A DNA stretch of 64,000 nucleotides from Candidatus Kapaibacterium sp. (GTDB lineage Bacteria; Bacteroidota; Ignavibacteria; Kapaibacteriales; UBA2268). The stretch covers positions 1-64,000 of the forward strand of contig JAOABA010000049.1 in the NCBI GenBank assembly GCA_026418625.1, read 5' to 3'. The translations under genes and the position numbers were made by a program. The notes under the pieces are model-generated. The model saw only the letters and a program-made list of their open reading frames with translations, was not told the origin of the DNA and did no database searches. Of this stretch, positions 1-64,000 are shown piece after piece. The first letter of the stretch is position 1, and every line of letters begins with the position of its first letter.

Positions 1-72
1 TTTTAGTCCTTGTTCAAGAACTAATCTTACTGCTCGTTCTTTGAATTCTGTTGTGTATTTCGTTGCTCTCAT
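1..72 (-). CDS. IS3-family transposase OrfA, N-terminal fragment (runs off the window)
   Basis: The 24 visible codons begin MRATKYTTEFKERAVRLVLE, the classic start of the OrfA helix-turn-helix protein of IS3-family elements (general pattern K-x-Y-T-x-E-F-K-x-x-A-V-x-L). OrfA binds the terminal repeats and, through a programmed -1 frameshift, supplies the N-terminus of the OrfAB transposase. The ATG is at 72 on the minus strand. The remainder of the gene lies to the left of the window. Confidence 0.88.
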   Translation of the reverse strand, partial: MRATKYTTEFKERAVRLVLEQGLK

Positions 73-114
73 AATTTTTCTCCCTTGTTTGTTTACAAAA
101 ATAATATTTATTTT

Positions 115-139
115 TGTCTACTTTTCGGGGTCCACTTCA
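115..139 (-). repeat. IS3-type terminal inverted repeat
   Basis: On the minus strand this 25-base segment starts TGAAGTGGACCCC and ends AAAAGTAGACA, which is the usual architecture of an IS3-family terminal repeat. It places the element boundary between 139 and 140. The matching repeat at the far end is outside the window, so identity between the two ends cannot be measured here. Confidence 0.8.
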
Positions 140-469
140 AATGTTTATTTAAAGTTGTAATGTAGAAATTTATTCTGCATTTATAATTGAATTATGTTAA
201 TAAGGAAAAATTAAATTCAGCAAATTTAAATTGTCAATTCTTTTTTCCTTTTTAAGTGATAAACAGGTTTTGTTTAAAAAAAAATCGAAGTTCTATCTAA
301 TAATCTAATAAATGGTAATTATTCTTATGCATTCGATTTTCTTATATGAAAAGTTAAAATGATAAAAAAGGATGTTTCTTCTATTCAATATAGTATAAAC
401 ATCCTTGTTTGTGTAATATGTTGGATAAATCAAATTTTACGGAAATATTAATTTTGTGAATTAAATTTC
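140..469. other. Intergenic stretch between the IS end and the SpoIIE-type phosphatase gene
   Basis: This is 330 bases of very AT-rich DNA. The only structured element seen is the hairpin terminator at 364-406. Open frames on either strand are no longer than about 16 codons and none looks coding. Confidence 0.7.
364..406 (-). terminator. Rho-independent terminator of the 470-15660 gene series
   Basis: Ten-base arms AAGGATGTTT (368-377) and AAACATCCTT (397-406) are perfectly complementary. A second small stem (CTAT at 381-384 with ATAG at 390-393) lies inside the loop. Read on the minus strand the hairpin is followed by a run of T (complement of 364-369). It sits 64 bases past the stop codon of the receiver-SpoIIE gene, so it probably ends that transcript just before the insertion sequence. 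Confidence 0.85.
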
Positions 470-1633
470 TCAACCAAAATAATTCAATGTTAAAGTGGTA
501 ATATCATCGCTTTGTTCAGCTCCTTCAGCGTGGAGCTTGACATCAGCTACAACTTTTTCTGAAATCTCTTGAGCTTGCAATCCATAACATTCGGAAAGTA
601 GTTTTTCCAATCTTGGTTCAGAATATTGTTTATTATTTATGTCCATAGCTTCCGACACACCATCGGAAAATACAAAAATTGATTCGTTAGGTCTTATTTC
701 GATAGTTTTAGAATGGTAATTTAGGTCTTCAATTCCACCAAGAACAAAGTCGCCTGTCTTTTCTATCATAACCACACCTCTTTCCTTTGAAACAATATAT
801 GGAGGATTATGTCCACCATTTGAGTAAGTTAATAAGCCAGTTTTTAGATTCAGAATCCCATAAAATACCGTAACAAACATCGAATCAACACTTTCTTGGC
901 ATAGAAGATTGTTTACATATTGAAGGCATTGGTCAGGAGAAACACCCTGCAAAGCATTAGCTTTAAGAAGAGTTCTGCTCACAGCCATAAAAATAGCCGC
1001 TGGGACTCCTTTGCCGGAAACATCTCCAACTATAAATCCAAGCTCGTCATCATTTATTAAGAAGAAGTCATAGAAGTCACCACCAATAAATTTTGCTGCA
1101 TTCATTGATGCATAAATATCAAAATCTTTCCTATCCGGAAATGCAGGAAAATCTTTTGGAAGAATTGATGATTGAATTTCTTTTGCAATATTCAAATCGT
1201 GCTGAATAGCAACTAATTGATCGTGTTCCATCATCGACCTTCTTAGTAGACTTGCTTGTTCAATAGTTTTATTGATAGTTATTTCTAAGTCGTTAAAATC
1301 AATGGGCTTAGTAACAAAATCGAAAGCTCCTCTATTCATCGCTGTTCTTATATTTTCCATATCACCATAAGCTGAAACAATGACTGTTTTCAACGCAGGA
1401 TTATTAAGTTCATGAACTTTCGAAAGAAGAGTTAAGCCGTCCATTTCGGGCATATTTATATCAGATAAGATTATACTTATATCAGGATTTTCATCTAATT
1501 TTGCTAAGGCTTCAAATCCATTATGTGCAAAGATGAAGCTATATTTTTTTTCTCGTATTTCACGCCTAAATTTTTGGGTGATCATTGGTTCCACATCCAA
1601 TTCATCATCTACATACATTATTTTAAAAGTCAT
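470..1633 (-). CDS. Response regulator with SpoIIE/RsbU-type PP2C phosphatase output
   Basis: This 387-residue protein has an N-terminal receiver domain (about 1-120; acidic pair D9/D10, phospho-acceptor D58 in LSDINMPEMDG, conserved K109), a helical linker (about 125-165) and a C-terminal SpoIIE-like PP2C domain (about 180-386). Metal-binding motifs are visible: GGDFYDF, VGDVSGKG, FVFSDGVSEA and QSDDITTL. Proteins of this type dephosphorylate STAS anti-anti-sigma factors when the receiver is phosphorylated, starting partner switching. The likely kinase is the adjacent propeller histidine kinase, 67 bases upstream. A STAS protein that could be a substrate is encoded at 47399-47740, but no anti-sigma kinase is visible. 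The ATG at 1633 is preceded by AGGAG with a 6-base spacer, which supports this start. Confidence 0.93.
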   Translation of the reverse strand: MTFKIMYVDDELDVEPMITQKFRREIREKKYSFIFAHNGFEALAKLDENPDISIILSDINMPEMDGLTLLSKVHELNNPALKTVIVSAYGDMENIRTAMNRGAFDFVTKPIDFNDLEITINKTIEQASLLRRSMMEHDQLVAIQHDLNIAKEIQSSILPKDFPAFPDRKDFDIYASMNAAKFIGGDFYDFFLINDDELGFIVGDVSGKGVPAAIFMAVSRTLLKANALQGVSPDQCLQYVNNLLCQESVDSMFVTVFYGILNLKTGLLTYSNGGHNPPYIVSKERGVVMIEKTGDFVLGGIEDLNYHSKTIEIRPNESIFVFSDGVSEAMDINNKQYSEPRLEKLLSECYGLQAQEISEKVVADVKLHAEGAEQSDDITTLTLNYFG

Positions 1634-1700
1634 TTTTTTCTCCTAATAATTAATAAAATTTATTTTCTCTGAAAAAATGAACCTATGGAAAATATCTGTT

Positions 1701-4700
1701 TTAATTTTTTAGGTTCAAAGGTATTGTTAAAATGAATTCTGTTGATTCACCTGCAACCGAATTAACCTCCAATTTACCTCGATGAATTTGGGTAACAATA
1801 TCATAACTCATTGATAAGCCCAAGCCGGTTCCTTTCCCTGTAGGTTTAGTAGTAAAAAAAGGTTGAAAGATTTTATCAATAACATTTTGAGGTATGCCGG
1901 TTCCATTGTCTTTTATAAAAATTTTAAAGTTATCATCGAATTTTTTTGTTATAATTTCAATTTTTGGAGAATAACCATCTTTGAATTTTGTGCTTTTTTC
2001 ACTTACAGCATAACAAGCATTATTTACAATATTCAAAATAACCCTGCTTAAATCTTGGGGAACTATACTCACTTTACCGATAGATTCATCATAATCTGTT
2101 ACAATTGCAGTATTAAATTCGTGATTTTGTGCTCTCATACCGTGATAAGCAAGATTAACATATTCTTTCACCATACCGTTAATATCAGTAAGCTGAAACT
2201 CACCAGATTTACCTCTTGAATGCATAAGCATCCCCTTGACTATACTTTCAGCCCTTTTACCGTGTTCATTAATCTTTGAGATATTCTCTTTTAATGTGTT
2301 TATAATGTCTAATAAATTATCATAATCATCTTCAGAATAATGTTCTTTTTCTTTCTCAATTTCATCATTTAATTCATCTATAAGATCTTTTGACAAGGAT
2401 GAAAAGTTATTAACAAAGTTTAAAGGATTTTGTATTTCGTGAGCAATTCCAGCCGTTAATTGCCCTAATGATGCTAATTTTTCAGATTGAACTAATTGCT
2501 GTTGTGTTTCTTTTAAATTATTCAGTGTTATCTGTAAATCTTCCAAAATTTTTGTTTTAATAAAAGCAGAAACAAGATGCTCTTTTAAATTTCTTAATAA
2601 ACTCAAATCATTTTCATTAAAAGCATTTTTTGAGACAAAGTTTTCCAAGATTAAGTAAGCCTCTATTTTGTTTTCTATTCTGATTAAAATTGTTACGAAA
2701 GACTGTGGTTGCTCTAATTCTTCCAATATTTTTAAATCACCATTTAGATGAGGATATTTATCGAAATCTTTAGCTATAAAAATATCTTCGTAAATTTCTT
2801 GAGAAATAGATATATACCTTTTTTCAGCATCCTGTGGTTCAAGAGCTAACCCTTCAAAGAGAGAAATATCCCAACCCAAACTTGCTTTAAATTTATACTT
2901 ATTAATACTACTATCCCACACTAATGCCGTTGCTTTATCTATAACTTTTAAAACTTTTACTTTTTCAAGTATTGAGATTAGCAGTTTGTTGAAGTTTATC
3001 TCATTATTAATTGCCTGAACTATGCCATTGATTTTCTCAAGTTCATCATTTTTTATAAATAACTGAAGTGATTGAGCTTGAATTTCTTCCTTTTGTTCCA
3101 TAATTTCTGCAGTTCTTGCTTCGACTACTTCTTCGAGTGCTTGTTTTTCTCGTTCAAGTTTTCTTCCTCTCCATCTTACAATCATAAAGACACCTGTTAT
3201 ACCAATTGCTGCATATAAAAAATAAGCCCAAATTGTTGCATACCAAGGAGTTTTGATTACAAATTCAAATTCAGCAAAATCTGATGTATCCCCGTAAATA
3301 TTTCTTGACCTTACTTTAAATTTATAATTACCAAATGATAAATTAGTATACTCTTTTTTTGTTGCACTTGTCCATTCAGAAGGCAGTTTATCGAATCCTT
3401 CTAACATAAATTGATATTCATTCTTCCCTAAAACATCATAAGAAGTGCTTGAATAAATAAACGTTAAAGTTTTTTCATCGGGTAAAAGTTCAAAATAAGC
3501 TGGTTTAGAGTTCACAGAAGCACCACTATAACCATAGAAAATATTATTTTCATTATTAATAGTAATTTCTCTAATCAAGGTATTGACAAAGCTTTTGTTA
3601 GAAATTGTTTCTTTATCTTGAAACCTTATTATGCCATCATTTCCCCCAAGCCAGATGATATAATTATCTGAACCTTCGATGTATTCAGTAAAAATAGATT
3701 TAATAGTCAAGTGCGAAATTGGCTTGAACCTTTTTTGTTCCTTCTTTAATTCATTAAAAGTTTTTTGAGAATTTTCTAATTGAACAAGTTCGGTAAAATT
3801 TTTATCTGAACCGTCAGTTGCCCAGATTCTCTTATTTTCATCTTGGTATATATTATTGAACCAGTTTGATTTTGTGTCAAGACTATCAGTAATGAATTCT
3901 TGTGCAATTTTAAATTGTTCATTTGTTTTATCAAATGTATAAACCCCGTCTACAGTTGAGATAAATATTTTTTGATTAATATAATTGACTGAATTACCAA
4001 CATTTGATGGAAGCCCGTTATTAGTATTAAATAATTTTATGGTTTTATTATTTATGTCTAAACAAATTATACCATTATTGCTCGTGGCTGCCCAGATTAG
4101 CCCATCAACATCTTCTTGTATGCTTCTGATTTCGTCATAAAGCTGATTATCTAAATTTTTAATAGATAAATAATCATTAATTTTTTTAATCTGATAGCGG
4201 TTATTAATATTTTCTATTATCTCAAGTCCATTATTTGTTCCGGCGAAGATTATATTGTCATTTTGTGAGGATTTTTTAATCACGAATGTAAAGCTATTAG
4301 TAAGGATTTCGTAAGAGTTATTTTTATTATAAAGAACAACTCCCAAACTTGTTGCAATTAATAATTTATCTCTAAATGGTTCTAAATCCCAACAACCAGT
4401 ATTTAAATTTAAATTTTTATCAAAAGTATTTTTTTTCTTTTCTGAAAGATAGTATAGACCTTCAAGTGTAGCTGTATATATAGTATTATTGAACTTAATA
4501 ATATCCTTAATACTGCCTTTTAAGTTGCTTCGCTTATCAAAATATTTAATTGGTGAGAAATAATCAATTCTGATTATTCCATTATTTGTTGCAGCCCATA
4601 AACCATTGTCACTTGATAAATATATTGAATTAATATAATTACTTATCAGACCAACTGATTCATCAATTATATCAATAATTCTAAAATTATTATCAAGTAT

Positions 4701-5606
4701 TAAAATACCACTACGTTGAGTGCCTATAGCAAAATATTCATTACCAATTCGAATTCCTGAATTACTACCATAAGCTTTAATAAATTGGCTTGATTCGGTT
4801 TGAATTTTGGTTAAATTTTTATTATCAATTTCATAAAATCCGTCATTTTCTGTTCCTATTAATATTTTATTTGTATCAATCGGCGACATAAAGCTGATTT
4901 TTAACTCATCGGTGAAAATTGAGCCTTGATTCACAGATATTACTCTGTTATCGTTATCTATTTTTAAAAGACCTTTATTCTTATCTGTAAAATAGATTTG
5001 ATTATTGACATTAAATGCATTGAGAATTGCTTGGTCTTTGGTTATCAGAATAAAATTATTATTGACATATTTTATAATCCAATTATTAGAAACAAAAATA
5101 ATTTCATTATTAATCTCAAAAATTTTAATAACTTCATAGAAATTTTGAAGAGAGCTATCAATTCCCTTGGCTAAATTCTTAAAAATTAGTTTTCCTTTAT
5201 TGTCAGGTGTTAAGATACCAAATTCCTTTCTACCACCGGCATAAATCACTCCATCACTATTAATTGCAAAAGATTTTATTCTATTGATGTTCTCGGTTAA
5301 AATTGTTCTCCAATTGGTGCCATCATACTCAATAATTCCAGAAAAATTTGCAAAATACATTATTCCTCTTTTGTCTTGAATTAAGTCAAAATTTTCTCCT
5401 TCACCATTATAATCTATGGGTAAAAAATTCCTGATAAATGGCATACCATTATGAAATTGAGTGGTTAGATTAACTAATTTTTGAGAACTAATATCCCTTG
5501 AATTTTTTTGTCTTTTATCCTCTTTATAAATCTGCCCAAAAATTAAAATACTAATCCCTAATAGAGCTAAAGAGGTTATAAAAAATAATTTTAATCTATT
5601 TTGCAT
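1701..5606 (-). CDS. Sensor histidine kinase with periplasmic beta-propeller, Y_Y_Y and GAF domains
   Basis: This is a large 1301-residue membrane sensor. A signal anchor (about 8-25) leads into a periplasmic region of repeated beta-propeller blades (Reg_prop type, roughly 60-690) and a Y_Y_Y domain (about 720-785). A transmembrane helix (about 791-812), coiled coil, GAF-like domain (about 865-1020) and HisKA/HATPase core follow. The H-box is LTAGIAHEIQNPLNF with H1056; N-box (NIVNNACYAV), G1 (DNGTGIP) and G2 (GKGTGLGLSMS) are present. Such one-protein sensors usually respond to extracellular polysaccharide or breakdown products, but the ligand here is unknown. There is no receiver in this protein. 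The next gene downstream encodes a receiver-phosphatase and is the obvious phosphotransfer partner (inference from adjacency). Confidence 0.93.
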   Translation of the reverse strand: MQNRLKLFFITSLALLGISILIFGQIYKEDKRQKNSRDISSQKLVNLTTQFHNGMPFIRNFLPIDYNGEGENFDLIQDKRGIMYFANFSGIIEYDGTNWRTILTENINRIKSFAINSDGVIYAGGRKEFGILTPDNKGKLIFKNLAKGIDSSLQNFYEVIKIFEINNEIIFVSNNWIIKYVNNNFILITKDQAILNAFNVNNQIYFTDKNKGLLKIDNDNRVISVNQGSIFTDELKISFMSPIDTNKILIGTENDGFYEIDNKNLTKIQTESSQFIKAYGSNSGIRIGNEYFAIGTQRSGILILDNNFRIIDIIDESVGLISNYINSIYLSSDNGLWAATNNGIIRIDYFSPIKYFDKRSNLKGSIKDIIKFNNTIYTATLEGLYYLSEKKKNTFDKNLNLNTGCWDLEPFRDKLLIATSLGVVLYNKNNSYEILTNSFTFVIKKSSQNDNIIFAGTNNGLEIIENINNRYQIKKINDYLSIKNLDNQLYDEIRSIQEDVDGLIWAATSNNGIICLDINNKTIKLFNTNNGLPSNVGNSVNYINQKIFISTVDGVYTFDKTNEQFKIAQEFITDSLDTKSNWFNNIYQDENKRIWATDGSDKNFTELVQLENSQKTFNELKKEQKRFKPISHLTIKSIFTEYIEGSDNYIIWLGGNDGIIRFQDKETISNKSFVNTLIREITINNENNIFYGYSGASVNSKPAYFELLPDEKTLTFIYSSTSYDVLGKNEYQFMLEGFDKLPSEWTSATKKEYTNLSFGNYKFKVRSRNIYGDTSDFAEFEFVIKTPWYATIWAYFLYAAIGITGVFMIVRWRGRKLEREKQALEEVVEARTAEIMEQKEEIQAQSLQLFIKNDELEKINGIVQAINNEINFNKLLISILEKVKVLKVIDKATALVWDSSINKYKFKASLGWDISLFEGLALEPQDAEKRYISISQEIYEDIFIAKDFDKYPHLNGDLKILEELEQPQSFVTILIRIENKIEAYLILENFVSKNAFNENDLSLLRNLKEHLVSAFIKTKILEDLQITLNNLKETQQQLVQSEKLASLGQLTAGIAHEIQNPLNFVNNFSSLSKDLIDELNDEIEKEKEHYSEDDYDNLLDIINTLKENISKINEHGKRAESIVKGMLMHSRGKSGEFQLTDINGMVKEYVNLAYHGMRAQNHEFNTAIVTDYDESIGKVSIVPQDLSRVILNIVNNACYAVSEKSTKFKDGYSPKIEIITKKFDDNFKIFIKDNGTGIPQNVIDKIFQPFFTTKPTGKGTGLGLSMSYDIVTQIHRGKLEVNSVAGESTEFILTIPLNLKN

Positions 5607-5665
5607 TTTTTTCCTTTGAACTTAATTTTAAGAGATAAATCTTAATAAAATTATTCAATTTAAAA

Positions 5666-8600
5666 TCAATTTGAACTTATTGTTTTATCGTATATTTCTT
5701 GATTGACAAAAATTCGATTAAGTCTTTGATTTAGAAATTTTAGTGCTATCTTTTCAAAAAAGTTTTCTTTATTCCAGAAAATATTGAATTCAGACAAGTA
5801 ATCATAGTCAATTCTAATAATTTCTGAGTACTCATCTGCAAAAAATCTCGAACCAGCTTCAAAACTCTGAAAATAATTAGAATTGAAAATTATATCATTA
5901 TCTTTTAGTATGTAAACTTTTTTTTCCGTAGAAAAAGCATTATCCATTATTGAATTTAGATTGTATTCTACTCGGATGGTCCCCTTAACAACAATATAAA
6001 GACTATTGCCAAAATTATATCTTAAAGAAATAACTTCATTTTCTTTATTTAGAAATAGCAGTTCACTATTTTCAATAAAATATAATCTATATCTTTCCTC
6101 TAAGTTATTGAAAAGCTCCAAATTATCTAACTTCCTAACAATTTCACTAATTCTTGATTTTTTCTTTTTATTTATTAACTCAATATCATAGCATATTTCT
6201 CTGAAAAGATCGATGGGCACACCATCCGAATTCTTTTTTGCGAATACTAAATTTGTTTGAGAAATATAATATTCATAATCAAATTTATAAACACATAGCA
6301 AGGCTGCTTCAGAAATTACTCTGTCCTTTGAAAAAATTAATCCCTTAATGCACTGATTTATTTTTTCCCACTCAGTAGTATTTAAAAACTCCACACACTC
6401 AATTGCTGTTGCTTTAGTCCATTTGCTAATCTCATTAAAATTTTTTAGAATAATATCTTCAATTCTATCAACAAGATTTAATTCTGATTGGGGGAATCTG
6501 TGGGAATATTTTTCTAAAAGTTCATCATTAATACCTATGTCAAAAAAGCTTATTAATAATTCTTTTAATGTTTCATTCAATGTCATTTCAAGCATTTCGA
6601 TGCCAAAAGCTTTCTCTTCATTTCCTCCTTCCTCGATTCTTTCTTTAGCAATTCTAATCGTTCGTGGATTATAAAGAAGGGATAATAAGTTGAAAATAGC
6701 TTCTTTTTTTGAAAATATATCATTATCTAATGATTCAAGAAGATTATTTAAATTAGATTTAAATTCATTAACGGAATCAGAATACTCTTTGATATTAGTT
6801 ATGTCTATGTCTAAATCTTTTTTACAAGCAATTAACCATAAAATGTATTTCAATTCATTTTCAATTAAATCTTGAATTATTCCGCTTTCAGTTGAAGAAC
6901 ATTTATAACCAAGTTTAACAAGTTCTTCGATGATTAAACATCTAACTTCAAAATCGTTATAATTTATTTTTTCCCTTAGAAACTTGATGCTGTTTTTTCC
7001 CCCAATGATACCCAAAACCCTTATGATTTTTTTCATTTCTTTAATTCCAGACCACTTTGAAATCAATAATTCTATGTCTTTTGCTTCAAGTGTGCCATTG
7101 CTTTCAAAAAATGATAGCGTTTCATTGGAATTGATATTAAAATTATCAAATAACAAATTATTCGAGAACTGATTATTAATTTGTTCATTATTAAAGTTTT
7201 TTGATTGATGATGGAAACCGATTTCACTTGAGAATTTATTTTTTAAAAGTTTTATACCAGCAAAACTGCTAAAAGCAAATTTTTTGTTAAATAAATTATC
7301 AATTATTTTTCGGATTAACTCTTTTCTCTTAGAAATACCTGCTCCAATAATAGCTGCTTTTGCTATTCTTTCATCAGAATGGTTCATAAGTTTATCCAAA
7401 ATTTGAAATGATTTATATCTTTTCGAAAAACCGACCCATCTGACACATTCAAAAATTAAATTTTCATCAATGCTTTTCGACATTTCTTCTAATGTATGAA
7501 TGTCTAATTCCGTTTGTGATTTCAGAAATTTTAGTGTTTTTGAGTAATAATTTATGATTTCTGTATCTTTCTCTTCAGTAATGAGTTTATTTATTGTGAA
7601 AACCAAAGGTAATTTAGCATCAATGATATATCTTAAAATTATTATTTTTTCTGATTTCTTTGCTGCTGAAAGCAAGCGATAAAATAAGAGATCATAGTAT
7701 GCTGGTTCAATTTTGAGAAAACTATCGAGCCATTCAATGTTTTTTTCAAGCTCCAATTTGGATTTGTCCAAAGATAAAGTTGAATCATTTATTGTAGGTT
7801 TTAAATCGTTTTGGTTTGATTTAATCTGTCTATATTTATTAGAATTATTAACAGTTATTTCCTCTCGAATTTTTTTTCTATATTCATTATACATTCTTAT
7901 TGCAATTTGAAGCCATATAATTATTACAGCAAGGTAAAAATATGTAATATGCAATATGTTTATGAACGAAAGGGAAGTTAATATGATTAAAACAATCCCG
8001 GCTAAAATATTCCCTAAAGCTTTTGGTTGTCCTTCGACTTGATTTTGGAATTTTGTTCTGATTTTTTTATCTATCGGTTGATATAGTATTTGAAATACAG
8101 GATCATTGATACCGACCCTGACTATTCTCATAAATAATCTACCTGCGGTTATAAATGAGAAGAACAATATTCCCTCAACAGCGACAGTCCCTATAACTGA
8201 TGGTAGCCCAAACCCCAAAAACAGCATTGTTGGTAAGGCGAGTAAACCAATTTTCATCCCGTATTTTGAAACAAGTCTGCCCGTTAAGAAAGTTTTGATC
8301 ATTAATTCTAATACAGCACTAAATCCAAAAAAAATGCCCAGAAATTGAGTTAATACCTCTTTGTCTGTAAATACTGCTCTGGATTGAGTGAAAAATATAT
8401 AGTCTGCAAAATACATCCCAAACATTGGCAACAAAGCCAAAAAGAATATATAAGTATTGTATCTGTTCTCGAAAAAAATCTTGAATTTATTTTTTTTAAA
8501 GGATTCTTCTTGATAAGTATCTTCCTGAGTTGATCTTTTCTCAATTTTTTCATCTAATTTTAATCTTAATTTTGTTCTGATAATCCAAATGAATATTAAA

Positions 8601-9163
8601 CTTATTATTATTTCAATCAATCCAAATAGTAATAGGTCATCAGTTTTTAAAAAACCTAATAATAATGGAATAGAAAACTGACTAATAATCGCAGCTAAAA
8701 CCTCACCGGAACTTATCAAACCAAACAGGCGTTTTGCTTGTCTTAAATCAAAAATTTTGACTGCGATAGCCCAAAAGCTAACACCGTGAATAAATGTAAA
8801 TACTCTAACCCAAACGAATAGAAAAAATATTATCCATTTATTGCCCGTAATTAAATTTAAAATGACAAAAAATGCAGTTGAAACTAAAAGAAAACCAATG
8901 TTTATAAGTAATACATAAGATGTTTTAAATTTTGACTGAATTATTCTATTAATTTCGCTGAGTAAGTAAACGATAAAACCGCCAACAATATATGCATAAG
9001 GTAATACGCTACTATCAAACCTATTGAGAATTAATGATGTTGTTGAAGTATAAAAAACAGCGATTGCGGCACCCATAAAAAAAGAATAAAGAAGCAGTAA
9101 AATTACTGGCATCCTTTCATCTGCCTGAAGTGAAAATATTTTCTCAAAAAAATTACTTTTCAT
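5666..9163 (-). CDS. Carrier protein fused to HEAT-like repeats and a cyclic-nucleotide-binding-like domain (ATP/ADP translocase-like)
   Basis: The 1165-residue protein begins with a polytopic membrane region (about 1-430, many hydrophobic helices). Its spacing and motifs, such as the segment after FADYIFFTQS leading to LVSKYGMKIG, resemble the MFS-like carriers of the nucleotide (TLC/Npt) transporter class. A long helical region follows (about 470-900) with HEAT-like repeats. The C-terminal part (about 1020-1125, including LYIVVKGTIRVEY) resembles a cNMP-binding beta-roll. It may be a regulated transporter or a membrane receptor derived from one; substrate and ligand are not readable from sequence. 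It lies 18 bases from the GNAT gene and 59 bases from the kinase gene on the same strand. The transporter assignment is moderate and the domain order fairly sure. Confidence 0.72.
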   Translation of the reverse strand: MKSNFFEKIFSLQADERMPVILLLLYSFFMGAAIAVFYTSTTSLILNRFDSSVLPYAYIVGGFIVYLLSEINRIIQSKFKTSYVLLINIGFLLVSTAFFVILNLITGNKWIIFFLFVWVRVFTFIHGVSFWAIAVKIFDLRQAKRLFGLISSGEVLAAIISQFSIPLLLGFLKTDDLLLFGLIEIIISLIFIWIIRTKLRLKLDEKIEKRSTQEDTYQEESFKKNKFKIFFENRYNTYIFFLALLPMFGMYFADYIFFTQSRAVFTDKEVLTQFLGIFFGFSAVLELMIKTFLTGRLVSKYGMKIGLLALPTMLFLGFGLPSVIGTVAVEGILFFSFITAGRLFMRIVRVGINDPVFQILYQPIDKKIRTKFQNQVEGQPKALGNILAGIVLIILTSLSFINILHITYFYLAVIIIWLQIAIRMYNEYRKKIREEITVNNSNKYRQIKSNQNDLKPTINDSTLSLDKSKLELEKNIEWLDSFLKIEPAYYDLLFYRLLSAAKKSEKIIILRYIIDAKLPLVFTINKLITEEKDTEIINYYSKTLKFLKSQTELDIHTLEEMSKSIDENLIFECVRWVGFSKRYKSFQILDKLMNHSDERIAKAAIIGAGISKRKELIRKIIDNLFNKKFAFSSFAGIKLLKNKFSSEIGFHHQSKNFNNEQINNQFSNNLLFDNFNINSNETLSFFESNGTLEAKDIELLISKWSGIKEMKKIIRVLGIIGGKNSIKFLREKINYNDFEVRCLIIEELVKLGYKCSSTESGIIQDLIENELKYILWLIACKKDLDIDITNIKEYSDSVNEFKSNLNNLLESLDNDIFSKKEAIFNLLSLLYNPRTIRIAKERIEEGGNEEKAFGIEMLEMTLNETLKELLISFFDIGINDELLEKYSHRFPQSELNLVDRIEDIILKNFNEISKWTKATAIECVEFLNTTEWEKINQCIKGLIFSKDRVISEAALLCVYKFDYEYYISQTNLVFAKKNSDGVPIDLFREICYDIELINKKKKSRISEIVRKLDNLELFNNLEERYRLYFIENSELLFLNKENEVISLRYNFGNSLYIVVKGTIRVEYNLNSIMDNAFSTEKKVYILKDNDIIFNSNYFQSFEAGSRFFADEYSEIIRIDYDYLSEFNIFWNKENFFEKIALKFLNQRLNRIFVNQEIYDKTISSN

Positions 9164-9181
9164 TTCGAATAAGAAAATTAT

Positions 9182-9727
9182 TTATAGTTCTAAGATCATT
9201 AGAGAAAAATCAACACCTGGAAGCTCTTTGGTTCGATTAATTTTTCCGAAGTATTTGAATCCAAGCTTTTTCAAACTCTCGATTCTGTTTGGTGCTGGTT
9301 GAGCCACTATTGCAGTTGCTCCCAACTCTTTAGCCATTTCAATTCGTAAATTATCTAATTTTTTGGCTATTCCGTTTCTTCTAAATTCTGGTTTAACGAC
9401 TAAACGATTAATCGAAGCAATCGGGAACTTTAAGTTATTAAGATTATAGTCGCTCATAGTATAATACCAAGGCATATTTTTAAATTCCAAGTGGAAACTC
9501 ATCCTTGCAGCTGCGGCTAATATATTTTTGTATTGAACAATCCAATGGAAAGCATTTGCATCAAATTCATCAATCCACAATGAATTTTTTAGTATTCTTT
9601 CATCTATAGCATTTTCAGTCAAACTTGCTTTCCAGCATTCAACCCTGAGTCTTCCGATTTCTTCAATTTTCTCGGGATAAAAAATTCTGTAAAAATTAAA
9701 ATCTTCTATTTTATCAACAAATTTCAT
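9182..9727 (-). CDS. GNAT-family N-acetyltransferase
   Basis: A 181-residue single-domain protein. The acetyl-CoA-binding motif A is visible in INRLVVKPEFRRNGIAKKL (R-R-N-G-I-A, Q/R-x-x-G-x-G/A pattern), followed by the helix DNLRIEMAKELGA and a final strand LGFKYFG as in GNAT folds. The acceptor substrate cannot be inferred. It sits between the TonB receptor gene (23 bases upstream) and the carrier/cNMP gene (18 bases downstream) in a tightly packed same-strand series. Confidence 0.85.
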   Translation of the reverse strand: MKFVDKIEDFNFYRIFYPEKIEEIGRLRVECWKASLTENAIDERILKNSLWIDEFDANAFHWIVQYKNILAAAARMSFHLEFKNMPWYYTMSDYNLNNLKFPIASINRLVVKPEFRRNGIAKKLDNLRIEMAKELGATAIVAQPAPNRIESLKKLGFKYFGKINRTKELPGVDFSLMILEL

Positions 9728-9750
9728 TGATTTTTTTCATTTTAAGCAAA

Positions 9751-12393
9751 TTAATATTTAAAACTCATGATAAGCTGAAAATTGATTCTCTCGCCAGGAA
9801 TTCTTGAAGAAAAATTTCCTGTTGCTTCTCTAACACCCGGATAAAAATATTCCACATCAAAGATGTTATTTAAGTTAAAAGATAAATCAATACCCTGCCA
9901 AATGTTTTCAAGTCCTAAGCTGCTATTCAAGATAAAGAAATCAGGGAATTCTGTTATTGGATTATTACTTCCGGATGTGTTTTTGCCTGTAAGTCTCTTT
10001 CCGACATAATTCCCGCGAAGGTTGAAATTAATCCAATCATTGATTTCGAAATTTAAACCAGAATTTAGAATAAAATTGGCAATATCACTGATTCTCAAGT
10101 GATTAGTTTTATCAATTGGTTCTATCATACTGTAATTAGTCCAAAAGGATATAAATCCCAAGCGGTATTTAAAATTAGCCTGAATCCCCGAGATTTCTTG
10201 TTTGCCAATAGGTTGAAATTGTTGTGTGAAAGAGCCATCTGGTTTTTGAACTCTTACAGTTCCTATTACATTGTTATAGTTGGCATAGAATATTGTTAAG
10301 TCAAGTTGCAGGTTTTCATTAGGTATCCAATAAGCACCAAATTCAAAATTTCTGACTCTTTCCGGTGCTAAAGTTGGATTAGCTAATTCTCTTGTTCCTG
10401 TTATAGTTCCATATTTTTGTAGATTAGAAGCATCCTTGAATGCTTCGCTAAATATTCCTTTTAATATGAATGTCTCAACCGGTTTAAAAATTGCTGCACC
10501 TCTAAAATTAAGAACTGTTCCGTAGCCACCACCTTCTCTTATTTTATTGTTATCTACACGAGCACCAAAAGTCAGAATTAGAGGTTTTAGTAAGTTATAA
10601 CTCATCTGACCGAAAATACCTAAATCCATAGATCTAAAATGATCTGTTCCAAGATAACCTTGTCTTCTTACAAGCCCTGAATCTTCAGGATTTGGTGAAT
10701 TATATGTTAAATAATCACCCTGAATCAAACTACTTCGAAACTCGATTCCAGTAAGTAAGGTAATCTCACTTGAAGGAAACCAATTCAACCTCATTTCATT
10801 TCTCAATTGATTTGAGGCTCTAAAGTAATAGGTAGGTGACCAAGTTGGTAATTTTTCCTGATTTAATTCGAGAAAAGAAAGCCTGCCATTACTATATCCT
10901 GTATAATTAAAAAAATTAGTATTTCCATCAATAATATGCAGTCTATAGCTCATTAAGTTAGTGAATAATAGTTTGTCCGAGAGAGCTTTATCGAAATTTA
11001 AGTAAATGAAACTATTCCAATAAATCCATCTGGAGACATTTTCACCAAACATAAAACTATTGTCATTATACCAAGGTGCCGAACCTTCATCGCTTCGCCA
11101 AGATTGAATACCAAATGTCCAATCTTTAATCTGAACTTTAAGTCTTAGTAACCAGTCTTTAGTGTAATTATTAAATTTAAATTGGTTATTATTAAATTTG
11201 CTATTTTTTATAATACTATCTAACCTGAAAGCTTTATTATAGCCATCTCTGGTTAAAATGATTTCTTTAGCTTCTCCTTTTTCATTAAATGTTATTTCAT
11301 AATTATTGCTATTGGGAAATAAACTATCTAATTTATTTTTCTTTAAATACTCATTAGCTCTTAAATTTCCATTGGCATCATTACCTGTGATATTCAAAAT
11401 TTTTTGCATTTCTTCAAATGAAGGACTTAGCATATCCCATTCTTTATAGTGACTTAAATTTTGTTCATCAGACTCAAAAAATCTTCCACTAAGTGAAATA
11501 ACAACATCACTTAGTCTCCATTTAGCTTCACCTTCTAAGTTTTTTGAGTTCCAGCTACCCCAAAAAGATTTCAAACTTAATGCTGTTGTTTTATCAGCTT
11601 CTAAACCATCAATTGCTCTATTTGTAACAATATTTATAACACCAACAAAACTATTAGCACCATACATAGTAGAGGCAGGTCCATAGACAATTTCAACTCT
11701 TTTAATATCTTGAAGAGGATATTGCCTTGATAAATTAATTGCATCAGATACTAAATCATTTTCTTCAACTCCATCAATCAAAAGTAACGTTCTATCAGTT
11801 AATATTGAACGGTATCCTCTTTGATATACCATCGAATAACTAACACCATTACTCTTTATCACGTCAAAACCGGGCAAGTCTGTTAATACTTCAACGATAT
11901 CTTTATAACCTCTTCTTTTTATTTCTTCATTTGTTACTATAATAACAGTAGCAGGTGATTCAAGAACATTTTCAGCTCTTTTAGAAACTGAGGTAACAAG
12001 AACTGAACCTTCCTTTTCCTTGATTTCTCGAATAATTTTTATGAATCTTTGTGGGTCTTCAAAAACATTAGGTTCATAGGTAGGATCAATATATAAAAGC
12101 TCAATTGCAGCATCTTTTGAGCTTTGAATGGAATCTAAAGCAAGATAAGTTAATGATAGAATTTTATAAGCTTCTGCCCGTTCGTTTTGTTTAAAACCTC
12201 CATCTAAACATCTGTTTATAATACTAATAACATCATCAAAATTTCCGCTTCTATATTTTCTTCTTGCTTCTTCTAAAGCTACATCTCCACAGTAAGTTTG
12301 AGACTTGGCTGGGAAAAACGCCATATTTAAAAAAAATAATAGCAGGAAAAAAAATTTTATAAAACTTATACTATTCGATGCCTTAATTTCCAT
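9751..12393 (-). CDS. TonB-dependent outer-membrane receptor with N-terminal TPR-like domain
   Basis: This 880-residue protein has a signal peptide (about 10-32), a short periplasmic helical domain resembling TPR repeats (about 35-105), a plug domain and a 22-strand-type barrel that ends in the aromatic residue Y (FQLIMSFKY). Plug hallmarks are ESPATVIIVTNEEIKRRG, LLLIDGVEEND, VEIVYGPASTMYGA and INIVTNRA. Receptors of this class import large or scarce ligands across the outer membrane using TonB energy. The TPR-like N-terminus, in place of the carboxypeptidase-like domain of SusC proteins, suggests a protein-protein contact in the periplasm. No SusD is adjacent, so a SusCD-type glycan locus is unlikely. 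It is 33 bases downstream of the nSTAND/WD40 gene. Confidence 0.93.
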   Translation of the reverse strand: MEIKASNSISFIKFFFLLLFFLNMAFFPAKSQTYCGDVALEEARRKYRSGNFDDVISIINRCLDGGFKQNERAEAYKILSLTYLALDSIQSSKDAAIELLYIDPTYEPNVFEDPQRFIKIIREIKEKEGSVLVTSVSKRAENVLESPATVIIVTNEEIKRRGYKDIVEVLTDLPGFDVIKSNGVSYSMVYQRGYRSILTDRTLLLIDGVEENDLVSDAINLSRQYPLQDIKRVEIVYGPASTMYGANSFVGVINIVTNRAIDGLEADKTTALSLKSFWGSWNSKNLEGEAKWRLSDVVISLSGRFFESDEQNLSHYKEWDMLSPSFEEMQKILNITGNDANGNLRANEYLKKNKLDSLFPNSNNYEITFNEKGEAKEIILTRDGYNKAFRLDSIIKNSKFNNNQFKFNNYTKDWLLRLKVQIKDWTFGIQSWRSDEGSAPWYNDNSFMFGENVSRWIYWNSFIYLNFDKALSDKLLFTNLMSYRLHIIDGNTNFFNYTGYSNGRLSFLELNQEKLPTWSPTYYFRASNQLRNEMRLNWFPSSEITLLTGIEFRSSLIQGDYLTYNSPNPEDSGLVRRQGYLGTDHFRSMDLGIFGQMSYNLLKPLILTFGARVDNNKIREGGGYGTVLNFRGAAIFKPVETFILKGIFSEAFKDASNLQKYGTITGTRELANPTLAPERVRNFEFGAYWIPNENLQLDLTIFYANYNNVIGTVRVQKPDGSFTQQFQPIGKQEISGIQANFKYRLGFISFWTNYSMIEPIDKTNHLRISDIANFILNSGLNFEINDWINFNLRGNYVGKRLTGKNTSGSNNPITEFPDFFILNSSLGLENIWQGIDLSFNLNNIFDVEYFYPGVREATGNFSSRIPGERINFQLIMSFKY

Positions 12394-12426
12394 AATTGGT
12401 TATACTGTGAAATTGAAAATACGTTG

Positions 12427-15400
12427 CTACGGTAAATTGGAACAGGTTCTTTCATAAGTTATATCGCTTCCAATATAGCGATTCCATTCATCTATACTCA
12501 TATTCCTTAAGACTTCAGTGCAAATTTTATTTGCCAAAAGATCAATATTAGATGTAAAAATTCTTATAAATTTCTCTGAATCAGAAGATATAATCTGGTT
12601 GCTATTAGGACCAAAAGCAATACTATAAATCCAACCATTGATGTTTGTTATGATAATGGGTTGAAGTGTTAGATCTTCATAATTCCAGAGTCTAATTGAG
12701 CCATCATAGCTTGAAGTGGCTATTTGTCCTTGTTTATCACTAAATATTATATCACTAATTATTGATATATGCCCAATTAATTCAATCGGTTTAGCATTGA
12801 ATAAAGATAAATTCCACACTTTGACCAAACCTGATGAGTTCCCAGCAGCAAAAAACTTTGAATTGTTGTTAAAAGCAATAGAAGTGATAGGTTTTCCAGA
12901 TGATTCCATAATAATTGGTTTTTTTGATAGCTCTTTAGCAAAATAGAAATAAATACTTCCATTTTCTGATGCTCTTGCTAAATATACTCCATCAGGGCTC
13001 CAAACTACATCGGTAAGTTTTGCTTCACTTCTTTCTAAAACTTTGGAATTTTCTAAATTATTTAGGTTCCAAATTCTGAGGGTTTTATCTGAACCGACAG
13101 AGGCTAATTCCTGATTATCTGAACTAAAAGAGATAGAATTAACAATTCCAGTATGTCCATTTAAAATTTTTGGGTTTATTTCTTCTAATTTTTTTGTGTC
13201 AAAATTACCGTCAATCTCCCATAATAAAATATGACCATCTGTAGTTCCTGCTGCTATTAAACGACTGTTTGGACTGATCGCAAGGCTTCTGAAACCATTT
13301 TTACCGTAACCTGCTGTTTTAAACTTGACTGACTCAGAATTATACCATTCAAGGTTCCATATTCTAACGGAACCATCATCACTTGTTGTAACAAAATATT
13401 TAGCATTTTTTGAGAATTTAACTTTTCTAACGCCATCTTGATGTTTTCTTAATTTAGGTCTGTCATCTGCGACATTAGCCAATGCATTGTAAATATCTGG
13501 ATTAATAGCATCTCCACCATTATTTTTATTGAACAGATATGCTTGAAGTGCAAGAAGAGCAGGCAGATCCCCTTTTACTGAACTTTGTAATTTATTAGCT
13601 TGAATAGCAACATTTCTGGCAAGAGCCAAAAGACGTAACCTTTTTGCATTTTGTTCAGATTCTCTTGCTTTTTTTTGTTCATCTTCAGCTTTTTTCTTTT
13701 CTTTCAGAGCAAAAAGCCAATTATCTTCAGCTTTTAGTTTTTGTTCATCAGCTATTTCACGAGCTTTATTTGCTTCATCACGAGCTATTTCGGCATTCTT
13801 TTTCTCGATTTCTGCCTTGTTTTTTTCTTTTTCTGCTAATGTCTTCTGAATTATAGCGTATTTTCTTTGTTCTTCTGTTAACTTCCTTTGTTCAACGGCA
13901 ATTTCACCTTGCTGTTCTGAAATTCGTGTTTGTATAACAGCTCTTTTTGCTTCTCTTTCCGCCTCCTTACTTCTTGAAAATGCTATCATTTCATTTTCTT
14001 TTGCTTTTTTTTCACTTGCTTCGCTTTTCATTAAAAAATTTAGCGAGACTATTAAAAAAATCAGAGAAACGATAGAAGCAATACCTAAGACGATAGCGAA
14101 TTTTCTCGCTCTCTGTAATTCCCTCTTTTGTTTATTTTCTTTATTGATAATTTCTAAGTTGTATTGTTTTTTGCTGTATTCCAGATAAGATATAGCTCTG
14201 TCGAAGCCTAATTCATAACGTTCTGCCCAAGCTCTGTTTGGTTTATACCGAATCTGCCAGTCAATAGCGACTTGTAAATCAGGATTGCTAAAAAGACCTG
14301 TTTTACCTTCTTCATAAAGTTCAGCTGATTTGGAAAGTCTTCTATAAAGCTGAACGGATTTTTCTTCTTCTTCGACCCAGATTCTCATTCTTTCCCATAA
14401 TCTCATAATGCTTTCATGGGAAATATCTATAATGCTTTGTTCTGTTATTTTCTCTTTATCTTCAATGTTTAAAAAGCCACATTGTCTATCTCTATAGCGG
14501 TCAATTATTTCAATAACCGCATCAAAATTAGAATCTGTGATTTGAATTATTTCAGCAATACTTGATTTTCTTCTTGTTCCCTTTTTACTTCCATCAATAT
14601 AAACCAATGATTTAAATATTTTTTCTGTTATATCAGTTCCGATTTTACCTTTATCTTTATATATTTTTTCGAAAACTTCTTCTCCGTGAATTGATAAAGC
14701 CTTATCCATCGTTCCAATTGCTTCATAATGCTTTACATCAATGATTTCATTATCATCTTTTTTTGTTTTGTTCCAATGGTCCCAGATTCTCATCAAACAA
14801 TGCTGTAGCACTGGCAATTCGTCAGATTTATCACCAAATTCTGTCAGTAATCTATTGACTAAATCTTCAGAAATACTGCTGCCTGATAAGTTAATTGGAT
14901 TTTTAATAATATTTGTAATTTCTTCCTTTTTTATTCTTGGGACTAAGTAAAGTCCATTATTGATAGCATCAAATAATTCGCTGTATTCTGTGCAATCATC
15001 AAGAAAATCACTTCTCATCGTTAAGACAACATAATTAGGTGAATTAAGTTCCTTCGATGAGTTTATTAGATTCAGTATGAAATTGTTAATTTCTTGGTTG
15101 TCATTATTTATGTCATTGTCTTTTAATCTAAAGATTTCTTCGAATTGATCAACTAATATTAAAGTATTTTTATAATCTGTTTCATTTAATATGGATAATA
15201 TTTGATTTAATATGTTGGTATTTTCCGAAAAATCATTATTAAACAAATCATTAATTAATCTATTGATATGTAATTTTTTTGATTCCTCATTGATAGAATT
15301 TATCTCATCTTTTAAATTGATACTGATACTTTTTGCAAGATTCGTCAGCGGATTCTTACCGGGAGTTAAAATTATGATTCTCCAGTTATATTTTTGAAGC

Positions 15401-15660
15401 TGGTCATCTATTTTAAATTTAATATTATTAATAGAATTTTTTTTTGTTAAAATTGGAATTAACCCAGCTCTAATAAGAGAGCTTTTACCACTGCCAGATG
15501 CTCCTGTTACTGCAAGCAATTTACTTTTACCTAATTTAGATACTATTTCAGTAAGAGCTGATTCTCTTCCAAAGAATAAATGATATTCATCGGACTCATA
15601 GCTTCTAATACCCGGAAATGGATTAGATCTTATTATATTTTTAGTATGATTTATTTCCAT
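12427..15660 (-). CDS. Membrane-anchored nSTAND1-type NTPase with coiled coil and WD40 propeller
   Basis: This 1077-residue protein opens with the nSTAND1 signature (NPFPGIRSYESDEYHLFFGR). A Walker A motif GASGSGKSS (53-61), a Walker B motif LILVDQFEEIF (D171) and a sensor region near MRSDFLDD follow. After a helical arm (to about 500) come one transmembrane helix (521-544), a long charged coiled coil (about 548-690, rich in E/K/A) and seven WD40 blades (about 740-1040). STAND ATPases are signal-dependent oligomerising switches; the WD40 propeller is usually the sensor or autoinhibitory part. The effector here is not obvious. With one membrane helix, the ATPase and propeller probably lie on opposite sides of the membrane unless a second helix was missed. 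It is the first gene of the minus-strand series ending at 470. Confidence 0.9.
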   Translation of the reverse strand: MEINHTKNIIRSNPFPGIRSYESDEYHLFFGRESALTEIVSKLGKSKLLAVTGASGSGKSSLIRAGLIPILTKKNSINNIKFKIDDQLQKYNWRIIILTPGKNPLTNLAKSISINLKDEINSINEESKKLHINRLINDLFNNDFSENTNILNQILSILNETDYKNTLILVDQFEEIFRLKDNDINNDNQEINNFILNLINSSKELNSPNYVVLTMRSDFLDDCTEYSELFDAINNGLYLVPRIKKEEITNIIKNPINLSGSSISEDLVNRLLTEFGDKSDELPVLQHCLMRIWDHWNKTKKDDNEIIDVKHYEAIGTMDKALSIHGEEVFEKIYKDKGKIGTDITEKIFKSLVYIDGSKKGTRRKSSIAEIIQITDSNFDAVIEIIDRYRDRQCGFLNIEDKEKITEQSIIDISHESIMRLWERMRIWVEEEEKSVQLYRRLSKSAELYEEGKTGLFSNPDLQVAIDWQIRYKPNRAWAERYELGFDRAISYLEYSKKQYNLEIINKENKQKRELQRARKFAIVLGIASIVSLIFLIVSLNFLMKSEASEKKAKENEMIAFSRSKEAEREAKRAVIQTRISEQQGEIAVEQRKLTEEQRKYAIIQKTLAEKEKNKAEIEKKNAEIARDEANKAREIADEQKLKAEDNWLFALKEKKKAEDEQKKARESEQNAKRLRLLALARNVAIQANKLQSSVKGDLPALLALQAYLFNKNNGGDAINPDIYNALANVADDRPKLRKHQDGVRKVKFSKNAKYFVTTSDDGSVRIWNLEWYNSESVKFKTAGYGKNGFRSLAISPNSRLIAAGTTDGHILLWEIDGNFDTKKLEEINPKILNGHTGIVNSISFSSDNQELASVGSDKTLRIWNLNNLENSKVLERSEAKLTDVVWSPDGVYLARASENGSIYFYFAKELSKKPIIMESSGKPITSIAFNNNSKFFAAGNSSGLVKVWNLSLFNAKPIELIGHISIISDIIFSDKQGQIATSSYDGSIRLWNYEDLTLQPIIITNINGWIYSIAFGPNSNQIISSDSEKFIRIFTSNIDLLANKICTEVLRNMSIDEWNRYIGSDITYERTCSNLP

Positions 15661-15966
15661 TTTATTAAACAGAATTTTTAAATTCCCTTGTAGTAGTAAG
15701 GCAATTTAAATAAAATTTTTAATATACAAAATTATATATTAGTTTAAACTAAAAATTATTTTATTTAATAAATTTAATTGAGCTACAAATAGTTTATTGG
15801 TTTTGCAAAATTGTGGTATTGGGTGAATACAAAAGAAAAAAAATTTGTAAAACAAATAAATAGTTTTTCATCACTCCGAACGAAGTGAAAACTCTTTAAT
15901 AATTAAATGACTTATTAATTTTTAAGGCTTCGACTTCGGTATAGATTTTTGCTTTTTACACAGCCT
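15661..15966. other. Intergenic region between mfd and the nSTAND/WD40 gene
   Basis: This is 306 bases of AT-rich DNA, likely containing the promoter for the nSTAND gene near 15661-15800 and the end of the mfd transcript. The only structure seen is the imperfect hairpin at 15862-15893. No open frame of note is present. Confidence 0.6.
15862..15893 (-). terminator. Possible terminator hairpin downstream of mfd
   Basis: AGTTTTTCATCACT (15862-15875) can pair with AGTGAAAACT (15884-15893) around an 8-base loop, with a bulge of about four bases in the longer arm. It lies 74 bases past the mfd stop on the minus strand. The trailing sequence is A/T-rich but lacks a clean T-run, so terminator function is only plausible. 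Confidence 0.4.
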
Positions 15967-18900
15967 TTAAAATGAGTGTTCTTCGAGAATTTGAATCATT
16001 TTTTTCAATTTCCAAAGAATTTCAACTGAATCTTCTTTGGAGTTAATAGAGAAAATTACTTTTTTGAAAGTATGATTTTCGATGATTTTTCCGTTATCAT
16101 ACTCTAAAAGGAATTCATATATAATAGGTTCAACGTTTTCATAAAATTCTTGATGGTCATAGCTTGGAAGGTCTAAAATTAAGTGCCCATTTTTTAAATG
16201 AACTTTTTGAATGCCAGTATTATTGGCTAACATTTTAAGTCTTACTCCGAAAAGCAGCTCATTGACTTCTTGTGGAAGTTTTCCATATTTATCAGTAATT
16301 TCTTTCTTAATTGAATCAATTTCTTCGTTGCTTTGAACATTGAATAACTTTTTGTAATAATAAAATCTTTCAGATTCGACGTTCATATAATATTCCGGTA
16401 TTAAACCGTTCTTTTCAAGCTCTATAACAAGGTCTGGATTTTTTAGATATTCCTTTGAGGCACTCTTTAAATTAAATACATCTCTAAATTCTTCAATCTT
16501 TAGTTCAGAAATCGCTTCATCTAACAATTTATGATAGAGTTCAATGCCGATATCGTAGATAAAACCGCTTTGCTCATAACCAAGCAAGTTTCCAGTCCCT
16601 CTAATTTCCATATCTCGCATAGCAAGGTGCAATCCGCTTCCAAGTTCGGTAAATTCTTCAAGTGATTGCAGCCTCTTTAGTGAGTTTTTGGTTAATTTGC
16701 TGAAGGATTCAACAACTAAGTAGCAATATGCTTGTTCATTGCTTCTGCCAACTCTTCCTCGAAGTTGGTAAAGCTCAGCCAAACCAAACTTATCCGCAGC
16801 ATTAATGATGATAGTATTTACGCTTGGAATATCTAAACCCGACTCGATGATTTTTGTTGTTAATAAGACATCAAATTTTCTGCTTAAAAATTTTTCCATT
16901 ACTTTTTCTAATTCATTTGATTTCATTTGTCCGTGGGCTAAACCAAACCTTACTTTAGGCATTAACATTTGAAGTCTTCTTAAATAGTTTTCTAAGTTAT
17001 TAATTCTGTCATTAACGAAAAAAATCTGACCATTCCTTGACAATTCAAATTCTATGGCTTTTTGAATTAATTTATCATCCCATTCTATAACTTCTGTCAA
17101 AATCGGGAGCCTGTTTCTTGGAGGTGTTTCCATTATACTTAAATCACGTGCTCCCATAAGTGACATATTCAAAGTTCTTGGTATTGGAGTTGCTGTTAGA
17201 GTTAAAGTGTCCACGTTAATTTTCAATGCTTTTAGTTTTTCTTTCGCACTGACTCCAAATCTGTGTTCTTCATCAATGACCAGTAAACCAAGGTCTTTGA
17301 ACTCAATGTCTTTGCTCAAAATTCTGTGGGTGCCGATGAGGATGTCAATTTTTCCCTTTTTTACATCATCAATAATTTTTTGTTGTTCACTTGAAGTCCT
17401 GAACCTTGATAAAACTTCAACATTTATCGGATAGTTGATTAATCTGTCTTTGAATGTCAAATAGTGTTGCTGAGCTAAAATTGTTGTTGGAACTAAAACA
17501 GCAACCTGTTTGCCATTCTCAACTGCTTTGAAACAAGCTCTAATAGCCACTTCAGTTTTTCCGAAACCCACATCTCCACAAACGAGTCTGTCCATAGGAT
17601 TTTCGCTTTCCATATCAATTTTTACTTCTTTGGTAGCTTTCGCTTGATCGGGTGTATCTTCATAAATGAATGAAGATTCAAACTCTTTTTGCCAGAGACT
17701 GTCTTGAGAAAAAGCAAATCCTTTTTGTTTTTTTCTTTCAGCGTATAATTTAATCAGTTCTCTCGCCGCCTGCTTAATCTTATCTTTAGTTCTTTGTTTT
17801 TTTCTTAGCCATTCAGTTGAACCCAAGCGATTAATTTTTGGTTCAACTCCCTCTTGAGCTCTATATTTTTGAACTTTAGAAAGATAGTTTAAATTAACAT
17901 ATAAAATATCTCCTTCGGCATAGAGAATTTTTACGGCATCCATCATTCCATTGCCGACTTTTACCTTTTCAAAACCGTCGAAGATACCTATTCCCTTATC
18001 AATATGAACTATATAATCACCTTGCCTGAGACCTCTTAATTCTGTTAGTGATAGTCCTTTGTATTGTGATTTTGTAGTTTTTCTGTCAATTAACCTTTTT
18101 CGATTGAAGATTTGGTGCTCAGTGATAAAGGCTATTTCGGGATTTTCAACAAGGAATCCTTCCGATAGGCTCTCCACAATCCAATTTATTTTTTCTTTTG
18201 TTCTAATGCCATCATCAAGAGATTCACTTAATTTTTGTATTGTTTTGAAGGGTTTTATTTCATTGCTGAGTTCGTCTAAATCTGATTTACTTTGCTCATT
18301 AACCTCTAATTCATTGAAAACAATTTCCTGCAATCTTTCCATTCCATTAATACTATCAGTTGCTATGAAGATATCACAATCAAAAAAGGAAAGCCTCTTC
18401 AACTCCATAGCTAAGTTTTTAATTTTATCCCCGAATTTTGGTTGTTCGAAGGATTTAAATTCTAAATCAGCCTTTGATCTTGGATTAATTTCGATGGTAA
18501 AAAATTTTTCAGGTATTTCAAAATTATCATTTAAAGATTTGATTTCTTGTGGATTAATGATAATCAAAACCATATCATTATCGAAGAACTCAGAAAATGA
18601 AAGCCAATTATCTTTACCACCGTCATTTTGAGAAATGAATTTTGAATTAAATTCAACCTTATCAAAGAAATGAATGCTTCTTTGTGATATTGTGTTAAAC
18701 TCACGGATTGTTTCAATTTCATCACCGTAGAATTCCACTCTTAAAGGGTTGTCCCAACCCATAGGATAAAAGTCAACAATGCCACCTCTAACTGAAAATT
18801 CACCTTGCTGAGAGACAAATTCAACTCTTTCGAAACCATTTAAGGCAAGATCGCTGGTAAACTCTTCTTGATTAACTTCATCTCCTTTTCTTAATACCTT

Positions 18901-19401
18901 GTGATAGTCTTTTAAAACATCAAGATTAGGAAATTTTGCATTAAGGATATTTGGCAATGCAACGGCGATATAATTTTGTTTTCTGAGTTTTTCATCTTTA
19001 TTTGGCTTATCGGAGATTCTTATATTGTTTATCTTAAAAACACTATCAAGGATTAATGTTTCATTTAATGGCAGATGAGGATTTGAGAATACATCAAATT
19101 TTTTTTCAAATAATCTTATTAAGTAATCATCATCAATCAAACTAACTAAATCGTAATATCTATTGTCTGCTTCCTCAACAGAATCGGTTATGATAATAAA
19201 ATTGTATTTTGTTTCTTTCCAGAAATGAGATAATAAGAAAGATTTAAGAGATCCGCTTAGACCCTTAATTTTAAAAGAATTTAGAGTTGAAACTTTTAAA
19301 TTTGTAAAATCATAAAACTTAAGTTCAAGGTCTTTAACTATTTTTTCAAATCTTAATTTATCAGAAAGAAGTTCCTTGAAATTTTTAATATTTTTTTTCA
19401 T
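15967..19401 (-). CDS. mfd: Transcription-repair coupling factor Mfd
   Basis: Mfd removes RNA polymerase stalled at DNA lesions and recruits UvrA. The 1144-residue protein has the UvrB-like N-terminus (including QQGEFSVRGGIVDFYPMG), the RNA-polymerase-interacting CarD-like domain (LRQGDYIVHIDKGIGIFDGF), RecG-like helicase motifs (GDVGFGKTEVA Walker A, DEEH box, TATPIPRT, QLRGRVGRS motif VI) and the C-terminal TRCF domain. Length matches the family (about 1150). The frame is open a further five codons upstream to a TTG at 19416, but the ATG at 19401 (MKKNIKNFKE) is the more natural start. It is 78 bases downstream of hflX on the same strand and may be co-transcribed with it. Confidence 0.97.
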   Translation of the reverse strand: MKKNIKNFKELLSDKLRFEKIVKDLELKFYDFTNLKVSTLNSFKIKGLSGSLKSFLLSHFWKETKYNFIIITDSVEEADNRYYDLVSLIDDDYLIRLFEKKFDVFSNPHLPLNETLILDSVFKINNIRISDKPNKDEKLRKQNYIAVALPNILNAKFPNLDVLKDYHKVLRKGDEVNQEEFTSDLALNGFERVEFVSQQGEFSVRGGIVDFYPMGWDNPLRVEFYGDEIETIREFNTISQRSIHFFDKVEFNSKFISQNDGGKDNWLSFSEFFDNDMVLIIINPQEIKSLNDNFEIPEKFFTIEINPRSKADLEFKSFEQPKFGDKIKNLAMELKRLSFFDCDIFIATDSINGMERLQEIVFNELEVNEQSKSDLDELSNEIKPFKTIQKLSESLDDGIRTKEKINWIVESLSEGFLVENPEIAFITEHQIFNRKRLIDRKTTKSQYKGLSLTELRGLRQGDYIVHIDKGIGIFDGFEKVKVGNGMMDAVKILYAEGDILYVNLNYLSKVQKYRAQEGVEPKINRLGSTEWLRKKQRTKDKIKQAARELIKLYAERKKQKGFAFSQDSLWQKEFESSFIYEDTPDQAKATKEVKIDMESENPMDRLVCGDVGFGKTEVAIRACFKAVENGKQVAVLVPTTILAQQHYLTFKDRLINYPINVEVLSRFRTSSEQQKIIDDVKKGKIDILIGTHRILSKDIEFKDLGLLVIDEEHRFGVSAKEKLKALKINVDTLTLTATPIPRTLNMSLMGARDLSIMETPPRNRLPILTEVIEWDDKLIQKAIEFELSRNGQIFFVNDRINNLENYLRRLQMLMPKVRFGLAHGQMKSNELEKVMEKFLSRKFDVLLTTKIIESGLDIPSVNTIIINAADKFGLAELYQLRGRVGRSNEQAYCYLVVESFSKLTKNSLKRLQSLEEFTELGSGLHLAMRDMEIRGTGNLLGYEQSGFIYDIGIELYHKLLDEAISELKIEEFRDVFNLKSASKEYLKNPDLVIELEKNGLIPEYYMNVESERFYYYKKLFNVQSNEEIDSIKKEITDKYGKLPQEVNELLFGVRLKMLANNTGIQKVHLKNGHLILDLPSYDHQEFYENVEPIIYEFLLEYDNGKIIENHTFKKVIFSINSKEDSVEILWKLKKMIQILEEHSF

Positions 19402-19479
19402 AATATTAAGCCGCAACCTTTAAAATAATCATTCCATCAAAAAAGCTTAATACTTTCATAATCAGTAAAGAAGACCTTT

Positions 19480-21021
19480 CTATTTAATACCTTCAGCATA
19501 AATTTCAATTGTTGTGCCGGGTTTCTGCCTGATATTTAATGGATTATAGTTAAATTTCTTTACTTCATCAAGCATTTCTCTTCTGGAAAGTTTATGATTT
19601 GAATAGACGACATATCTTATGTCCCTACGAGTATCTCTAATTATATTTTTGACATAACCGTCATCTGATTTTTTGTCGTTGGCTTCTAATCCATCAGAAT
19701 TTGTTTCTTCATTAGCTGGTCTATCATTTAACATATCCATTATATACCTTGAATATTGATTGATAAATTTTTCTTTTTGTTCATTTGGAACTTTAACAAT
19801 TAGTGAAATTTTATTATCCTCATCGAATCTTTTAACGACATCCCATTTTGAGTAAATTTGGGAAACCTTATCCATTTCGTTCCAGTTAAATTCCAACTTA
19901 AATACATCAATTCTATTATTAATTAATTTTTGCATTTCCTGAAGGAGCTTTGGAATATTTATTCCTCTTTGGGCTGATATAAAGATTCCATCAGGATTCG
20001 ACTCAATCAATTGCTGTAAGTCGTGTTTATCCTGAATTAAATCTATTTTATTGAATACTTTTAAGATAGGTTTATCTTTGATATTAAGAGATTTAAGCGT
20101 TTCCTCGACTGTTTTAATATGCTCAATATAATTTTTTTCGGATGAATCAATGATATGAAGCAAGTAGTCGGCTTCCCGTGCTTCGGCTAAAGTGCTTCTA
20201 AATGAAGCGACTAAATTAGCAGGCAGTTTCCTTATAAAACCTACTGTGTCGGATATTAAAATCTTTGTTGCTTTTCCAAATTCATCAGTAAATTCGAATG
20301 CTCTTACAGTTGTGTCGAGTGTGGCAAACAATTTATCCTCAACCAATACATCAGCATTTGTGAGCAAATTCATTAATGTGGATTTTCCTGCGTTCGTATA
20401 GCCAATAAGAGCAAAGCGGGGAAGAGTATTCCTACCCTTTCTTTGTTGCTCTTTTTGTGTGTCTATTTCTTCAAGTTTAGCTTTGAGTTTTTGTATTCTT
20501 CTTCTGATTAATCTTCTATCGCTTTCAATCTGTGTCTCACCGGGTCCTTTTGTTCCAATGCCTCCATATTGTTTTGAAAGGTGTGTCCACATTCTTGTTA
20601 ATCTTGGAAGCAAGTATTCCAATTGGGCTAATTCAACTTGTGTCTTTGCTTCGTTTGTTCTTGCGTGTTGTGCAAAAATATCTAAAATCAGACCGGTTCT
20701 GTCCATCACTTTGACATTAAACTCTTTCTCAAGGTTACGTGCTTGAACAGGTGTCAAGTCATCATCAAAAATAACTAATTGAATATATTTTTCCTGAATT
20801 AATTCCTTAATTTCCTGAACTTTTCCTTTGCCAATAGCAGTTGCAGGGTTTGGCTTTTCAAGCTCTTGATAAATTCGTTCTAAAACTTCGGCACCAGCGG
20901 TTTTTGCTAATAATTCAAGCTCATCAAGATGTTCTTTAGCAATCTCACGGTCGGAATTTTTCCGGCCGATTCCTACTATTATACATTTTTCAGGGCTGGT
21001 TATATTATTAATTAATTCCAT
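19480..21021 (-). CDS. hflX: Ribosome-associated GTPase HflX
   Basis: HflX splits stalled or hibernating 70S ribosomes during heat and other stress. The 513-residue protein has the N-terminal HflX domain (nucleotide-binding lobe about 10-105 and the glycine-rich GIGTKGPGETQIE linker at 154-166), a coiled helical hairpin (170-195) and a TRAFAC GTPase domain. The G1 motif is GYTNAGKST (207-215); G3 is DTVGFIRKLP and G4 is NKID. A C-terminal domain follows. It is longer than the E. coli protein (426 residues), mainly at the C-terminus. The gene diverges from the DUF255 gene at 21240. Confidence 0.97.
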   Translation of the reverse strand: MELINNITSPEKCIIVGIGRKNSDREIAKEHLDELELLAKTAGAEVLERIYQELEKPNPATAIGKGKVQEIKELIQEKYIQLVIFDDDLTPVQARNLEKEFNVKVMDRTGLILDIFAQHARTNEAKTQVELAQLEYLLPRLTRMWTHLSKQYGGIGTKGPGETQIESDRRLIRRRIQKLKAKLEEIDTQKEQQRKGRNTLPRFALIGYTNAGKSTLMNLLTNADVLVEDKLFATLDTTVRAFEFTDEFGKATKILISDTVGFIRKLPANLVASFRSTLAEAREADYLLHIIDSSEKNYIEHIKTVEETLKSLNIKDKPILKVFNKIDLIQDKHDLQQLIESNPDGIFISAQRGINIPKLLQEMQKLINNRIDVFKLEFNWNEMDKVSQIYSKWDVVKRFDEDNKISLIVKVPNEQKEKFINQYSRYIMDMLNDRPANEETNSDGLEANDKKSDDGYVKNIIRDTRRDIRYVVYSNHKLSRREMLDEVKKFNYNPLNIRQKPGTTIEIYAEGIK

Positions 21022-21239
21022 TTGCTTATAGTATAATCATTCTATCGAAAAATTAAGACGATTATGCTTTATTTTAATGACTTATTTTCAGAAATGTAAG
21101 TGAAATCAAAGCTAATTCAGAAATTATAATCAACTAAAGGAATATTATTTTCGTTTTTAGCTGTGGCTAAAATTTAATGGCAATATTAACCCAAAGAAAT
21201 AAAAATAAGTATAGTCCCAATATAATTATCGATATTATA

Positions 21240-23348
21240 ATGAGTAATAGATTAAAAAATGAATTAAGTCCTTATCTTCTTCAACATTCCGAAAATCCAG
21301 TTGATTGGTTTCCTTGGTCAGATGAAGCTTTTGAAAGGGCAATTAAAGATGATAAACCAATTTTTCTGTCAATTGGTTATTCCACCTGTCATTGGTGCCA
21401 CGTAATGGAAAAGGAGTCATTCGAAGATAACGAAGTTGCTGAATTAATGAACCAAACATTTATTAATATTAAGGTTGATAGAGAAGAAAGACCAGATATT
21501 GATAATATCTATATGGAAGTATGTCAGATGCTCACGGGTAGCGGTGGCTGGCCCCTTACAATTATAATGACACCCGAAAAAATTCCTTTCTTTGCAGGAA
21601 CTTATTTTCCTAAACAATCAATACCCGGTCGCATCGGAATGATTGACCTTGTTAAGAGGGTTCAAGATTTATGGATGAATAATAGAGATTTAATCTATAA
21701 AACTTCAAATGAAATTATGCAGAATTTGAATCAGGAAGTTAAATCAAATTCTCAATTTAACCCTGAAAAGATTTTATCAGACGCAGTAGATTCACTACAT
21801 TCATCTTATGACAGGCAATTTGGTGGATTTGGTTATGCTCCAAAATTTCCTATACCTCATCAATTGATGTTTCTAATTGATTATTCTTATGCAAAAAATG
21901 ATAAATTTTCTCTTGAAATTGTAAAGAATACCCTTTATAAAATGCGTCAGGGGGGAATATTCGACCAAATTGGTTTTGGCTTTCACAGGTACTCGACTGA
22001 TAGACAGTGGTTAGTTCCCCATTTCGAAAAAATGCTTTATGACCAAGCGTTGATGGTTCATTCCTATCTTGATGTATATTCAGTAACCAAAGATAATTTC
22101 TTCAAAGTCTGTGCAGAACAAACTTTAAATTACGTTTTAGACAAACTTACTTTACCTGATGGAGGATTTTATTCTGGAGAGGATGCTGATAGTGAGGGTG
22201 TTGAGGGCAAATTTTACGTTTGGACAAAAAATGAGTTAAATAACATTCCAAATCTTGATGTTGAGTTTGTTTGTTGGGTTTATAATATTTCAGAAAATGG
22301 AAATTTTACTGAAGAACACGGACATATAAGCAATAAAACGAATATACTTCATTTAAGAAACAATTTCGAAGAATTAGCAAATCAAATGGGTTTGTCTTTT
22401 GAGGAGTTTTTCGATAAATTACTAGTCAACAATAAACTAATGTTTGATTATAGAGAGAAAAGAATCCACCCATTCAAAGATGATAAGGTGCTTACTGATT
22501 GGAATGGACTAATGATATCAGCATTTTCTAAGGCTGGTAGAATTCTTAATAATCAAAGATATATAAATATTGCAAAGAAATCAGTAGAATTTACTTTAAG
22601 TAATTTAACTTATTATATTGACAAACAAAAAGATAGGAAAATTTTTCTTTATCATCGTTTCAGAAATAACAAAGCAGGTATCCAAGGCAATTTAGATGAT
22701 TATGCCTTTTTTGTTTATGGATTATTGGAATTATATACATCAAGTTTAGATTTCAAATACTTAAAATTAGCTAATGATTTAACAGAAACAATGATTGAAT
22801 TATTTGAGGATAAAACGAATGGTGGTTTCTATTTTACATCCGAAAACCAGAATGATTTAATTCTCAGAAAAAAAATAATTTATGATGGGGCAATTCCTTC
22901 CGGAAACTCAGTTGCATTGAATAATTTGATATCGCTTTATCATTTGACTGGCAATCATGAATTTATGAATTCTGCAAAGAGGTTAGTAAACTATTTTGGT
23001 GGGGAAATTAGTAAGGTACCATCTGCTTATACTTTTTTTCTTTGTGGTCTTCAAAAATATATCAATGGGACAGTTGATATAATTATTTCTGGTGATTCTG
23101 AAAATAATAAGACCAAAGAATTTCTTGAACTGATAAATAACTATTTTATTCCTAATTTAACATTAATTCAAATAACTGCTGAAAACCAGAACGAAATAAA
23201 AAATTTATGTAAATTCACTGAAAATATTGAGATAAATCCTGAAAAACCGTCAGTTTATTTTTGCAATAATTTTCAATGCAGTTTGCCAATCTCTTCCAAA
23301 GAGGAATTAAGAATCGCTTTAGAAAGTATCAAGCCGAGCTTTCAATAG
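21240..23348 (+). CDS. DUF255/thioredoxin-fold protein, YyaL/SPATA20 family
   Basis: The family joins a thioredoxin-like N-terminal domain to an (alpha/alpha)6 barrel resembling N-acylglucosamine epimerases; its biochemical role is not established. The N-terminal family signature [20 protein letters not shown] is intact, and the redox motif CHWC (C50, C53) sits in [25 protein letters not shown] and [14 protein letters not shown] are further family motifs. I place the start at the ATG at 21240 ([10 protein letters not shown]) because family members begin close to this signature; an upstream in-frame ATG at 21177 would add 21 poorly conserved residues. The protein is then 702 residues. Its last 20 bases overlap the convergent dusB gene. 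Confidence 0.92.
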
Positions 23349-24342
23349 ATAGAAGATAATCTTTATAATTATATAAAATATCAACTATTTCATCGTATGT
23401 TTCTGTAACAACAAGTTTCTGGCGTATTTGATGGGAATCACGCAAACCTTTTAGATAACCAGAGTAATTTTTTCTGAATTCGATTAGTCCTCTATGGAGT
23501 CCTTTGAACTCGATTTCATTTCGAAGGTGTTCAAGACAAATTTCAATTCTATCGGAAATGTCGGGAGGTGATAGTTCTTCTCCAGTATCTAAGAAATGTT
23601 TTGCTTCACGAAAAATAAACGGATAACCAATAGCTGCTCTGCCTATCATCACTCCATCACATCCGGTTTCTTCAAAAGCTCTTTTAACATCTTTGTGGTT
23701 TTTAACATCGCCATTAAGTATTACTGGAATACTAATATTAGCTTTAATTTTGGGTATCCACGACCAATCTGCTTCTCCCTTGATAGCTTCAATACGTGTT
23801 CTGCAATGAATCGACAAGGCAGCAATGCCTGTGTTTTCAAGGCGTTTAGCCAATTCAACAATGATTATTGAGCTTTTATCCCATCCAAGCCTTGTTTTCA
23901 CGGTTACAGGAACTTTCACGGCATCAACAACTGCTTTTGTCATTAGAACCATTTTATCGGGTTCCTTAAGTAGTGCAGCACCAGCATTATTTCGGACTAC
24001 ATTTTTCACCCAACAACCGTAATTAATATCAATAAAATCAACCCCAATCTCTTCGATAATTTGAGCTGATTTAACCATTGCATCTATATTACTTCCAAAT
24101 ATTTGAAGTGCAACAGGTCTTTCCCTGTCATCAATTAACATTTTTTGCTTAGACCTTTTTGCATCTCTAATTATTCCTTCGGATGCAATAAATTCGGAAT
24201 AAACTATATCAGCACCTAATTTTCGACAAATCAAACGATATGGAAGATCAGTAACATCCTCCATTGGTGCTAAAAGAACAGGATTTTCAACTTCAATCCT
24301 GCCAATTTTTAAAAAACCATATTTTTTCTTTTGTTCAGTCAT
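23329..24342 (-). CDS. dusB: tRNA-dihydrouridine synthase, DusB-like
   Basis: Dus enzymes reduce uridines in tRNA to dihydrouridine using FMN and NADPH. The 337-residue protein shows the TIM-barrel start ([15 protein letters not shown]), the FMN-site strand VALQIFGS, the catalytic loop [20 protein letters not shown] with the proton-donating Cys, [10 protein letters not shown], the HCRTR motif and [17 protein letters not shown]. The residue after the catalytic Cys is W where many homologues have P. Its stop codon lies inside the 3' end of the convergent DUF255 gene (20-base overlap). Sub-family (DusB rather than A or C) is judged from length and motifs. Confidence 0.94.
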
Positions 24343-24422
24343 ATAGATATAAACGATATTTTACTTATTTTATCAAAATTTATTTTAAATTGAGTATGTT
24401 CATTATCAAAAGTTGATGTAAA

Positions 24423-25859
24423 ATGAAAGAAAAGCTTATTAAAATTGAAGATTATAAATGGAAAATCCCTGCAGAGACTTCTAAAAAAATGAAAGTCCCT
24501 GCTTATATTTTTGCCACAAATGATATGATAGATTCAATATCAAAGGACAGATCTATTTTACAATTGATGAATGTTACATCCCTTCCGGGAATTCAAAGTC
24601 ATGCTTTAGTAATGCCCGACGTTCACGAAGGTTATGGTTTCCCTATTGGAGCTGTAGCTGCAACTGATTTGAATGATGGTGTAATTTCACCGGGTGGAAT
24701 AGGATACGACATAAATTGCGGAATTCGGCTTCTTACAACTGATATCAACAAAAATGATATTAAAAATTATATCAAGAAAATATCTACTGAAATTTTCAAT
24801 TCAGTTCCTTCGGGCGTTGGAAAATCCGGTTTGATGAAGCTTAGCATTAAGGAGCTTGACAAAGTATTGGATGATGGCTGCCGATGGGCTGAAAAAGAGG
24901 GCTATACAAGAGCAAATGATACTGATTTTATCGAATCCAATGGTCATTTGAAAACTGCCGATAGTTCAAAAGTTTCCAATGAAGCTAAAGAGCGGGGGAG
25001 AGACCAGTTAGGAACAATGGGAGCGGGGAATCATTTCATTGAAATTGATTATGTTGAAAAGGTATTTGATAAAGAAGATGCAAAGATTTATAACCTACAA
25101 GAAGAGCAAATTGTTATGCTCATCCATACAGGTTCAAGAGGATTGGGTCATCAGGTTGCAACTGATTATATAAAATTAATGACGCGAAACCTGAAAAAAT
25201 ATAATATTGATTTGCCGGATATTGAGTTAGCTTGTGCACCTTTCAATTCTGAAGAGGGAAAATCTTATTTTTCGGCTATGTGTGCTGCGGCTAATTTCGC
25301 TTGGGTTAATCGACAAATAATTACTTATCAAATCAGAAATGCTTGGGAAAAGGTCTTCGGAAAATCAAATAAAGTAAAGATTTTGTATGATGTTGCTCAT
25401 AATATTGCTAAGATTGAAAAACATACTTTTGGTCAGAATTTAAAAGAGGTTATTGTTCATCGTAAGGGTGCCACAAGGGCTTTTCCGCCAAATCATCCAG
25501 AAATTCCTACCATTTACAGAAAAGTTGGACAACCTGTGTTAATACCGGGAAGTATGGGAACAAAATCTTATGTTTTGGCTGGACAAGAAGCAAGTATGAT
25601 TGAGTCATTCGGCTCTGCTTGCCACGGTGCTGGAAGGTTGCTATCAAGAACAGCTGCAAAGAAAAACATTCCTGTTGATTCTTTATTGAATGAACTTGCC
25701 AACAAAGGTATTCTTATTCAAACTGGATCATTGAAAGGAGTTACCGAAGAAGCACCTCAAGCTTATAAAAACGTTGAGCAAGTTGTTGATGTTGTCTGCA
25801 GTGCAAATATTGCTAAAAGAATAGCTCGATTAAAACCAATAGCTGTTATCAAAGGCTAA
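24423..25859 (+). CDS. rtcB: RNA-splicing ligase RtcB (3'-phosphate RNA ligase)
   Basis: RtcB joins RNA 2',3'-cyclic phosphate or 3'-phosphate ends to 5'-OH ends using GTP and Mn2+. The 478-residue protein keeps the full set of expected active-site residues: D96 and C99 in GGIGYDINCG, H204 in GAGNHFIE, H235 in LIHTGSRG, H326 in YDVAHN, the RKGATRA loop (348-354) and H401 in SACHGAGR, which by family position is the histidine that becomes guanylylated. No archease activator and no RtcA/RtcR genes are nearby. The next gene, an unknown on the opposite strand, ends 2 bases away. Confidence 0.97.
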   Translation: MKEKLIKIEDYKWKIPAETSKKMKVPAYIFATNDMIDSISKDRSILQLMNVTSLPGIQSHALVMPDVHEGYGFPIGAVAATDLNDGVISPGGIGYDINCGIRLLTTDINKNDIKNYIKKISTEIFNSVPSGVGKSGLMKLSIKELDKVLDDGCRWAEKEGYTRANDTDFIESNGHLKTADSSKVSNEAKERGRDQLGTMGAGNHFIEIDYVEKVFDKEDAKIYNLQEEQIVMLIHTGSRGLGHQVATDYIKLMTRNLKKYNIDLPDIELACAPFNSEEGKSYFSAMCAAANFAWVNRQIITYQIRNAWEKVFGKSNKVKILYDVAHNIAKIEKHTFGQNLKEVIVHRKGATRAFPPNHPEIPTIYRKVGQPVLIPGSMGTKSYVLAGQEASMIESFGSACHGAGRLLSRTAAKKNIPVDSLLNELANKGILIQTGSLKGVTEEAPQAYKNVEQVVDVVCSANIAKRIARLKPIAVIKG

Positions 25860-25861
25860 TG

Positions 25862-26413
25862 TTATAACCTTGCTTTTAGATGATTTTTATAATCAACATC
25901 AACTTCTTGTTGAAGTGATTCTGAATAAAAATATGAGTCAATCGAATGCAGAAAATATTTAGAATTATCTATTGCATCAAAAATAATTCTAATTTCCCTC
26001 TGTGTGTTTTCATCCAAAGCTATCCAAACAGGATCATCCATTTTTACGCTTAATATGAAATTAACACAGATTGCTTCATCATCTTCGAACCTTGCAAATT
26101 CCCAATCCTCGAACATCAATAAATCAGTGTCATAAAGTTCGTTAATCTTTGAAATGAGATAATACCCAATTTTCCAATGCATTTGATCAACTTCATCATA
26201 AATCCATTTTGAGGCATCTGGAGATAGAGGAATATCCACTATTTCGGGGAAAGCAGTTCCCTTTTGGCATAGTTGGACATATTCACCTTTTACTCTAAAA
26301 AGACCGTCAAATTCCAAATAAGCTATTTTTTTGGAGATTTTGTCAGCTTTGCGGACTGCCTGACTTGTATAATCAGCAATAAGTTTAATTCTAAAATCAT
26401 CAACTGTTTTCAT
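25862..26413 (-). CDS. Conserved-looking hypothetical protein, 183 residues
   Basis: I do not recognise this family. The protein is acidic, mixed alpha/beta in character, and has no signal peptide, transmembrane helix or obvious catalytic motif. It contains aromatic-rich stretches (PDASKWIYDEVDQMHW, LLMFEDWEFARFEDDEAIC) and a single Cys-poor core. It follows the acetoacetyl-CoA synthetase gene by 48 bases on the same strand and may be co-transcribed with it. It ends 2 bases from the convergent rtcB. It does not resemble the RtcB activator archease. The ATG start and uninterrupted frame support a real gene. Confidence 0.7.
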   Translation of the reverse strand: MKTVDDFRIKLIADYTSQAVRKADKISKKIAYLEFDGLFRVKGEYVQLCQKGTAFPEIVDIPLSPDASKWIYDEVDQMHWKIGYYLISKINELYDTDLLMFEDWEFARFEDDEAICVNFILSVKMDDPVWIALDENTQREIRIIFDAIDNSKYFLHSIDSYFYSESLQQEVDVDYKNHLKARL

Positions 26414-26461
26414 ATCTTATTCAATAATTCTTTACGTAAAAAAACAAAAATAAAAAATATT

Positions 26462-28423
26462 TCAGAATTTAAGGTTTTTAAATTGATTGAGCGATTCAGG
26501 GTTTGCTAAAGCATCTTTGTTTTCAACAGGCAATCCGTTTAAAATTTTTGAAACTGCTATCTCAACTTTTTTTCCGTTCATTGTTACAGGGATTTCATTA
26601 ATTTGATATATATAATCAGGAATGTGTCTTGGTGATAGATCGTTTCTGATTTTGCTTTTAATTTTGTTTTTTAGTTGATCATCAAGAGTTTTGTCTGCTA
26701 AGACTATGAATAGAACTATCCTTGAATCACCGTCAATTGATACTGATGTTGCCAAAGATTCTTTGACTTCTGGTAACTCTTCAACTGAACGATAAATTTC
26801 GGCTGTTCCAATTCTAACACCGCCGGGATTTAAAGTAGCATCTGAACGACCATAAACTATGATCCCATCTCTTTCTGTTATTTCTATCAAATCTCCGTGA
26901 CGCCAAACATTTGGAAAATAATTGAAATAAGCATCTTTATACAATTTATTATCAGGATCGTTCAGAAAGTAAATTGGCATAGATGGAAAGATTTCTGTGC
27001 AAACCAGTTCACCCTTTTCACCAATGACACTTTGTCCACTCTCATTCCAACACTCGACTTTCATTCCTAAGCCTCTACATTGTATTTCTTCTGAATGAAC
27101 GGGTAAAATTGGATTTCCAAGCATAAAACAGGAGATAATATCAGTTCCACCTGAAATAGAAGCTAAATGAACATCCTTTTTAATTTTTTCATAAACATAT
27201 TCAAAATTTTTATTAGTTAAAGGAGAACCTGTAGATAAGATTGTTTTTAATGAATCCAATTTATTTGTGTTAATTGGTTCTAAACCTGATTGCTCACAAG
27301 CAGAAAGATATTTTGGACTTGTTCCAAAAATATTAATTTGATATTCGTCAATCAAGTCCCAAAGAATTTTTGGTCTTGGATAAAATGGATTACCGTCATA
27401 AAGAAAAAGTGTTGAACCAATTTGCAAGGAACTAACGAGCCAGTTCCACATCATCCAACCGCAAGTTGTATAATATGTTATTGTATCATCTGGTTTTAAA
27501 TCAGTATGCAGATATAGTTCTTTGAAATGCTGTAATAATGTTCCTCCAGCACCGTGAACAATACATTTAGGTTTTCCTGTTGTACCCGAAGAATAAAGAA
27601 TATAAACAGGGTGTTGGAAAGGGAATTTTTCAAATTCAACCGAATCAAAATTTATATCAGTGTCTTGACCGAAAATATTATCCCATTGAAAATCAAAGCT
27701 TTGGTTATTATCTTTTATCTTATTAATCAATATTATTTTGGGATTTGTTGTCAGTGATTTAGAAATTTCTTTGACCTTATCATAAATTTCAAATTGCCTA
27801 CCATTGTAGAAATAACCATCAACAGCAAAAACTAATTTTGGGTTTATTTGAGAAAATCTGTCAATTATGGCAGTAGCCCCGAATTCAGGTGAAACAGATG
27901 ACCAAACAGCGCCAATACTTGTTACAGCTAACATTGCAATTACAGCTTCCGATGAATTTGGTAATATAGCAGCAACTTTGTCATTTTTTTCAATTCCAAT
28001 TTGTTTCAAAAAATCCCTTAATATAATTACCTTTCTGAATAATTCATCGTAAGAGATTTGTGATAATAAACCTTTCTCGTTATAACTTATTAATGCAATT
28101 TTATTGCTTATATTTCTCAGAAGGTTTTCGGCAAAATTTAGATTAATGCCGTTAAACCATTTTGCTCCGGGGGCAACTTTTTGACCTTTAAAATCATAAT
28201 CTAAAATAGATTCAAGATTTCCGGAATAAATAAACTTTCCAAAATCAAAAATCGAGAGCCAAAAATCTTCGATATTATTAACAGACCAATTATAAAGATC
28301 CTGATAGCTTTTAAATGAAAAATTTAACTTTTCATTTACCCAGTTAATATATTTTTTAAGATTGGATTCTTTTATTCTTTCTTCAGTTGGATTCCAAAGT
28401 GGTTGTTTATCTATTTTTGTCAT
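26462..28423 (-). CDS. Acetoacetyl-CoA synthetase (acetoacetate-CoA ligase)
   Basis: The enzyme activates acetoacetate to acetoacetyl-CoA with ATP. The 653-residue protein begins with the ACS-like N-terminal domain (PLWNPTEERIKESNL, GAKWFNGINLNFAENLLR), then the AMP-binding motif YILYSSGTTGKPKCIVHGAGG, TTCGWMMWNW, SISGGTDIISCF and WRHGDLIEITERDGIIVYGRSD. The C-terminal lobe, ending with the acylation-type lysine region TMNGKKVE, is present. Length and the WFNGI motif match acetoacetyl- rather than acetyl-CoA synthetases. The assignment fits the neighbourhood: tyrosine breakdown next door yields acetoacetate. Its start overlaps the flavin reductase-like gene by 17 bases. Confidence 0.93.
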   Translation of the reverse strand: MTKIDKQPLWNPTEERIKESNLKKYINWVNEKLNFSFKSYQDLYNWSVNNIEDFWLSIFDFGKFIYSGNLESILDYDFKGQKVAPGAKWFNGINLNFAENLLRNISNKIALISYNEKGLLSQISYDELFRKVIILRDFLKQIGIEKNDKVAAILPNSSEAVIAMLAVTSIGAVWSSVSPEFGATAIIDRFSQINPKLVFAVDGYFYNGRQFEIYDKVKEISKSLTTNPKIILINKIKDNNQSFDFQWDNIFGQDTDINFDSVEFEKFPFQHPVYILYSSGTTGKPKCIVHGAGGTLLQHFKELYLHTDLKPDDTITYYTTCGWMMWNWLVSSLQIGSTLFLYDGNPFYPRPKILWDLIDEYQINIFGTSPKYLSACEQSGLEPINTNKLDSLKTILSTGSPLTNKNFEYVYEKIKKDVHLASISGGTDIISCFMLGNPILPVHSEEIQCRGLGMKVECWNESGQSVIGEKGELVCTEIFPSMPIYFLNDPDNKLYKDAYFNYFPNVWRHGDLIEITERDGIIVYGRSDATLNPGGVRIGTAEIYRSVEELPEVKESLATSVSIDGDSRIVLFIVLADKTLDDQLKNKIKSKIRNDLSPRHIPDYIYQINEIPVTMNGKKVEIAVSKILNGLPVENKDALANPESLNQFKNLKF

Positions 28424-29378
28424 AAAACTTTCTGTAATAAATTACCAAAAACCAAGCTTTTTCAATTTCTTCGTTATCCAGAGCCATTTGAATTAATAAT
28501 TCGAATAGAGTTAATGCTTTATAGGAATTGATTGATATTAAATATTTCAAACAAGATATGGCTTTTTCAAAATTATTGTTGTGATAATAAACCCAAAAAG
28601 TATTTTCCGTGGCTTCAGTAAGCGGTATTGAATTATAATAATTCTCAGACTCAGCTAAAGTCGGAATTTTTTCACTTAAAGCAAGTTTTGCTAAATTATT
28701 AGCTGTAAGAAATCCGGATTTCAAAATATAATCCGGTAATGAGTCGTATCCAATCGGCTTTGAAGGTGGCTTTTTCAAACTAAAAACAGCTTCTCCAAAA
28801 GCTTTTGTATAAAAGTCTGCGCCGTTTCTGCCAATATGTCTGATTAAATCTGGGTGAATAATACCGTCATTTAAAATTTCCTCAGCAATATGAAATTTAA
28901 CAACTTCGCAAATCGCTATATTTCCAGCTCCGGGTTTGTCGCTTGTATTAATCATTTGAATTAGCTTACATTCCATTTGAAAAGGGGATTCTTTGACTCT
29001 TTTGGGTTTAACCAAGTCAGAATCAATTGGAGTTAAACCGGATTTTTCAAACTCATTGACATCAGGCTCAAATTCAGCCGAAGCTAAATTGATTTGTTCG
29101 GTCATAAATTCAGTTACAGCGTTAACGACACATTCTTTTGTTGAAAGCAGATTATTATAAGTATCTTTAAGAGTATTATCTCGCCCTCTTCTTGCAGGTG
29201 AAAATGCAATAATAGGCGGGTTAGACCCAAAAGCATTATAAAACGAAAAAGGGGATAAATTAAGTATTCCATCTTCTGAAATAGTAGAAACAAGGGCTAT
29301 TGGTCGAGGAGCTATTCCGCCAAGCATATAGCTGTGAACTTGTCTTTGTGATAACTCATTAGGTTCAAAACTAATCAT
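28407..29378 (-). CDS. Flavin reductase-like (FMN-binding split-barrel) protein with C-terminal extension
   Basis: Residues about 10-200 form a flavin-reductase/DIM6-NTAB-type split barrel: GGIAPRPIALVSTISEDGI, NLSPFSFYNAFGSNPP, KECVVNAVTEFM and KPGAGNIAICEVVKFHI. About 110 further residues (about 215-323) are helical and TPR-like (NNNFEKAISCLKYLISINSY). Such proteins bind FMN and may reduce flavin for a partner oxygenase, but no flavin monooxygenase is visible nearby. It is the first gene of the operon that includes the acetoacetyl-CoA synthetase and is divergent from hppD, so a role alongside aromatic catabolism is likely but undefined. Confidence 0.85.
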   Translation of the reverse strand: MISFEPNELSQRQVHSYMLGGIAPRPIALVSTISEDGILNLSPFSFYNAFGSNPPIIAFSPARRGRDNTLKDTYNNLLSTKECVVNAVTEFMTEQINLASAEFEPDVNEFEKSGLTPIDSDLVKPKRVKESPFQMECKLIQMINTSDKPGAGNIAICEVVKFHIAEEILNDGIIHPDLIRHIGRNGADFYTKAFGEAVFSLKKPPSKPIGYDSLPDYILKSGFLTANNLAKLALSEKIPTLAESENYYNSIPLTEATENTFWVYYHNNNFEKAISCLKYLISINSYKALTLFELLIQMALDNEEIEKAWFLVIYYRKFYDKNR

Positions 29379-29486
29379 AATTTTCTCTTAATAGTCAGCT
29401 AAAAATTATTTTAAACTTGCAAAAAAAATTGTAATTTGTATTTCTAACAAATCAAATTTAACAATTAAGTTAATAAATTATTATAC

Positions 29487-29509
29487 ATATCAATTTTATT
29501 AATTGATAT
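29487..29509. promoter_or_regulatory. Perfect dyad in the hppD / flavin-reductase divergent promoter region
   Basis: Nine-base arms ATATCAATT (29487-29495) and AATTGATAT (29501-29509) are exact inverted repeats separated by five bases. The centre lies about 60 bases upstream of hppD, in the 179-base gap between the two divergent operons. The geometry suits a dimeric regulator, but the DNA is AT-rich and no regulator gene is adjacent, so the function is inferred. Confidence 0.5.
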
Positions 29510-29557
29510 TAATTTACCATTTTTGAATGTTTAAAATTATTCTATTGAGGTGAAAAT

Positions 29558-30724
29558 ATGCAAATGGATATATGTTATGGTGGGGTTCCAAGCAAAATTC
29601 CCCAGAATTCAATGGGAATAAGAGGTTATGATTATGTTGAATTTTATGTAGGTAGTGCTAAACTTGTAGCATACTGGTTTGCTAAAGCACTCGGAATGAA
29701 AATTTCAGCATATAGAGGTCCCGAAACTGGTGTTCGTGATAGAATTTCTTATCTTTTAAAATCTGAATATGGAATGAAATTTCTGATAACATCAGCACTC
29801 CAACCAGAGACATTTGACATAAATTCATTTGTTGAACTTCACGGAGATGGTGTAAAAAGATGGTCAGTCGAAGTGGTTGATGTTAAGGAAACATTTTATA
29901 AAGCAGTGAAAAATGGTGCTATCCCTGTCAGATTACCTCAAAAAAGTGAAGACAAAGATGGTTATGTTGAGGAAGCAGCAATAAGGCTTTATGGTGATTG
30001 TGAAATAAATTTTGTTAATTACGATAATTATAACGGAATTTTTAAACCCGGTTTTGGTCAGCCTATTCAAAATATTGAAATTTCTTGTCAGGAAACAGGT
30101 TTAAAGCTCATTGACCATATTGTTGGAAATGTTCATATTAATGAGATGGATTACTGGGCTGATTACATAAACAAATCATTGGACTTTGAAACATTCATAT
30201 ATTTCGGTCCGGGTGATATTTCAACTAAATACTCTGCTTTGCTTTCCAAAGTGGTTAGGTCTAAAGATGGAATAATTAAAAATCCAATAAATGAACCTTA
30301 CGAAGCAGAAAGACTTTCACAAATTGAAGAATATACTCAGCAGTATCGAGGTTCTGGTATTCAGCATATAGCAATAAGCACTCTTGACATTATAAAGACA
30401 GTGAGTGCATTGAAAGCCAACGGAGTTGAATTTCTCGATGCTCCACCTGATACTTATTATGAAACGCTTTCGAAGCGTGATTTCGGTTTAACTGAAGATT
30501 TAAATGAATTACAAAAGCTTGGCATTCTTTGTGATGTTGAAGGACAAGGCTATTTATTACAAATATTTACTAAACCAACCTTTAACCGTCCGACATTCTT
30601 CTTCGAAATTATACAAAGAAGAAATGGTGCCTCAGGCTTTGGTCAAGGGAACTTTCAGGCTCTCTTCGAAGCAATTGAAAGAGATCAGGAAAAACGTGGA
30701 AATTTAATTAAAACACAAGTTTAA
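29558..30724 (+). CDS. hppD: 4-Hydroxyphenylpyruvate dioxygenase
   Basis: HPPD converts 4-hydroxyphenylpyruvate to homogentisate using Fe(II) and O2. The 388-residue protein has two vicinal-oxygen-chelate halves, and the metal ligands are in place: H187 (LIDHIVGNVH), H270 (GSGIQHIAIS) and E350 (TFFFEIIQRRNGASGFGQGN). The C-terminal closing helix is intact (FQALFEAIERDQEKRG). The ATG at 29558 follows GAGGTG with a 5-base spacer, supporting this start. It is the first gene of a four-gene operon with hmgA, an aminotransferase and fah, and requires oxygen. Confidence 0.97.
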   Translation: MQMDICYGGVPSKIPQNSMGIRGYDYVEFYVGSAKLVAYWFAKALGMKISAYRGPETGVRDRISYLLKSEYGMKFLITSALQPETFDINSFVELHGDGVKRWSVEVVDVKETFYKAVKNGAIPVRLPQKSEDKDGYVEEAAIRLYGDCEINFVNYDNYNGIFKPGFGQPIQNIEISCQETGLKLIDHIVGNVHINEMDYWADYINKSLDFETFIYFGPGDISTKYSALLSKVVRSKDGIIKNPINEPYEAERLSQIEEYTQQYRGSGIQHIAISTLDIIKTVSALKANGVEFLDAPPDTYYETLSKRDFGLTEDLNELQKLGILCDVEGQGYLLQIFTKPTFNRPTFFFEIIQRRNGASGFGQGNFQALFEAIERDQEKRGNLIKTQV

Positions 30725-30743
30725 CATTAAAAAGTAGTTAATT

Positions 30744-31904
30744 ATGGCATTTTATCATAAACTTGGTTCGATACCTACAAAGAAACATATTACTTTTTAC
30801 AAAGATGATGGAAGATCTCTTTATAGAGAAGAATTAGTCAGCACAAAGGGATTTTCGGGTATTTACAGCACAAAATATCATATTAATGCACCTACAAAAA
30901 CATTAGAAATAAGAGAATTGGAAAGAATTCCTTTAAATAAATGGGATGATATGCCATTACAGCATATCCATTTCAAGACTAATTTGAAAAAAAGTGATGG
31001 AGATTTTTTAACATCAAGAAATATTTTTCTCGAAAACCCTCATTGTATCATCAGCACTGCTCATCCAAGCAAGAACAGTGATTATTTTTATAAAAATGCT
31101 TATGCACACGAATATATTTTTGTTCATTATGGCTCCGGTATTTTTGTCTCTGACTATGGAAAATTTAATTTCGAACCGGGTGACCAATTAGTTGTCCCAA
31201 TGGGAACCATATATCAGTTAAATTTCAATAATTTTGACAATAATAAATTATTAATTGTCGAATCGGATACTGCTTTTGAAATACCAAAGCATTACAGAAA
31301 TGAATATGGACAATTAAATGAAGATGCACCATATTGCGAGAGAGATTTTAAACTACCTGAATATTTTCAACCCTATGATAATGATGGACGTTTTAAACTA
31401 ATCATAAAAACAGGTTTAAGGCTCTTTGAATATATCTTACCTCATCATCCTTTCGATGTTGTAGGGTGGGATGGTTATCTTTATCCTTACGCATTCAATA
31501 TTAGGGATTTTGCGCCAAAAGTTGGTAAATTGCATTTACCTCCGCCTGTGCATTTGGTGTTTGATACTCAACATTTTGTGCTTTGCAATTTCTGTCCTCG
31601 TCTTTTTGATTTTCATCCTGAAGCGATTCCGGTTCCTTACTTTCATACAAATGTCGAAAGTGCCGAGGTTTTATATTATGTTGAGGGAGATTTTATGTCT
31701 CGCAAAGGTGTAGGTGAGGGGTCAATAACGCTTCACCCACTTGGTTTGCCTCACGGTCCTCAACCGGGGAAAATTGAGGAATCTCTCGGTGCAAAGGAGA
31801 CTTATGAATATGCAGTTATGATTGATACATTTGCACCCCTTGGAGCAACAAATAATGTTAAAGAAACAATGGATGAAAATTATTATTTATCTTGGCTGGA
31901 TTAA
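30744..31904 (+). CDS. hmgA: Homogentisate 1,2-dioxygenase
   Basis: The enzyme opens the homogentisate ring to maleylacetoacetate with Fe(II) and O2. The 386-residue cupin-fold protein shows the family start MAFYHKLGSIPTKKH, the GWDGYLYPYAFNIRDF stretch, the Fe-ligand region PYFHTNVESAE (H301 onwards) and HPLGLPHGPQPG (H337). Length suits the bacterial form; human HGD is somewhat longer. It lies 19 bases after hppD, so the operon performs two consecutive oxygen-dependent steps. Confidence 0.96.
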   Translation: MAFYHKLGSIPTKKHITFYKDDGRSLYREELVSTKGFSGIYSTKYHINAPTKTLEIRELERIPLNKWDDMPLQHIHFKTNLKKSDGDFLTSRNIFLENPHCIISTAHPSKNSDYFYKNAYAHEYIFVHYGSGIFVSDYGKFNFEPGDQLVVPMGTIYQLNFNNFDNNKLLIVESDTAFEIPKHYRNEYGQLNEDAPYCERDFKLPEYFQPYDNDGRFKLIIKTGLRLFEYILPHHPFDVVGWDGYLYPYAFNIRDFAPKVGKLHLPPPVHLVFDTQHFVLCNFCPRLFDFHPEAIPVPYFHTNVESAEVLYYVEGDFMSRKGVGEGSITLHPLGLPHGPQPGKIEESLGAKETYEYAVMIDTFAPLGATNNVKETMDENYYLSWLD

Positions 31905-31941
31905 ATTTAATTCTATTTAATAAATATCTTTGTTAATTTTT

Positions 31942-33036
31942 ATGATAACAATTCCTGAATATATTCAGAATTTAACTCCTTATAAACCCGGTAATAAATT
32001 AAAAACTGGCAAGAAACAAAAAAACATCTCAGAATTCATTAATCTTGCTTCTAATGAAAATCCCTTAGGTGCATCTCCCAAAGCAATTGAAGCACTCAAA
32101 GAGACAACAAAATATTTATCAATTTACCCTGATGTAGGTGCCACTGAGCTAATTAGCTATTTATCAGAAATGTTAGGAAAACCTGAGCAAAATATAATCG
32201 CTGGAAGTGGTTCTGATGCTATTATTGGTGATATTATCAAAGCATTTTCAGATTATGGTGATGATATTTTAACTGCTGAAGAGACTTTCATTGGTTATTT
32301 TGTAAATGTTCTAAAATTAGGCAGAAATCTTATTAAAGCACCAATGAAAAACCATCAATATGACCTCGATTCAATTTTAAATTCAATTACACCCAAAACG
32401 AGAATAATTTTTCTTTCAAATCCCAATAATCCAACAGGTTCGATGTTCTTTAAGAAAGATTTTGAATCATTTCTTAAAAAAGTTCCTGAAAACATTTTAA
32501 TTGTCTATGATGAAGCATATTCAATATATGCTGCTTTGCACGAAGGTTACCCTGATGGATTGGATTATGAACAAGATAATTTAATAGTTGTTAGGACATT
32601 CTCGAAATCTCACGGTTTGGCTGGAATTAGAATAGGATTTGCTTTTGGTCCTGAAAACTTAATTTCTACACTCTATAAAGTCAAGTTACCTTTTGAACCA
32701 AATTCAATTGCCCAAAAGGTTGCTTTAGCCGCTTTAACTGATTATGACTTTATATTTCAAACAATTAAATTAAATACTATTTCAATTGAAAGGTTGACAA
32801 ATTTATTTGATGAACTAAAGGTTGATTATATCAAGCCCTATGCAAACTTTGTGATGATACTTTTCGAAAATCAGGATTTAGCAAGGGATTTTGTTGATAA
32901 GTGTTATGAAAATGCCATACTTGTTCGTCATTTAACCCCTTTTGGTGTTCCTAACGGTGTCAGAATAAGCACTGGAACTCACACCCAAATGGATTATGCT
33001 TTAAATGTTTTTAAAAAATTACTGAGAGAAAAATGA
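31942..33036 (+). CDS. PLP-dependent aminotransferase, HisC-like (probable aromatic aminotransferase)
   Basis: A fold-type I aminotransferase close to histidinol-phosphate aminotransferases. Visible motifs are LASNENPLGASPKAIEAL, FLSNPNNPTG, the PLP-contact region IVYDEAYSIY and the Schiff-base lysine in TFSKSHGLAGIRIGF (about K222). By position between homogentisate dioxygenase and fumarylacetoacetate hydrolase it probably converts tyrosine (or phenylalanine) to the 2-oxo acid used by HPPD; a role in histidine synthesis is less likely because no his genes are near. The ATG at 31942 is preferred to the in-frame TTG at 31930. Its stop overlaps the fah start by 4 bases (ATGA). Confidence 0.9.
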   Translation: MITIPEYIQNLTPYKPGNKLKTGKKQKNISEFINLASNENPLGASPKAIEALKETTKYLSIYPDVGATELISYLSEMLGKPEQNIIAGSGSDAIIGDIIKAFSDYGDDILTAEETFIGYFVNVLKLGRNLIKAPMKNHQYDLDSILNSITPKTRIIFLSNPNNPTGSMFFKKDFESFLKKVPENILIVYDEAYSIYAALHEGYPDGLDYEQDNLIVVRTFSKSHGLAGIRIGFAFGPENLISTLYKVKLPFEPNSIAQKVALAALTDYDFIFQTIKLNTISIERLTNLFDELKVDYIKPYANFVMILFENQDLARDFVDKCYENAILVRHLTPFGVPNGVRISTGTHTQMDYALNVFKKLLREK

Positions 33037-34046
33037 AACTTGTAACATATTTAAATCAGGATTTTCAATCAAGACTCGGAATGCTCATTGATAACCAAAT
33101 AATTGACATACAAAATGAGACAAAAAAATTAGGCTTTGAGTTACCATCAAATATGTTATTATTGCTTAATGATTGGGATAGAAATTTCGAATTAGTAAAA
33201 AATGCTTATGAAAAATTGAAATCCTCAGGAGATTTTTCAATCGTTAATCCTATAAAATTGTTATCTCCAATTCCAAATCCTCCTTCCTGCCGTGATGGTT
33301 ATGCTTTTCGTCAGCATGTTGAAGCTGCCAGAAGGAATAGAGGACTTGATATGATTCCTGAATTCGATCAATATCCTATCTTTTATTTTACCAATCATAA
33401 TGCAATTTTTGGAGAAGGAGAAATCGAAGTTGAAATTGACCATCTCGATAAGCTTGATTTTGAACTTGAATGGGCTGCAATAATCGGAAAACGCGGAAAG
33501 AATATTAATTCAAACGAGGCTGACAATTATATAGCCGGTTTTACCATTATGAATGATTTTTCTGCAAGAACACTACAAATGGAGGAAATGAAATTGAATC
33601 TGGGACCCGCCAAAGGAAAAGATTTTGCTACAACTCTTGGTCCTTGGCTTGTTACGACTGATGAATTAGAAAGTAAAGTTATCAAGACACAGTTCGGAAA
33701 TAAATATAAGCTCGAAATGAAAGCCAGACACAACGGAATTGAGGTTTCTTATGGAAATACCTCTGATATGAATTGGACATTTGCAGAAATTATCGAAAGA
33801 GCTTCTTATGGTGTGGAACTTTTTCCCGGTGATGTTATTGGTTCGGGAACTGTTGGGACTGGTTGTTACCTTGAATTAAATGGAACAAGGGCAAGATTAG
33901 CAAAGGATAGGGGAGAAGACTATCAACCTATCTGGTTGCAGGATGGCGATATAATAGAATTGGAAATCGAAAATCTTGGAATTTTAAAAAATAAAATAAA
34001 ATGGAATGGCAGTAACCATTCCATTCTTAAAAAAAAGAAAATCTAA
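33033..34046 (+). CDS. Fumarylacetoacetate hydrolase family protein
   Basis: FAH splits fumarylacetoacetate to fumarate and acetoacetate, the last step of homogentisate breakdown. The 337-residue protein shows the FAH fold motifs RDGYAFRQHVEAARR, FELEWAAIIGKRGKN (metal-ligand Glu), TIMNDFSARTLQMEE and KGKDFATTLGPWLVT (catalytic Lys/Asp region), and GDVIGSGTVGTGCYLE. Translational coupling to the aminotransferase by a 4-base overlap places it firmly in the tyrosine operon. The 3' end of the gene contains a hairpin terminator for the convergent operon. The acetoacetate product can be activated by the ligase encoded at 26462-28423. Confidence 0.94.
   Translation: MKLVTYLNQDFQSRLGMLIDNQIIDIQNETKKLGFELPSNMLLLLNDWDRNFELVKNAYEKLKSSGDFSIVNPIKLLSPIPNPPSCRDGYAFRQHVEAARRNRGLDMIPEFDQYPIFYFTNHNAIFGEGEIEVEIDHLDKLDFELEWAAIIGKRGKNINSNEADNYIAGFTIMNDFSARTLQMEEMKLNLGPAKGKDFATTLGPWLVTTDELESKVIKTQFGNKYKLEMKARHNGIEVSYGNTSDMNWTFAEIIERASYGVELFPGDVIGSGTVGTGCYLELNGTRARLAKDRGEDYQPIWLQDGDIIELEIENLGILKNKIKWNGSNHSILKKKKI
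33986..34025 (-). terminator. Terminator of the cytochrome b / Fe-S / kinase operon, inside fah
   Basis: Perfect 10-base arms AATGGAATGG (34000-34009) and CCATTCCATT (34016-34025) enclose a 6-base loop. Read on the minus strand, the stem is followed by TTATTTTATTTTTT (complement of 33986-33999), a good U-rich tail. It lies 28 bases after the stop of the stand-alone receiver gene. On the plus strand no T-run follows, so it should act mainly on leftward transcripts, although it overlaps the last codons of fah. Confidence 0.85.
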
Positions 34047-34053
34047 ATTTCAC

Positions 34054-34431
34054 TTATTTTATTTTCAGAACTTCTTTAATTTTTCCGATAAATTCATCTT
34101 TGTCAATAGGCTTATCAAAATATGCTACAGGAGGCGGCACTTGCTTCCTTGATTCGATAAAATTTTTGAAATCGTGTGCAACACCTGTAACAATAAAGAC
34201 AGGTATGTTCTTTGTTGCTTCATTTTCAGTCAGATTCCTGTAAGCTTTAACACCTGATTCTTCGGGCATTGAAATATCAAGACAAATTAAATCCGGCTTT
34301 TCAGAAAGTGCTTTATCGAAGCCTTCTTTGCCATTCATCGCTTCGATAACATCAAAGCCGTTATCTCCAAGGAGAGTTCCTAAATAAGTAAGAATGTCGT
34401 TATCATCGTCAACAATAAGAATTTTTGCCAT
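34054..34431 (-). CDS. Stand-alone receiver-domain response regulator
   Basis: The 125-residue protein is a receiver domain only: acidic pair D8/D9 (ILIVDDDND), phospho-acceptor D52 (ICLDISMPEESG), T82 (FIVTGVAHD) and K107 (YFDKPIDKDE). It closely resembles the receiver fused to the Fe-S protein two genes upstream (shared DILTYL, DNGF, VTGV and KP motifs, and a lengthened loop between T and K). It is the last gene of the cytochrome b / Fe-S / kinase operon, 21 bases after the kinase gene, and lacks an output domain, so it may act by protein-protein contact or phosphorelay. Confidence 0.95.
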   Translation of the reverse strand: MAKILIVDDDNDILTYLGTLLGDNGFDVIEAMNGKEGFDKALSEKPDLICLDISMPEESGVKAYRNLTENEATKNIPVFIVTGVAHDFKNFIESRKQVPPPVAYFDKPIDKDEFIGKIKEVLKIK

Positions 34432-34452
34432 ATTTTCTAACCTTTCAAAAAA

Positions 34453-35865
34453 TCACAACTTGCTTATTGGTAATTTAATAATAAATTTTGAACCTTTTCC
34501 AATTTCTGATTCAACTTTTATTTCGCCATTATGTTCATCAACAATTTTCTTAACAACCATAAGCCCAAAACCACTTCCTGAACTTCCTTTTGTAGAATAT
34601 AAAGGCGTAAATAGTTTACTTTTTACATCATCACTCATACCGTGTCCATCGTCAATCACAGTCAGGTAAATGAAATTATCATAATAAGAAAGCAATATTT
34701 CAATATTGTGCTGATTTTTATTGCTATCCCACTTACAAGCATCAATAGCATTTTCAATGAGATTCAAAATTAATGTATAAATCGCTTTTGAGTCGCCAAA
34801 GAAGTAATCGGAAAACCTAAGATCCAATTTGGTTGATATGTTAAGGTCATTCAGCTTTTTTGAATATAATTCTACAATCTCTTCGCAGACTTTATCAATA
34901 AAAATCTCTTGCTTTTCAGGGACACGGTCTTTGGCATAATATAGCATATCAAGAACGAGGTGGGAGACACGTTCGACATTTCGTTGAACCATCTCCCAAC
35001 CTTTTTTGATAATTTCGTCTTTATTTTGTCTGAATCCTGATTCTACTACATACATTCCACCATCTAAACCAGAAATAATACCTTTTATAGTATGTGCTAA
35101 ATTTGCTACTAATTGACCAACATTTGCCATTTGGCTCTGAATGCGTTTGATATCTGTAATATCTGTTGTCATCTCCATTACAGCAGTTATTTCACCAGAT
35201 TCATTTTTTATTGGTGCAGCTAATACCAGAATATTCATCAGGATACCATCTTTTCCAGCTACAATTTCTTCGCTTGTGTGAATTTTCCCATCTTCAAAAG
35301 TTTCAGCAACAGGACAGATTTCGCACCGAGAGTCCCTTTTTTTATAGAGATAATAACAATATTTATTTCTATAATCACCGAATTCATCCTTAAATTTCTT
35401 ATTTGCATCTATGACGATGAAATCTTTATTCTGAACTGAAATAAAACAAGGAACTACATTGTAAAGCATTCTGTATTTTTCAATGCTTTCTTCTAATCTC
35501 CGTTGTAATTTTTTTGATTCGGTAATATCAGTAGCCATTTCGATTGCTGCGACAATATTACCATTATTATCATATATTGGAGCTGTCTGTGCATTAACAT
35601 AAACAGGAAAACCTTCAGGGGAAAAGACCAATTCCTCTGATTCAAAGATTTTTCCCTCTGAAAATGTTTTATCCATAGGACAAACAGGGCATTTGTCTTC
35701 CCTCATCTTGTAAACAACATAACAATACTCACCAATTCTATCACCAAAGGTTTCCCTGAATCTTCTGTTTGTTTTGATGATTTTATAATCCCTATCTTGA
35801 ATTGATATATAGCAGGGGACTTCATCAAACAACATTGAGTCTGTTAATTGAATTGTTGTTTCCAT
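34453..35865 (-). CDS. Histidine kinase with two four-cysteine PAS domains
   Basis: The 470-residue soluble protein has two PAS repeats (about 8-118 and 130-240) followed by a kinase core. The likely phospho-His is H258 (ANLAHTIKGIISGLDGG); N-box LILNLIENAIDACKW and G boxes DDGHGM and GSGFGLMVVKK are present. Each PAS has four Cys at identical relative positions: C18, C48, C59, C62 and C140, C170, C181, C184 (intervals 30, 11, 3 in both). The CPVCP/CEICP motifs suggest bound iron-sulfur clusters, zinc or disulfide switching; which one is not determinable here. No transmembrane segments are seen. It lies 2 bases downstream of the Fe-S/receiver fusion gene, pointing to cytoplasmic redox sensing linked to that enzyme. 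Confidence 0.93.
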   Translation of the reverse strand: METTIQLTDSMLFDEVPCYISIQDRDYKIIKTNRRFRETFGDRIGEYCYVVYKMREDKCPVCPMDKTFSEGKIFESEELVFSPEGFPVYVNAQTAPIYDNNGNIVAAIEMATDITESKKLQRRLEESIEKYRMLYNVVPCFISVQNKDFIVIDANKKFKDEFGDYRNKYCYYLYKKRDSRCEICPVAETFEDGKIHTSEEIVAGKDGILMNILVLAAPIKNESGEITAVMEMTTDITDIKRIQSQMANVGQLVANLAHTIKGIISGLDGGMYVVESGFRQNKDEIIKKGWEMVQRNVERVSHLVLDMLYYAKDRVPEKQEIFIDKVCEEIVELYSKKLNDLNISTKLDLRFSDYFFGDSKAIYTLILNLIENAIDACKWDSNKNQHNIEILLSYYDNFIYLTVIDDGHGMSDDVKSKLFTPLYSTKGSSGSGFGLMVVKKIVDEHNGEIKVESEIGKGSKFIIKLPISKL

Positions 35866-35867
35866 AG

Positions 35868-37619
35868 CTAATTCAAATTATCAACTTTAACTTCAACGCA
35901 TTTGCGGACTATTTTTAGTAAAAGTTCCTTTTCAACTGGTTTTTCGATATAACCCTCAGGCTTCGGAAGACTGTGTTCATAAATAAATTTTCGATGATCT
36001 AACTGACCGGGATTGTCAGGATTAACCCCTGTTACAAAAATTACCGGAATGTCTTTATATTCTTCATTCGTTTTCAATTCTTTATATATGCTTAATCCGT
36101 TTTTTCCAGGCATTGCAAGGTCCAAAGTTATTAAATCAGGTTTTTGAGTAGTTAAAAATTCCATAGCATTTTCATAATTTGTAGCTGTGTAAGTATTAAA
36201 ACCATTATCATTAAATAAAGTGGACAAATATGTTAAAATATCAACTTCATCATCAACCATAAGAATTAGTTTTTCTTCTATTTCAGGAGCCTTGAATGTT
36301 GGTGTAATGAATTTCTTATCTATGATAAGGGCATCAGCAACAAGTTCACCAACAAGTTTTACTTTCATCTTAAGCTTATAGTGTTTTATCAAATCAGTCA
36401 AACCATCAACGCAATTGTGACAGGCAGTAGCAACAATATTAGCTTCAGTCTCTTTTAATTGATTAGCTTTAACAACAGCTGTTTCGAGTCTTCTTTTTGA
36501 GTATTCCGACATTGACATAGCTCCACCTCCACCGGTGCAACAATAATTATCAGCTCTGTTTGGATACATTTCCTGAAACATTGATACAGACTGTTTCAAT
36601 AAGTATCTTGGTTCTTCAGTTATACCTCCGCTTCTTCCAAGGTTGCAAGGATCATGATAGGTAACTTTGAACGGGTTCAATGAAGGATCAAGCTTTATTC
36701 TACCTGATTTAACATAATCTACCATAATTTCCAAGAAATTAAAGATTGGAAATTTAAGGTCTCTTCCAGTCCAATTAGGACTTTCCCAAGCTGTGGCACG
36801 ATAACCATGACCACACTCTGAAGTAACGAGCATTTTTCCGTTTAATCTCTCAACACTATCAAAAACAAGATTGCCCATATGAGCGCCAAGTTTATTATCA
36901 CCAGAGAATAAGCCAAAATTTGTGTTGTCCCAGCCTTTTGAGGACATTGTCCAACTCTCGCCTGCTGCATAGAAAATTTTTGCTGCTGCGAGAAGGCTCT
37001 GAGGAGCATATTTGATTTCCCTGGGATTCACTGCATAAACAATATTGCAATTTGGTTTATCCATTGGAATCTCAGCAATTGGATCATCAAGTTCCATTTG
37101 AAGCTCTTCGTTTAGCCATTCAATAGTTTCTAAGTATTCTTCTTCAGAGACACCCATTTGATTTCCAGTTTCCCATTGATCTTTGGCAACATCAATTACG
37201 CCTTGTGGGGCAATTCCCTGTTCGTAAAGAATTGATCTGCCAGTTCTCATTAAAAGAGCTTTGTCAACCCCCATCGGGCAGTTGAAAGAACACCTACGAC
37301 ACATTGTGCAACTGCCAAAAGTAATATCCATAAGTTCTTTTAGATCTTCTTCATTTTCAAGTTCTCCACCACCGACCCATTTTGGAAGTAATTTTCCAGT
37401 CCAATCAAAATACTTTTTATAAAGCTTTCTTACTCTGTCAGCTTTGTAAGCTGGTGCCATTTTAGGATCTTTTGTTGCGAGGTAATAGTGACAGGATTCT
37501 GTGCACATTCCACAGTGAACACAGACACCGAAAGACAAAATTGCTTGTCTATTCATTCTGGTTTTAAAAGCTTCATTCGCTTTATGAGCTCTAGTTGAAT
37601 TTTGATTTATTTCATTCAT
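35868..37619 (-). CDS. HdrD/DsrK-like iron-sulfur oxidoreductase fused to a C-terminal receiver domain
   Basis: The 583-residue protein starts with a two-cluster ferredoxin region: C33-x2-C36-x2-C39-x3-C43 and C104-x2-C107-x2-C110-x3-C114, each able to hold a [4Fe-4S] cluster. A cysteine-rich CCG domain follows (C325 in HDPCNLGR, C360/C361 in YCCTGGGG, C400/C403 in ACHNC), the active-site type of HdrB/D, DsrK and glycolate oxidase GlcF. A first CCG half is degenerate (C269 region). Residues 451-575 are a receiver domain (D456/D457, D500 in LITLDLAMPGKNG, K560). The DsrK-like part probably exchanges electrons with the quinone-linked cytochrome b encoded 33 bases upstream. Fusion to a receiver is unusual. 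AAGGAG (37627-37632 on the minus strand) precedes the ATG by 7 bases. Confidence 0.93.
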   Translation of the reverse strand: MNEINQNSTRAHKANEAFKTRMNRQAILSFGVCVHCGMCTESCHYYLATKDPKMAPAYKADRVRKLYKKYFDWTGKLLPKWVGGGELENEEDLKELMDITFGSCTMCRRCSFNCPMGVDKALLMRTGRSILYEQGIAPQGVIDVAKDQWETGNQMGVSEEEYLETIEWLNEELQMELDDPIAEIPMDKPNCNIVYAVNPREIKYAPQSLLAAAKIFYAAGESWTMSSKGWDNTNFGLFSGDNKLGAHMGNLVFDSVERLNGKMLVTSECGHGYRATAWESPNWTGRDLKFPIFNFLEIMVDYVKSGRIKLDPSLNPFKVTYHDPCNLGRSGGITEEPRYLLKQSVSMFQEMYPNRADNYCCTGGGGAMSMSEYSKRRLETAVVKANQLKETEANIVATACHNCVDGLTDLIKHYKLKMKVKLVGELVADALIIDKKFITPTFKAPEIEEKLILMVDDEVDILTYLSTLFNDNGFNTYTATNYENAMEFLTTQKPDLITLDLAMPGKNGLSIYKELKTNEEYKDIPVIFVTGVNPDNPGQLDHRKFIYEHSLPKPEGYIEKPVEKELLLKIVRKCVEVKVDNLN

Positions 37620-37652
37620 TTTTTTTCTCCTTAAGTTTGTAGTAAAATAATA

Positions 37653-38312
37653 TTATTGAACTCTGACCTTTGGATAAACGCCTCGATGACCGAAATGCTT
37701 ACCAAAATAATACCTCGAAAAGGGCCACAATATATAGTGTGACATTTTACTGAATGGGACATAAGCAATTAAGAATGCAGTAATCGCAAGGTAGATGCCC
37801 ATTATGAGAGTATTATATAGGTCATATACAAACCAAGAAGCAAAAAAGAACCAGACACACATTAGAATGATGGAAAAGTAATCATCAGGATGGCTGATAA
37901 TTCTATTGACAGGCAAAAATATTCTTCGTGCCAGCCTAATAAGTGTTATGATAAATGATATAGGAAATAAAACCATAAAAAAGTTTTGAAAGATGGTTTT
38001 ATCAATTAGCGACTCGTTCCCAAAGGAAACGATAAACGAAACAATAATTGCGAAGGCAACGCCGATATGAAAGATTGCAAACTCAGTCCAAACATACCAT
38101 TTTTTTCTCGTGCTTTCCATTTCCCATGGCATAGCAATATTCAGATAGGAATTAATGATAGCTTTTTGCTTATTGCCTTTTGAGGGTGTTCGCTCTACCA
38201 TTGGCTTAAATCTCATTATCCAGATTATTTTGCCAATGTATACGGTTCCCATAATGAATAAGGCAATTAGATGGACTTCATGCTTTAGGATGCTGATAAT
38301 ATGAGGATCCAT
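37653..38312 (-). CDS. NarI/DsrM-like membrane cytochrome b subunit
   Basis: The 219-residue protein has about five hydrophobic helices (approximately 13-33, 76-97, 108-127, 146-166, 168-186). Candidate haem ligands include H11/H14, H82 (EFAIFHIGVAFAI) and H192 (FSKMSHYILWPFSRYYFGKHFG). The C-terminal SHYILWPFSRY motif matches the NarI/DsrM/HmeC-type quinone-interacting subunits that partner HdrD-like Fe-S proteins. It is the first gene of the four-gene operon, and AGGGAGA precedes its ATG. Likely function: moving electrons between menaquinone and the cytoplasmic Fe-S protein; direction and soluble partner are unknown. Confidence 0.87.
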   Translation of the reverse strand: MDPHIISILKHEVHLIALFIMGTVYIGKIIWIMRFKPMVERTPSKGNKQKAIINSYLNIAMPWEMESTRKKWYVWTEFAIFHIGVAFAIIVSFIVSFGNESLIDKTIFQNFFMVLFPISFIITLIRLARRIFLPVNRIISHPDDYFSIILMCVWFFFASWFVYDLYNTLIMGIYLAITAFLIAYVPFSKMSHYILWPFSRYYFGKHFGHRGVYPKVRVQ

Positions 38313-38529
38313 ACTTTCTCCCTAAAATATATGTGGATAAATTTTGTGCTGTATAACAATGCAACACAATTATTTAATCAACCACAACAAGGTGAAAGCT
38401 TGTCTATAGATGTTCAAATCTATAAGTGGTTTGAATATTTAATTCAAAAGCTAAAATAAAAAAAATTGTTTCTTGGTGTTATTGTATATTGTTTTTAAGT
38501 TAAATTTTGTAACATTTTTGTAGTGTATC
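38313..38529. other. Probable promoter region of the cytochrome b / Fe-S / kinase operon
   Basis: This 217-base gap precedes the operon that starts at 38312 and follows the stop of the T9SS substrate gene, which is on the same strand. It holds a short dyad at 38405-38424 and no convincing open frame. I could not identify a clear promoter by eye. Confidence 0.45.
38405..38424. repeat. Inverted repeat upstream of the cytochrome b operon
   Basis: Seven-base arms TATAGAT (38405-38411) and ATCTATA (38418-38424) surround a 6-base spacer. The dyad lies about 93 bases upstream of the operon start and could be an operator or part of a transcript end for the T9SS gene. The arms are short and AT-rich, so chance occurrence is possible. 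Confidence 0.35.
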
Positions 38530-39489
38530 TTATTCTTTTATTAATGTCTTAAATAATTCTTTTCCATTACTTAGAGTGATTCTAAGAAGATAGATACCCT
38601 TCTGATAATCACTAAAATCAATATTAATATTATTGATATGCGAATTAATTTCGGTAAGCTTTTTTCCATTTAGAGAATAAATAAAAATTGACTCAATATA
38701 ATCATCGCTTTTTAAAGTTATATGAACAATGTCTTTAGCAGGATTTGGATATAAATTCAAATTCTTATTTGTAACAACCTCATATTCCTTACTGAGAGAA
38801 TTCTCGGAAATAGTATAAGTAATATCATCAGCCGCAACAGAAGTTAATGAAGGAAAATCAAAATTTGGACTATTCTCGAGCATTAATCCTTTGCTTCCAT
38901 CCTCATTTTCTATACCGATTAAACCATTTAAAGTTGTATTCTTTCTACCAGCGACATATACAATATTGATATCACTATTTTTTTCCATTAAAACCACTGC
39001 GAAACTAAGTCCGGCGGTAGAGAATGTTTCATTCTCTGGAATAGCAGAAATCCACATTATCACGTGGAATCTGTCAGTTGGTTCGCCCAAAGTTATGCTT
39101 CTAATCTCGTTCGACCACATTGTCATAACATTTTCTAACTTCAAATTTTCCCAATAACCGTAAATTGCATTATTTGGCTCTTCAACAGTTGGAATTGCTT
39201 GATTTTTGTATTTTGACTTATTTGCGTCTTTAGAGAAGGTTATATAACCATCTTCCGAAATATAATAACCATCAACTTTTTTTCCAAAAAAGTAAAAATC
39301 GAAAGGAATACTCTGCCATTCTGTAAGCGTGTCATTAGCTGGTCCTTTCAATACCAATTTTGCATTAGGTCGAATATTTGCAGTGTAATCCTGAGGACCA
39401 ACATATTTATCGCTTTTGTAATCTGTTTGAGAGAGGACTGAGAAAGAGTTAAATAATAAAGTTGTAAAAAAGAATACAAATCTTTTCAT
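38530..39489 (-). CDS. Secreted protein with T9SS type A C-terminal sorting domain
   Basis: The 319-residue protein has an N-terminal signal peptide (MKRFVFFFTTLLFNSFSVLS) and a beta-rich middle of unrecognised function (about 25-235). The C-terminal about 75 residues form a typical T9SS type A sorting domain: LNLYPNPAKDIVHITL, IFIYSLNGKKL, DYQKGIYLLRITLSNGK and a lysine-rich end. It should be exported through Sec and then the type IX system, and be anchored to the cell surface or released. The frame also opens two codons earlier with TTG; the ATG at 39489 gives a better signal peptide. T9SS machinery genes are not in the window. Confidence 0.9.
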   Translation of the reverse strand: MKRFVFFFTTLLFNSFSVLSQTDYKSDKYVGPQDYTANIRPNAKLVLKGPANDTLTEWQSIPFDFYFFGKKVDGYYISEDGYITFSKDANKSKYKNQAIPTVEEPNNAIYGYWENLKLENVMTMWSNEIRSITLGEPTDRFHVIMWISAIPENETFSTAGLSFAVVLMEKNSDINIVYVAGRKNTTLNGLIGIENEDGSKGLMLENSPNFDFPSLTSVAADDITYTISENSLSKEYEVVTNKNLNLYPNPAKDIVHITLKSDDYIESIFIYSLNGKKLTEINSHINNINIDFSDYQKGIYLLRITLSNGKELFKTLIKE

Positions 39490-39580
39490 TATCAATCAAT
39501 TATTTTAGTTAAAAATTGTTAACCAAATATACTTGTTTTATCAGATAAAAAAAACTAAAAAAAGCTCTTTTTTAGATAAT

Positions 39581-41011
39581 TTAGAATTTTTTTAGTAGAA
39601 TATAATCTTGAATCCAACCTTGAGGGTAATCATCAGCATTTTGGATGATTTTATTGTTGCCCGATTTTGAAAAACGAAGGATAGGTTCATAAAAATCTTT
39701 CAACTTGGTATTGAAAATTAGATTTATATTTTCTTGATTTGAATTTAAAAATAAATAGTCAGCTTTGCTTGAAAGAAAAAAATTCAATCTTTCTTCTTTT
39801 TTCACAAATTTTGAAGAAATTAAGCCTTGTGTATCAATAATGCGACCTTTGAATAAATATCCAATAATACCTATATCATCAGCAATAAGTGTTTTATTGA
39901 TTTTTTTGTTGGATTTTGCCCAATTTTTTAATGGATAATAAATATTTTTAGTAACTGGTTTGAAACCTTGAGTGTAAGCTGTAGCTAAGTTAGCAAACAA
40001 TGCTATTATGAATGAAAAGATAGCGATTCTTTGAAAAGTAAAAAGTTTCTTAAATTTTTCAAGATAACCTAATAGGTAAACGAAGCCTACACCTGAGAAC
40101 AAAGCTAAACCAACTCTAATAACAAAACTATACCAGGGCCAGGGATGTGGTCTAATTATGGCATAAGATACTATTAGTAATAAAATCCAAAAACCGAATA
40201 ATTTTAGGAAGGGATCTGTTTTATGAATTCTTGAAATTCCAATCAAAGCCAATGGTAAGGTAATAATTGAAATTGGATCCCTCAAAAAGAACATATTTAT
40301 TAGTTCAATTAAGGATGAGCCTGTTAATTCACTTTTTGAAAGGACTGATTGTGGTAGAATATTTCCATATATCTGATACATAAAAATAAGTGGTATTGAT
40401 AATGTTGCAATACTTATGATAACAGTAAAAAATGCATGTTTATATTGTTTCGTGAAAATATCATTTAAAAATAAAATTAATAGTAATGATAATGCTTCAG
40501 GACGGATAAAATAGGCAATAGAGCAAATGATAACAGCTAAAACTTTTTTTTCTTTCAGATATAAATTAATAGTTATTACCGACATTAAAAGAAATAAATT
40601 TACTTCCATCCCACCGATAGTTATTCTGGAAATTAGCACGCTACCTGAAAAGATGAAAAGGAAAACTCCTAACTCTATAATCTTATTGTTATTGAGCAAA
40701 ATCTTAGAGATAAAGAAAACTGTCAAGGTATCGAGTAATATATTTAATATGACAGCCGAATCTGGCATTGGAAGCCCGATTTTAAAGAAAAGACTTAATA
40801 TAATGGCAAATAGGGGAGAAGTTGTTCCAAGAATATTTTCACCAATGTTATAAACTAAACCATTACCTGATGATAAGTTGTAAGCATATCTAAAAGTAAT
40901 AAATGCATCATCATAAACATCATAAATGAAAAAAGAAAGTAAACGAATAACAAAAACTAACAGGGCTGAAAGAATGATTATTGTTGATTCTTTAGACTTA
41001 TCGGTCATCAT
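39581..41011 (-). CDS. Polytopic membrane glycosyltransferase-like protein (GT-C type)
   Basis: The 476-residue protein has roughly ten or more transmembrane helices. After the first helix it carries the motif DVYDDAFITFRYAYN with the acidic pair D34/D35, then SSGNGLVYNIGE, a pattern shared by GT-C glycosyltransferases that use lipid-phosphate sugar donors. A soluble C-terminal part contains a DTQGLIS segment. Donor and acceptor are unknown; surface glycan or glycoprotein assembly is likely. The reading frame continues upstream into the tRNA-Leu gene, so I place the start at the ATG at 41011 (MMTDKSKES); 41008 is an alternative. Confidence 0.8.
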   Translation of the reverse strand: MMTDKSKESTIIILSALLVFVIRLLSFFIYDVYDDAFITFRYAYNLSSGNGLVYNIGENILGTTSPLFAIILSLFFKIGLPMPDSAVILNILLDTLTVFFISKILLNNNKIIELGVFLFIFSGSVLISRITIGGMEVNLFLLMSVITINLYLKEKKVLAVIICSIAYFIRPEALSLLLILFLNDIFTKQYKHAFFTVIISIATLSIPLIFMYQIYGNILPQSVLSKSELTGSSLIELINMFFLRDPISIITLPLALIGISRIHKTDPFLKLFGFWILLLIVSYAIIRPHPWPWYSFVIRVGLALFSGVGFVYLLGYLEKFKKLFTFQRIAIFSFIIALFANLATAYTQGFKPVTKNIYYPLKNWAKSNKKINKTLIADDIGIIGYLFKGRIIDTQGLISSKFVKKEERLNFFLSSKADYLFLNSNQENINLIFNTKLKDFYEPILRFSKSGNNKIIQNADDYPQGWIQDYILLKKF

Positions 41012-41039
41012 CAATAAAGTGGCAATACTTTTGAAAATG

Positions 41040-41123
41040 TGCCCGGAACAGGACTTGAACCTGCATGAGGTTACCCTCACTACACCCTGAATGTAGCGCG
41101 TCTGCCAATTTCGCCATCCGGGC
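41040..41123 (-). tRNA. tRNA-Leu (anticodon CAG)
   Basis: On the minus strand the sequence begins GCCCGGA and ends TCCGGGC plus discriminator A, giving a perfect 7-base acceptor stem. The anticodon stem CTACA/TGTAG encloses a loop with anticodon CAG (complement of 41087-41089), reading CUG leucine codons. A long variable arm (TGAGGGTAACCTCA) identifies the class II leucine type. The T arm is GCAGG-TTCAAGT-CCTGT. The CCA end is not encoded. It lies between mutS2 (40 bases upstream) and the glycosyltransferase gene (28 bases downstream), on the same strand. Confidence 0.97.
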
Positions 41124-41163
41124 TAATATTGACTTTATCTAAACTACAAAAATAAGAAAATTA

Positions 41164-43635
41164 TTAAAACTCAACTATGGTTACTCCGGCTCCGCCTTCT
41201 TCTAATTTTCCTAATCTGAAAGAAGAAACAGAAGGATGAGTCTTAAGAAATTCGTGAATAGCTTCTCTTAATGCTCCAGTGCCTTTTCCGTGTATAATGG
41301 TAATATATGGCATATTGCTAATCAATGCATCTGAAATTAATTGGTCAACTTCCCTGATTGATTCCTCAGCTCTTTTACCTCTTAAATCAATTGTGGAAGA
41401 AGACGCGAATTTTAGATCAGAAACTTGTTTAGATTTTGTGGGTTGAAAAAGTGCTTTATAAAGCTTATTTAATGGTAATCTGAATTTAACACCTTGAAAA
41501 TCAACTAATGCAGTTTTGCTGTCTTCTGAAATTTCAATTACCGAGCCAACACTCGAGGGATCTTCATAATAGACATTATCACCAATATTAATTTTGTCTT
41601 CAATTTTGGATTGAAATTCATATTTTTCAGTAAATTGTTTTATTTCTGAGTCTAATTGGGCTTTATTTTGATGAAAATCTTTTTTAATATCGCTAAGAGC
41701 CTTTTTTTCTTCTCGTATTTCTCTTATAGTATTCTCAATCAATGAATTTGCTTTTTGTAGTAGTTCATTGGCTTCTAATCGTCCTTCATTGATTAATTTT
41801 TGCTTTTTCTGTTTAATTTCTTTGAGTTGATTTTCTAAATCCTTTCTTAATGTTTCAATTCTGAGGTTTTCTTGAGCTAATGAATTTCTTAATGTTTCTG
41901 TTTCAGATTTATATTTTTGAAGGATGCTAATACTTTCTTCAATTTCACTATGTCTGTCACCAATAAAATTTTTAGCTCTTTCGAGAATAAGATTGGAAAG
42001 TCCAATGTTCTTCGCCATTATGAAAGCATAACTATTTCCGGGAACACCCTGAAGAAACTTATATGTTGGTTTCATATTCTCGACATCAAATTCCATTGAG
42101 TCATTATCAATTTCTTCTTTTCTTAGAGCATAGCTCTTTAATGAGGATTGATGGGTTGTTACAACAAAATAAGATTTCATTTCTAAAAATGATTCAAGAA
42201 TACCAGCGGCTAAGGCTGAACCTTCTTGTGGATCTGTTCCTGAGCCAATTTCATCAATTAAAACCAAAGAATCAGATGAACAATTATCTAGAATTTGTTT
42301 GATTTGTAACATTTGGGAGCTGAAGGTGCTAAGATCATTTTCTATAGACTGATTATCGCCGATTGATGAGAATATTCTACGATAACCAGTGCTACAATAG
42401 CCGATAGGGAAGATCCCGCTAAATGTCATTAAAAGATTTAACCCTATACTTTTCAAAGCAACAGTTTTTCCACCTGCATTTGGACCGGATATAAGATGTC
42501 CTCGTTTATTTTTGGAAAAAGTAATATTGAGAGGAACAACATTTTTTAAACCTTTGCTGTGAACAAGCAATGGGTGTCTAATATTTGTTAATTCAATTTC
42601 ATCGGAATTATGTAGAGTAGGTTTTATACCTCCAAAATCAAGGGAATATTTTGCTTTTGCATTAATTGAATCAATATGAGAAATAATTGAAGTTGAAACC
42701 CATAATTCACGATAGTTTTGACCAATTTCCGCTGTAAGGTTTGATAGAATTCTGTAAACCTCCCTTTTTTCCTCATTCTGAAGAAGAGAAATATCATTAT
42801 TCATTTCAATTATTTCTGTCGGTTCAAGGAAAACAGTAGCACCGGTTTGAGAAACCCCGTGTATTATGCCGGGAATTTGTCTTTTGTTTTCTGCTTTTAT
42901 GGGTAAAACAAACCTTCCCTCTCTAATTGTGAAAAAGTCTTCCTGAATTAATTTATCTTCGCTAACTCTTTTTAAAATCCTTTGAAGTCTATTCCTTAAT
43001 CTGTTAGATTTTTCACGAATTTCAGTTCTAATCCTAAATAGCTCTCTCGAGGCTGTATCTTTAATCTCTCCGGTTACATCAATAGCATCATTGATATGTT
43101 TTTCTAAAAGTTTATTTACAAATAATAATTCACTTTCAAGATATAACACAGGATATTTTTCTTTTCTTTGTTCAAAGAAGCTCTTGATTAGTCTTGAAAG
43201 TTTAAGCATATCATAAATTTTTAGAACTTCCTCTGAGGTTAAGCAGGCATTTTGAACTCTTGCTTTATTTAGTTTCGAGCGTATATCATTCATACCCTCG
43301 CTTGGCATAGGATCGTCTTCAGTTAATAAGGTAACCATTTCCTGAATTAATTCAAATTCTTTTTGAAGCCAAGTTAAATTATCAGTTGGGTAAGAAGATA
43401 AGATTAACTCTTTGCCAAGCTCAGAAAAACAATATTTACTTATTTTTTCAAGTATTGAATGAAATTCTAATTGTTTTAGAGTTTGATTTGTTAGACTATC
43501 TTCAGAAGCGGATAAATTTTTTAAAGTATTATCAAAATCATAAAATGGCTGGTTATCTTCTAATAAATCACTGTCTTTTTTGATCTCTACGTTAGATTCA
43601 TTTATTTCAGTATCAGATTTAACTTCATAATTCAT
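41164..43635 (-). CDS. mutS2: MutS2 family ATPase with Smr domain (RqcU-like)
   Basis: MutS2 acts on collided ribosomes and in suppressing recombination. The 823-residue protein has core and clamp regions, the ABC-type ATPase (Walker A GPNAGGKT at 384-391; LVLIDEIGSGTDPQEGSALA; VVTTHQSSLKSYA), a long coiled coil (about 560-670), a KOW-like segment (NIGDNVYYEDPSSVGSV) and a C-terminal Smr domain (IDLRGKRAEESIREVD, IIHGKGTGALREAI). The first about 48 residues form an acidic tail before the normal family start; no alternative internal Met lies close by, so this extension appears genuine. Confidence 0.96.
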   Translation of the reverse strand: MNYEVKSDTEINESNVEIKKDSDLLEDNQPFYDFDNTLKNLSASEDSLTNQTLKQLEFHSILEKISKYCFSELGKELILSSYPTDNLTWLQKEFELIQEMVTLLTEDDPMPSEGMNDIRSKLNKARVQNACLTSEEVLKIYDMLKLSRLIKSFFEQRKEKYPVLYLESELLFVNKLLEKHINDAIDVTGEIKDTASRELFRIRTEIREKSNRLRNRLQRILKRVSEDKLIQEDFFTIREGRFVLPIKAENKRQIPGIIHGVSQTGATVFLEPTEIIEMNNDISLLQNEEKREVYRILSNLTAEIGQNYRELWVSTSIISHIDSINAKAKYSLDFGGIKPTLHNSDEIELTNIRHPLLVHSKGLKNVVPLNITFSKNKRGHLISGPNAGGKTVALKSIGLNLLMTFSGIFPIGYCSTGYRRIFSSIGDNQSIENDLSTFSSQMLQIKQILDNCSSDSLVLIDEIGSGTDPQEGSALAAGILESFLEMKSYFVVTTHQSSLKSYALRKEEIDNDSMEFDVENMKPTYKFLQGVPGNSYAFIMAKNIGLSNLILERAKNFIGDRHSEIEESISILQKYKSETETLRNSLAQENLRIETLRKDLENQLKEIKQKKQKLINEGRLEANELLQKANSLIENTIREIREEKKALSDIKKDFHQNKAQLDSEIKQFTEKYEFQSKIEDKINIGDNVYYEDPSSVGSVIEISEDSKTALVDFQGVKFRLPLNKLYKALFQPTKSKQVSDLKFASSSTIDLRGKRAEESIREVDQLISDALISNMPYITIIHGKGTGALREAIHEFLKTHPSVSSFRLGKLEEGGAGVTIVEF

Positions 43636-43655
43636 TAGTTACTTATCCTTATAAA

Positions 43656-44102
43656 TCATCCCAATAAACTTCTTACCATACTCTGAACAACTTGTCCATC
43701 AGCTCTACCTTTCATTTCTTTCATAGCAATACTCATAACTCTTCCCAAATCTTTCATATCTTTTGCACCAGATTCAATAATGATTTTTTTAACAATATGT
43801 CTAATTTCCTCTTCGGATAGTTCCTGAGGAAGATAAGTTTTAATAATTTCCAATTCAGCCTTCTCTTTATCAGCAAGATCGAATCTATTTCCCTTTTCAA
43901 ACATCTCGATGGAGTCTTTCCTTTTTTTTGCTAAATTTTGAAGAAGTTTTAATTCATCATCTTCATTCATATCTCTGTTTAGTCCGCTCTTCTTGAATTC
44001 AATAATGCTAGCTCTGATTGAGCGAAGAGTTTCCATCTTTAGCTTATCACCTTTTTTTGTAGCCTCTTTGAGGTCTTCGTTTATTTTTTGTTCGAGAGTC
44101 AT
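43656..44102 (-). CDS. GatB/YqeY domain protein
   Basis: The 148-residue protein matches YqeY, a stand-alone version of the tRNA-binding tail of the amidotransferase subunit GatB. Motifs are LEQKINEDLKEATKKGD, ETLRSIRASIIEFKKS, YLPQELSEEEIRHIVKKII and GRVMSIAMKEMKGRADG. Helical throughout, no membrane segment. Its cellular role is not settled. It is 20 bases upstream of mutS2 on the same strand, so probably co-transcribed, and diverges from the methyltransferase at 44234. Confidence 0.95.
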   Translation of the reverse strand: MTLEQKINEDLKEATKKGDKLKMETLRSIRASIIEFKKSGLNRDMNEDDELKLLQNLAKKRKDSIEMFEKGNRFDLADKEKAELEIIKTYLPQELSEEEIRHIVKKIIIESGAKDMKDLGRVMSIAMKEMKGRADGQVVQSMVRSLLG

Positions 44103-44233
44103 ATTTTACCAATTGAATTCATTAACAAATTTCTTTTAAAATAACGCTTAAACTTGTTTATTATTATCTCTACTGCTATATTGCAAGTTCTTAAATAATG
44201 AAATCAAATTTAAAAATTAATTAATTATTTTTA

Positions 44234-44980
44234 ATGCAGGAAATTGTTTATCATACTCAATTTGTTCAGGAAGATACTTATTGGTGGTTTGTTGCCCGTA
44301 ACAAAATTGTTAAAGAATTAATAAAGCTTTATTGTTCTGACCTCAAAGGCAAAACAGTCCTTGATGTCGGATGTGGAACCGGTGGTTTTTCAAAGTTATT
44401 AATTGATGACTATAATGTTCTATGTCTCGATACTTCAGAAATTGCCTTAAATTATTGCAGACAAAGAAATCTCAACAATCTATTTCTTGGGACACTCGAT
44501 GAATTTAATCCAACTAATTCCAAAATTTCAGCAACTCTTTTCTTAGATGTAATCGAGCATATTGATGATGATAAGGCTGTTATTAAAAGAGCCTATCAAA
44601 TATTGGAAAAGGGTGGATATTTAATTGCAACTGTTCCTGCTTATCAATGGCTTTGGAGCAATCACGATGTTATTCATATGCATAAGAGAAGATATACTAA
44701 GAAAACTTTTAATAACTTGTTGCAGGATGCTGGATTTAATTTGATTTTTTCTTCATATTTTAATTCATTTCTTTTTTTTCCAGCTATCATTAAGCGTTTT
44801 TATGATAATATTATGAAAACGGATAAAACATCAAATAACCCCGAAGCAGAGGTCATTGATCCTGTTTCTCCTTTTATTAATAAATTATTTTTAAAGATAT
44901 TTTCATTCGAAAGGAATATTCTCTCAAGAATGACTTTACCGTTTGGATTATCAATTTTTACAATTGCAAAAAAAATTTGA
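44234..44980 (+). CDS. Class I SAM-dependent methyltransferase
   Basis: The 248-residue protein has the SAM-binding motif VLDVGCGTGGFSKLL, the acidic loop LCLDTSEIALNYC, the post-motif strand ATLFLDVIEHIDDD and AYQILEKGGYLIATVPAY, as in Methyltransf_11/Ubi-like enzymes. The motif YQWLWSNHDVIHMHKRRYTK is common in methyltransferases of cell-surface or lipid-linked glycan loci. It is followed after 15 bases by a YfhO-type membrane protein, so a role in a surface polymer or lipid modification is likely (inference). Confidence 0.88.
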   Translation: MQEIVYHTQFVQEDTYWWFVARNKIVKELIKLYCSDLKGKTVLDVGCGTGGFSKLLIDDYNVLCLDTSEIALNYCRQRNLNNLFLGTLDEFNPTNSKISATLFLDVIEHIDDDKAVIKRAYQILEKGGYLIATVPAYQWLWSNHDVIHMHKRRYTKKTFNNLLQDAGFNLIFSSYFNSFLFFPAIIKRFYDNIMKTDKTSNNPEAEVIDPVSPFINKLFLKIFSFERNILSRMTLPFGLSIFTIAKKI

Positions 44981-44995
44981 TAAAGGAAACAAAAT

Positions 44996-47407
44996 ATGTC
45001 AAAACAAAAATACTCTTCTAATAAAAACAAACAGCAAACAAAAGCAAAAAAAGAAATTAAAATTTTAAAACCAAAAGATCTGCCCTTATGGATTGTAATT
45101 CCTTTTTTCATTTTAATAACAATCATCTTCTTTTGGGATCAGTTAATAGGAAATTCTTTCTTTTGGGAAGATTTTGTTGAGTATGTATTGCCTGTTCAAA
45201 CATTCGCTGCAAGAGAATTAGCGAAGGGTAGTTTACCTTTTTGGAATCCTTATTCCTTCGCTGGAATGCCATTCCTTGCCGATATGCAAGTAGGTTTCTT
45301 TTATCCTTTGAACAGATTAATTTCAATTTTTAATCCCGGTCCTGATTCATTACCAGTAGCTATTACTCAAATTGTAATTATTCTTCATTTTTTTATTTCT
45401 TTACTGAACTTTTATCTTTTAGCTCGTTATTTTAAAATTTCATCTATTGGTTCAATAATAGCTTCAATTTCATATTCTTTTTCCCTACAGATGGTTTGCC
45501 ACGTAATTCATCCTATGATTGTCTATCATTTATCTTGGCTTCCACTGATTCTTTTCTTTTTCATAAAGGCAATTCTTGAAAAGAAGTTTTATCATTCAAT
45601 TCTTTCGGGATTAATATTTGGTTTTGTTGCACTTTCAGGTCACCCACAAACTACTTTATATATAAGCTTATTATTATTAATTGTTTTCTTATGGTTTTTT
45701 ATAGGTTCTTTTTTTAGCAAAGACATACAAGCATTAACAAGCGAAGAAAATTTCAAATCAAAACCTCTTTTAATTTTCAAAACCTTAATTTTAGCTTTAA
45801 TTCCTATAATTGTTGCATTAGGAATTTTTGCAATACAATTTTTGCCTTCGAGAGAACTTGCCTCGCAATCTCAAAGAAGTGAAATCATTTACGAAATGGC
45901 AACAGAAGGTTCATTACAGTTTAAACATATATATGCATCAGTAATTCCAAAAGTTTTTGGATTTGTAGATGGGCAAACTGAAAAAAATCCATCTTATTAT
46001 CTCACTTGGGATGGCAAATTTCAACGACACTATTATTGGGAAACAACATTTTATTTTGGTTTAGTTGCACTTATATTGGGACTAATTGCAATATTTTCTA
46101 CATTTAGAAAAAATCTCACAAAACTTTTTATAGTCATAGCTTTGTTTGGATTTCTATATGCTTTGGGCAAGGGTGGAGTAATATTTGATAAATTTTATAA
46201 TTTCCCAATGTTCGGTAGCTTTAGAAATCCTGCAAGAATTATGTTTTTTACAATACTTGCATTTTCTCTTCTCGCAGGACTTGGTTTTGATGTATTATGG
46301 AATAAAATAAAAGATAAGAAGGTTATGATAGCTATATTATTATCATTAGCTATCCCTTTGATAATATCCATATTAGTTTCATCAGGGTCTCTTGCAAAAT
46401 CTCTTAATACTCCTGATAATTTTCAATCTCAATTAATTGAATTTGGAAATATTGCTTTGATTCTGATTTTAGCTTTATCCCTTTTTATTATTTTGATTAA
46501 TAGATCAATAATTTCAGCAACTGCGGGAGGAATAATTTTAGTTATAATAGTAGTTGTTGATTTATTTATTGCGGGTATAAGTTTTAATCAAAATCCACAA
46601 AATCCTAATGAAACGTATAAATTAAGCCCACAACTCAAATCATTGTTGGAACCCAAATTACCAAAAGAAATTTTCAGGGTAAACGCAAGGATTTATCAAC
46701 CTGTTAGTTTTATGCCATTTCAAAGGAATCAGGGTATGGTTGATAATATAATGCTCATAGAAGGTTATAATCCATTGGTTTTAAAAAGAGCCAAGCCTCC
46801 ATTGAATGATACTAAAACAATTTTTGATTTATATAATATAAAATATCAATTGAATGTTGATCTTGAAAAAGGTTCTTGGTCATTCATTGAAAGAGATGGT
46901 TACTTAAACAGAGCCTTTATTGTGAATTCTTATGAAGTGATTCCTGACTCACTTATTAAGGACAAAATGTCAAGAGAAAATTTTGATTTCAGGAACGAAG
47001 TTGTTTTAGAAGAAAAGCCAAATATCATTTTACAGGAAATCAAGGATACAATTCCTGATTTGATTGCTTGCGAGGTTTATCAAAGTAATTATTCAAGATA
47101 TTCTGTAAATGCTTCTCAACCTGCATTATTTGTTTTAAGCGAGATATTTTATCCCGGATGGAAAGTATATGTAAATTCAAAGCCAGAAAAAATTTATAGA
47201 GCTAATTATTGTTTTATGGCGGTCCCACTTAATCAAGGCAAAAGTAAAATTGAACTAAAATTCGAATCTGATAGCTTCAATACTGGCTTACTTATAACCC
47301 TAATTACTTTTTCACTATCAATTATAGGTATTTTAATTTCTTTTAGATATGAAAATAATTTAAACTTGCATTACTTTAAACATAAAAAAAGCGAAGACTT
47401 AAGCTAA
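44996..47407 (+). CDS. YfhO-family polytopic membrane protein
   Basis: The 803-residue protein has a lysine-rich cytoplasmic start (about 1-28), a dozen or so transmembrane helices and a large extracytoplasmic C-terminal domain before a final helix (about 765-785). Family features include SFFWEDFVEYVLPVQTF near the first loop, LPFWNPYSFAGMPFLADMQ, LSGHPQTTLY and GSFRNPARIMFF. YfhO proteins in Firmicutes help glycosylate lipoteichoic acid; here a GT-C-type sugar transfer to a surface polymer is inferred. AAAGGA precedes its ATG. The 3' end overlaps the convergent STAS gene by 9 bases. Confidence 0.88.
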   Translation: MSKQKYSSNKNKQQTKAKKEIKILKPKDLPLWIVIPFFILITIIFFWDQLIGNSFFWEDFVEYVLPVQTFAARELAKGSLPFWNPYSFAGMPFLADMQVGFFYPLNRLISIFNPGPDSLPVAITQIVIILHFFISLLNFYLLARYFKISSIGSIIASISYSFSLQMVCHVIHPMIVYHLSWLPLILFFFIKAILEKKFYHSILSGLIFGFVALSGHPQTTLYISLLLLIVFLWFFIGSFFSKDIQALTSEENFKSKPLLIFKTLILALIPIIVALGIFAIQFLPSRELASQSQRSEIIYEMATEGSLQFKHIYASVIPKVFGFVDGQTEKNPSYYLTWDGKFQRHYYWETTFYFGLVALILGLIAIFSTFRKNLTKLFIVIALFGFLYALGKGGVIFDKFYNFPMFGSFRNPARIMFFTILAFSLLAGLGFDVLWNKIKDKKVMIAILLSLAIPLIISILVSSGSLAKSLNTPDNFQSQLIEFGNIALILILALSLFIILINRSIISATAGGIILVIIVVVDLFIAGISFNQNPQNPNETYKLSPQLKSLLEPKLPKEIFRVNARIYQPVSFMPFQRNQGMVDNIMLIEGYNPLVLKRAKPPLNDTKTIFDLYNIKYQLNVDLEKGSWSFIERDGYLNRAFIVNSYEVIPDSLIKDKMSRENFDFRNEVVLEEKPNIILQEIKDTIPDLIACEVYQSNYSRYSVNASQPALFVLSEIFYPGWKVYVNSKPEKIYRANYCFMAVPLNQGKSKIELKFESDSFNTGLLITLITFSLSIIGILISFRYENNLNLHYFKHKKSEDLS

Positions 47408-47740
47408 TTGTTTTGCAGCTTCTTCAATGCTCGAGTATAAAGTAAAGATAAATGTCAGTTTTGTAATTGAAAATATATTTTTCATATAATCATTAACATT
47501 GCAAATAAGCAGTTTGCCGTTATTCCTATCAAACAAAGCGTTAGCAGACAAAAGAACACCTAAGGCAGTGGAATTTAAATATGACACTTCTTTTAAATTC
47601 AGGATAACTTTATTTTTTTCAGATTTCGCCAATTCTTTCAATTTTTCACGGAATAAATCTATATCCTCGACAGCAACGAAATCTCCAACCAAATTCATTA
47701 TTTGATAATTTTCTCTTTCTTCTATATTAAAACTTGGCAT
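47399..47740 (-). CDS. STAS-domain anti-sigma factor antagonist (SpoIIAA/RsbV type)
   Basis: The 113-residue protein is a single STAS domain: FREKLKELAKSEKNKVILNL, then VSYLNSTALGVLLSANALF, where S57 (or T58) sits at the site phosphorylated by anti-sigma kinases. It would bind and release an anti-sigma factor when dephosphorylated by a SpoIIE-type phosphatase, such as the one encoded at 470-1633. No anti-sigma kinase lies beside it. Its last 9 bases overlap the convergent YfhO gene. Confidence 0.92.
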   Translation of the reverse strand: MPSFNIEERENYQIMNLVGDFVAVEDIDLFREKLKELAKSEKNKVILNLKEVSYLNSTALGVLLSANALFDRNNGKLLICNVNDYMKNIFSITKLTFIFTLYSSIEEAAKQLA

Positions 47741-47796
47741 AGCAAAACCCCATTATAGAAAAATAAAATTGCAATATAAGAAAAAATATGAAAAAA

Positions 47797-48696
47797 TCAA
47801 TCATTATCAGGTAAGCTAACATCAAACTTTACAGAAACTGGACAATGATCTGATATTTTCTTTGTCTCTTGATCTGTTAATATACTTCTAAAGTCTAAAC
47901 TCTGAAGACTATTTTTTAAATACCTGTTATTGATAGATCTTGAAACTAAAATATGGTCTATAGAATATGCAGTTGGATATTTACAACTTTTAAGATTTTG
48001 AGTTAAAAAGACAAAGTTTGTGTCTTGAAGAAATACAGTAAATAAATTATCTTTCTTTCTGACCGGAGTATCGTTAAAATCGCCTAAAATAATTATATCT
48101 TGTTCCTTTGTATTTCGAAGAATAGAGTCAGCCCAATAGTGAGATTTTTCTATCTGTTTAGCTCTAAGTTCTTTTGATTTTTGAATCTTCTCCTTTGTAT
48201 CTTCGAATCTCGAAGTTGACTTATAATGAACCACCATCATCACGAAATCGAAATTTCCTGCTTTGCATTCAAATATTAAACCCGGTCTTGTTCTTCCTTC
48301 CTCAACTATGAGCGGGGAATATTCTTCTACAAATTTAACTTTGATATTTTTTTTGTAAAGCAATCCGAGGTTTTGTTGTCCACCTCTTTTTCCAACATAA
48401 TATTTGAATCCATCAAGATATTTTGTAAGTAATTTGAGTGCTTTGTCATTTTCGATTTCTTGAAGTGCAATTAAGTCTGCATTGGATTTTTTTATGATTT
48501 CAGCAATTAATTTGTAATCTTCAGGAACTCTGTCAATACGATCGTTAACCATATCACCCAACCACTCAACGTTGAAGGTTGCAACGGTTAAGTACTTAGG
48601 TGGTTTTTGGATATCACCCGGTAATTCATCGCTTTTACAAGCGATAAATAAAATAAAAAGAACAAATAAATATTTGGTTTTTAAAATTTTCGTCAA
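47797..48696 (-). CDS. Endonuclease/exonuclease/phosphatase-fold lipoprotein
   Basis: The 299-residue protein begins with a lipoprotein signal peptide (lipobox FIACKSD, Cys at about 20) followed by an EEP domain. Motifs are VATFNVEWLGD, LIALQEIENDKAL, LGDFNDTP and ISDHCPVSVKFD, which hold the catalytic Asn, Glu, Asp and His positions. It is probably outer-membrane- or periplasm-anchored and may degrade nucleic acid or act on phosphoesters. The start is TTG, formed in a 4-base TTGA overlap with the proline dehydrogenase stop, and no in-frame ATG precedes the signal peptide. Translational coupling is likely. Confidence 0.88.
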   Translation of the reverse strand: MTKILKTKYLFVLFILFIACKSDELPGDIQKPPKYLTVATFNVEWLGDMVNDRIDRVPEDYKLIAEIIKKSNADLIALQEIENDKALKLLTKYLDGFKYYVGKRGGQQNLGLLYKKNIKVKFVEEYSPLIVEEGRTRPGLIFECKAGNFDFVMMVVHYKSTSRFEDTKEKIQKSKELRAKQIEKSHYWADSILRNTKEQDIIILGDFNDTPVRKKDNLFTVFLQDTNFVFLTQNLKSCKYPTAYSIDHILVSRSINNRYLKNSLQSLDFRSILTDQETKKISDHCPVSVKFDVSLPDND

Positions 48697-49595
48697 TTTT
48701 TGAAAAAGATTGCTTTGAAAATGTAACCAGCAATATCTGGATTTTCTTTTAACCTTCTTGTAGAATAACCATACCAGTCTTTTCCAAAAGGAACATAAAT
48801 TCTAACATTATGACCCTTTCTTAGTAATTCATTTCTTTTCTCTTCCCTAACACCAAGAAGCATTTGAAATTCATACTCAGATTTCGAAATTGATTTTTGT
48901 TTAATTAAATTTTCGGCATCTTCAATTAGTGGCTCATCGTGAGTAGCTATTCCAACATACATACCATTGTCAATTATTAGTCTTAATAATTTTTTATAAT
49001 TATCTCTTATTTCTTCTCTTTCTTGATATGCAATTGTTGGGGATTCTTTATAAATACCCTTGCACAATCTGATTGAAGGTTTAAGGTGAATCAATGATTT
49101 GATATCATCTTCGCTTCTTCTCATATATGCTTGAATCACAATTCCAACATTACTTAATCCCTCTGCTCTTAATTTTCGATAAAGATCTAATGTGGAACTT
49201 GTATATGGAGAGTTCTCCATATCAAGACGGACAAAAATATTTAAATCATTAGCTTTTTGAACTATGTAGCTAATGTTTTCATAACCAAAATTTTCATCAA
49301 TACCCAATCCTAATGAAGTTGGTTTTATTGATAAATATGAATCAAGGCTAAATTCGTTAATGGCATCTAAAACTTTCGAGACCATTTCTTTTTCGTGTAA
49401 AGCTCTTTCTTTTGTCGTAACAAATTCTCCAAGAACGTCAATTGTGGTTTTTCCACCTAATTTCTGAAATTCCTGAGTTACTCGAACAGCATCACTTAAT
49501 TCATCACCAGCTATATATCTTTTGGCTACCTGATGAATAATACCCTTAGGTATCAATGGCATTGTCTTAATAATTAACTGATTCAACATTTTCAT
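48693..49595 (-). CDS. Proline dehydrogenase (FAD-dependent)
   Basis: The enzyme oxidises proline to pyrroline-5-carboxylate, passing electrons to quinone. The 300-residue monofunctional protein shows the PutA-type barrel motifs: VRLDMENSPYTSSTLDLYRKL, IVIQAYMRRSEDDI, RLCKGIYKE, GIATHDEPL, EFQMLLGVREE, VRIYVPFGKDWYGYSTRRLKENP. The RRLxENP end is the hallmark of monofunctional bacterial enzymes. A P5C dehydrogenase gene is not in the window. Its stop overlaps the nuclease-fold gene by 4 bases. Confidence 0.96.
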   Translation of the reverse strand: MKMLNQLIIKTMPLIPKGIIHQVAKRYIAGDELSDAVRVTQEFQKLGGKTTIDVLGEFVTTKERALHEKEMVSKVLDAINEFSLDSYLSIKPTSLGLGIDENFGYENISYIVQKANDLNIFVRLDMENSPYTSSTLDLYRKLRAEGLSNVGIVIQAYMRRSEDDIKSLIHLKPSIRLCKGIYKESPTIAYQEREEIRDNYKKLLRLIIDNGMYVGIATHDEPLIEDAENLIKQKSISKSEYEFQMLLGVREEKRNELLRKGHNVRIYVPFGKDWYGYSTRRLKENPDIAGYIFKAIFFKN

Positions 49596-49603
49596 ATAAA
49601 AAT

Positions 49604-52099
49604 CTAATTTGTTATACTTAGCATAAAAACTTTTTTTTCATTGTTAGATTTTAACAATATAAAATAAATACCTTGACTTATAACTAGTAAGTCAATCTCT
49701 GATTCATAAATTCCCGGATTTAGAGATTGAATTCGGATTAAATTGGTAATTTTATTACCTAATAAATCGTATAACTCAAGTTCAATGGGTGCAACATTTA
49801 TATTTGACTTATATTTTAGAATTAATTTATTAGTTATTTTTTCGTGAGCAATTTGAACCCAATCTAAAGACTTATTTTGATTTGATTTTTCATCAATGTC
49901 AGTCAAACAGGTATCAATTGTAAACACATAATCACTTGTATCGAGGTAGATAACAGAATCTGGTTTAGTATAGATTCTCATCAGAACTTGATTCGAAGGT
50001 TTCATTGGGACAGCCCAACTGTAAGTAGTTGTATTAGGCTTAAAAGAACCAAGGGTAACTCTTTGCCAGCTTAGACCATTGTTAATGCTATATTCTAAAA
50101 ATAAAGTGCTAACAAATTCTGAAAACCACTCAATTTCGTAAGTAGAATTTGCGCATAATATCTCACCACCATTGGGTTTGATTATTTTGGCTTTTTGCTG
50201 TCCAATTGCAAAAATCTGGCTCTGTGTAATCACAGATTCATCGGGCAAGCTTATTAATCTTATTAAACATTCATTGCTATTTATGGAGGGGATTGTCCAT
50301 TTGTAAGTAAAACCATTAACATTATCAATGACTTTATTCCAATTTCTACCCCCATCTGAAGAAAATTCTATTCTTACATTATCAACAAAGTAAGTGGTCC
50401 AACTCAGATTAATAGTTTCTCTATGCCCAAACTTTTGACCACCTAATTGGTTATCAAGATTTATTGCAGGTGCAACGATAGCGAAAGTTTTTAATGATCT
50501 ATCATTTATTGAGATGTTATCTGAATTTTCAATTAAAACCAAAACATTCCATACGGTAATATTAGGTAATTTCCAAATTATTTCATTATCAGAGGCATTT
50601 ACTCTATTTTTAAGCTCAATCCAAGTTATTCCACTATCGAGTGAGTATTTGATGTTTACGTTATTTACGTTTGAAACTCTCCATCTGATTTTTAGGTCAG
50701 TATTTGCTTTATAAATCTTTTCACCAAGAGGATCAACTAAAAAAATCTTTGGAGATTGGGATGTATAAGCACATTTAGCATTTTCGACTGCTTTTCTCAT
50801 AATTGTAATGCAACGAGGGTGAAAATTTAAATCAACACTTCTTGATGGATTGGTGAGATGACAATAACTCATTATAGTGCCAAGAATAGGTTTTGCTCTA
50901 CCGCTCTGAATACAGGCATCATAGATACCACCCGGATCAGTTCCAGTTATACAAGTATCAATCGGTGGAACAAAATAATCACAATTATGAGTATGGGGTG
51001 AGCTAAAATTATGTCCAATTTCGTGGGCAGCACAATTAACATCCCAAGTGTAGTTCATTGTTGGATACTTTCCATTACCTCTTATTCCAAATACTGAATA
51101 ACCCAGAGATTTGTTACATAGAGTTCCAAAATTCGGAGAACCACTATATGCAATTCCTGCAACAGTTGTATTAGCTGGTTGATTTGATAAATCAGCAAAC
51201 AGACAAGTGATAGCTCTATCCACGGATTTATTATACCAAAGATTTGGCATTAAAGATAATTTATCAAAAAGGTTTTCGGTTGCTCTGTAAGGATCTTTTG
51301 ATTCTTCTTGCCAGATTAAAACATAAGAAACCAAAAGATTTACGTTCAAGTTATCTTGATAGATTTTTGAAACCTGTGTCAAAACTGCTGCTATGTAGGC
51401 ACTAGCTTTTTGGAAATCGCTTCCCATCAGAGCGTAGAAATCATAAGTCCCTTCACAAGCTACTTTTATTTCCAACATATTTGTTGCAAGTAATTCATCA
51501 TATTTGTGATTTGATATATCATCAGCTTCATTTGTGGTTATTTTGCTGTTGTCAGTCAGGCAAACAAAATTCCGTTGCTGCTCTGATGAATTATGGGATA
51601 ACAAGATATATTCATTATCTTTAGAACCATCATTAATAGGTGCTATGGAATAAACGTAACCATCTTCATTTTTTATATAACTGAAGAGTTGTCCATTAGC
51701 GTAGTTAATAAATACATAAGAATTAGGTTGATTTTTAATTTTTCCTTGATAAGAATTAAGAGTTGGTGATGGCATTCTCTTTAAACCATCTTTAGTTCCT
51801 GCATACCATTCAGTTTTTTCGTTAAAAGCTGACTGAACAGGATTAACAATTATATCATCAAAATCTTTAGCAGATATAGGGAATGATTGGATTTCAATTT
51901 GAGTAAAATTTGAATTAAAAATTTCTTCGGCTTTATCATTTATTAATTGAAATTTCAATTCATTTGCGTAATTCAATTTTACATCTGATTTATCAATGAT
52001 TTTAATAAAATCATTGGCTTTGAAATGATAGTCAGTTGAAAATAATTTTAAATTAAACAGAAAAAAGAAAAGATATAGGACTAAATATTTATTTTTCAT
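49604..52099 (-). CDS. Secreted reprolysin-like zinc metalloprotease with T9SS sorting tail
   Basis: The 831-residue protein has a signal peptide (about 1-22), a pro-region and a metzincin protease domain with the full zinc motif HEIGHNFSSPH (H359, H363, H369; catalytic E360), followed by the M12B-like Cys-rich stretch and GTIMSYCH, the Met-turn. Three immunoglobulin-like repeats follow (about 455-725, each with the motif WxxxxxxNVxIxYSxDxGxxW), then a C-terminal T9SS type A sorting domain (ELYDLLGNKITNL, GIYFILLKSNNEKKVF). It is likely exported to the cell surface or medium to cut proteins. The start overlaps the tmk stop by 11 bases. Confidence 0.94.
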   Translation of the reverse strand: MKNKYLVLYLFFFLFNLKLFSTDYHFKANDFIKIIDKSDVKLNYANELKFQLINDKAEEIFNSNFTQIEIQSFPISAKDFDDIIVNPVQSAFNEKTEWYAGTKDGLKRMPSPTLNSYQGKIKNQPNSYVFINYANGQLFSYIKNEDGYVYSIAPINDGSKDNEYILLSHNSSEQQRNFVCLTDNSKITTNEADDISNHKYDELLATNMLEIKVACEGTYDFYALMGSDFQKASAYIAAVLTQVSKIYQDNLNVNLLVSYVLIWQEESKDPYRATENLFDKLSLMPNLWYNKSVDRAITCLFADLSNQPANTTVAGIAYSGSPNFGTLCNKSLGYSVFGIRGNGKYPTMNYTWDVNCAAHEIGHNFSSPHTHNCDYFVPPIDTCITGTDPGGIYDACIQSGRAKPILGTIMSYCHLTNPSRSVDLNFHPRCITIMRKAVENAKCAYTSQSPKIFLVDPLGEKIYKANTDLKIRWRVSNVNNVNIKYSLDSGITWIELKNRVNASDNEIIWKLPNITVWNVLVLIENSDNISINDRSLKTFAIVAPAINLDNQLGGQKFGHRETINLSWTTYFVDNVRIEFSSDGGRNWNKVIDNVNGFTYKWTIPSINSNECLIRLISLPDESVITQSQIFAIGQQKAKIIKPNGGEILCANSTYEIEWFSEFVSTLFLEYSINNGLSWQRVTLGSFKPNTTTYSWAVPMKPSNQVLMRIYTKPDSVIYLDTSDYVFTIDTCLTDIDEKSNQNKSLDWVQIAHEKITNKLILKYKSNINVAPIELELYDLLGNKITNLIRIQSLNPGIYESEIDLLVISQGIYFILLKSNNEKKVFMLSITN

Positions 52100-52724
52100 T
52101 GTTATTCGAAGATGTATTACTAAAAAATTTTTTATTAATATGAGCGATAATTTGATTATAAGTTTCTTCTATAGTTCCATTAGCATTAATGATTATAACT
52201 CTTTCGGGTTCTTCATCGGCAATTTTCTTATAACCCTCAACGACCTTTTCAAAAAAATTATTTCCTGATTTTTCAATATTATCAAGTATCCTATCTTTCG
52301 AACGAGAAAGAGCTTCTTCAATCTCTAAATCAAGATAAAAGGTTATATCTGGTTTTATACCTTTAGTTGCAAGATAATTGCATATTTTTATTAAATCGAT
52401 ATTGATACCTCTACCATAGCCTTGGTAAGCAGTAGTAGAATCAAAATATCTATCGCTGATAACCGCTGTGCCAGATTCTAATTCTTTTTGGATTACATTT
52501 TGTGTTAAATGGCTTCTTGCCGCTTCAAAAAGTAGTAGTTCTATCTCAGGGTTTAAATTGAAGTCTGAAGTTAGTAGAATTTCTCGTATTTTCTCCGAAA
52601 AGTCTGTGCCACCCGGTTCCCTCAAAATGAGAGTTTTATAACCTTTCTGATTAAGGAAATCTGATAGTAACTTAGTGTGAGTTGATTTCCCGCAGCCATC
52701 TATTCCTTCAAAAGTAATAAACAT
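52089..52724 (-). CDS. tmk: Thymidylate kinase
   Basis: Tmk phosphorylates dTMP to dTDP. The 211-residue protein has the P-loop FEGIDGCGKSTHTK, the LREPGGTDFSEKIREILL motif, the DRYFDSTTAYQGYGRGI motif and a LID region (DRILDNIEKSG). I place the start at the ATG at 52724 (MFITFEGIDG), the usual family start; the frame is open another 14 codons upstream. The TMPK fold motifs and length agree with the family. Confidence 0.95.
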   Translation of the reverse strand: MFITFEGIDGCGKSTHTKLLSDFLNQKGYKTLILREPGGTDFSEKIREILLTSDFNLNPEIELLLFEAARSHLTQNVIQKELESGTAVISDRYFDSTTAYQGYGRGINIDLIKICNYLATKGIKPDITFYLDLEIEEALSRSKDRILDNIEKSGNNFFEKVVEGYKKIADEEPERVIIINANGTIEETYNQIIAHINKKFFSNTSSNNNEK

Positions 52725-52811
52725 TTCTAAGCAACATAAAAAAACAAAATTAAGCAATATTTTCAAATATATGACACATTAGGAAAGAATAAGTTACAAA
52801 TTGTAATCAAA

Positions 52812-53516
52812 TCATCCTTCATTATCTATAACTACTACAAATTCACCTTTTAGATTTTCTTTTTTTGATAATTTTAGAATTAATTCATCTGGAAAACCAA
52901 TAATAAATTCCTCATAAATTTTAGTTAATTCTCTTGCAAGACAAATTTTTCTTTTATTTTCGAAAATATTACTCAATTCATTTAATAACTTAATTATTCT
53001 ATTCGGTGATTCAAGAATAACTATAACACTTGTTTCATTTATCAGATTGCTTAAAAAGGTTTGTCTTCCTTTTTTATGAGGAGGAAAACCAACAAATTTA
53101 AACTTATTTATTGAAAAGCCAGAACCAACTAAAGCAGGAATGATAGAAGTAGCACCCGGTAAGGGAATGATTTTAATATTATTCTCTCGAGCTTTGGAGA
53201 TTATTCTAAATCCGGGATCTGAAAGTCCGGGTGTTCCTGCGTCACTCGTTAGAGCCACTGAAAATCCATGACGGATTTGTTCTATTAAAAACTCAGACTT
53301 AATTAATTCATTTTGTTCATAATAACTCTCGAGACGTTTTGTCTGAATACCATAGTGCTTTAGAAGTTGCCCCATTCTTCTGGTATCTTCACAAGCGATG
53401 ATATCAACTTCTTTCAAAATTCTTAAAGACCTTAATGTAATATCCTCAAGATTCCCAATAGGAGTTGGAACAATATAGAGAGCAGCTTCGATAGCATTTT
53501 TGGATTCTTTACTCAT
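52812..53516 (-). CDS. rsmI: 16S rRNA 2'-O-methyltransferase RsmI
   Basis: RsmI methylates the 2'-O of C1402 in 16S rRNA. The 234-residue protein carries the family signature LYIVPTPIGNLEDITLRSLRI (quoted in part), ACEDTRRMGQLLKHYGI, LTSDAGTPGLSDPGFR, PLPGATSIIPALVGSG and FVGFPPHKKGRQ. The ATG at 53516 is preferred over one ten codons upstream because the frame upstream overlaps tadA more deeply; with this start the overlap with tadA is 8 bases. Confidence 0.96.
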   Translation of the reverse strand: MSKESKNAIEAALYIVPTPIGNLEDITLRSLRILKEVDIIACEDTRRMGQLLKHYGIQTKRLESYYEQNELIKSEFLIEQIRHGFSVALTSDAGTPGLSDPGFRIISKARENNIKIIPLPGATSIIPALVGSGFSINKFKFVGFPPHKKGRQTFLSNLINETSVIVILESPNRIIKLLNELSNIFENKRKICLARELTKIYEEFIIGFPDELILKLSKKENLKGEFVVVIDNEG

Positions 53517-53976
53517 TTTTATTTCTGATTTTTTTAAAGAAATCACTTATTAGTTCTGAACTTTCTTTTTGCATAATACCTGAAATAACCTCTACACGAT
53601 GATTTAAATCTTTGTTATTAACAATATTTAACACGCTTCCACAAGCACCAGCTTTAAGATCATAAGCTCCAAAAACCAATCTTTTAATCTTTGCTAAAAC
53701 AATTGCACCGGCACACATCGGACAAGGTTCTAATGTTGAATACAAAGTTGCTTCTGTTAAATATTTTTCACCAATAATTTTTATTGCTTTGTTTATTGCA
53801 AGAACTTCAGCGTGAGCATTTGAGTTTTTCCTCTTTTCAACCATATTATGTGATTTAGCAATTATTTTATCATCTATACAAATAATAGAACCTATAGGAA
53901 TATCATTATGATTTATGGATTTTTTTGCTTCTTCAAGAGCAAAAAGCATAAAATACCTATGAATATTTGTTAACAT
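53509..53976 (-). CDS. tadA: tRNA adenosine(34) deaminase TadA / nucleoside deaminase
   Basis: The 155-residue zinc deaminase shows H55-A-E57 (NAHAEVLAINKA) and PCPMC (C85, C88), the zinc and proton-shuttle set of the cytidine/deoxycytidylate deaminase fold, plus LEPCPMCAGAIVLAKI and AGACGSVLNI, typical of TadA. TadA converts A34 to inosine in tRNA-Arg(ACG). It starts directly after the aminotransferase stop (no gap) and overlaps rsmI, so the three genes are likely one transcript. Confidence 0.94.
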   Translation of the reverse strand: MLTNIHRYFMLFALEEAKKSINHNDIPIGSIICIDDKIIAKSHNMVEKRKNSNAHAEVLAINKAIKIIGEKYLTEATLYSTLEPCPMCAGAIVLAKIKRLVFGAYDLKAGACGSVLNIVNNKDLNHRVEVISGIMQKESSELISDFFKKIRNKNE

Positions 53977-55131
53977 TTAAACTTTATAAGCTTTTAAATT
54001 TTTAACACCGTTTTTCAATGTTTCATCTTGTTTAGCAAAGCAAAGCCTGAGCATACTTTTGCCTTCATCAGAAATTGAGTAAAAAACAGAAGGTGGTATA
54101 GTGGCAACTTTATAATCTCTAACCAGTTCCAAAGCTAAATCCATATCATTCTTGTTTTGAGGAATGTTAACCATAATAAAATAGCTGCCAAGCGGTATAG
54201 TAGGGGAGAACAAGCTATTTTCTAACTCTTTAATAATAAAATCACGCTTCTTTTGATATAATTTCCTGAAATCAGGTAGATAATCCTTTATTTTTGTTAA
54301 TCCAAATGCAACTGCGTGCTGGCAGGGAGTATTTACAGCAAAAGTTGTCCATTGCCTGATAGAATGAATTCCTTTGATGAACTGTTCATTTGCACAAGCC
54401 CAGCCTATTTTCCAGCCAGTGAAACCAAATGTTTTTCCAGCTGAAGAGATTGTGATAGTTCTCTCTTTCATTCCCGTAAGAGTTGAAATTGGTATATGAA
54501 TTGTATTATCATAAGTTAAAAATTCATAAACTTCATCGCTGATAACTATCAGATCATTTTTTATCGCAATCTCAGAAATAAATTTTAATTCTTCTTTTGT
54601 ATAAACTTTACCAGTTGGATTGTGCGGATTATTCAAAATAATAACTTTGGTTTTATTGGTGATACTTTTCTCTAAATCATCAAAATTAAAAGAAAAAACA
54701 GGTTTATGAAGGGTGATAAATTTGGGAATTCCTCCAGCTAATAAAACATCATAAATATATGAGTCGTAATATGGCTCGAAAATAATTACTTCATCACCTT
54801 CATCAACCACTGAATGAATTGCTGAAAATAAAGCTTCAGTTGCTCCCATCGTAACAATTACTTCCTTTTCATAAGACCAATCAATATCATAAATTGATTT
54901 ATACAATTCAGAAATATTCTTTCTTAAACTTAATATTCCAATTGACGGAGCATATTGATTCTTCCCATTTTTCATAGCGTTATATACTTCTTCTATCAGC
55001 CAGTCTGGACCATTAAAATCAGGAAACCCCTGACCTAAATTAACAGCATTGTTTTCAACTGCTAAACGACTCATAGTTGTAAATACTGATTCTGGTATTC
55101 TCTCAATTCTTTTGGAAAGTTTTATTGACAT
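53977..55131 (-). CDS. Class I/II aminotransferase, YbdL/kynurenine-aminotransferase-like
   Basis: The 384-residue PLP enzyme shows VNLGQGFPDFNGPDWL, VTMGATEALFSAIHSV, NNPHNPTGKVYTKEEL, VISDEVYEFLTYD and the lysine region SSAGKTFGFTGWKIGWA. These match methionine/glutamine-type aminotransferases such as YbdL. Substrate range cannot be read from the sequence; 2-oxo-4-methylthiobutyrate in methionine salvage is typical of the family. It is transcribed with tadA and rsmI and is unlikely to belong to the distant tyrosine operon. Confidence 0.9.
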   Translation of the reverse strand: MSIKLSKRIERIPESVFTTMSRLAVENNAVNLGQGFPDFNGPDWLIEEVYNAMKNGKNQYAPSIGILSLRKNISELYKSIYDIDWSYEKEVIVTMGATEALFSAIHSVVDEGDEVIIFEPYYDSYIYDVLLAGGIPKFITLHKPVFSFNFDDLEKSITNKTKVIILNNPHNPTGKVYTKEELKFISEIAIKNDLIVISDEVYEFLTYDNTIHIPISTLTGMKERTITISSAGKTFGFTGWKIGWACANEQFIKGIHSIRQWTTFAVNTPCQHAVAFGLTKIKDYLPDFRKLYQKKRDFIIKELENSLFSPTIPLGSYFIMVNIPQNKNDMDLALELVRDYKVATIPPSVFYSISDEGKSMLRLCFAKQDETLKNGVKNLKAYKV

Positions 55132-55240
55132 CTTTTTTTCCCTAAATTTTTAAATTCAAAGATACAAAATTAGCCATCAAAGATAACATTTTACAGTTTT
55201 TTTCGTATTAGATAAAATTATTAAATAATGAATGATTTAA

Positions 55241-56107
55241 ATGACGGACATAAAAAAGAAAAATATTATTAGCAAAAATGGAAATTTTAAACCCCTGAAA
55301 TCTTATGACAATAAAGAATTTATTCATTCTGGTAATGGCAGATTAATTAGGATATTGTCAGAATACCTTTATCCTGAACAAAGATTTAATAAATTCAATA
55401 TAAACAGAACTGTAATATTCTTTGGTTCAGCAAGAATACAACCAAAAGATAAAGTTCTTAATAAAATTTCAGAAATCGAAAAAAAACTTATTGCAGCGAA
55501 AGATAAGAATTTAAGGGAAAAATTGACTAATGAATTGCATTTTCTGAACAAAAAGCTTGAAATGTCAAAATATTATGATGAATCTTATGAGCTTTCATAT
55601 CGATTATCCAAATGGTCAGATTCTCTTCCAATGAAGAAGAAATTTTTTATTTGCACTGGTGGTGGTCCGGGCATTATGGAAGCAGCCAATAGGGGAGCAT
55701 TTGATGCAGGTGAAAAAACTATCGGTCTCAATATCAGTTTACCAATGGAACAGGATCCAAACCCTTATATTACACCTGAACTTAACTTTGAATTCCATTA
55801 CTTTTTTATGCGTAAATTCTGGCTGGTTTATCCTGCGATAGCACTGATTGTATTTCCCGGTGGATTTGGCACCATTGATGAACTTATGGAAGTTCTTACA
55901 TTGAGGCAAACTGAAAAATTTAAAAAGCCAAGATTGATTCTCCTTTATTCTGAGGATTATTGGAAAAAAATTATAAATTTTGATGCTTTAGTGGAATACG
56001 GTATGATTAGCAAAGAAGACACACAATTATTTTTTATTGCTAATACACCCGATGAAGCTATGAATATATTACAAAATAACCTTTTTAATAATAATTTACA
56101 TAAATAA
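55241..56107 (+). CDS. LOG family protein (cytokinin-riboside phosphoribohydrolase-like)
   Basis: The 288-residue protein has the Rossmann-like motifs IFFGSARIQPKD, FICTGGGPGIMEAANRGAF and the PGGFGTIDELMEVLTLRQT signature (quoted in two parts: PGGFGT and DELMEVLTLRQT). LOG proteins cleave nucleoside 5'-monophosphates to base and ribose phosphate; many were formerly called lysine decarboxylases in error. An additional N-terminal arm and a helical insert (about 80-110) are present. Its role here is unknown. It is transcribed divergently from the aminotransferase gene. Confidence 0.92.
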   Translation: MTDIKKKNIISKNGNFKPLKSYDNKEFIHSGNGRLIRILSEYLYPEQRFNKFNINRTVIFFGSARIQPKDKVLNKISEIEKKLIAAKDKNLREKLTNELHFLNKKLEMSKYYDESYELSYRLSKWSDSLPMKKKFFICTGGGPGIMEAANRGAFDAGEKTIGLNISLPMEQDPNPYITPELNFEFHYFFMRKFWLVYPAIALIVFPGGFGTIDELMEVLTLRQTEKFKKPRLILLYSEDYWKKIINFDALVEYGMISKEDTQLFFIANTPDEAMNILQNNLFNNNLHK

Positions 56108-56191
56108 CTTCTAATTAATGATTAATTAAAATTAGTAACTATTTGATATTCAGTGAAATATAATAATTTACTTAAATATTATTAAATATAC

Positions 56192-56225
56192 ATAACTTAT
56201 TGTAAATACTATAAATATAAGTTAT
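56192..56225. repeat. Inverted repeat between the LOG and TPR-redoxin genes
   Basis: ATAACTTAT (56192-56200) and ATAAGTTAT (56217-56225) are exact 9-base inverted arms with a 16-base loop. They lie about 85 bases after the LOG stop and 64 bases before the redoxin gene in extremely AT-rich sequence. The element could end the first transcript weakly or bind a regulator; there is no clear T-run. Confidence 0.4.
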
Positions 56226-56288
56226 TTCTAATTATTAATATATTTTTATTAATTATTGATTTAAAATAATTTATTAATATTAACAAAT

Positions 56289-58157
56289 ATGATAAATAAA
56301 ATATTAATTTTAAGTATTATATTTTTAAATTTATTATCTGTAAAGCTTAATTCTGGAATTTTAAAAATTCAACCAGAATATCCAATTGAAAATCAGGAAG
56401 TAAATTTTCAATATTTTCCGGATAAAGACCAAAATATTGATAGTTGTAAAGCTATAATCTATTTATTTAAATCGGGTTTTATTGAACCAGAAGCTCAAGA
56501 ACTTAATCTTTTTAAGCAGGATAATTATTTCTCAAACAAATATTTAATAAACAAAGACATAGTTTTTGCTCTGATAAAAGTTGATTTAGGGGAGATCTAC
56601 GACTTAAATTTTCAGGAGTTTTGGGATTTTACTGTATCAAATTATTATAAAGTTCAAAAGAAAGATGCTCATTATTTTAAAGCTTTTTCTTACCTTGGCT
56701 CACTTCCTGAGAATTGTCAGCGTTTACCAAATTTTACAAAAGCAATTGAATATTTTGAAAAGGAATTAATTTATTATCCCGATAACACATTAGCTAATTT
56801 ATCATTATTACTTATAAATTACGACTCAAAAAGAATTTCTGAAAATGAGTTCAAATCTTCAGTAAAAAAAATTTATGATAAGAATTCTAATAATCTCGAT
56901 GAATCCGCTACTGTTTTACTAATTCGAGCTTTAAAACTAATTAAAGAGGACCAAAAAGCAGAGAGAATAGAAAATTCATTTATATCAAAAAATCCATTGA
57001 GTAAATTGGCACAGGAATATGAATTAAGACAATTATCAAGAATAAAGAATTATTCTGAATTTAATCAAAAATCATTCAATTTTTTGGATAAATATCCAAA
57101 TTCTAATCTTACAGAAAAAGTATGGACTGCAATCATACAAAGCTATATACAAAACAATCAATTAGATGATATAGTTGAAAAGATTACTCAATACGATAAC
57201 ATACCATATAGTGTTTATAATAGATTAATATTCAATCTACTAAAAAACAAGAGCAAATATTCACAGACTGAAATTGAAAATATCACGTATGAATTAATAC
57301 AGAAATCTTTATCAAAACTAAATGAGGATATTAAATATAAAAAACCAAATTATTATTCAACAAGTGAATGGGAAAAAATCTCTAAAGTAAATTTAAGTAA
57401 ATTCTATCAAGATTGGGGAGATATTCTTTCAATATTAAATAAGCCTAATGAATCATTGGAAAAATATTTATCAGCAATAGAACTTTTGAAATCTGATTTT
57501 CCAATTTCACTGACTGAGTCAACAGTCCTTTTAGCCACTCAAATTAATAATAATAGTTTAGCATTAGAATTAACTAGCCAAGCTATCCTTGATTCAAAAT
57601 CATCAAATTTCATAGATAGTGTTTTTAAAGATGTTTATTCAAAGATATATAACAACTCTCAAGCACCACTTGACTCACTTAAAAGAATTGCAGATGTCAA
57701 CCGAAGAAAAAGAATTGAAAAAAATTTGCTCCAACTTCAGTTAGAATTAACTATACAAAGCCCTGATAATACCTTAATTAATCTTAATAATTACAAAGGT
57801 AACATTTTAGTTTTAACTTTATGGGGGAAATGGTGTGAGCCCTGTCTTGATTTACTAACTTTTTTTGAGCGTTATGACAAAAACCAACTTAATAGAGAAA
57901 ATATAATTTTGCTACCTATTAATACCCTTGACACTGATAGAATGTTAAATTCAAAGTTTTTAAAGCAAAATAATGTAAATCTTATGTATTACAACGACAT
58001 TAATGATGAAATTGCCTTAAATTTAGGTTTTACTGGTTTGCCTGCTACTATATTCATTGATAAATTGGGTATAATCAGATATATTGAAAAAGGATTTTTG
58101 GATAAAGAGAGTTATGAACAAATATTGAATGATATTATTCTAATTTTAAATAAGTAA
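56289..58157 (+). CDS. TPR-repeat protein with C-terminal TlpA-like thioredoxin domain
   Basis: The 622-residue protein has a signal peptide (about 1-20), a helical repeat region resembling TPRs (about 130-470) and a thioredoxin-fold domain (about 480-622) with the redox motif C516-E-P-C519 (LWGKWCEPCLDLL) and the cis-proline region GLPATIF (P585). It likely acts in the periplasm as a disulfide reductant or in protein maturation, with the repeats binding a partner. It is followed after 1 base by tag, so may be co-transcribed. Confidence 0.88.
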   Translation: MINKILILSIIFLNLLSVKLNSGILKIQPEYPIENQEVNFQYFPDKDQNIDSCKAIIYLFKSGFIEPEAQELNLFKQDNYFSNKYLINKDIVFALIKVDLGEIYDLNFQEFWDFTVSNYYKVQKKDAHYFKAFSYLGSLPENCQRLPNFTKAIEYFEKELIYYPDNTLANLSLLLINYDSKRISENEFKSSVKKIYDKNSNNLDESATVLLIRALKLIKEDQKAERIENSFISKNPLSKLAQEYELRQLSRIKNYSEFNQKSFNFLDKYPNSNLTEKVWTAIIQSYIQNNQLDDIVEKITQYDNIPYSVYNRLIFNLLKNKSKYSQTEIENITYELIQKSLSKLNEDIKYKKPNYYSTSEWEKISKVNLSKFYQDWGDILSILNKPNESLEKYLSAIELLKSDFPISLTESTVLLATQINNNSLALELTSQAILDSKSSNFIDSVFKDVYSKIYNNSQAPLDSLKRIADVNRRKRIEKNLLQLQLELTIQSPDNTLINLNNYKGNILVLTLWGKWCEPCLDLLTFFERYDKNQLNRENIILLPINTLDTDRMLNSKFLKQNNVNLMYYNDINDEIALNLGFTGLPATIFIDKLGIIRYIEKGFLDKESYEQILNDIILILNK

Positions 58158-58158
58158 A

Positions 58159-58725
58159 ATGGTTAATAAACACAGATGTGACTGGTGCCTTAGAAATGAA
58201 AAAATGATTAAATATCACGATACGGAGTGGGGGGTTCCTTTACATAACGACAAAAAACTATTTGAGTTTTTAATCCTTGATGCATTTCAGGCTGGTTTAA
58301 GTTGGTCTATAATTTTGAATAAAAGGGAAAATTTCAGGGAAGCTTTTGATGATTTCGATTATAAAAAAGTCTCAAATTATGATGAAATTAAAATTGACCA
58401 ACTATTGACAAATTCGGGGATTATTAGGAATAAAGCGAAAATACAAGCAGCTATTAAAAATGCAATTGCTTTTCAAAAAGTTCAGGAAGAATTTGGGTCA
58501 TTTGATTCTTATATTTGGCAATTTTCCGATGGAAAAACTATCAAAAATCAATGGTATTCAATAAAAGAATTACCGGCAAAATCAGAAATATCAGACAGAA
58601 TGAGTAAAGATTTAATTAAAAGAGGTTTCAAGTTTGTAGGTTCCACAATTTGTTATGCTTTTATGCAAGCCATAGGTATGGTCAATGATCACCTCGTTAC
58701 TTGTTACAGATATAATGAACTTTAA
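58159..58725 (+). CDS. tag: DNA-3-methyladenine glycosylase I
   Basis: Tag removes 3-methyladenine from alkylated DNA. The 188-residue protein shows the family start HRCDWCLRNEKMIKYHDTEWG and the zinc set C7, H20 and, at the C-terminus, H178 and C182 (NDHLVTCYRY). LLFEFLILDAFQAGLSWSIILNKRE-type core (quoted in part: ILDAFQAGLSWS) and FKFVGSTICYAFMQAIG are also intact. Length matches the family. Confidence 0.96.
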   Translation: MVNKHRCDWCLRNEKMIKYHDTEWGVPLHNDKKLFEFLILDAFQAGLSWSIILNKRENFREAFDDFDYKKVSNYDEIKIDQLLTNSGIIRNKAKIQAAIKNAIAFQKVQEEFGSFDSYIWQFSDGKTIKNQWYSIKELPAKSEISDRMSKDLIKRGFKFVGSTICYAFMQAIGMVNDHLVTCYRYNEL

Positions 58726-58750
58726 TTTTTCAAACATATATAGTCAATAA

Positions 58751-58800
58751 ACAAAAAGAGGAACCTAAATTGAATGTTGTTCTAAATTAGATTCCTCTTT
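58751..58800. terminator. Shared terminator between tag and the lipoprotein gene
   Basis: Arms AAAGAGGAA (58755-58763) and TTCCTCTTT (58792-58800) pair perfectly, and pairing can continue imperfectly through CTAA and neighbouring bases. On the minus strand a T-rich run follows (complement of 58751-58757); on the plus strand the arm itself ends CTCTTT. It lies in the convergent gap, 26 bases after the tag stop and 65 bases after the lipoprotein stop, so it may serve both. Confidence 0.8.
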
Positions 58801-58864
58801 AAGCTTTGAATAAAAAATTAGTATTTAAATTTTAGAATTCCTCTGTTATCATCAATATTTTAAA

Positions 58865-59548
58865 TTATTTAGTTACTGGATTGTCATAAAATATTTTTTG
58901 TCCATCAGAAAATTCAATCGAAGTGGGTTGCCATAATGTGTATAAATTAGGTGATTTTGTTTCCAAGAGTTCTCTTAAAGTTTTTTCAAGGTCATCATCA
59001 TCACGGCTTGGATAAGAAGTGCTAAATGAATATGTTAAACCACTTTTTAATTCTTGATTGATTTTAATCGGAATAGTCCTAATAGTTTGATTCGCAGTCG
59101 TAACAAAACTAAACATTCCTTCAATTGCCTTAATGTCTTTTTTACTTCTATTTTGAATTGCATAATTAACAACAGTATATTTAGCATTATTTGTATCTTT
59201 GAATTCCCAGCCTAAATATCTGTAATTTATGGAACTATTAAGTGCAGAACTTATTAGTGAAGTAATGCTATTTTTTCTCAGTGTTTCTTTTTCTTTGGAA
59301 ATGATTTCTAAAAGGGTTTTACCATTCAAAGAGTCAGGTGTTTGAGCATATTTTATGACAATTCCGGATAATAAATCAATATTTTCTTTTTGAAATTTTG
59401 TATCATTTTTAATTTTCTCAATCAAATTGGGCAAATTAGAATAATCAAATTTTTCTTTGAGTATAGGTGAGTCATCCTTTGGATTACAACCTATAAAAAG
59501 GAAAATCAAAAATAAGCCAAGAAAAATTCTAATCATTTTAAAATTCAT
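58865..59548 (-). CDS. Lipoprotein of unknown function
   Basis: The 227-residue protein begins with a lipoprotein signal (lipobox LFIGCNPKDD, Cys at about 21) and is otherwise hydrophilic with helical and beta segments. The C-terminal half (RYLGWEFKDTNNAKYTVVNY onward) resembles the FxLyD-type domains that sense or bind at the envelope, but I do not assign a family. The ATG at 59548, with GAGG a few bases upstream, is preferred to the TTG at 59560. Likely localisation is the periplasmic face or outer membrane. Confidence 0.75.
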   Translation of the reverse strand: MNFKMIRIFLGLFLIFLFIGCNPKDDSPILKEKFDYSNLPNLIEKIKNDTKFQKENIDLLSGIVIKYAQTPDSLNGKTLLEIISKEKETLRKNSITSLISSALNSSINYRYLGWEFKDTNNAKYTVVNYAIQNRSKKDIKAIEGMFSFVTTANQTIRTIPIKINQELKSGLTYSFSTSYPSRDDDDLEKTLRELLETKSPNLYTLWQPTSIEFSDGQKIFYDNPVTK

Positions 59549-59619
59549 TGCATACCTCAAATTAATAAATCAAAATATTTTAAAAAATAACCTGCAAATT
59601 TAAACTTTTTTGGTATAAC

Positions 59620-60519
59620 TTAATTAATATTTTTGATAATTGATTTAATAATTCCTATTCTTAGCCCATTAGCACTTACGATAACTGAGTCTGTTCCGAA
59701 TTTTTCCATTATTAATTTTAAAATTAATCCACCAGCTGAGATTACATCCGCACGCATAGGATTAACTCCAAATTTATTAATAATGTCTTTTATTTCGGTC
59801 CTGAAGAGCAAATCAACTAATTCATCAATTTTATTTTTTGTTAATCTGTATAAGTGGACTTTTTCTCTTTCAAAATCTTTTAGCCCAAGTGAAATTGAGG
59901 CTAAAGTAGTTGGTGTTCCAGCAACTGCATAAAATTTACATTCATTATTCCTGAAATCTATTGAATCCAGAATTGAATTAATTCTATCAATAGCTTTGTG
60001 AATACTCGATGTCAAAGGGGGGTGGGGTTGTAAAAATTCTTCAGTTATTCTTACTGCTCCAATCTGAAGGCTAATATGATTAAATATATTATCACTTTTA
60101 CCATAAGTTATTTCCGTGCTACCTCCACCAATATCAATTACTATACTCTCTTGATTATCTTCTATTGTTCCTAAAAAACTGAGCTGGGCTTCCTTAGAAC
60201 CACTTATAACTTCTATATCACTATTTAAAGCATTTGAAAGTATTGTAACAACTTCATTAGAATTAATGGCATCTCTTAAAGCACTTGTTCCAACAGCTTT
60301 TATTATATCCACATTTAAATCATCACAAATAGTTCTATACTTATCTAAAATTTTAACGGCTCTAATCAGAGCTTCCTCAGAGATAATCCCGGTTCTATTT
60401 AAATCCTGTCCAAGTCTGGCTAAAGAATGTTCATCTCTAATAATTTTCAAGTTACCATCATAATCAGCTATAGCCATTAAAATGGTATTTGTGCCAATAT
60501 CGACTCCTGCTATTCTCAT
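59620..60519 (-). CDS. Ppx/GppA family phosphatase (short form)
   Basis: The ASKHA-fold protein (299 residues) shows AGVDIGTNTILMAI, VGTSALRDAINS, ISGSKEAQLSFLGT, VIDIGGGSTEITYG and ADVISAGGLILKLIM. These enzymes hydrolyse exopolyphosphate or pppGpp. It has only the phosphatase domain and lacks the C-terminal HD-like extension of E. coli Ppx and GppA, so substrate preference is uncertain. It follows prmA by 8 bases on the same strand. Confidence 0.93.
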   Translation of the reverse strand: MRIAGVDIGTNTILMAIADYDGNLKIIRDEHSLARLGQDLNRTGIISEEALIRAVKILDKYRTICDDLNVDIIKAVGTSALRDAINSNEVVTILSNALNSDIEVISGSKEAQLSFLGTIEDNQESIVIDIGGGSTEITYGKSDNIFNHISLQIGAVRITEEFLQPHPPLTSSIHKAIDRINSILDSIDFRNNECKFYAVAGTPTTLASISLGLKDFEREKVHLYRLTKNKIDELVDLLFRTEIKDIINKFGVNPMRADVISAGGLILKLIMEKFGTDSVIVSANGLRIGIIKSIIKNIN

Positions 60520-60527
60520 ATATTTTT

Positions 60528-61391
60528 TTATTTAATCGAGAAATGAAAGGCACACCACTCTTCCTCATAAATGGTCTTTTTATGTTTGAACCCTACTTCT
60601 TTAGCTTTATTCAAAATCAGTTCTTCATCAAATGAGAGAACACCTGAAGCTAACAATATACCTTTTCTTTTTTTGAGTGACTGAAAAAACTTTTCAAAGT
60701 TGGATAGAAGTAGATGTGTATATAAATTTGCCATTATTCCATCTACATCAGGGAAGGAAATTTCTTCAATCCCAGATAATTTAAGTTCAATACCAGAATT
60801 GATGGAGTTAAGTTTTAAATTTTCGTGAGCATTTTCAATTGCCCAATCATTATTATCAATAGCTAAAACTGACTTTGCACCAAGCTTTAGAGCTATAATT
60901 GATAAAATACCCGTTCCGCATCCCGCATCAATCCATTCTGAGTCTTTCTTAACATTTTTTAGTAATAATTTTGAAACCAGTCTGGTTGAAGCATGATGAC
61001 CAGTTCCAAAAGACATTTTAGGATTGATAATGATATGTATTCTTTTGTCTTTAGCAGGTGGTTTTATCCATTCAGGGGTTATAAATATTTTGTTTTCTAT
61101 ATCAATTGGTTGAATACTTTGTTCCCATTCTTGATTCCAATTAGTTTCATCTATGGTCTCAATGTCCAATAGTTCTGTTTGAGGGTATAATTGCTTTAGG
61201 GAACTGAGGATTTCATCTTTGTTTTCAAGAGAAAAATTCTCTGTTTGAAACGTAATTATCAATTCATCAAACCTCTCTTCAATGCCTATAGGGTCATACA
61301 AAAAGATAATGCCATAAGCTGAATCAAAATATTCTTCAGGAATTTTGATTTTTAAATTTGTGTATTTTTTAAAACTATCTGACTGTTTCAT
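60528..61391 (-). CDS. prmA: Ribosomal protein L11 methyltransferase
   Basis: PrmA trimethylates ribosomal protein L11. The 287-residue protein has the N-terminal substrate-binding domain (about 1-100), the conserved linker PPAKDKRIHIIINPKMSFGTGHHASTRL (quoted in part: NPKMSFGTGHHASTRL), and the SAM motif WIDAGCGTGILSIIALKLGA, followed by IDNNDWAIENAHENLKLN. The NLYTHLLLSN segment replaces the usual N-I-x-x-x-x-L motif closely. Identity is confident. Confidence 0.94.
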   Translation of the reverse strand: MKQSDSFKKYTNLKIKIPEEYFDSAYGIIFLYDPIGIEERFDELIITFQTENFSLENKDEILSSLKQLYPQTELLDIETIDETNWNQEWEQSIQPIDIENKIFITPEWIKPPAKDKRIHIIINPKMSFGTGHHASTRLVSKLLLKNVKKDSEWIDAGCGTGILSIIALKLGAKSVLAIDNNDWAIENAHENLKLNSINSGIELKLSGIEEISFPDVDGIMANLYTHLLLSNFEKFFQSLKKRKGILLASGVLSFDEELILNKAKEVGFKHKKTIYEEEWCAFHFSIK

Positions 61392-61497
61392 TAATTTATT
61401 TTAATTTTAAATAAAATATCTTAATTTATCGTTTATTAAATATATTTATACTAAATTGTAAAACGAAAATAAGTAAAATACAAAACTATTGAAGTGA

Positions 61498-62025
61498 ATG
61501 GAAGTTTCAAAAGAGTTATTAGATAAAATAAAAAAAATAAAATTTTTTGTAATGGATGTTGATGGAACTTTGACCAACGGGAAGGTATTTTACTCTAAAA
61601 ATGGGGAGGAACTTAAAATATTTTCGATTCGTGATGGTATGGGTATCGAATTATTAAGGAGAGGAGGTATTGAAATTGGGATTATCACGAGTGAGCATTC
61701 ACCTATTGTCGAAGCAAGAGCCAATAAATTAAAAATAAAAAACCTTATACTTGGATCAAGAAATAAAAAAAAGGACTTAAATGATTTATTAAATCAACTT
61801 CCATTTGATAGTTCTGAAACCGCTTTTATTGGAGATGATGTTAATGACATCGAAGTTATGAAATTTGTTGGTTTAAGTGCTTGTCCATCGGACTCAAACA
61901 AAAATGTAAAAGAAATTGCCGATTATATTTGTTCCAAACCCGGTGGGGAAGGAGCTGTTAGAGAATTCGCAGAACTAATTTTAATTAATCAAAATAAATC
62001 AATTATTTTACCAGAAAATTGGTAA
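61498..62025 (+). CDS. KdsC/YrbI-type HAD phosphatase
   Basis: The 175-residue HAD-fold phosphatase has D20-x-D22 in FVMDVDGTLTNGKV, a Ser/Thr motif region GIITSEHSP, Lys in SRNKKKDLND, and FIGDDVNDIEVMKF. The small size without a cap matches KdsC, which dephosphorylates KDO-8-phosphate in lipopolysaccharide synthesis; related members act on 9-phospho-neuraminate. No other kds genes are adjacent. It leads a three-gene operon with ytxH and a DUF948-like gene that ends at the terminator near 62963. Confidence 0.88.
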   Translation: MEVSKELLDKIKKIKFFVMDVDGTLTNGKVFYSKNGEELKIFSIRDGMGIELLRRGGIEIGIITSEHSPIVEARANKLKIKNLILGSRNKKKDLNDLLNQLPFDSSETAFIGDDVNDIEVMKFVGLSACPSDSNKNVKEIADYICSKPGGEGAVREFAELILINQNKSIILPENW

Positions 62026-62026
62026 C

Positions 62027-62036
62027 AAAAGGAGGT
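62027..62036 (+). promoter_or_regulatory. Strong Shine-Dalgarno site of the YtxH gene
   Basis: AAAAGGAGGT (62027-62036) lies five bases before the ATG at 62042. It is the best ribosome-binding site in the window and fixes the start of this gene. It probably gives high expression relative to the upstream phosphatase gene. Confidence 0.85.
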
Positions 62037-62041
62037 ATATT

Positions 62042-62488
62042 ATGAACGACATTAATTATCAACAAGGCTCTTACACAAAAGGGTTTGTTATTGGAGCCAT
62101 CATCGGTGGTGCAATTGGTGCTATTACTGCTTTGTTATTAGCTCCTAAAAGTGGGCGAGAACTCCGACAGGATTTAGCTCAAAAGTCAAACGAATTATAT
62201 GGCTTAGCAAGTGATTATATCACTAAGATTGAAGAAAACGTTGGTTCATCAATCTCTGCTACAGTCAATGAAGGTAAACTTAGAGCTGAAAACATTATTG
62301 CTTCAGCAAAAAGACAAGCAGGTGAAATCCTTTCTAACGCAGAAAAAGTTCTAAGTGATGCAAAGTCTAAAGCTGCTAATATTAAAGAAGACATTCAAGA
62401 AAAAATTGATAACATTAAGGATGCTGCAAAAGCTGGTGCTGAAGCATTCAAAGCAGAGCTGAATTCTCCAGAAGAACAGCAATCTTAA
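62042..62488 (+). CDS. YtxH-domain envelope protein
   Basis: The 148-residue protein has a glycine-rich membrane helix near the N-terminus (FVIGAIIGGAIGAITALLLA, about 15-34), the LLAPKSGRELRQDL motif typical of YtxH/GvpP-like proteins, and a long alanine/lysine-rich amphipathic helix (about 70-145; VLSDAKSKAANIKEDIQEKI). Proteins of this type are often stress-induced, but their function is unclear. It is followed after 18 bases by a DUF948-like gene, the common pairing of the two. Confidence 0.88.
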   Translation: MNDINYQQGSYTKGFVIGAIIGGAIGAITALLLAPKSGRELRQDLAQKSNELYGLASDYITKIEENVGSSISATVNEGKLRAENIIASAKRQAGEILSNAEKVLSDAKSKAANIKEDIQEKIDNIKDAAKAGAEAFKAELNSPEEQQS

Positions 62489-62506
62489 TTTTATTGGAGT
62501 TAAAAT

Positions 62507-62938
62507 ATGGAGCTGGATTTAGTTATTAAAATTGCTGTTATTGTTACTCTTTTGATATTTATCGTTCTTTCAATTTATTTGATTGTTACTCTGGGTGGAA
62601 CGCTTAAGTTGCTCAAAGAATCAAAGTCAACAATTGACAACTTAGCCAATGATTTGTCAAGCTCTTTAAAGTCAATAACAGCTGATATTTCTGAGCTTAA
62701 AGTTCAAATGATTCAATCTCTAAATAATCTCGATAATGTTTCTAAAGAAGTTGTTGATACTACTCAGAGGATTGAACAGGAAGCTAAAACAGTTTTCAAT
62801 ATGTTCACTCCACTTAATTACTTGATTAAGAATTTTTATGATAAAGTTGCTCCACCGGTTAATTTCACAGCTTCACTAATTTCAGCTTCTTCAAAAGCTG
62901 TAGCAACTTTTGTAAATTTGCTTGGGAAGAAAAAGTAA
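62507..62938 (+). CDS. DUF948-like membrane protein
   Basis: A 143-residue protein with one N-terminal transmembrane helix (IAVIVTLLIFIVLSIYLIVT, about 8-28) followed by a long coiled-coil-prone helix (about 30-110) that is rich in Ser/Asn/Leu heptads, and a hydrophobic C-terminal patch. It resembles DUF948 proteins that accompany YtxH in stress operons. GGAG precedes the ATG. The operon ends with the terminator beginning at 62963. Confidence 0.8.
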   Translation: MELDLVIKIAVIVTLLIFIVLSIYLIVTLGGTLKLLKESKSTIDNLANDLSSSLKSITADISELKVQMIQSLNNLDNVSKEVVDTTQRIEQEAKTVFNMFTPLNYLIKNFYDKVAPPVNFTASLISASSKAVATFVNLLGKKK

Positions 62939-62962
62939 TTTAAACCTTTTAAGGTAATTAAT

Positions 62963-62996
62963 AAAGCCCTATGTATCTGACTCATAGGGCTTTTTT
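62963..62996 (+). terminator. Rho-independent terminator of the KdsC-YtxH-DUF948 operon
   Basis: Perfect 11-base arms AAAGCCCTATG (62963-62973) and CATAGGGCTTT (62983-62993) with a 9-base loop, followed by a run of T (to 62996). It lies 25 bases after the stop of the DUF948-like gene. This is the clearest plus-strand terminator in the window. Confidence 0.93.
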
Positions 62997-63104
62997 ATAT
63001 TCAATTAAATATGTACTTATAAAATTATTTTTTTAAGAATATTAATTTTTCAAAAAATAGATTAGAAAAAAATCTTATCTGTTTTTGTTCTGATAAATCT
63101 TCTT

Positions 63105-63626
63105 TTATATTGATTGTAATTTTAATTCCTTTATCTTAATAGCAGCTAAATTATAACTACCGAAAAGAACACCGCAATATACTAAATCGCCCAACACAGT
63201 ATTCCTGAAAAATGGAATTGCGTCAATATAGCACTGAGTTAAGCCTTGAAGTGTATGAGGAAAGTAAAAAAGAAAATGTGCAAAATTTGTAACAATAAAA
63301 AATAAAACAGAACTCAATAGGGAAGAAGTAATGATTCTTACTACAGTTTGTTTCTTTCTTAAGTTAAATCCGATTAGGACTGTTAAAGCAAAACTTAAAT
63401 ATACTGCCCACATTGTTGGATGGAGTCCAATAAATAAATCACTGATAAACATAGCTATAATTGGAACAATAAAAGCATCACGCTTGTTTGGGAAGTATGC
63501 TGCACCAAATAATGCTATAGCAGCTATAGGGCTAAAATTAGGAATAAATCCTATTAACCTACTTATTACAGCAAGAATAATTAATGAAACAATAAATATA
63601 AATTTTATATTAAGTATGTTTTTCAT
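63105..63626 (-). CDS. DUF6580-family membrane protein
   Basis: The 173-residue protein has about five transmembrane helices. The signature FIPNFSPIAAIALFGAAYFPNK (quoted in part: NFSPIAAIALFGAAYF) and FFIVTNFAHFLFYFPHTLQGL (in part: FIVTNFAHFLFY), ending with FFRNTVLGDLVYCGVLFG, match this family, which resembles the substrate-binding (S) components of ECF transporters. The substrate is unknown, and no ECF A/T subunits are near. Confidence 0.85.
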   Translation of the reverse strand: MKNILNIKFIFIVSLIILAVISRLIGFIPNFSPIAAIALFGAAYFPNKRDAFIVPIIAMFISDLFIGLHPTMWAVYLSFALTVLIGFNLRKKQTVVRIITSSLLSSVLFFIVTNFAHFLFYFPHTLQGLTQCYIDAIPFFRNTVLGDLVYCGVLFGSYNLAAIKIKELKLQSI

Positions 63627-63743
63627 TATAACCTCAATTCATCGATTTTAAAAATACAAATTTATTTGAAATGATTTAATTATCCTAATTGATTTTAAAA
63701 TTTTATAACGGGAGGGAAAGGAAATAAAAAAAGAAAATGTTAG

Positions 63744-63777
63744 TTTACATAATATATGTTATATTACATATTGTAAA
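63744..63777. repeat. Nested AT-rich inverted repeat near the right edge
   Basis: TTTACA (63744-63749) and TGTAAA (63772-63777) form the outer arms, and TAATATA (63750-63756) and TATATTA (63760-63766) form perfect inner arms around TGT; a 5-base bulge (63767-63771) separates the inner and outer arms on the right. It sits between the small gene that ends at 63792 and the DUF6580 gene. It may be a weak terminator or regulatory dyad; it could also be chance in AT-rich DNA. Confidence 0.4.
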
Positions 63778-63791
63778 TATTAGTATCAGCA

Positions 63792-64000
63792 TTATAGCTG
63801 TTTTTCATCTTCGTTAGATCTAATTAATGTTTTTAAAGCCCTTATAAATTTTTCATCACCCATTTCAATATATTTTCTTATTTTACTTTTGATATCTTTA
63901 ATGTAGTATTCATTATAAACAACCTCGTCGTTCGTTTCTTTTTGATCAGTTTTAATAATTTCACTATTCATATATGGTTTCAGGTTAATGATATAATTCG
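63792..64000 (-). CDS. Small unrecognised protein (C-terminal part; may start outside the window)
   Basis: An open frame on the minus strand ends with TAA at 63792. From the ATG at 63971 it encodes 59 residues, MNSEIIKTDQKETNDEVVYN followed by a helical segment (YYIKDIKSKIRKYIEMGDEK, then FIRALKTLIRSNEDEKQL). The frame remains open upstream to the edge of the window, so the true start may lie beyond it. The charged helix with the pattern K-Y-I-x-x-G/D-D-x-x-F-I/L-R-A resembles small proteins that accompany toxins in Bacteroidota, but there is no toxin gene visible and I do not assign a function. Confidence 0.5.
   Translation of the reverse strand, partial: NYIINLKPYMNSEIIKTDQKETNDEVVYNEYYIKDIKSKIRKYIEMGDEKFIRALKTLIRSNEDEKQL

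Follow-up and report, generated by a model that had tools for sequence, protein, structure and literature searches.

The closest described relatives of the locus analysed here are three electron-transfer complexes and one family of receivers. The Tmc complex (TmcABCD) of Desulfovibrio resembles it in combining an Fe-S subunit that carries a CCG motif with a small TmcC-like membrane subunit, and TmcB has DsrC as its predicted electron acceptor (PMC10553843). Hmc (HmcABCDEF) is similar in that HmcF is the top-scoring model for the Fe-S part of the locus and HmcE the second for its membrane subunit, while DsrMK, also within DsrMKJOP, likewise pairs a quinone-side membrane subunit with a CCG Fe-S subunit acting on DsrC. 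Kinase and receiver or response regulator genes are found beside tmc/hmc genes in Desulfococcus multivorans, an arrangement said to resemble that of D. vulgaris (PMC5109826). Among the NCBIfam receiver models, the DVU0259 family (NF045717, 117 positions) is the best match for both receivers of the locus; this model describes a stand-alone receiver, whereas here one of the two copies is fused to an enzyme and both score under the cut-off of 160 bits (lone receiver 109, fused receiver 95). Neither receiver of the locus carries an output domain. A search of the open literature found no receiver-fused heterodisulfide-reductase-like proteins, and a term search of two papers on Dsr evolution and diversity and of the Thermonerobacter paper gave no mention of the fused unit; for the D. 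vulgaris locus tags DVU0258-0265 the same literature yielded a single, unrelated proteomics paper. A receiver fused into a respiratory enzyme, and its spread over about ten phyla, appear undescribed in the open literature searched.

The window, i.e. the whole 64,000-nucleotide stretch of Candidatus Kapaibacterium sp. analysed here, contains a four-gene operon on the minus strand in the order cytochrome-b-like membrane quinone subunit (hereafter CYB; 219 aa, 37653..38312), Fe-S/receiver fusion (583 aa, complete, 35868..37619), histidine kinase (34453..35865) and lone receiver (125 aa, 34054..34431). The genes are separated by 33, 2 and 21 bases, and the operon ends at a terminator-like hairpin followed by a T-rich tail (33998..34027), which has a 13-pair stem with a fold energy of -17.4 kcal/mol (z = -6.6) and sits within the 3' end of the convergent gene 33033-34046(+). 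The first-pass annotation is exact in its coordinates, strand, gene order and gaps, and the hairpin that it had placed at the operon end is real. Its further claim of an Fe-S protein joined to a receiver in one frame holds as well, with Pfam Fer4, CCG and Response_reg domains in a single open frame. Frameshift or misassembly is ruled out as the source of the fusion, as 34 genomes carry this architecture in a single open frame, 33 of them in addition to that of the window. ORF 39581-41080(-) as listed begins within a tRNA-Leu (41039-41123), and its true start lies further downstream.

The Fe-S part of the fusion (aa 1-440, 36300..37619; Pfam Fer4_8 and CCG) contains two [4Fe-4S] ferredoxin motifs (C33/36/39/43 and C104/107/110/114) and a CCG motif (C325, C360-C361, C400 and C403; C-x34-CC-x38-C-x2-C), and all of these cysteines are invariant among 48 aligned sequences. 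The motifs place the protein in the HdrD/DsrK/TmcB-like CCG superfamily. The initial description was Hdr/DsrK-like, but HmcF (319 bits, cut-off 750) and TmcB (308, cut-off 735) both outscore DsrK (263, cut-off 400). The membrane subunit is not recognised as NarI or DsrM: its sole NCBIfam matches are weak ones to TmcC (40 bits, 2e-10; cut-off 240) and HmcE (35 bits, 1.5e-8; cut-off 275), and its only invariant histidines are His82 (39/39) and His192 (35/35) instead of the four conserved in the NarI/DsrM-type cytochrome with two haems b. These two residues suggest one haem, and with so few invariant histidines both haem number and quinone path are unsure. Because the scores fall under the curated cut-offs, membership in DsrMK, Tmc or Hmc is ruled out. 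Further differences from the known complexes are the covalent attachment of the receiver in comparison to Tmc, with no tmcA type II cytochrome c3 or tmcD recognised in the operon or adjoining it (genes read by eye), the absence of hmcABCD genes in or next to the operon, and the presence in the host of a true DsrK of its own (718 bits) along with another DsrK-like protein (298 bits). A more Hmc-like operon also exists separately in related genomes. It is found at L043-L049, in the same family, and comprises DsrK/HmcF-like, HmcE- and HmcB-like genes and an HmcC-like gene fused to a multihaem cytochrome c. Several genomes have a stand-alone receiver in its vicinity, and a kinase and second receiver lie nearby; two of the host genomes (G013, G008) showed no fused operon.

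In an AlphaFold2 model of the fusion (pLDDT 88.8, pTM 0.72), two confident domains are joined by a flexible linker (aa 437-446, 36282..36311; pLDDT <50), and the best solved-structure match is M. smegmatis EtfD. The fused receiver domain (aa 450-575, 35895..36272; Response_reg 7.5e-19) has the residues of a two-component receiver, namely the phospho-acceptor Asp500, the acid pair Asp456/457, Thr530 and Lys560. Among the 34 fused receivers the acid pair is DD in 33 and ED in one, phospho-acceptor and lysine are kept in all, and the threonine position is always Thr or Ser (Ser in nine). The signature G.PE.R..IY before the conserved lysine is present in 27/34 fused vs 1/29 lone receivers, hinting at a specialised surface. 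The lone receiver clusters with receivers from the Hmc-like operons of the same family, and Pfam detects no DNA-binding domain in either receiver. A lone receiver is found near 24 of the 34 fused loci; several loci with sequence to spare (e.g. L034, L035, L061, L080, L085) have none nearby, so that the fused receiver is the only local partner of the kinase there. The kinase itself comprises two PAS domains (aa 13-118 and 140-238), the phospho-acceptor His258 and an ATPase domain (aa 357-467), with no membrane part recognised by Pfam. Its phospho-acceptor histidine and N and G boxes are those of a histidine kinase, and H258, N372, D405/G407/G409, G430/432/434, C59, C62, C170, C181, C184 and C377 are invariant among 29 kinases. 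What had been annotated as a four-cysteine PAS kinase indeed carries PAS cysteines, but it has two such domains with four cysteines each, eight in total, in the spacing C-x29-C-x10-C-x2-C (C18, C48, C59 and C62 in PAS1; C140, C170, C181 and C184 in PAS2). C48 and C140 are each kept in 28/29 and C18 in 19/29 kinases. The C-x10-CxxC portion is also present in kinases of the Hmc-like operons, and the cysteine spacing of the Fe-S PAS sensor NreB is unlike that of the kinase. The structural model of the kinase (pLDDT 83, pTM 0.44) consists of a pair of PAS folds, a helical region for dimerisation and the ATPase domain; its PDB matches are ordinary sensor kinases.

Among 149 relatives searched, six further members of the window's GTDB family have the fusion, and scanning genome contigs with the Fe-S alignment gave 80 loci across many phyla. 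The 34 genomes with the fusion all fall within one 43-row clade (SH-aLRT 99). Their record titles name Kapaibacterium/Bacteroidetes, Melioribacteraceae, Zixiibacteriota, Deltaproteobacteria, Acidobacteria, Calditrichaeota, Planctomycetota, Electryonea, LCP-89, Tariuqbacter and Elusimicrobia, about ten phyla in all, although these labels come from bins and single ones may be wrong. The fused state requires 4 changes on the tree vs about 28-30 when shuffled, a count that cannot separate gain from loss. CYB immediately precedes the Fe-S gene in all 33 fused loci that could be tested, and a co-directional kinase lies directly downstream in 29/31; the exceptions are L078, with a nearby kinase on the other strand, and L082, with none, while at L073, L079 and L086 the sequence ends too early for the kinase to be judged. 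At L059 a separate receiver gene lies just downstream of the Fe-S gene; it carries G.PE.R..IY and nests among the fused receivers, which marks it as a secondary fission. An apparent triple fusion of CYB, Fe-S part and receiver in L070 and L071 was rejected as a start-codon artefact of ORF calling. In the phylum of L068, a sample of 297 genomes contains ten full-length fusions, seven unfused forms of 477 to 491 residues with 61-64% identity and many unfused Tmc/Hmc-like proteins with roughly 35-46% identity. The fusion is not accidental, as it recurs in 34 genomes with the same neighbours. A gene for a macro-domain (ADP-ribose-binding) protein is located near CYB in 27/34 fused loci, mostly directly upstream (e.g. 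upstream of CYB in L060, L061, L068, L075 and L083; also L038:15097-15627). Given this incomplete distribution, and that one search with the L038 protein as query gave no counterpart in the window genome, the gene was rejected as an essential part.

The hosts of the fusion are linked to dissimilatory sulfate metabolism, a context that, like the tie to DsrC, the first-pass annotation had overlooked. dsrA is over the cut-off in 29 of the 34 hosts and aprA in 27, with one more case of each as fragmentary sequence (a fragment of dsrA, fragments of aprA), and 33 of the 34 carry one or the other; the same number have dsrAB or aprBA, and the sole host without dsrA and aprA is the Planctomycetota bin L071. 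Among the 54 genomes of the window's GTDB family, 14 have dsrA over the cut-off and seven have the fused operon, all of them dsrA-positive (7/14 vs 0/40 in the other genomes; Fisher p about 2e-5, ignoring kinship among members of four genera). Seven dsrA-bearing genomes of the family lack the operon, so sulfate reduction does not require it. In the window genome, contig C19 carries sat, aprBA, two further genes, a qmoC-like gene, dsrAB, a small gene, a dsrN-like gene, another small gene, a dsrL-like gene, dsrC and dsrM/K-like genes in this order, and dsrMKJOP genes are present as well. The C19 order equals that published for Ca. Thermonerobacter thiotrophicus (PMC6338057), a member of the Kapabacteria family UBA2268 for which a reductive pathway was inferred (PMC10591310), and the window most likely stems from a UBA2268-like predicted sulfate reducer. 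Convergent with the operon in the window lies an apparent aerobic tyrosine/homogentisate degradation cluster (29558-34046; HPPD-like, homogentisate dioxygenase-like, HisC-like and fumarylacetoacetase-like translations); for an organism predicted to reduce sulfate, this suggests a facultative lifestyle. A DsrC gene is adjacent in 3/34 fused loci; L060 and L068 share the order DsrC, macro domain, CYB, Fe-S/receiver fusion, kinase and receiver, followed by DsrM-like and DsrK-like genes, and in G044 and G035 the fused operon is within about 20 kb of dsrA and dsrMK. As DsrC is so rarely adjacent and half of the dsrA-bearing relatives lack the operon, it represents an accessory, perhaps conditional, route. 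Elsewhere in the window genome (G000, contig C4), L138:4852-5511 encodes a 219-residue protein with two tandem DsrC-like domains. Two small proteins (144-145 aa) that start alike and match neither Pfam nor NCBIfam models are encoded at L053:4716-5153, between the dsrN-like and dsrL-like genes of the dsr locus, and, in G016, at L036:12197-12631, next to the lone receiver that precedes the fused operon; they are a possible further dsr link.

Unfused relatives outside the clade have the same CYB and Fe-S subunits as the fused operon but neither receiver nor kinase. Clade B comprises 43 unfused loci, mostly with 42-48% Fe-S identity, from Bacteroidales, Aminicenantes, Acidobacteria and others. DsrC is present in 40/43 and CYB directly upstream of the Fe-S gene in 41/43, while the kinase is found in none; a cysteine desulfurase usually adjoins. 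The resulting operon of DsrC, cytochrome b, HdrD-like Fe-S protein and cysteine desulfurase (L040, L103, L105, L109, L120, L127, L128) is conserved and apparently uncharacterised. In contrast to the fused hosts, dsrA is over the cut-off in 0/21 unfused hosts with DsrC and desulfurase, i.e. 17 tested clade B hosts and four within the fused clade (L081, L087, L088, L090). The first-pass annotation had viewed electron-transfer enzyme and signalling proteins as one device, a view at odds with any CYB/Fe-S pair that persists without kinase and receiver. Within the fused clade, enzyme, fused receiver and kinase co-occur across many phyla as proposed; outside it they do not, and the 43 unfused homologues without such kinases identify the CYB/Fe-S pair as an independent module and the signalling link as specific to one lineage of that pair. 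The core pair is a DsrC-linked module able to exist by itself, and the signalling part goes with the lineage that sulfate metabolisers use.

Our best reading, to which we give slightly less than an even chance as a whole, is a DsrMK/TmcBC-like electron module that serves dissimilatory sulfate metabolism and bears, on its cytoplasmic head, a tethered receiver controlled by the neighbouring kinase. As its family would imply, CYB would draw electrons from menaquinol and pass them through two putative [4Fe-4S] clusters to a non-cubane [4Fe-4S] site at the CCG motif; this site would reduce a protein di- or trisulfide, most likely that of DsrC given its synteny and the host pathway, parallel to DsrMKJOP. 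The PAS cysteines of the kinase may sense the cytoplasmic redox or sulfur state, upon which the kinase would phosphorylate Asp500 of the tethered receiver. Phosphorylation could then shift the receiver on its linker and open or block partner access to the CCG site, resulting in a post-translational switch of respiratory electron flow, with the lone receiver probably acting as a further phosphorylation partner of this kinase or as its phosphate sink. The stronger claim, that the respiratory enzyme is itself the response regulator and receiver phosphorylation directly turns menaquinol-to-DsrC flow on or off as fast, non-transcriptional control of sulfate respiration, is possible and on balance doubtful. 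Restriction to a single clade with few changes, fixed neighbours, kept catalytic residues, the receiver signature, the host pathway, the dsr neighbourhood in L060, L068, G044 and G035 and the modelled pair of domains on a flexible linker all speak for the tethered-receiver module; the rare adjacency of DsrC, the dsrA-bearing relatives without the operon and the two CYB histidines speak against it, as do the unfused cousins, in which the same enzyme apparently operates without any receiver.

An unlikely alternative is that information flows in the opposite direction, with the Fe-S subunit as the sensor: its reduction state or DsrC occupancy would govern receiver phosphorylation or phosphate drain and so report the quinone/DsrC redox state to the kinase and then to the lone receiver. 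The frequent presence of a lone receiver, which could carry the message, is in agreement with this, and a kinase without a recognised membrane part would need input from the membrane pool; however, the kinase already has two conserved cysteine-rich PAS sensor domains, several loci have no lone receiver nearby and no output protein is encoded. We likewise see only a small chance that a disulfide or sulfur carrier other than DsrC is the partner (for example a small thiol disulfide or polysulfide), in which case the unit would be an accessory redox valve and not a step of sulfite reduction. This proposal concerns the partner only and can be combined with any other reading. The few adjacent DsrC genes and the occurrence of unfused relatives in genomes without dsrA would fit it, against which stand the DsrC genes that nevertheless accompany nearly all of those relatives in clade B, the sulfate/sulfite pathway of all but one fused host and the predicted action of the related TmcB on DsrC (PMC10553843). 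Quite improbable, in our view, is a receiver that serves for localisation or oligomerisation by setting complex assembly, membrane clustering or kinase docking while catalysis is unchanged. Receivers often work through dimerisation, and the conserved surface stretch G.PE.R..IY and the flexible linker would suit such a role, but a receiver acting as a scaffold alone would hardly be expected to keep all its phosphorylation residues. Ordinary clustering, in which the kinase and lone receiver would control expression or a different process and the fusion would have arisen neutrally from neighbouring genes, has precedents in the regulators and kinases published beside Tmc/Hmc genes in Desulfococcus multivorans (PMC5109826) and in the separate receivers and kinases adjacent to the Hmc-like operons of related genomes, but is very unlikely in view of intact active sites in 34 fused genomes, a fission at L059 that keeps the receiver next door and the lack of a DNA-binding domain in either receiver.

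For the tethered-receiver module, the covalent position of the receiver on the Fe-S subunit would point to the electron-transfer enzyme itself as the target, which, if true, means that two-component control acts directly on respiration. The unfused cousins without a receiver would constitute a natural control supplied by the tree. Recurrence of the fusion in sulfate metabolisers of about ten phyla suggests, without proving it, that phosphorylation acts as a direct switch of one step in sulfate respiration. The operon would then be a point at which several uncultured phyla regulate entry into sulfate or sulfite reduction, and, if the receiver indeed gates the enzyme, many uncultured sulfate reducers would possess fast, non-transcriptional control of sulfate respiration.
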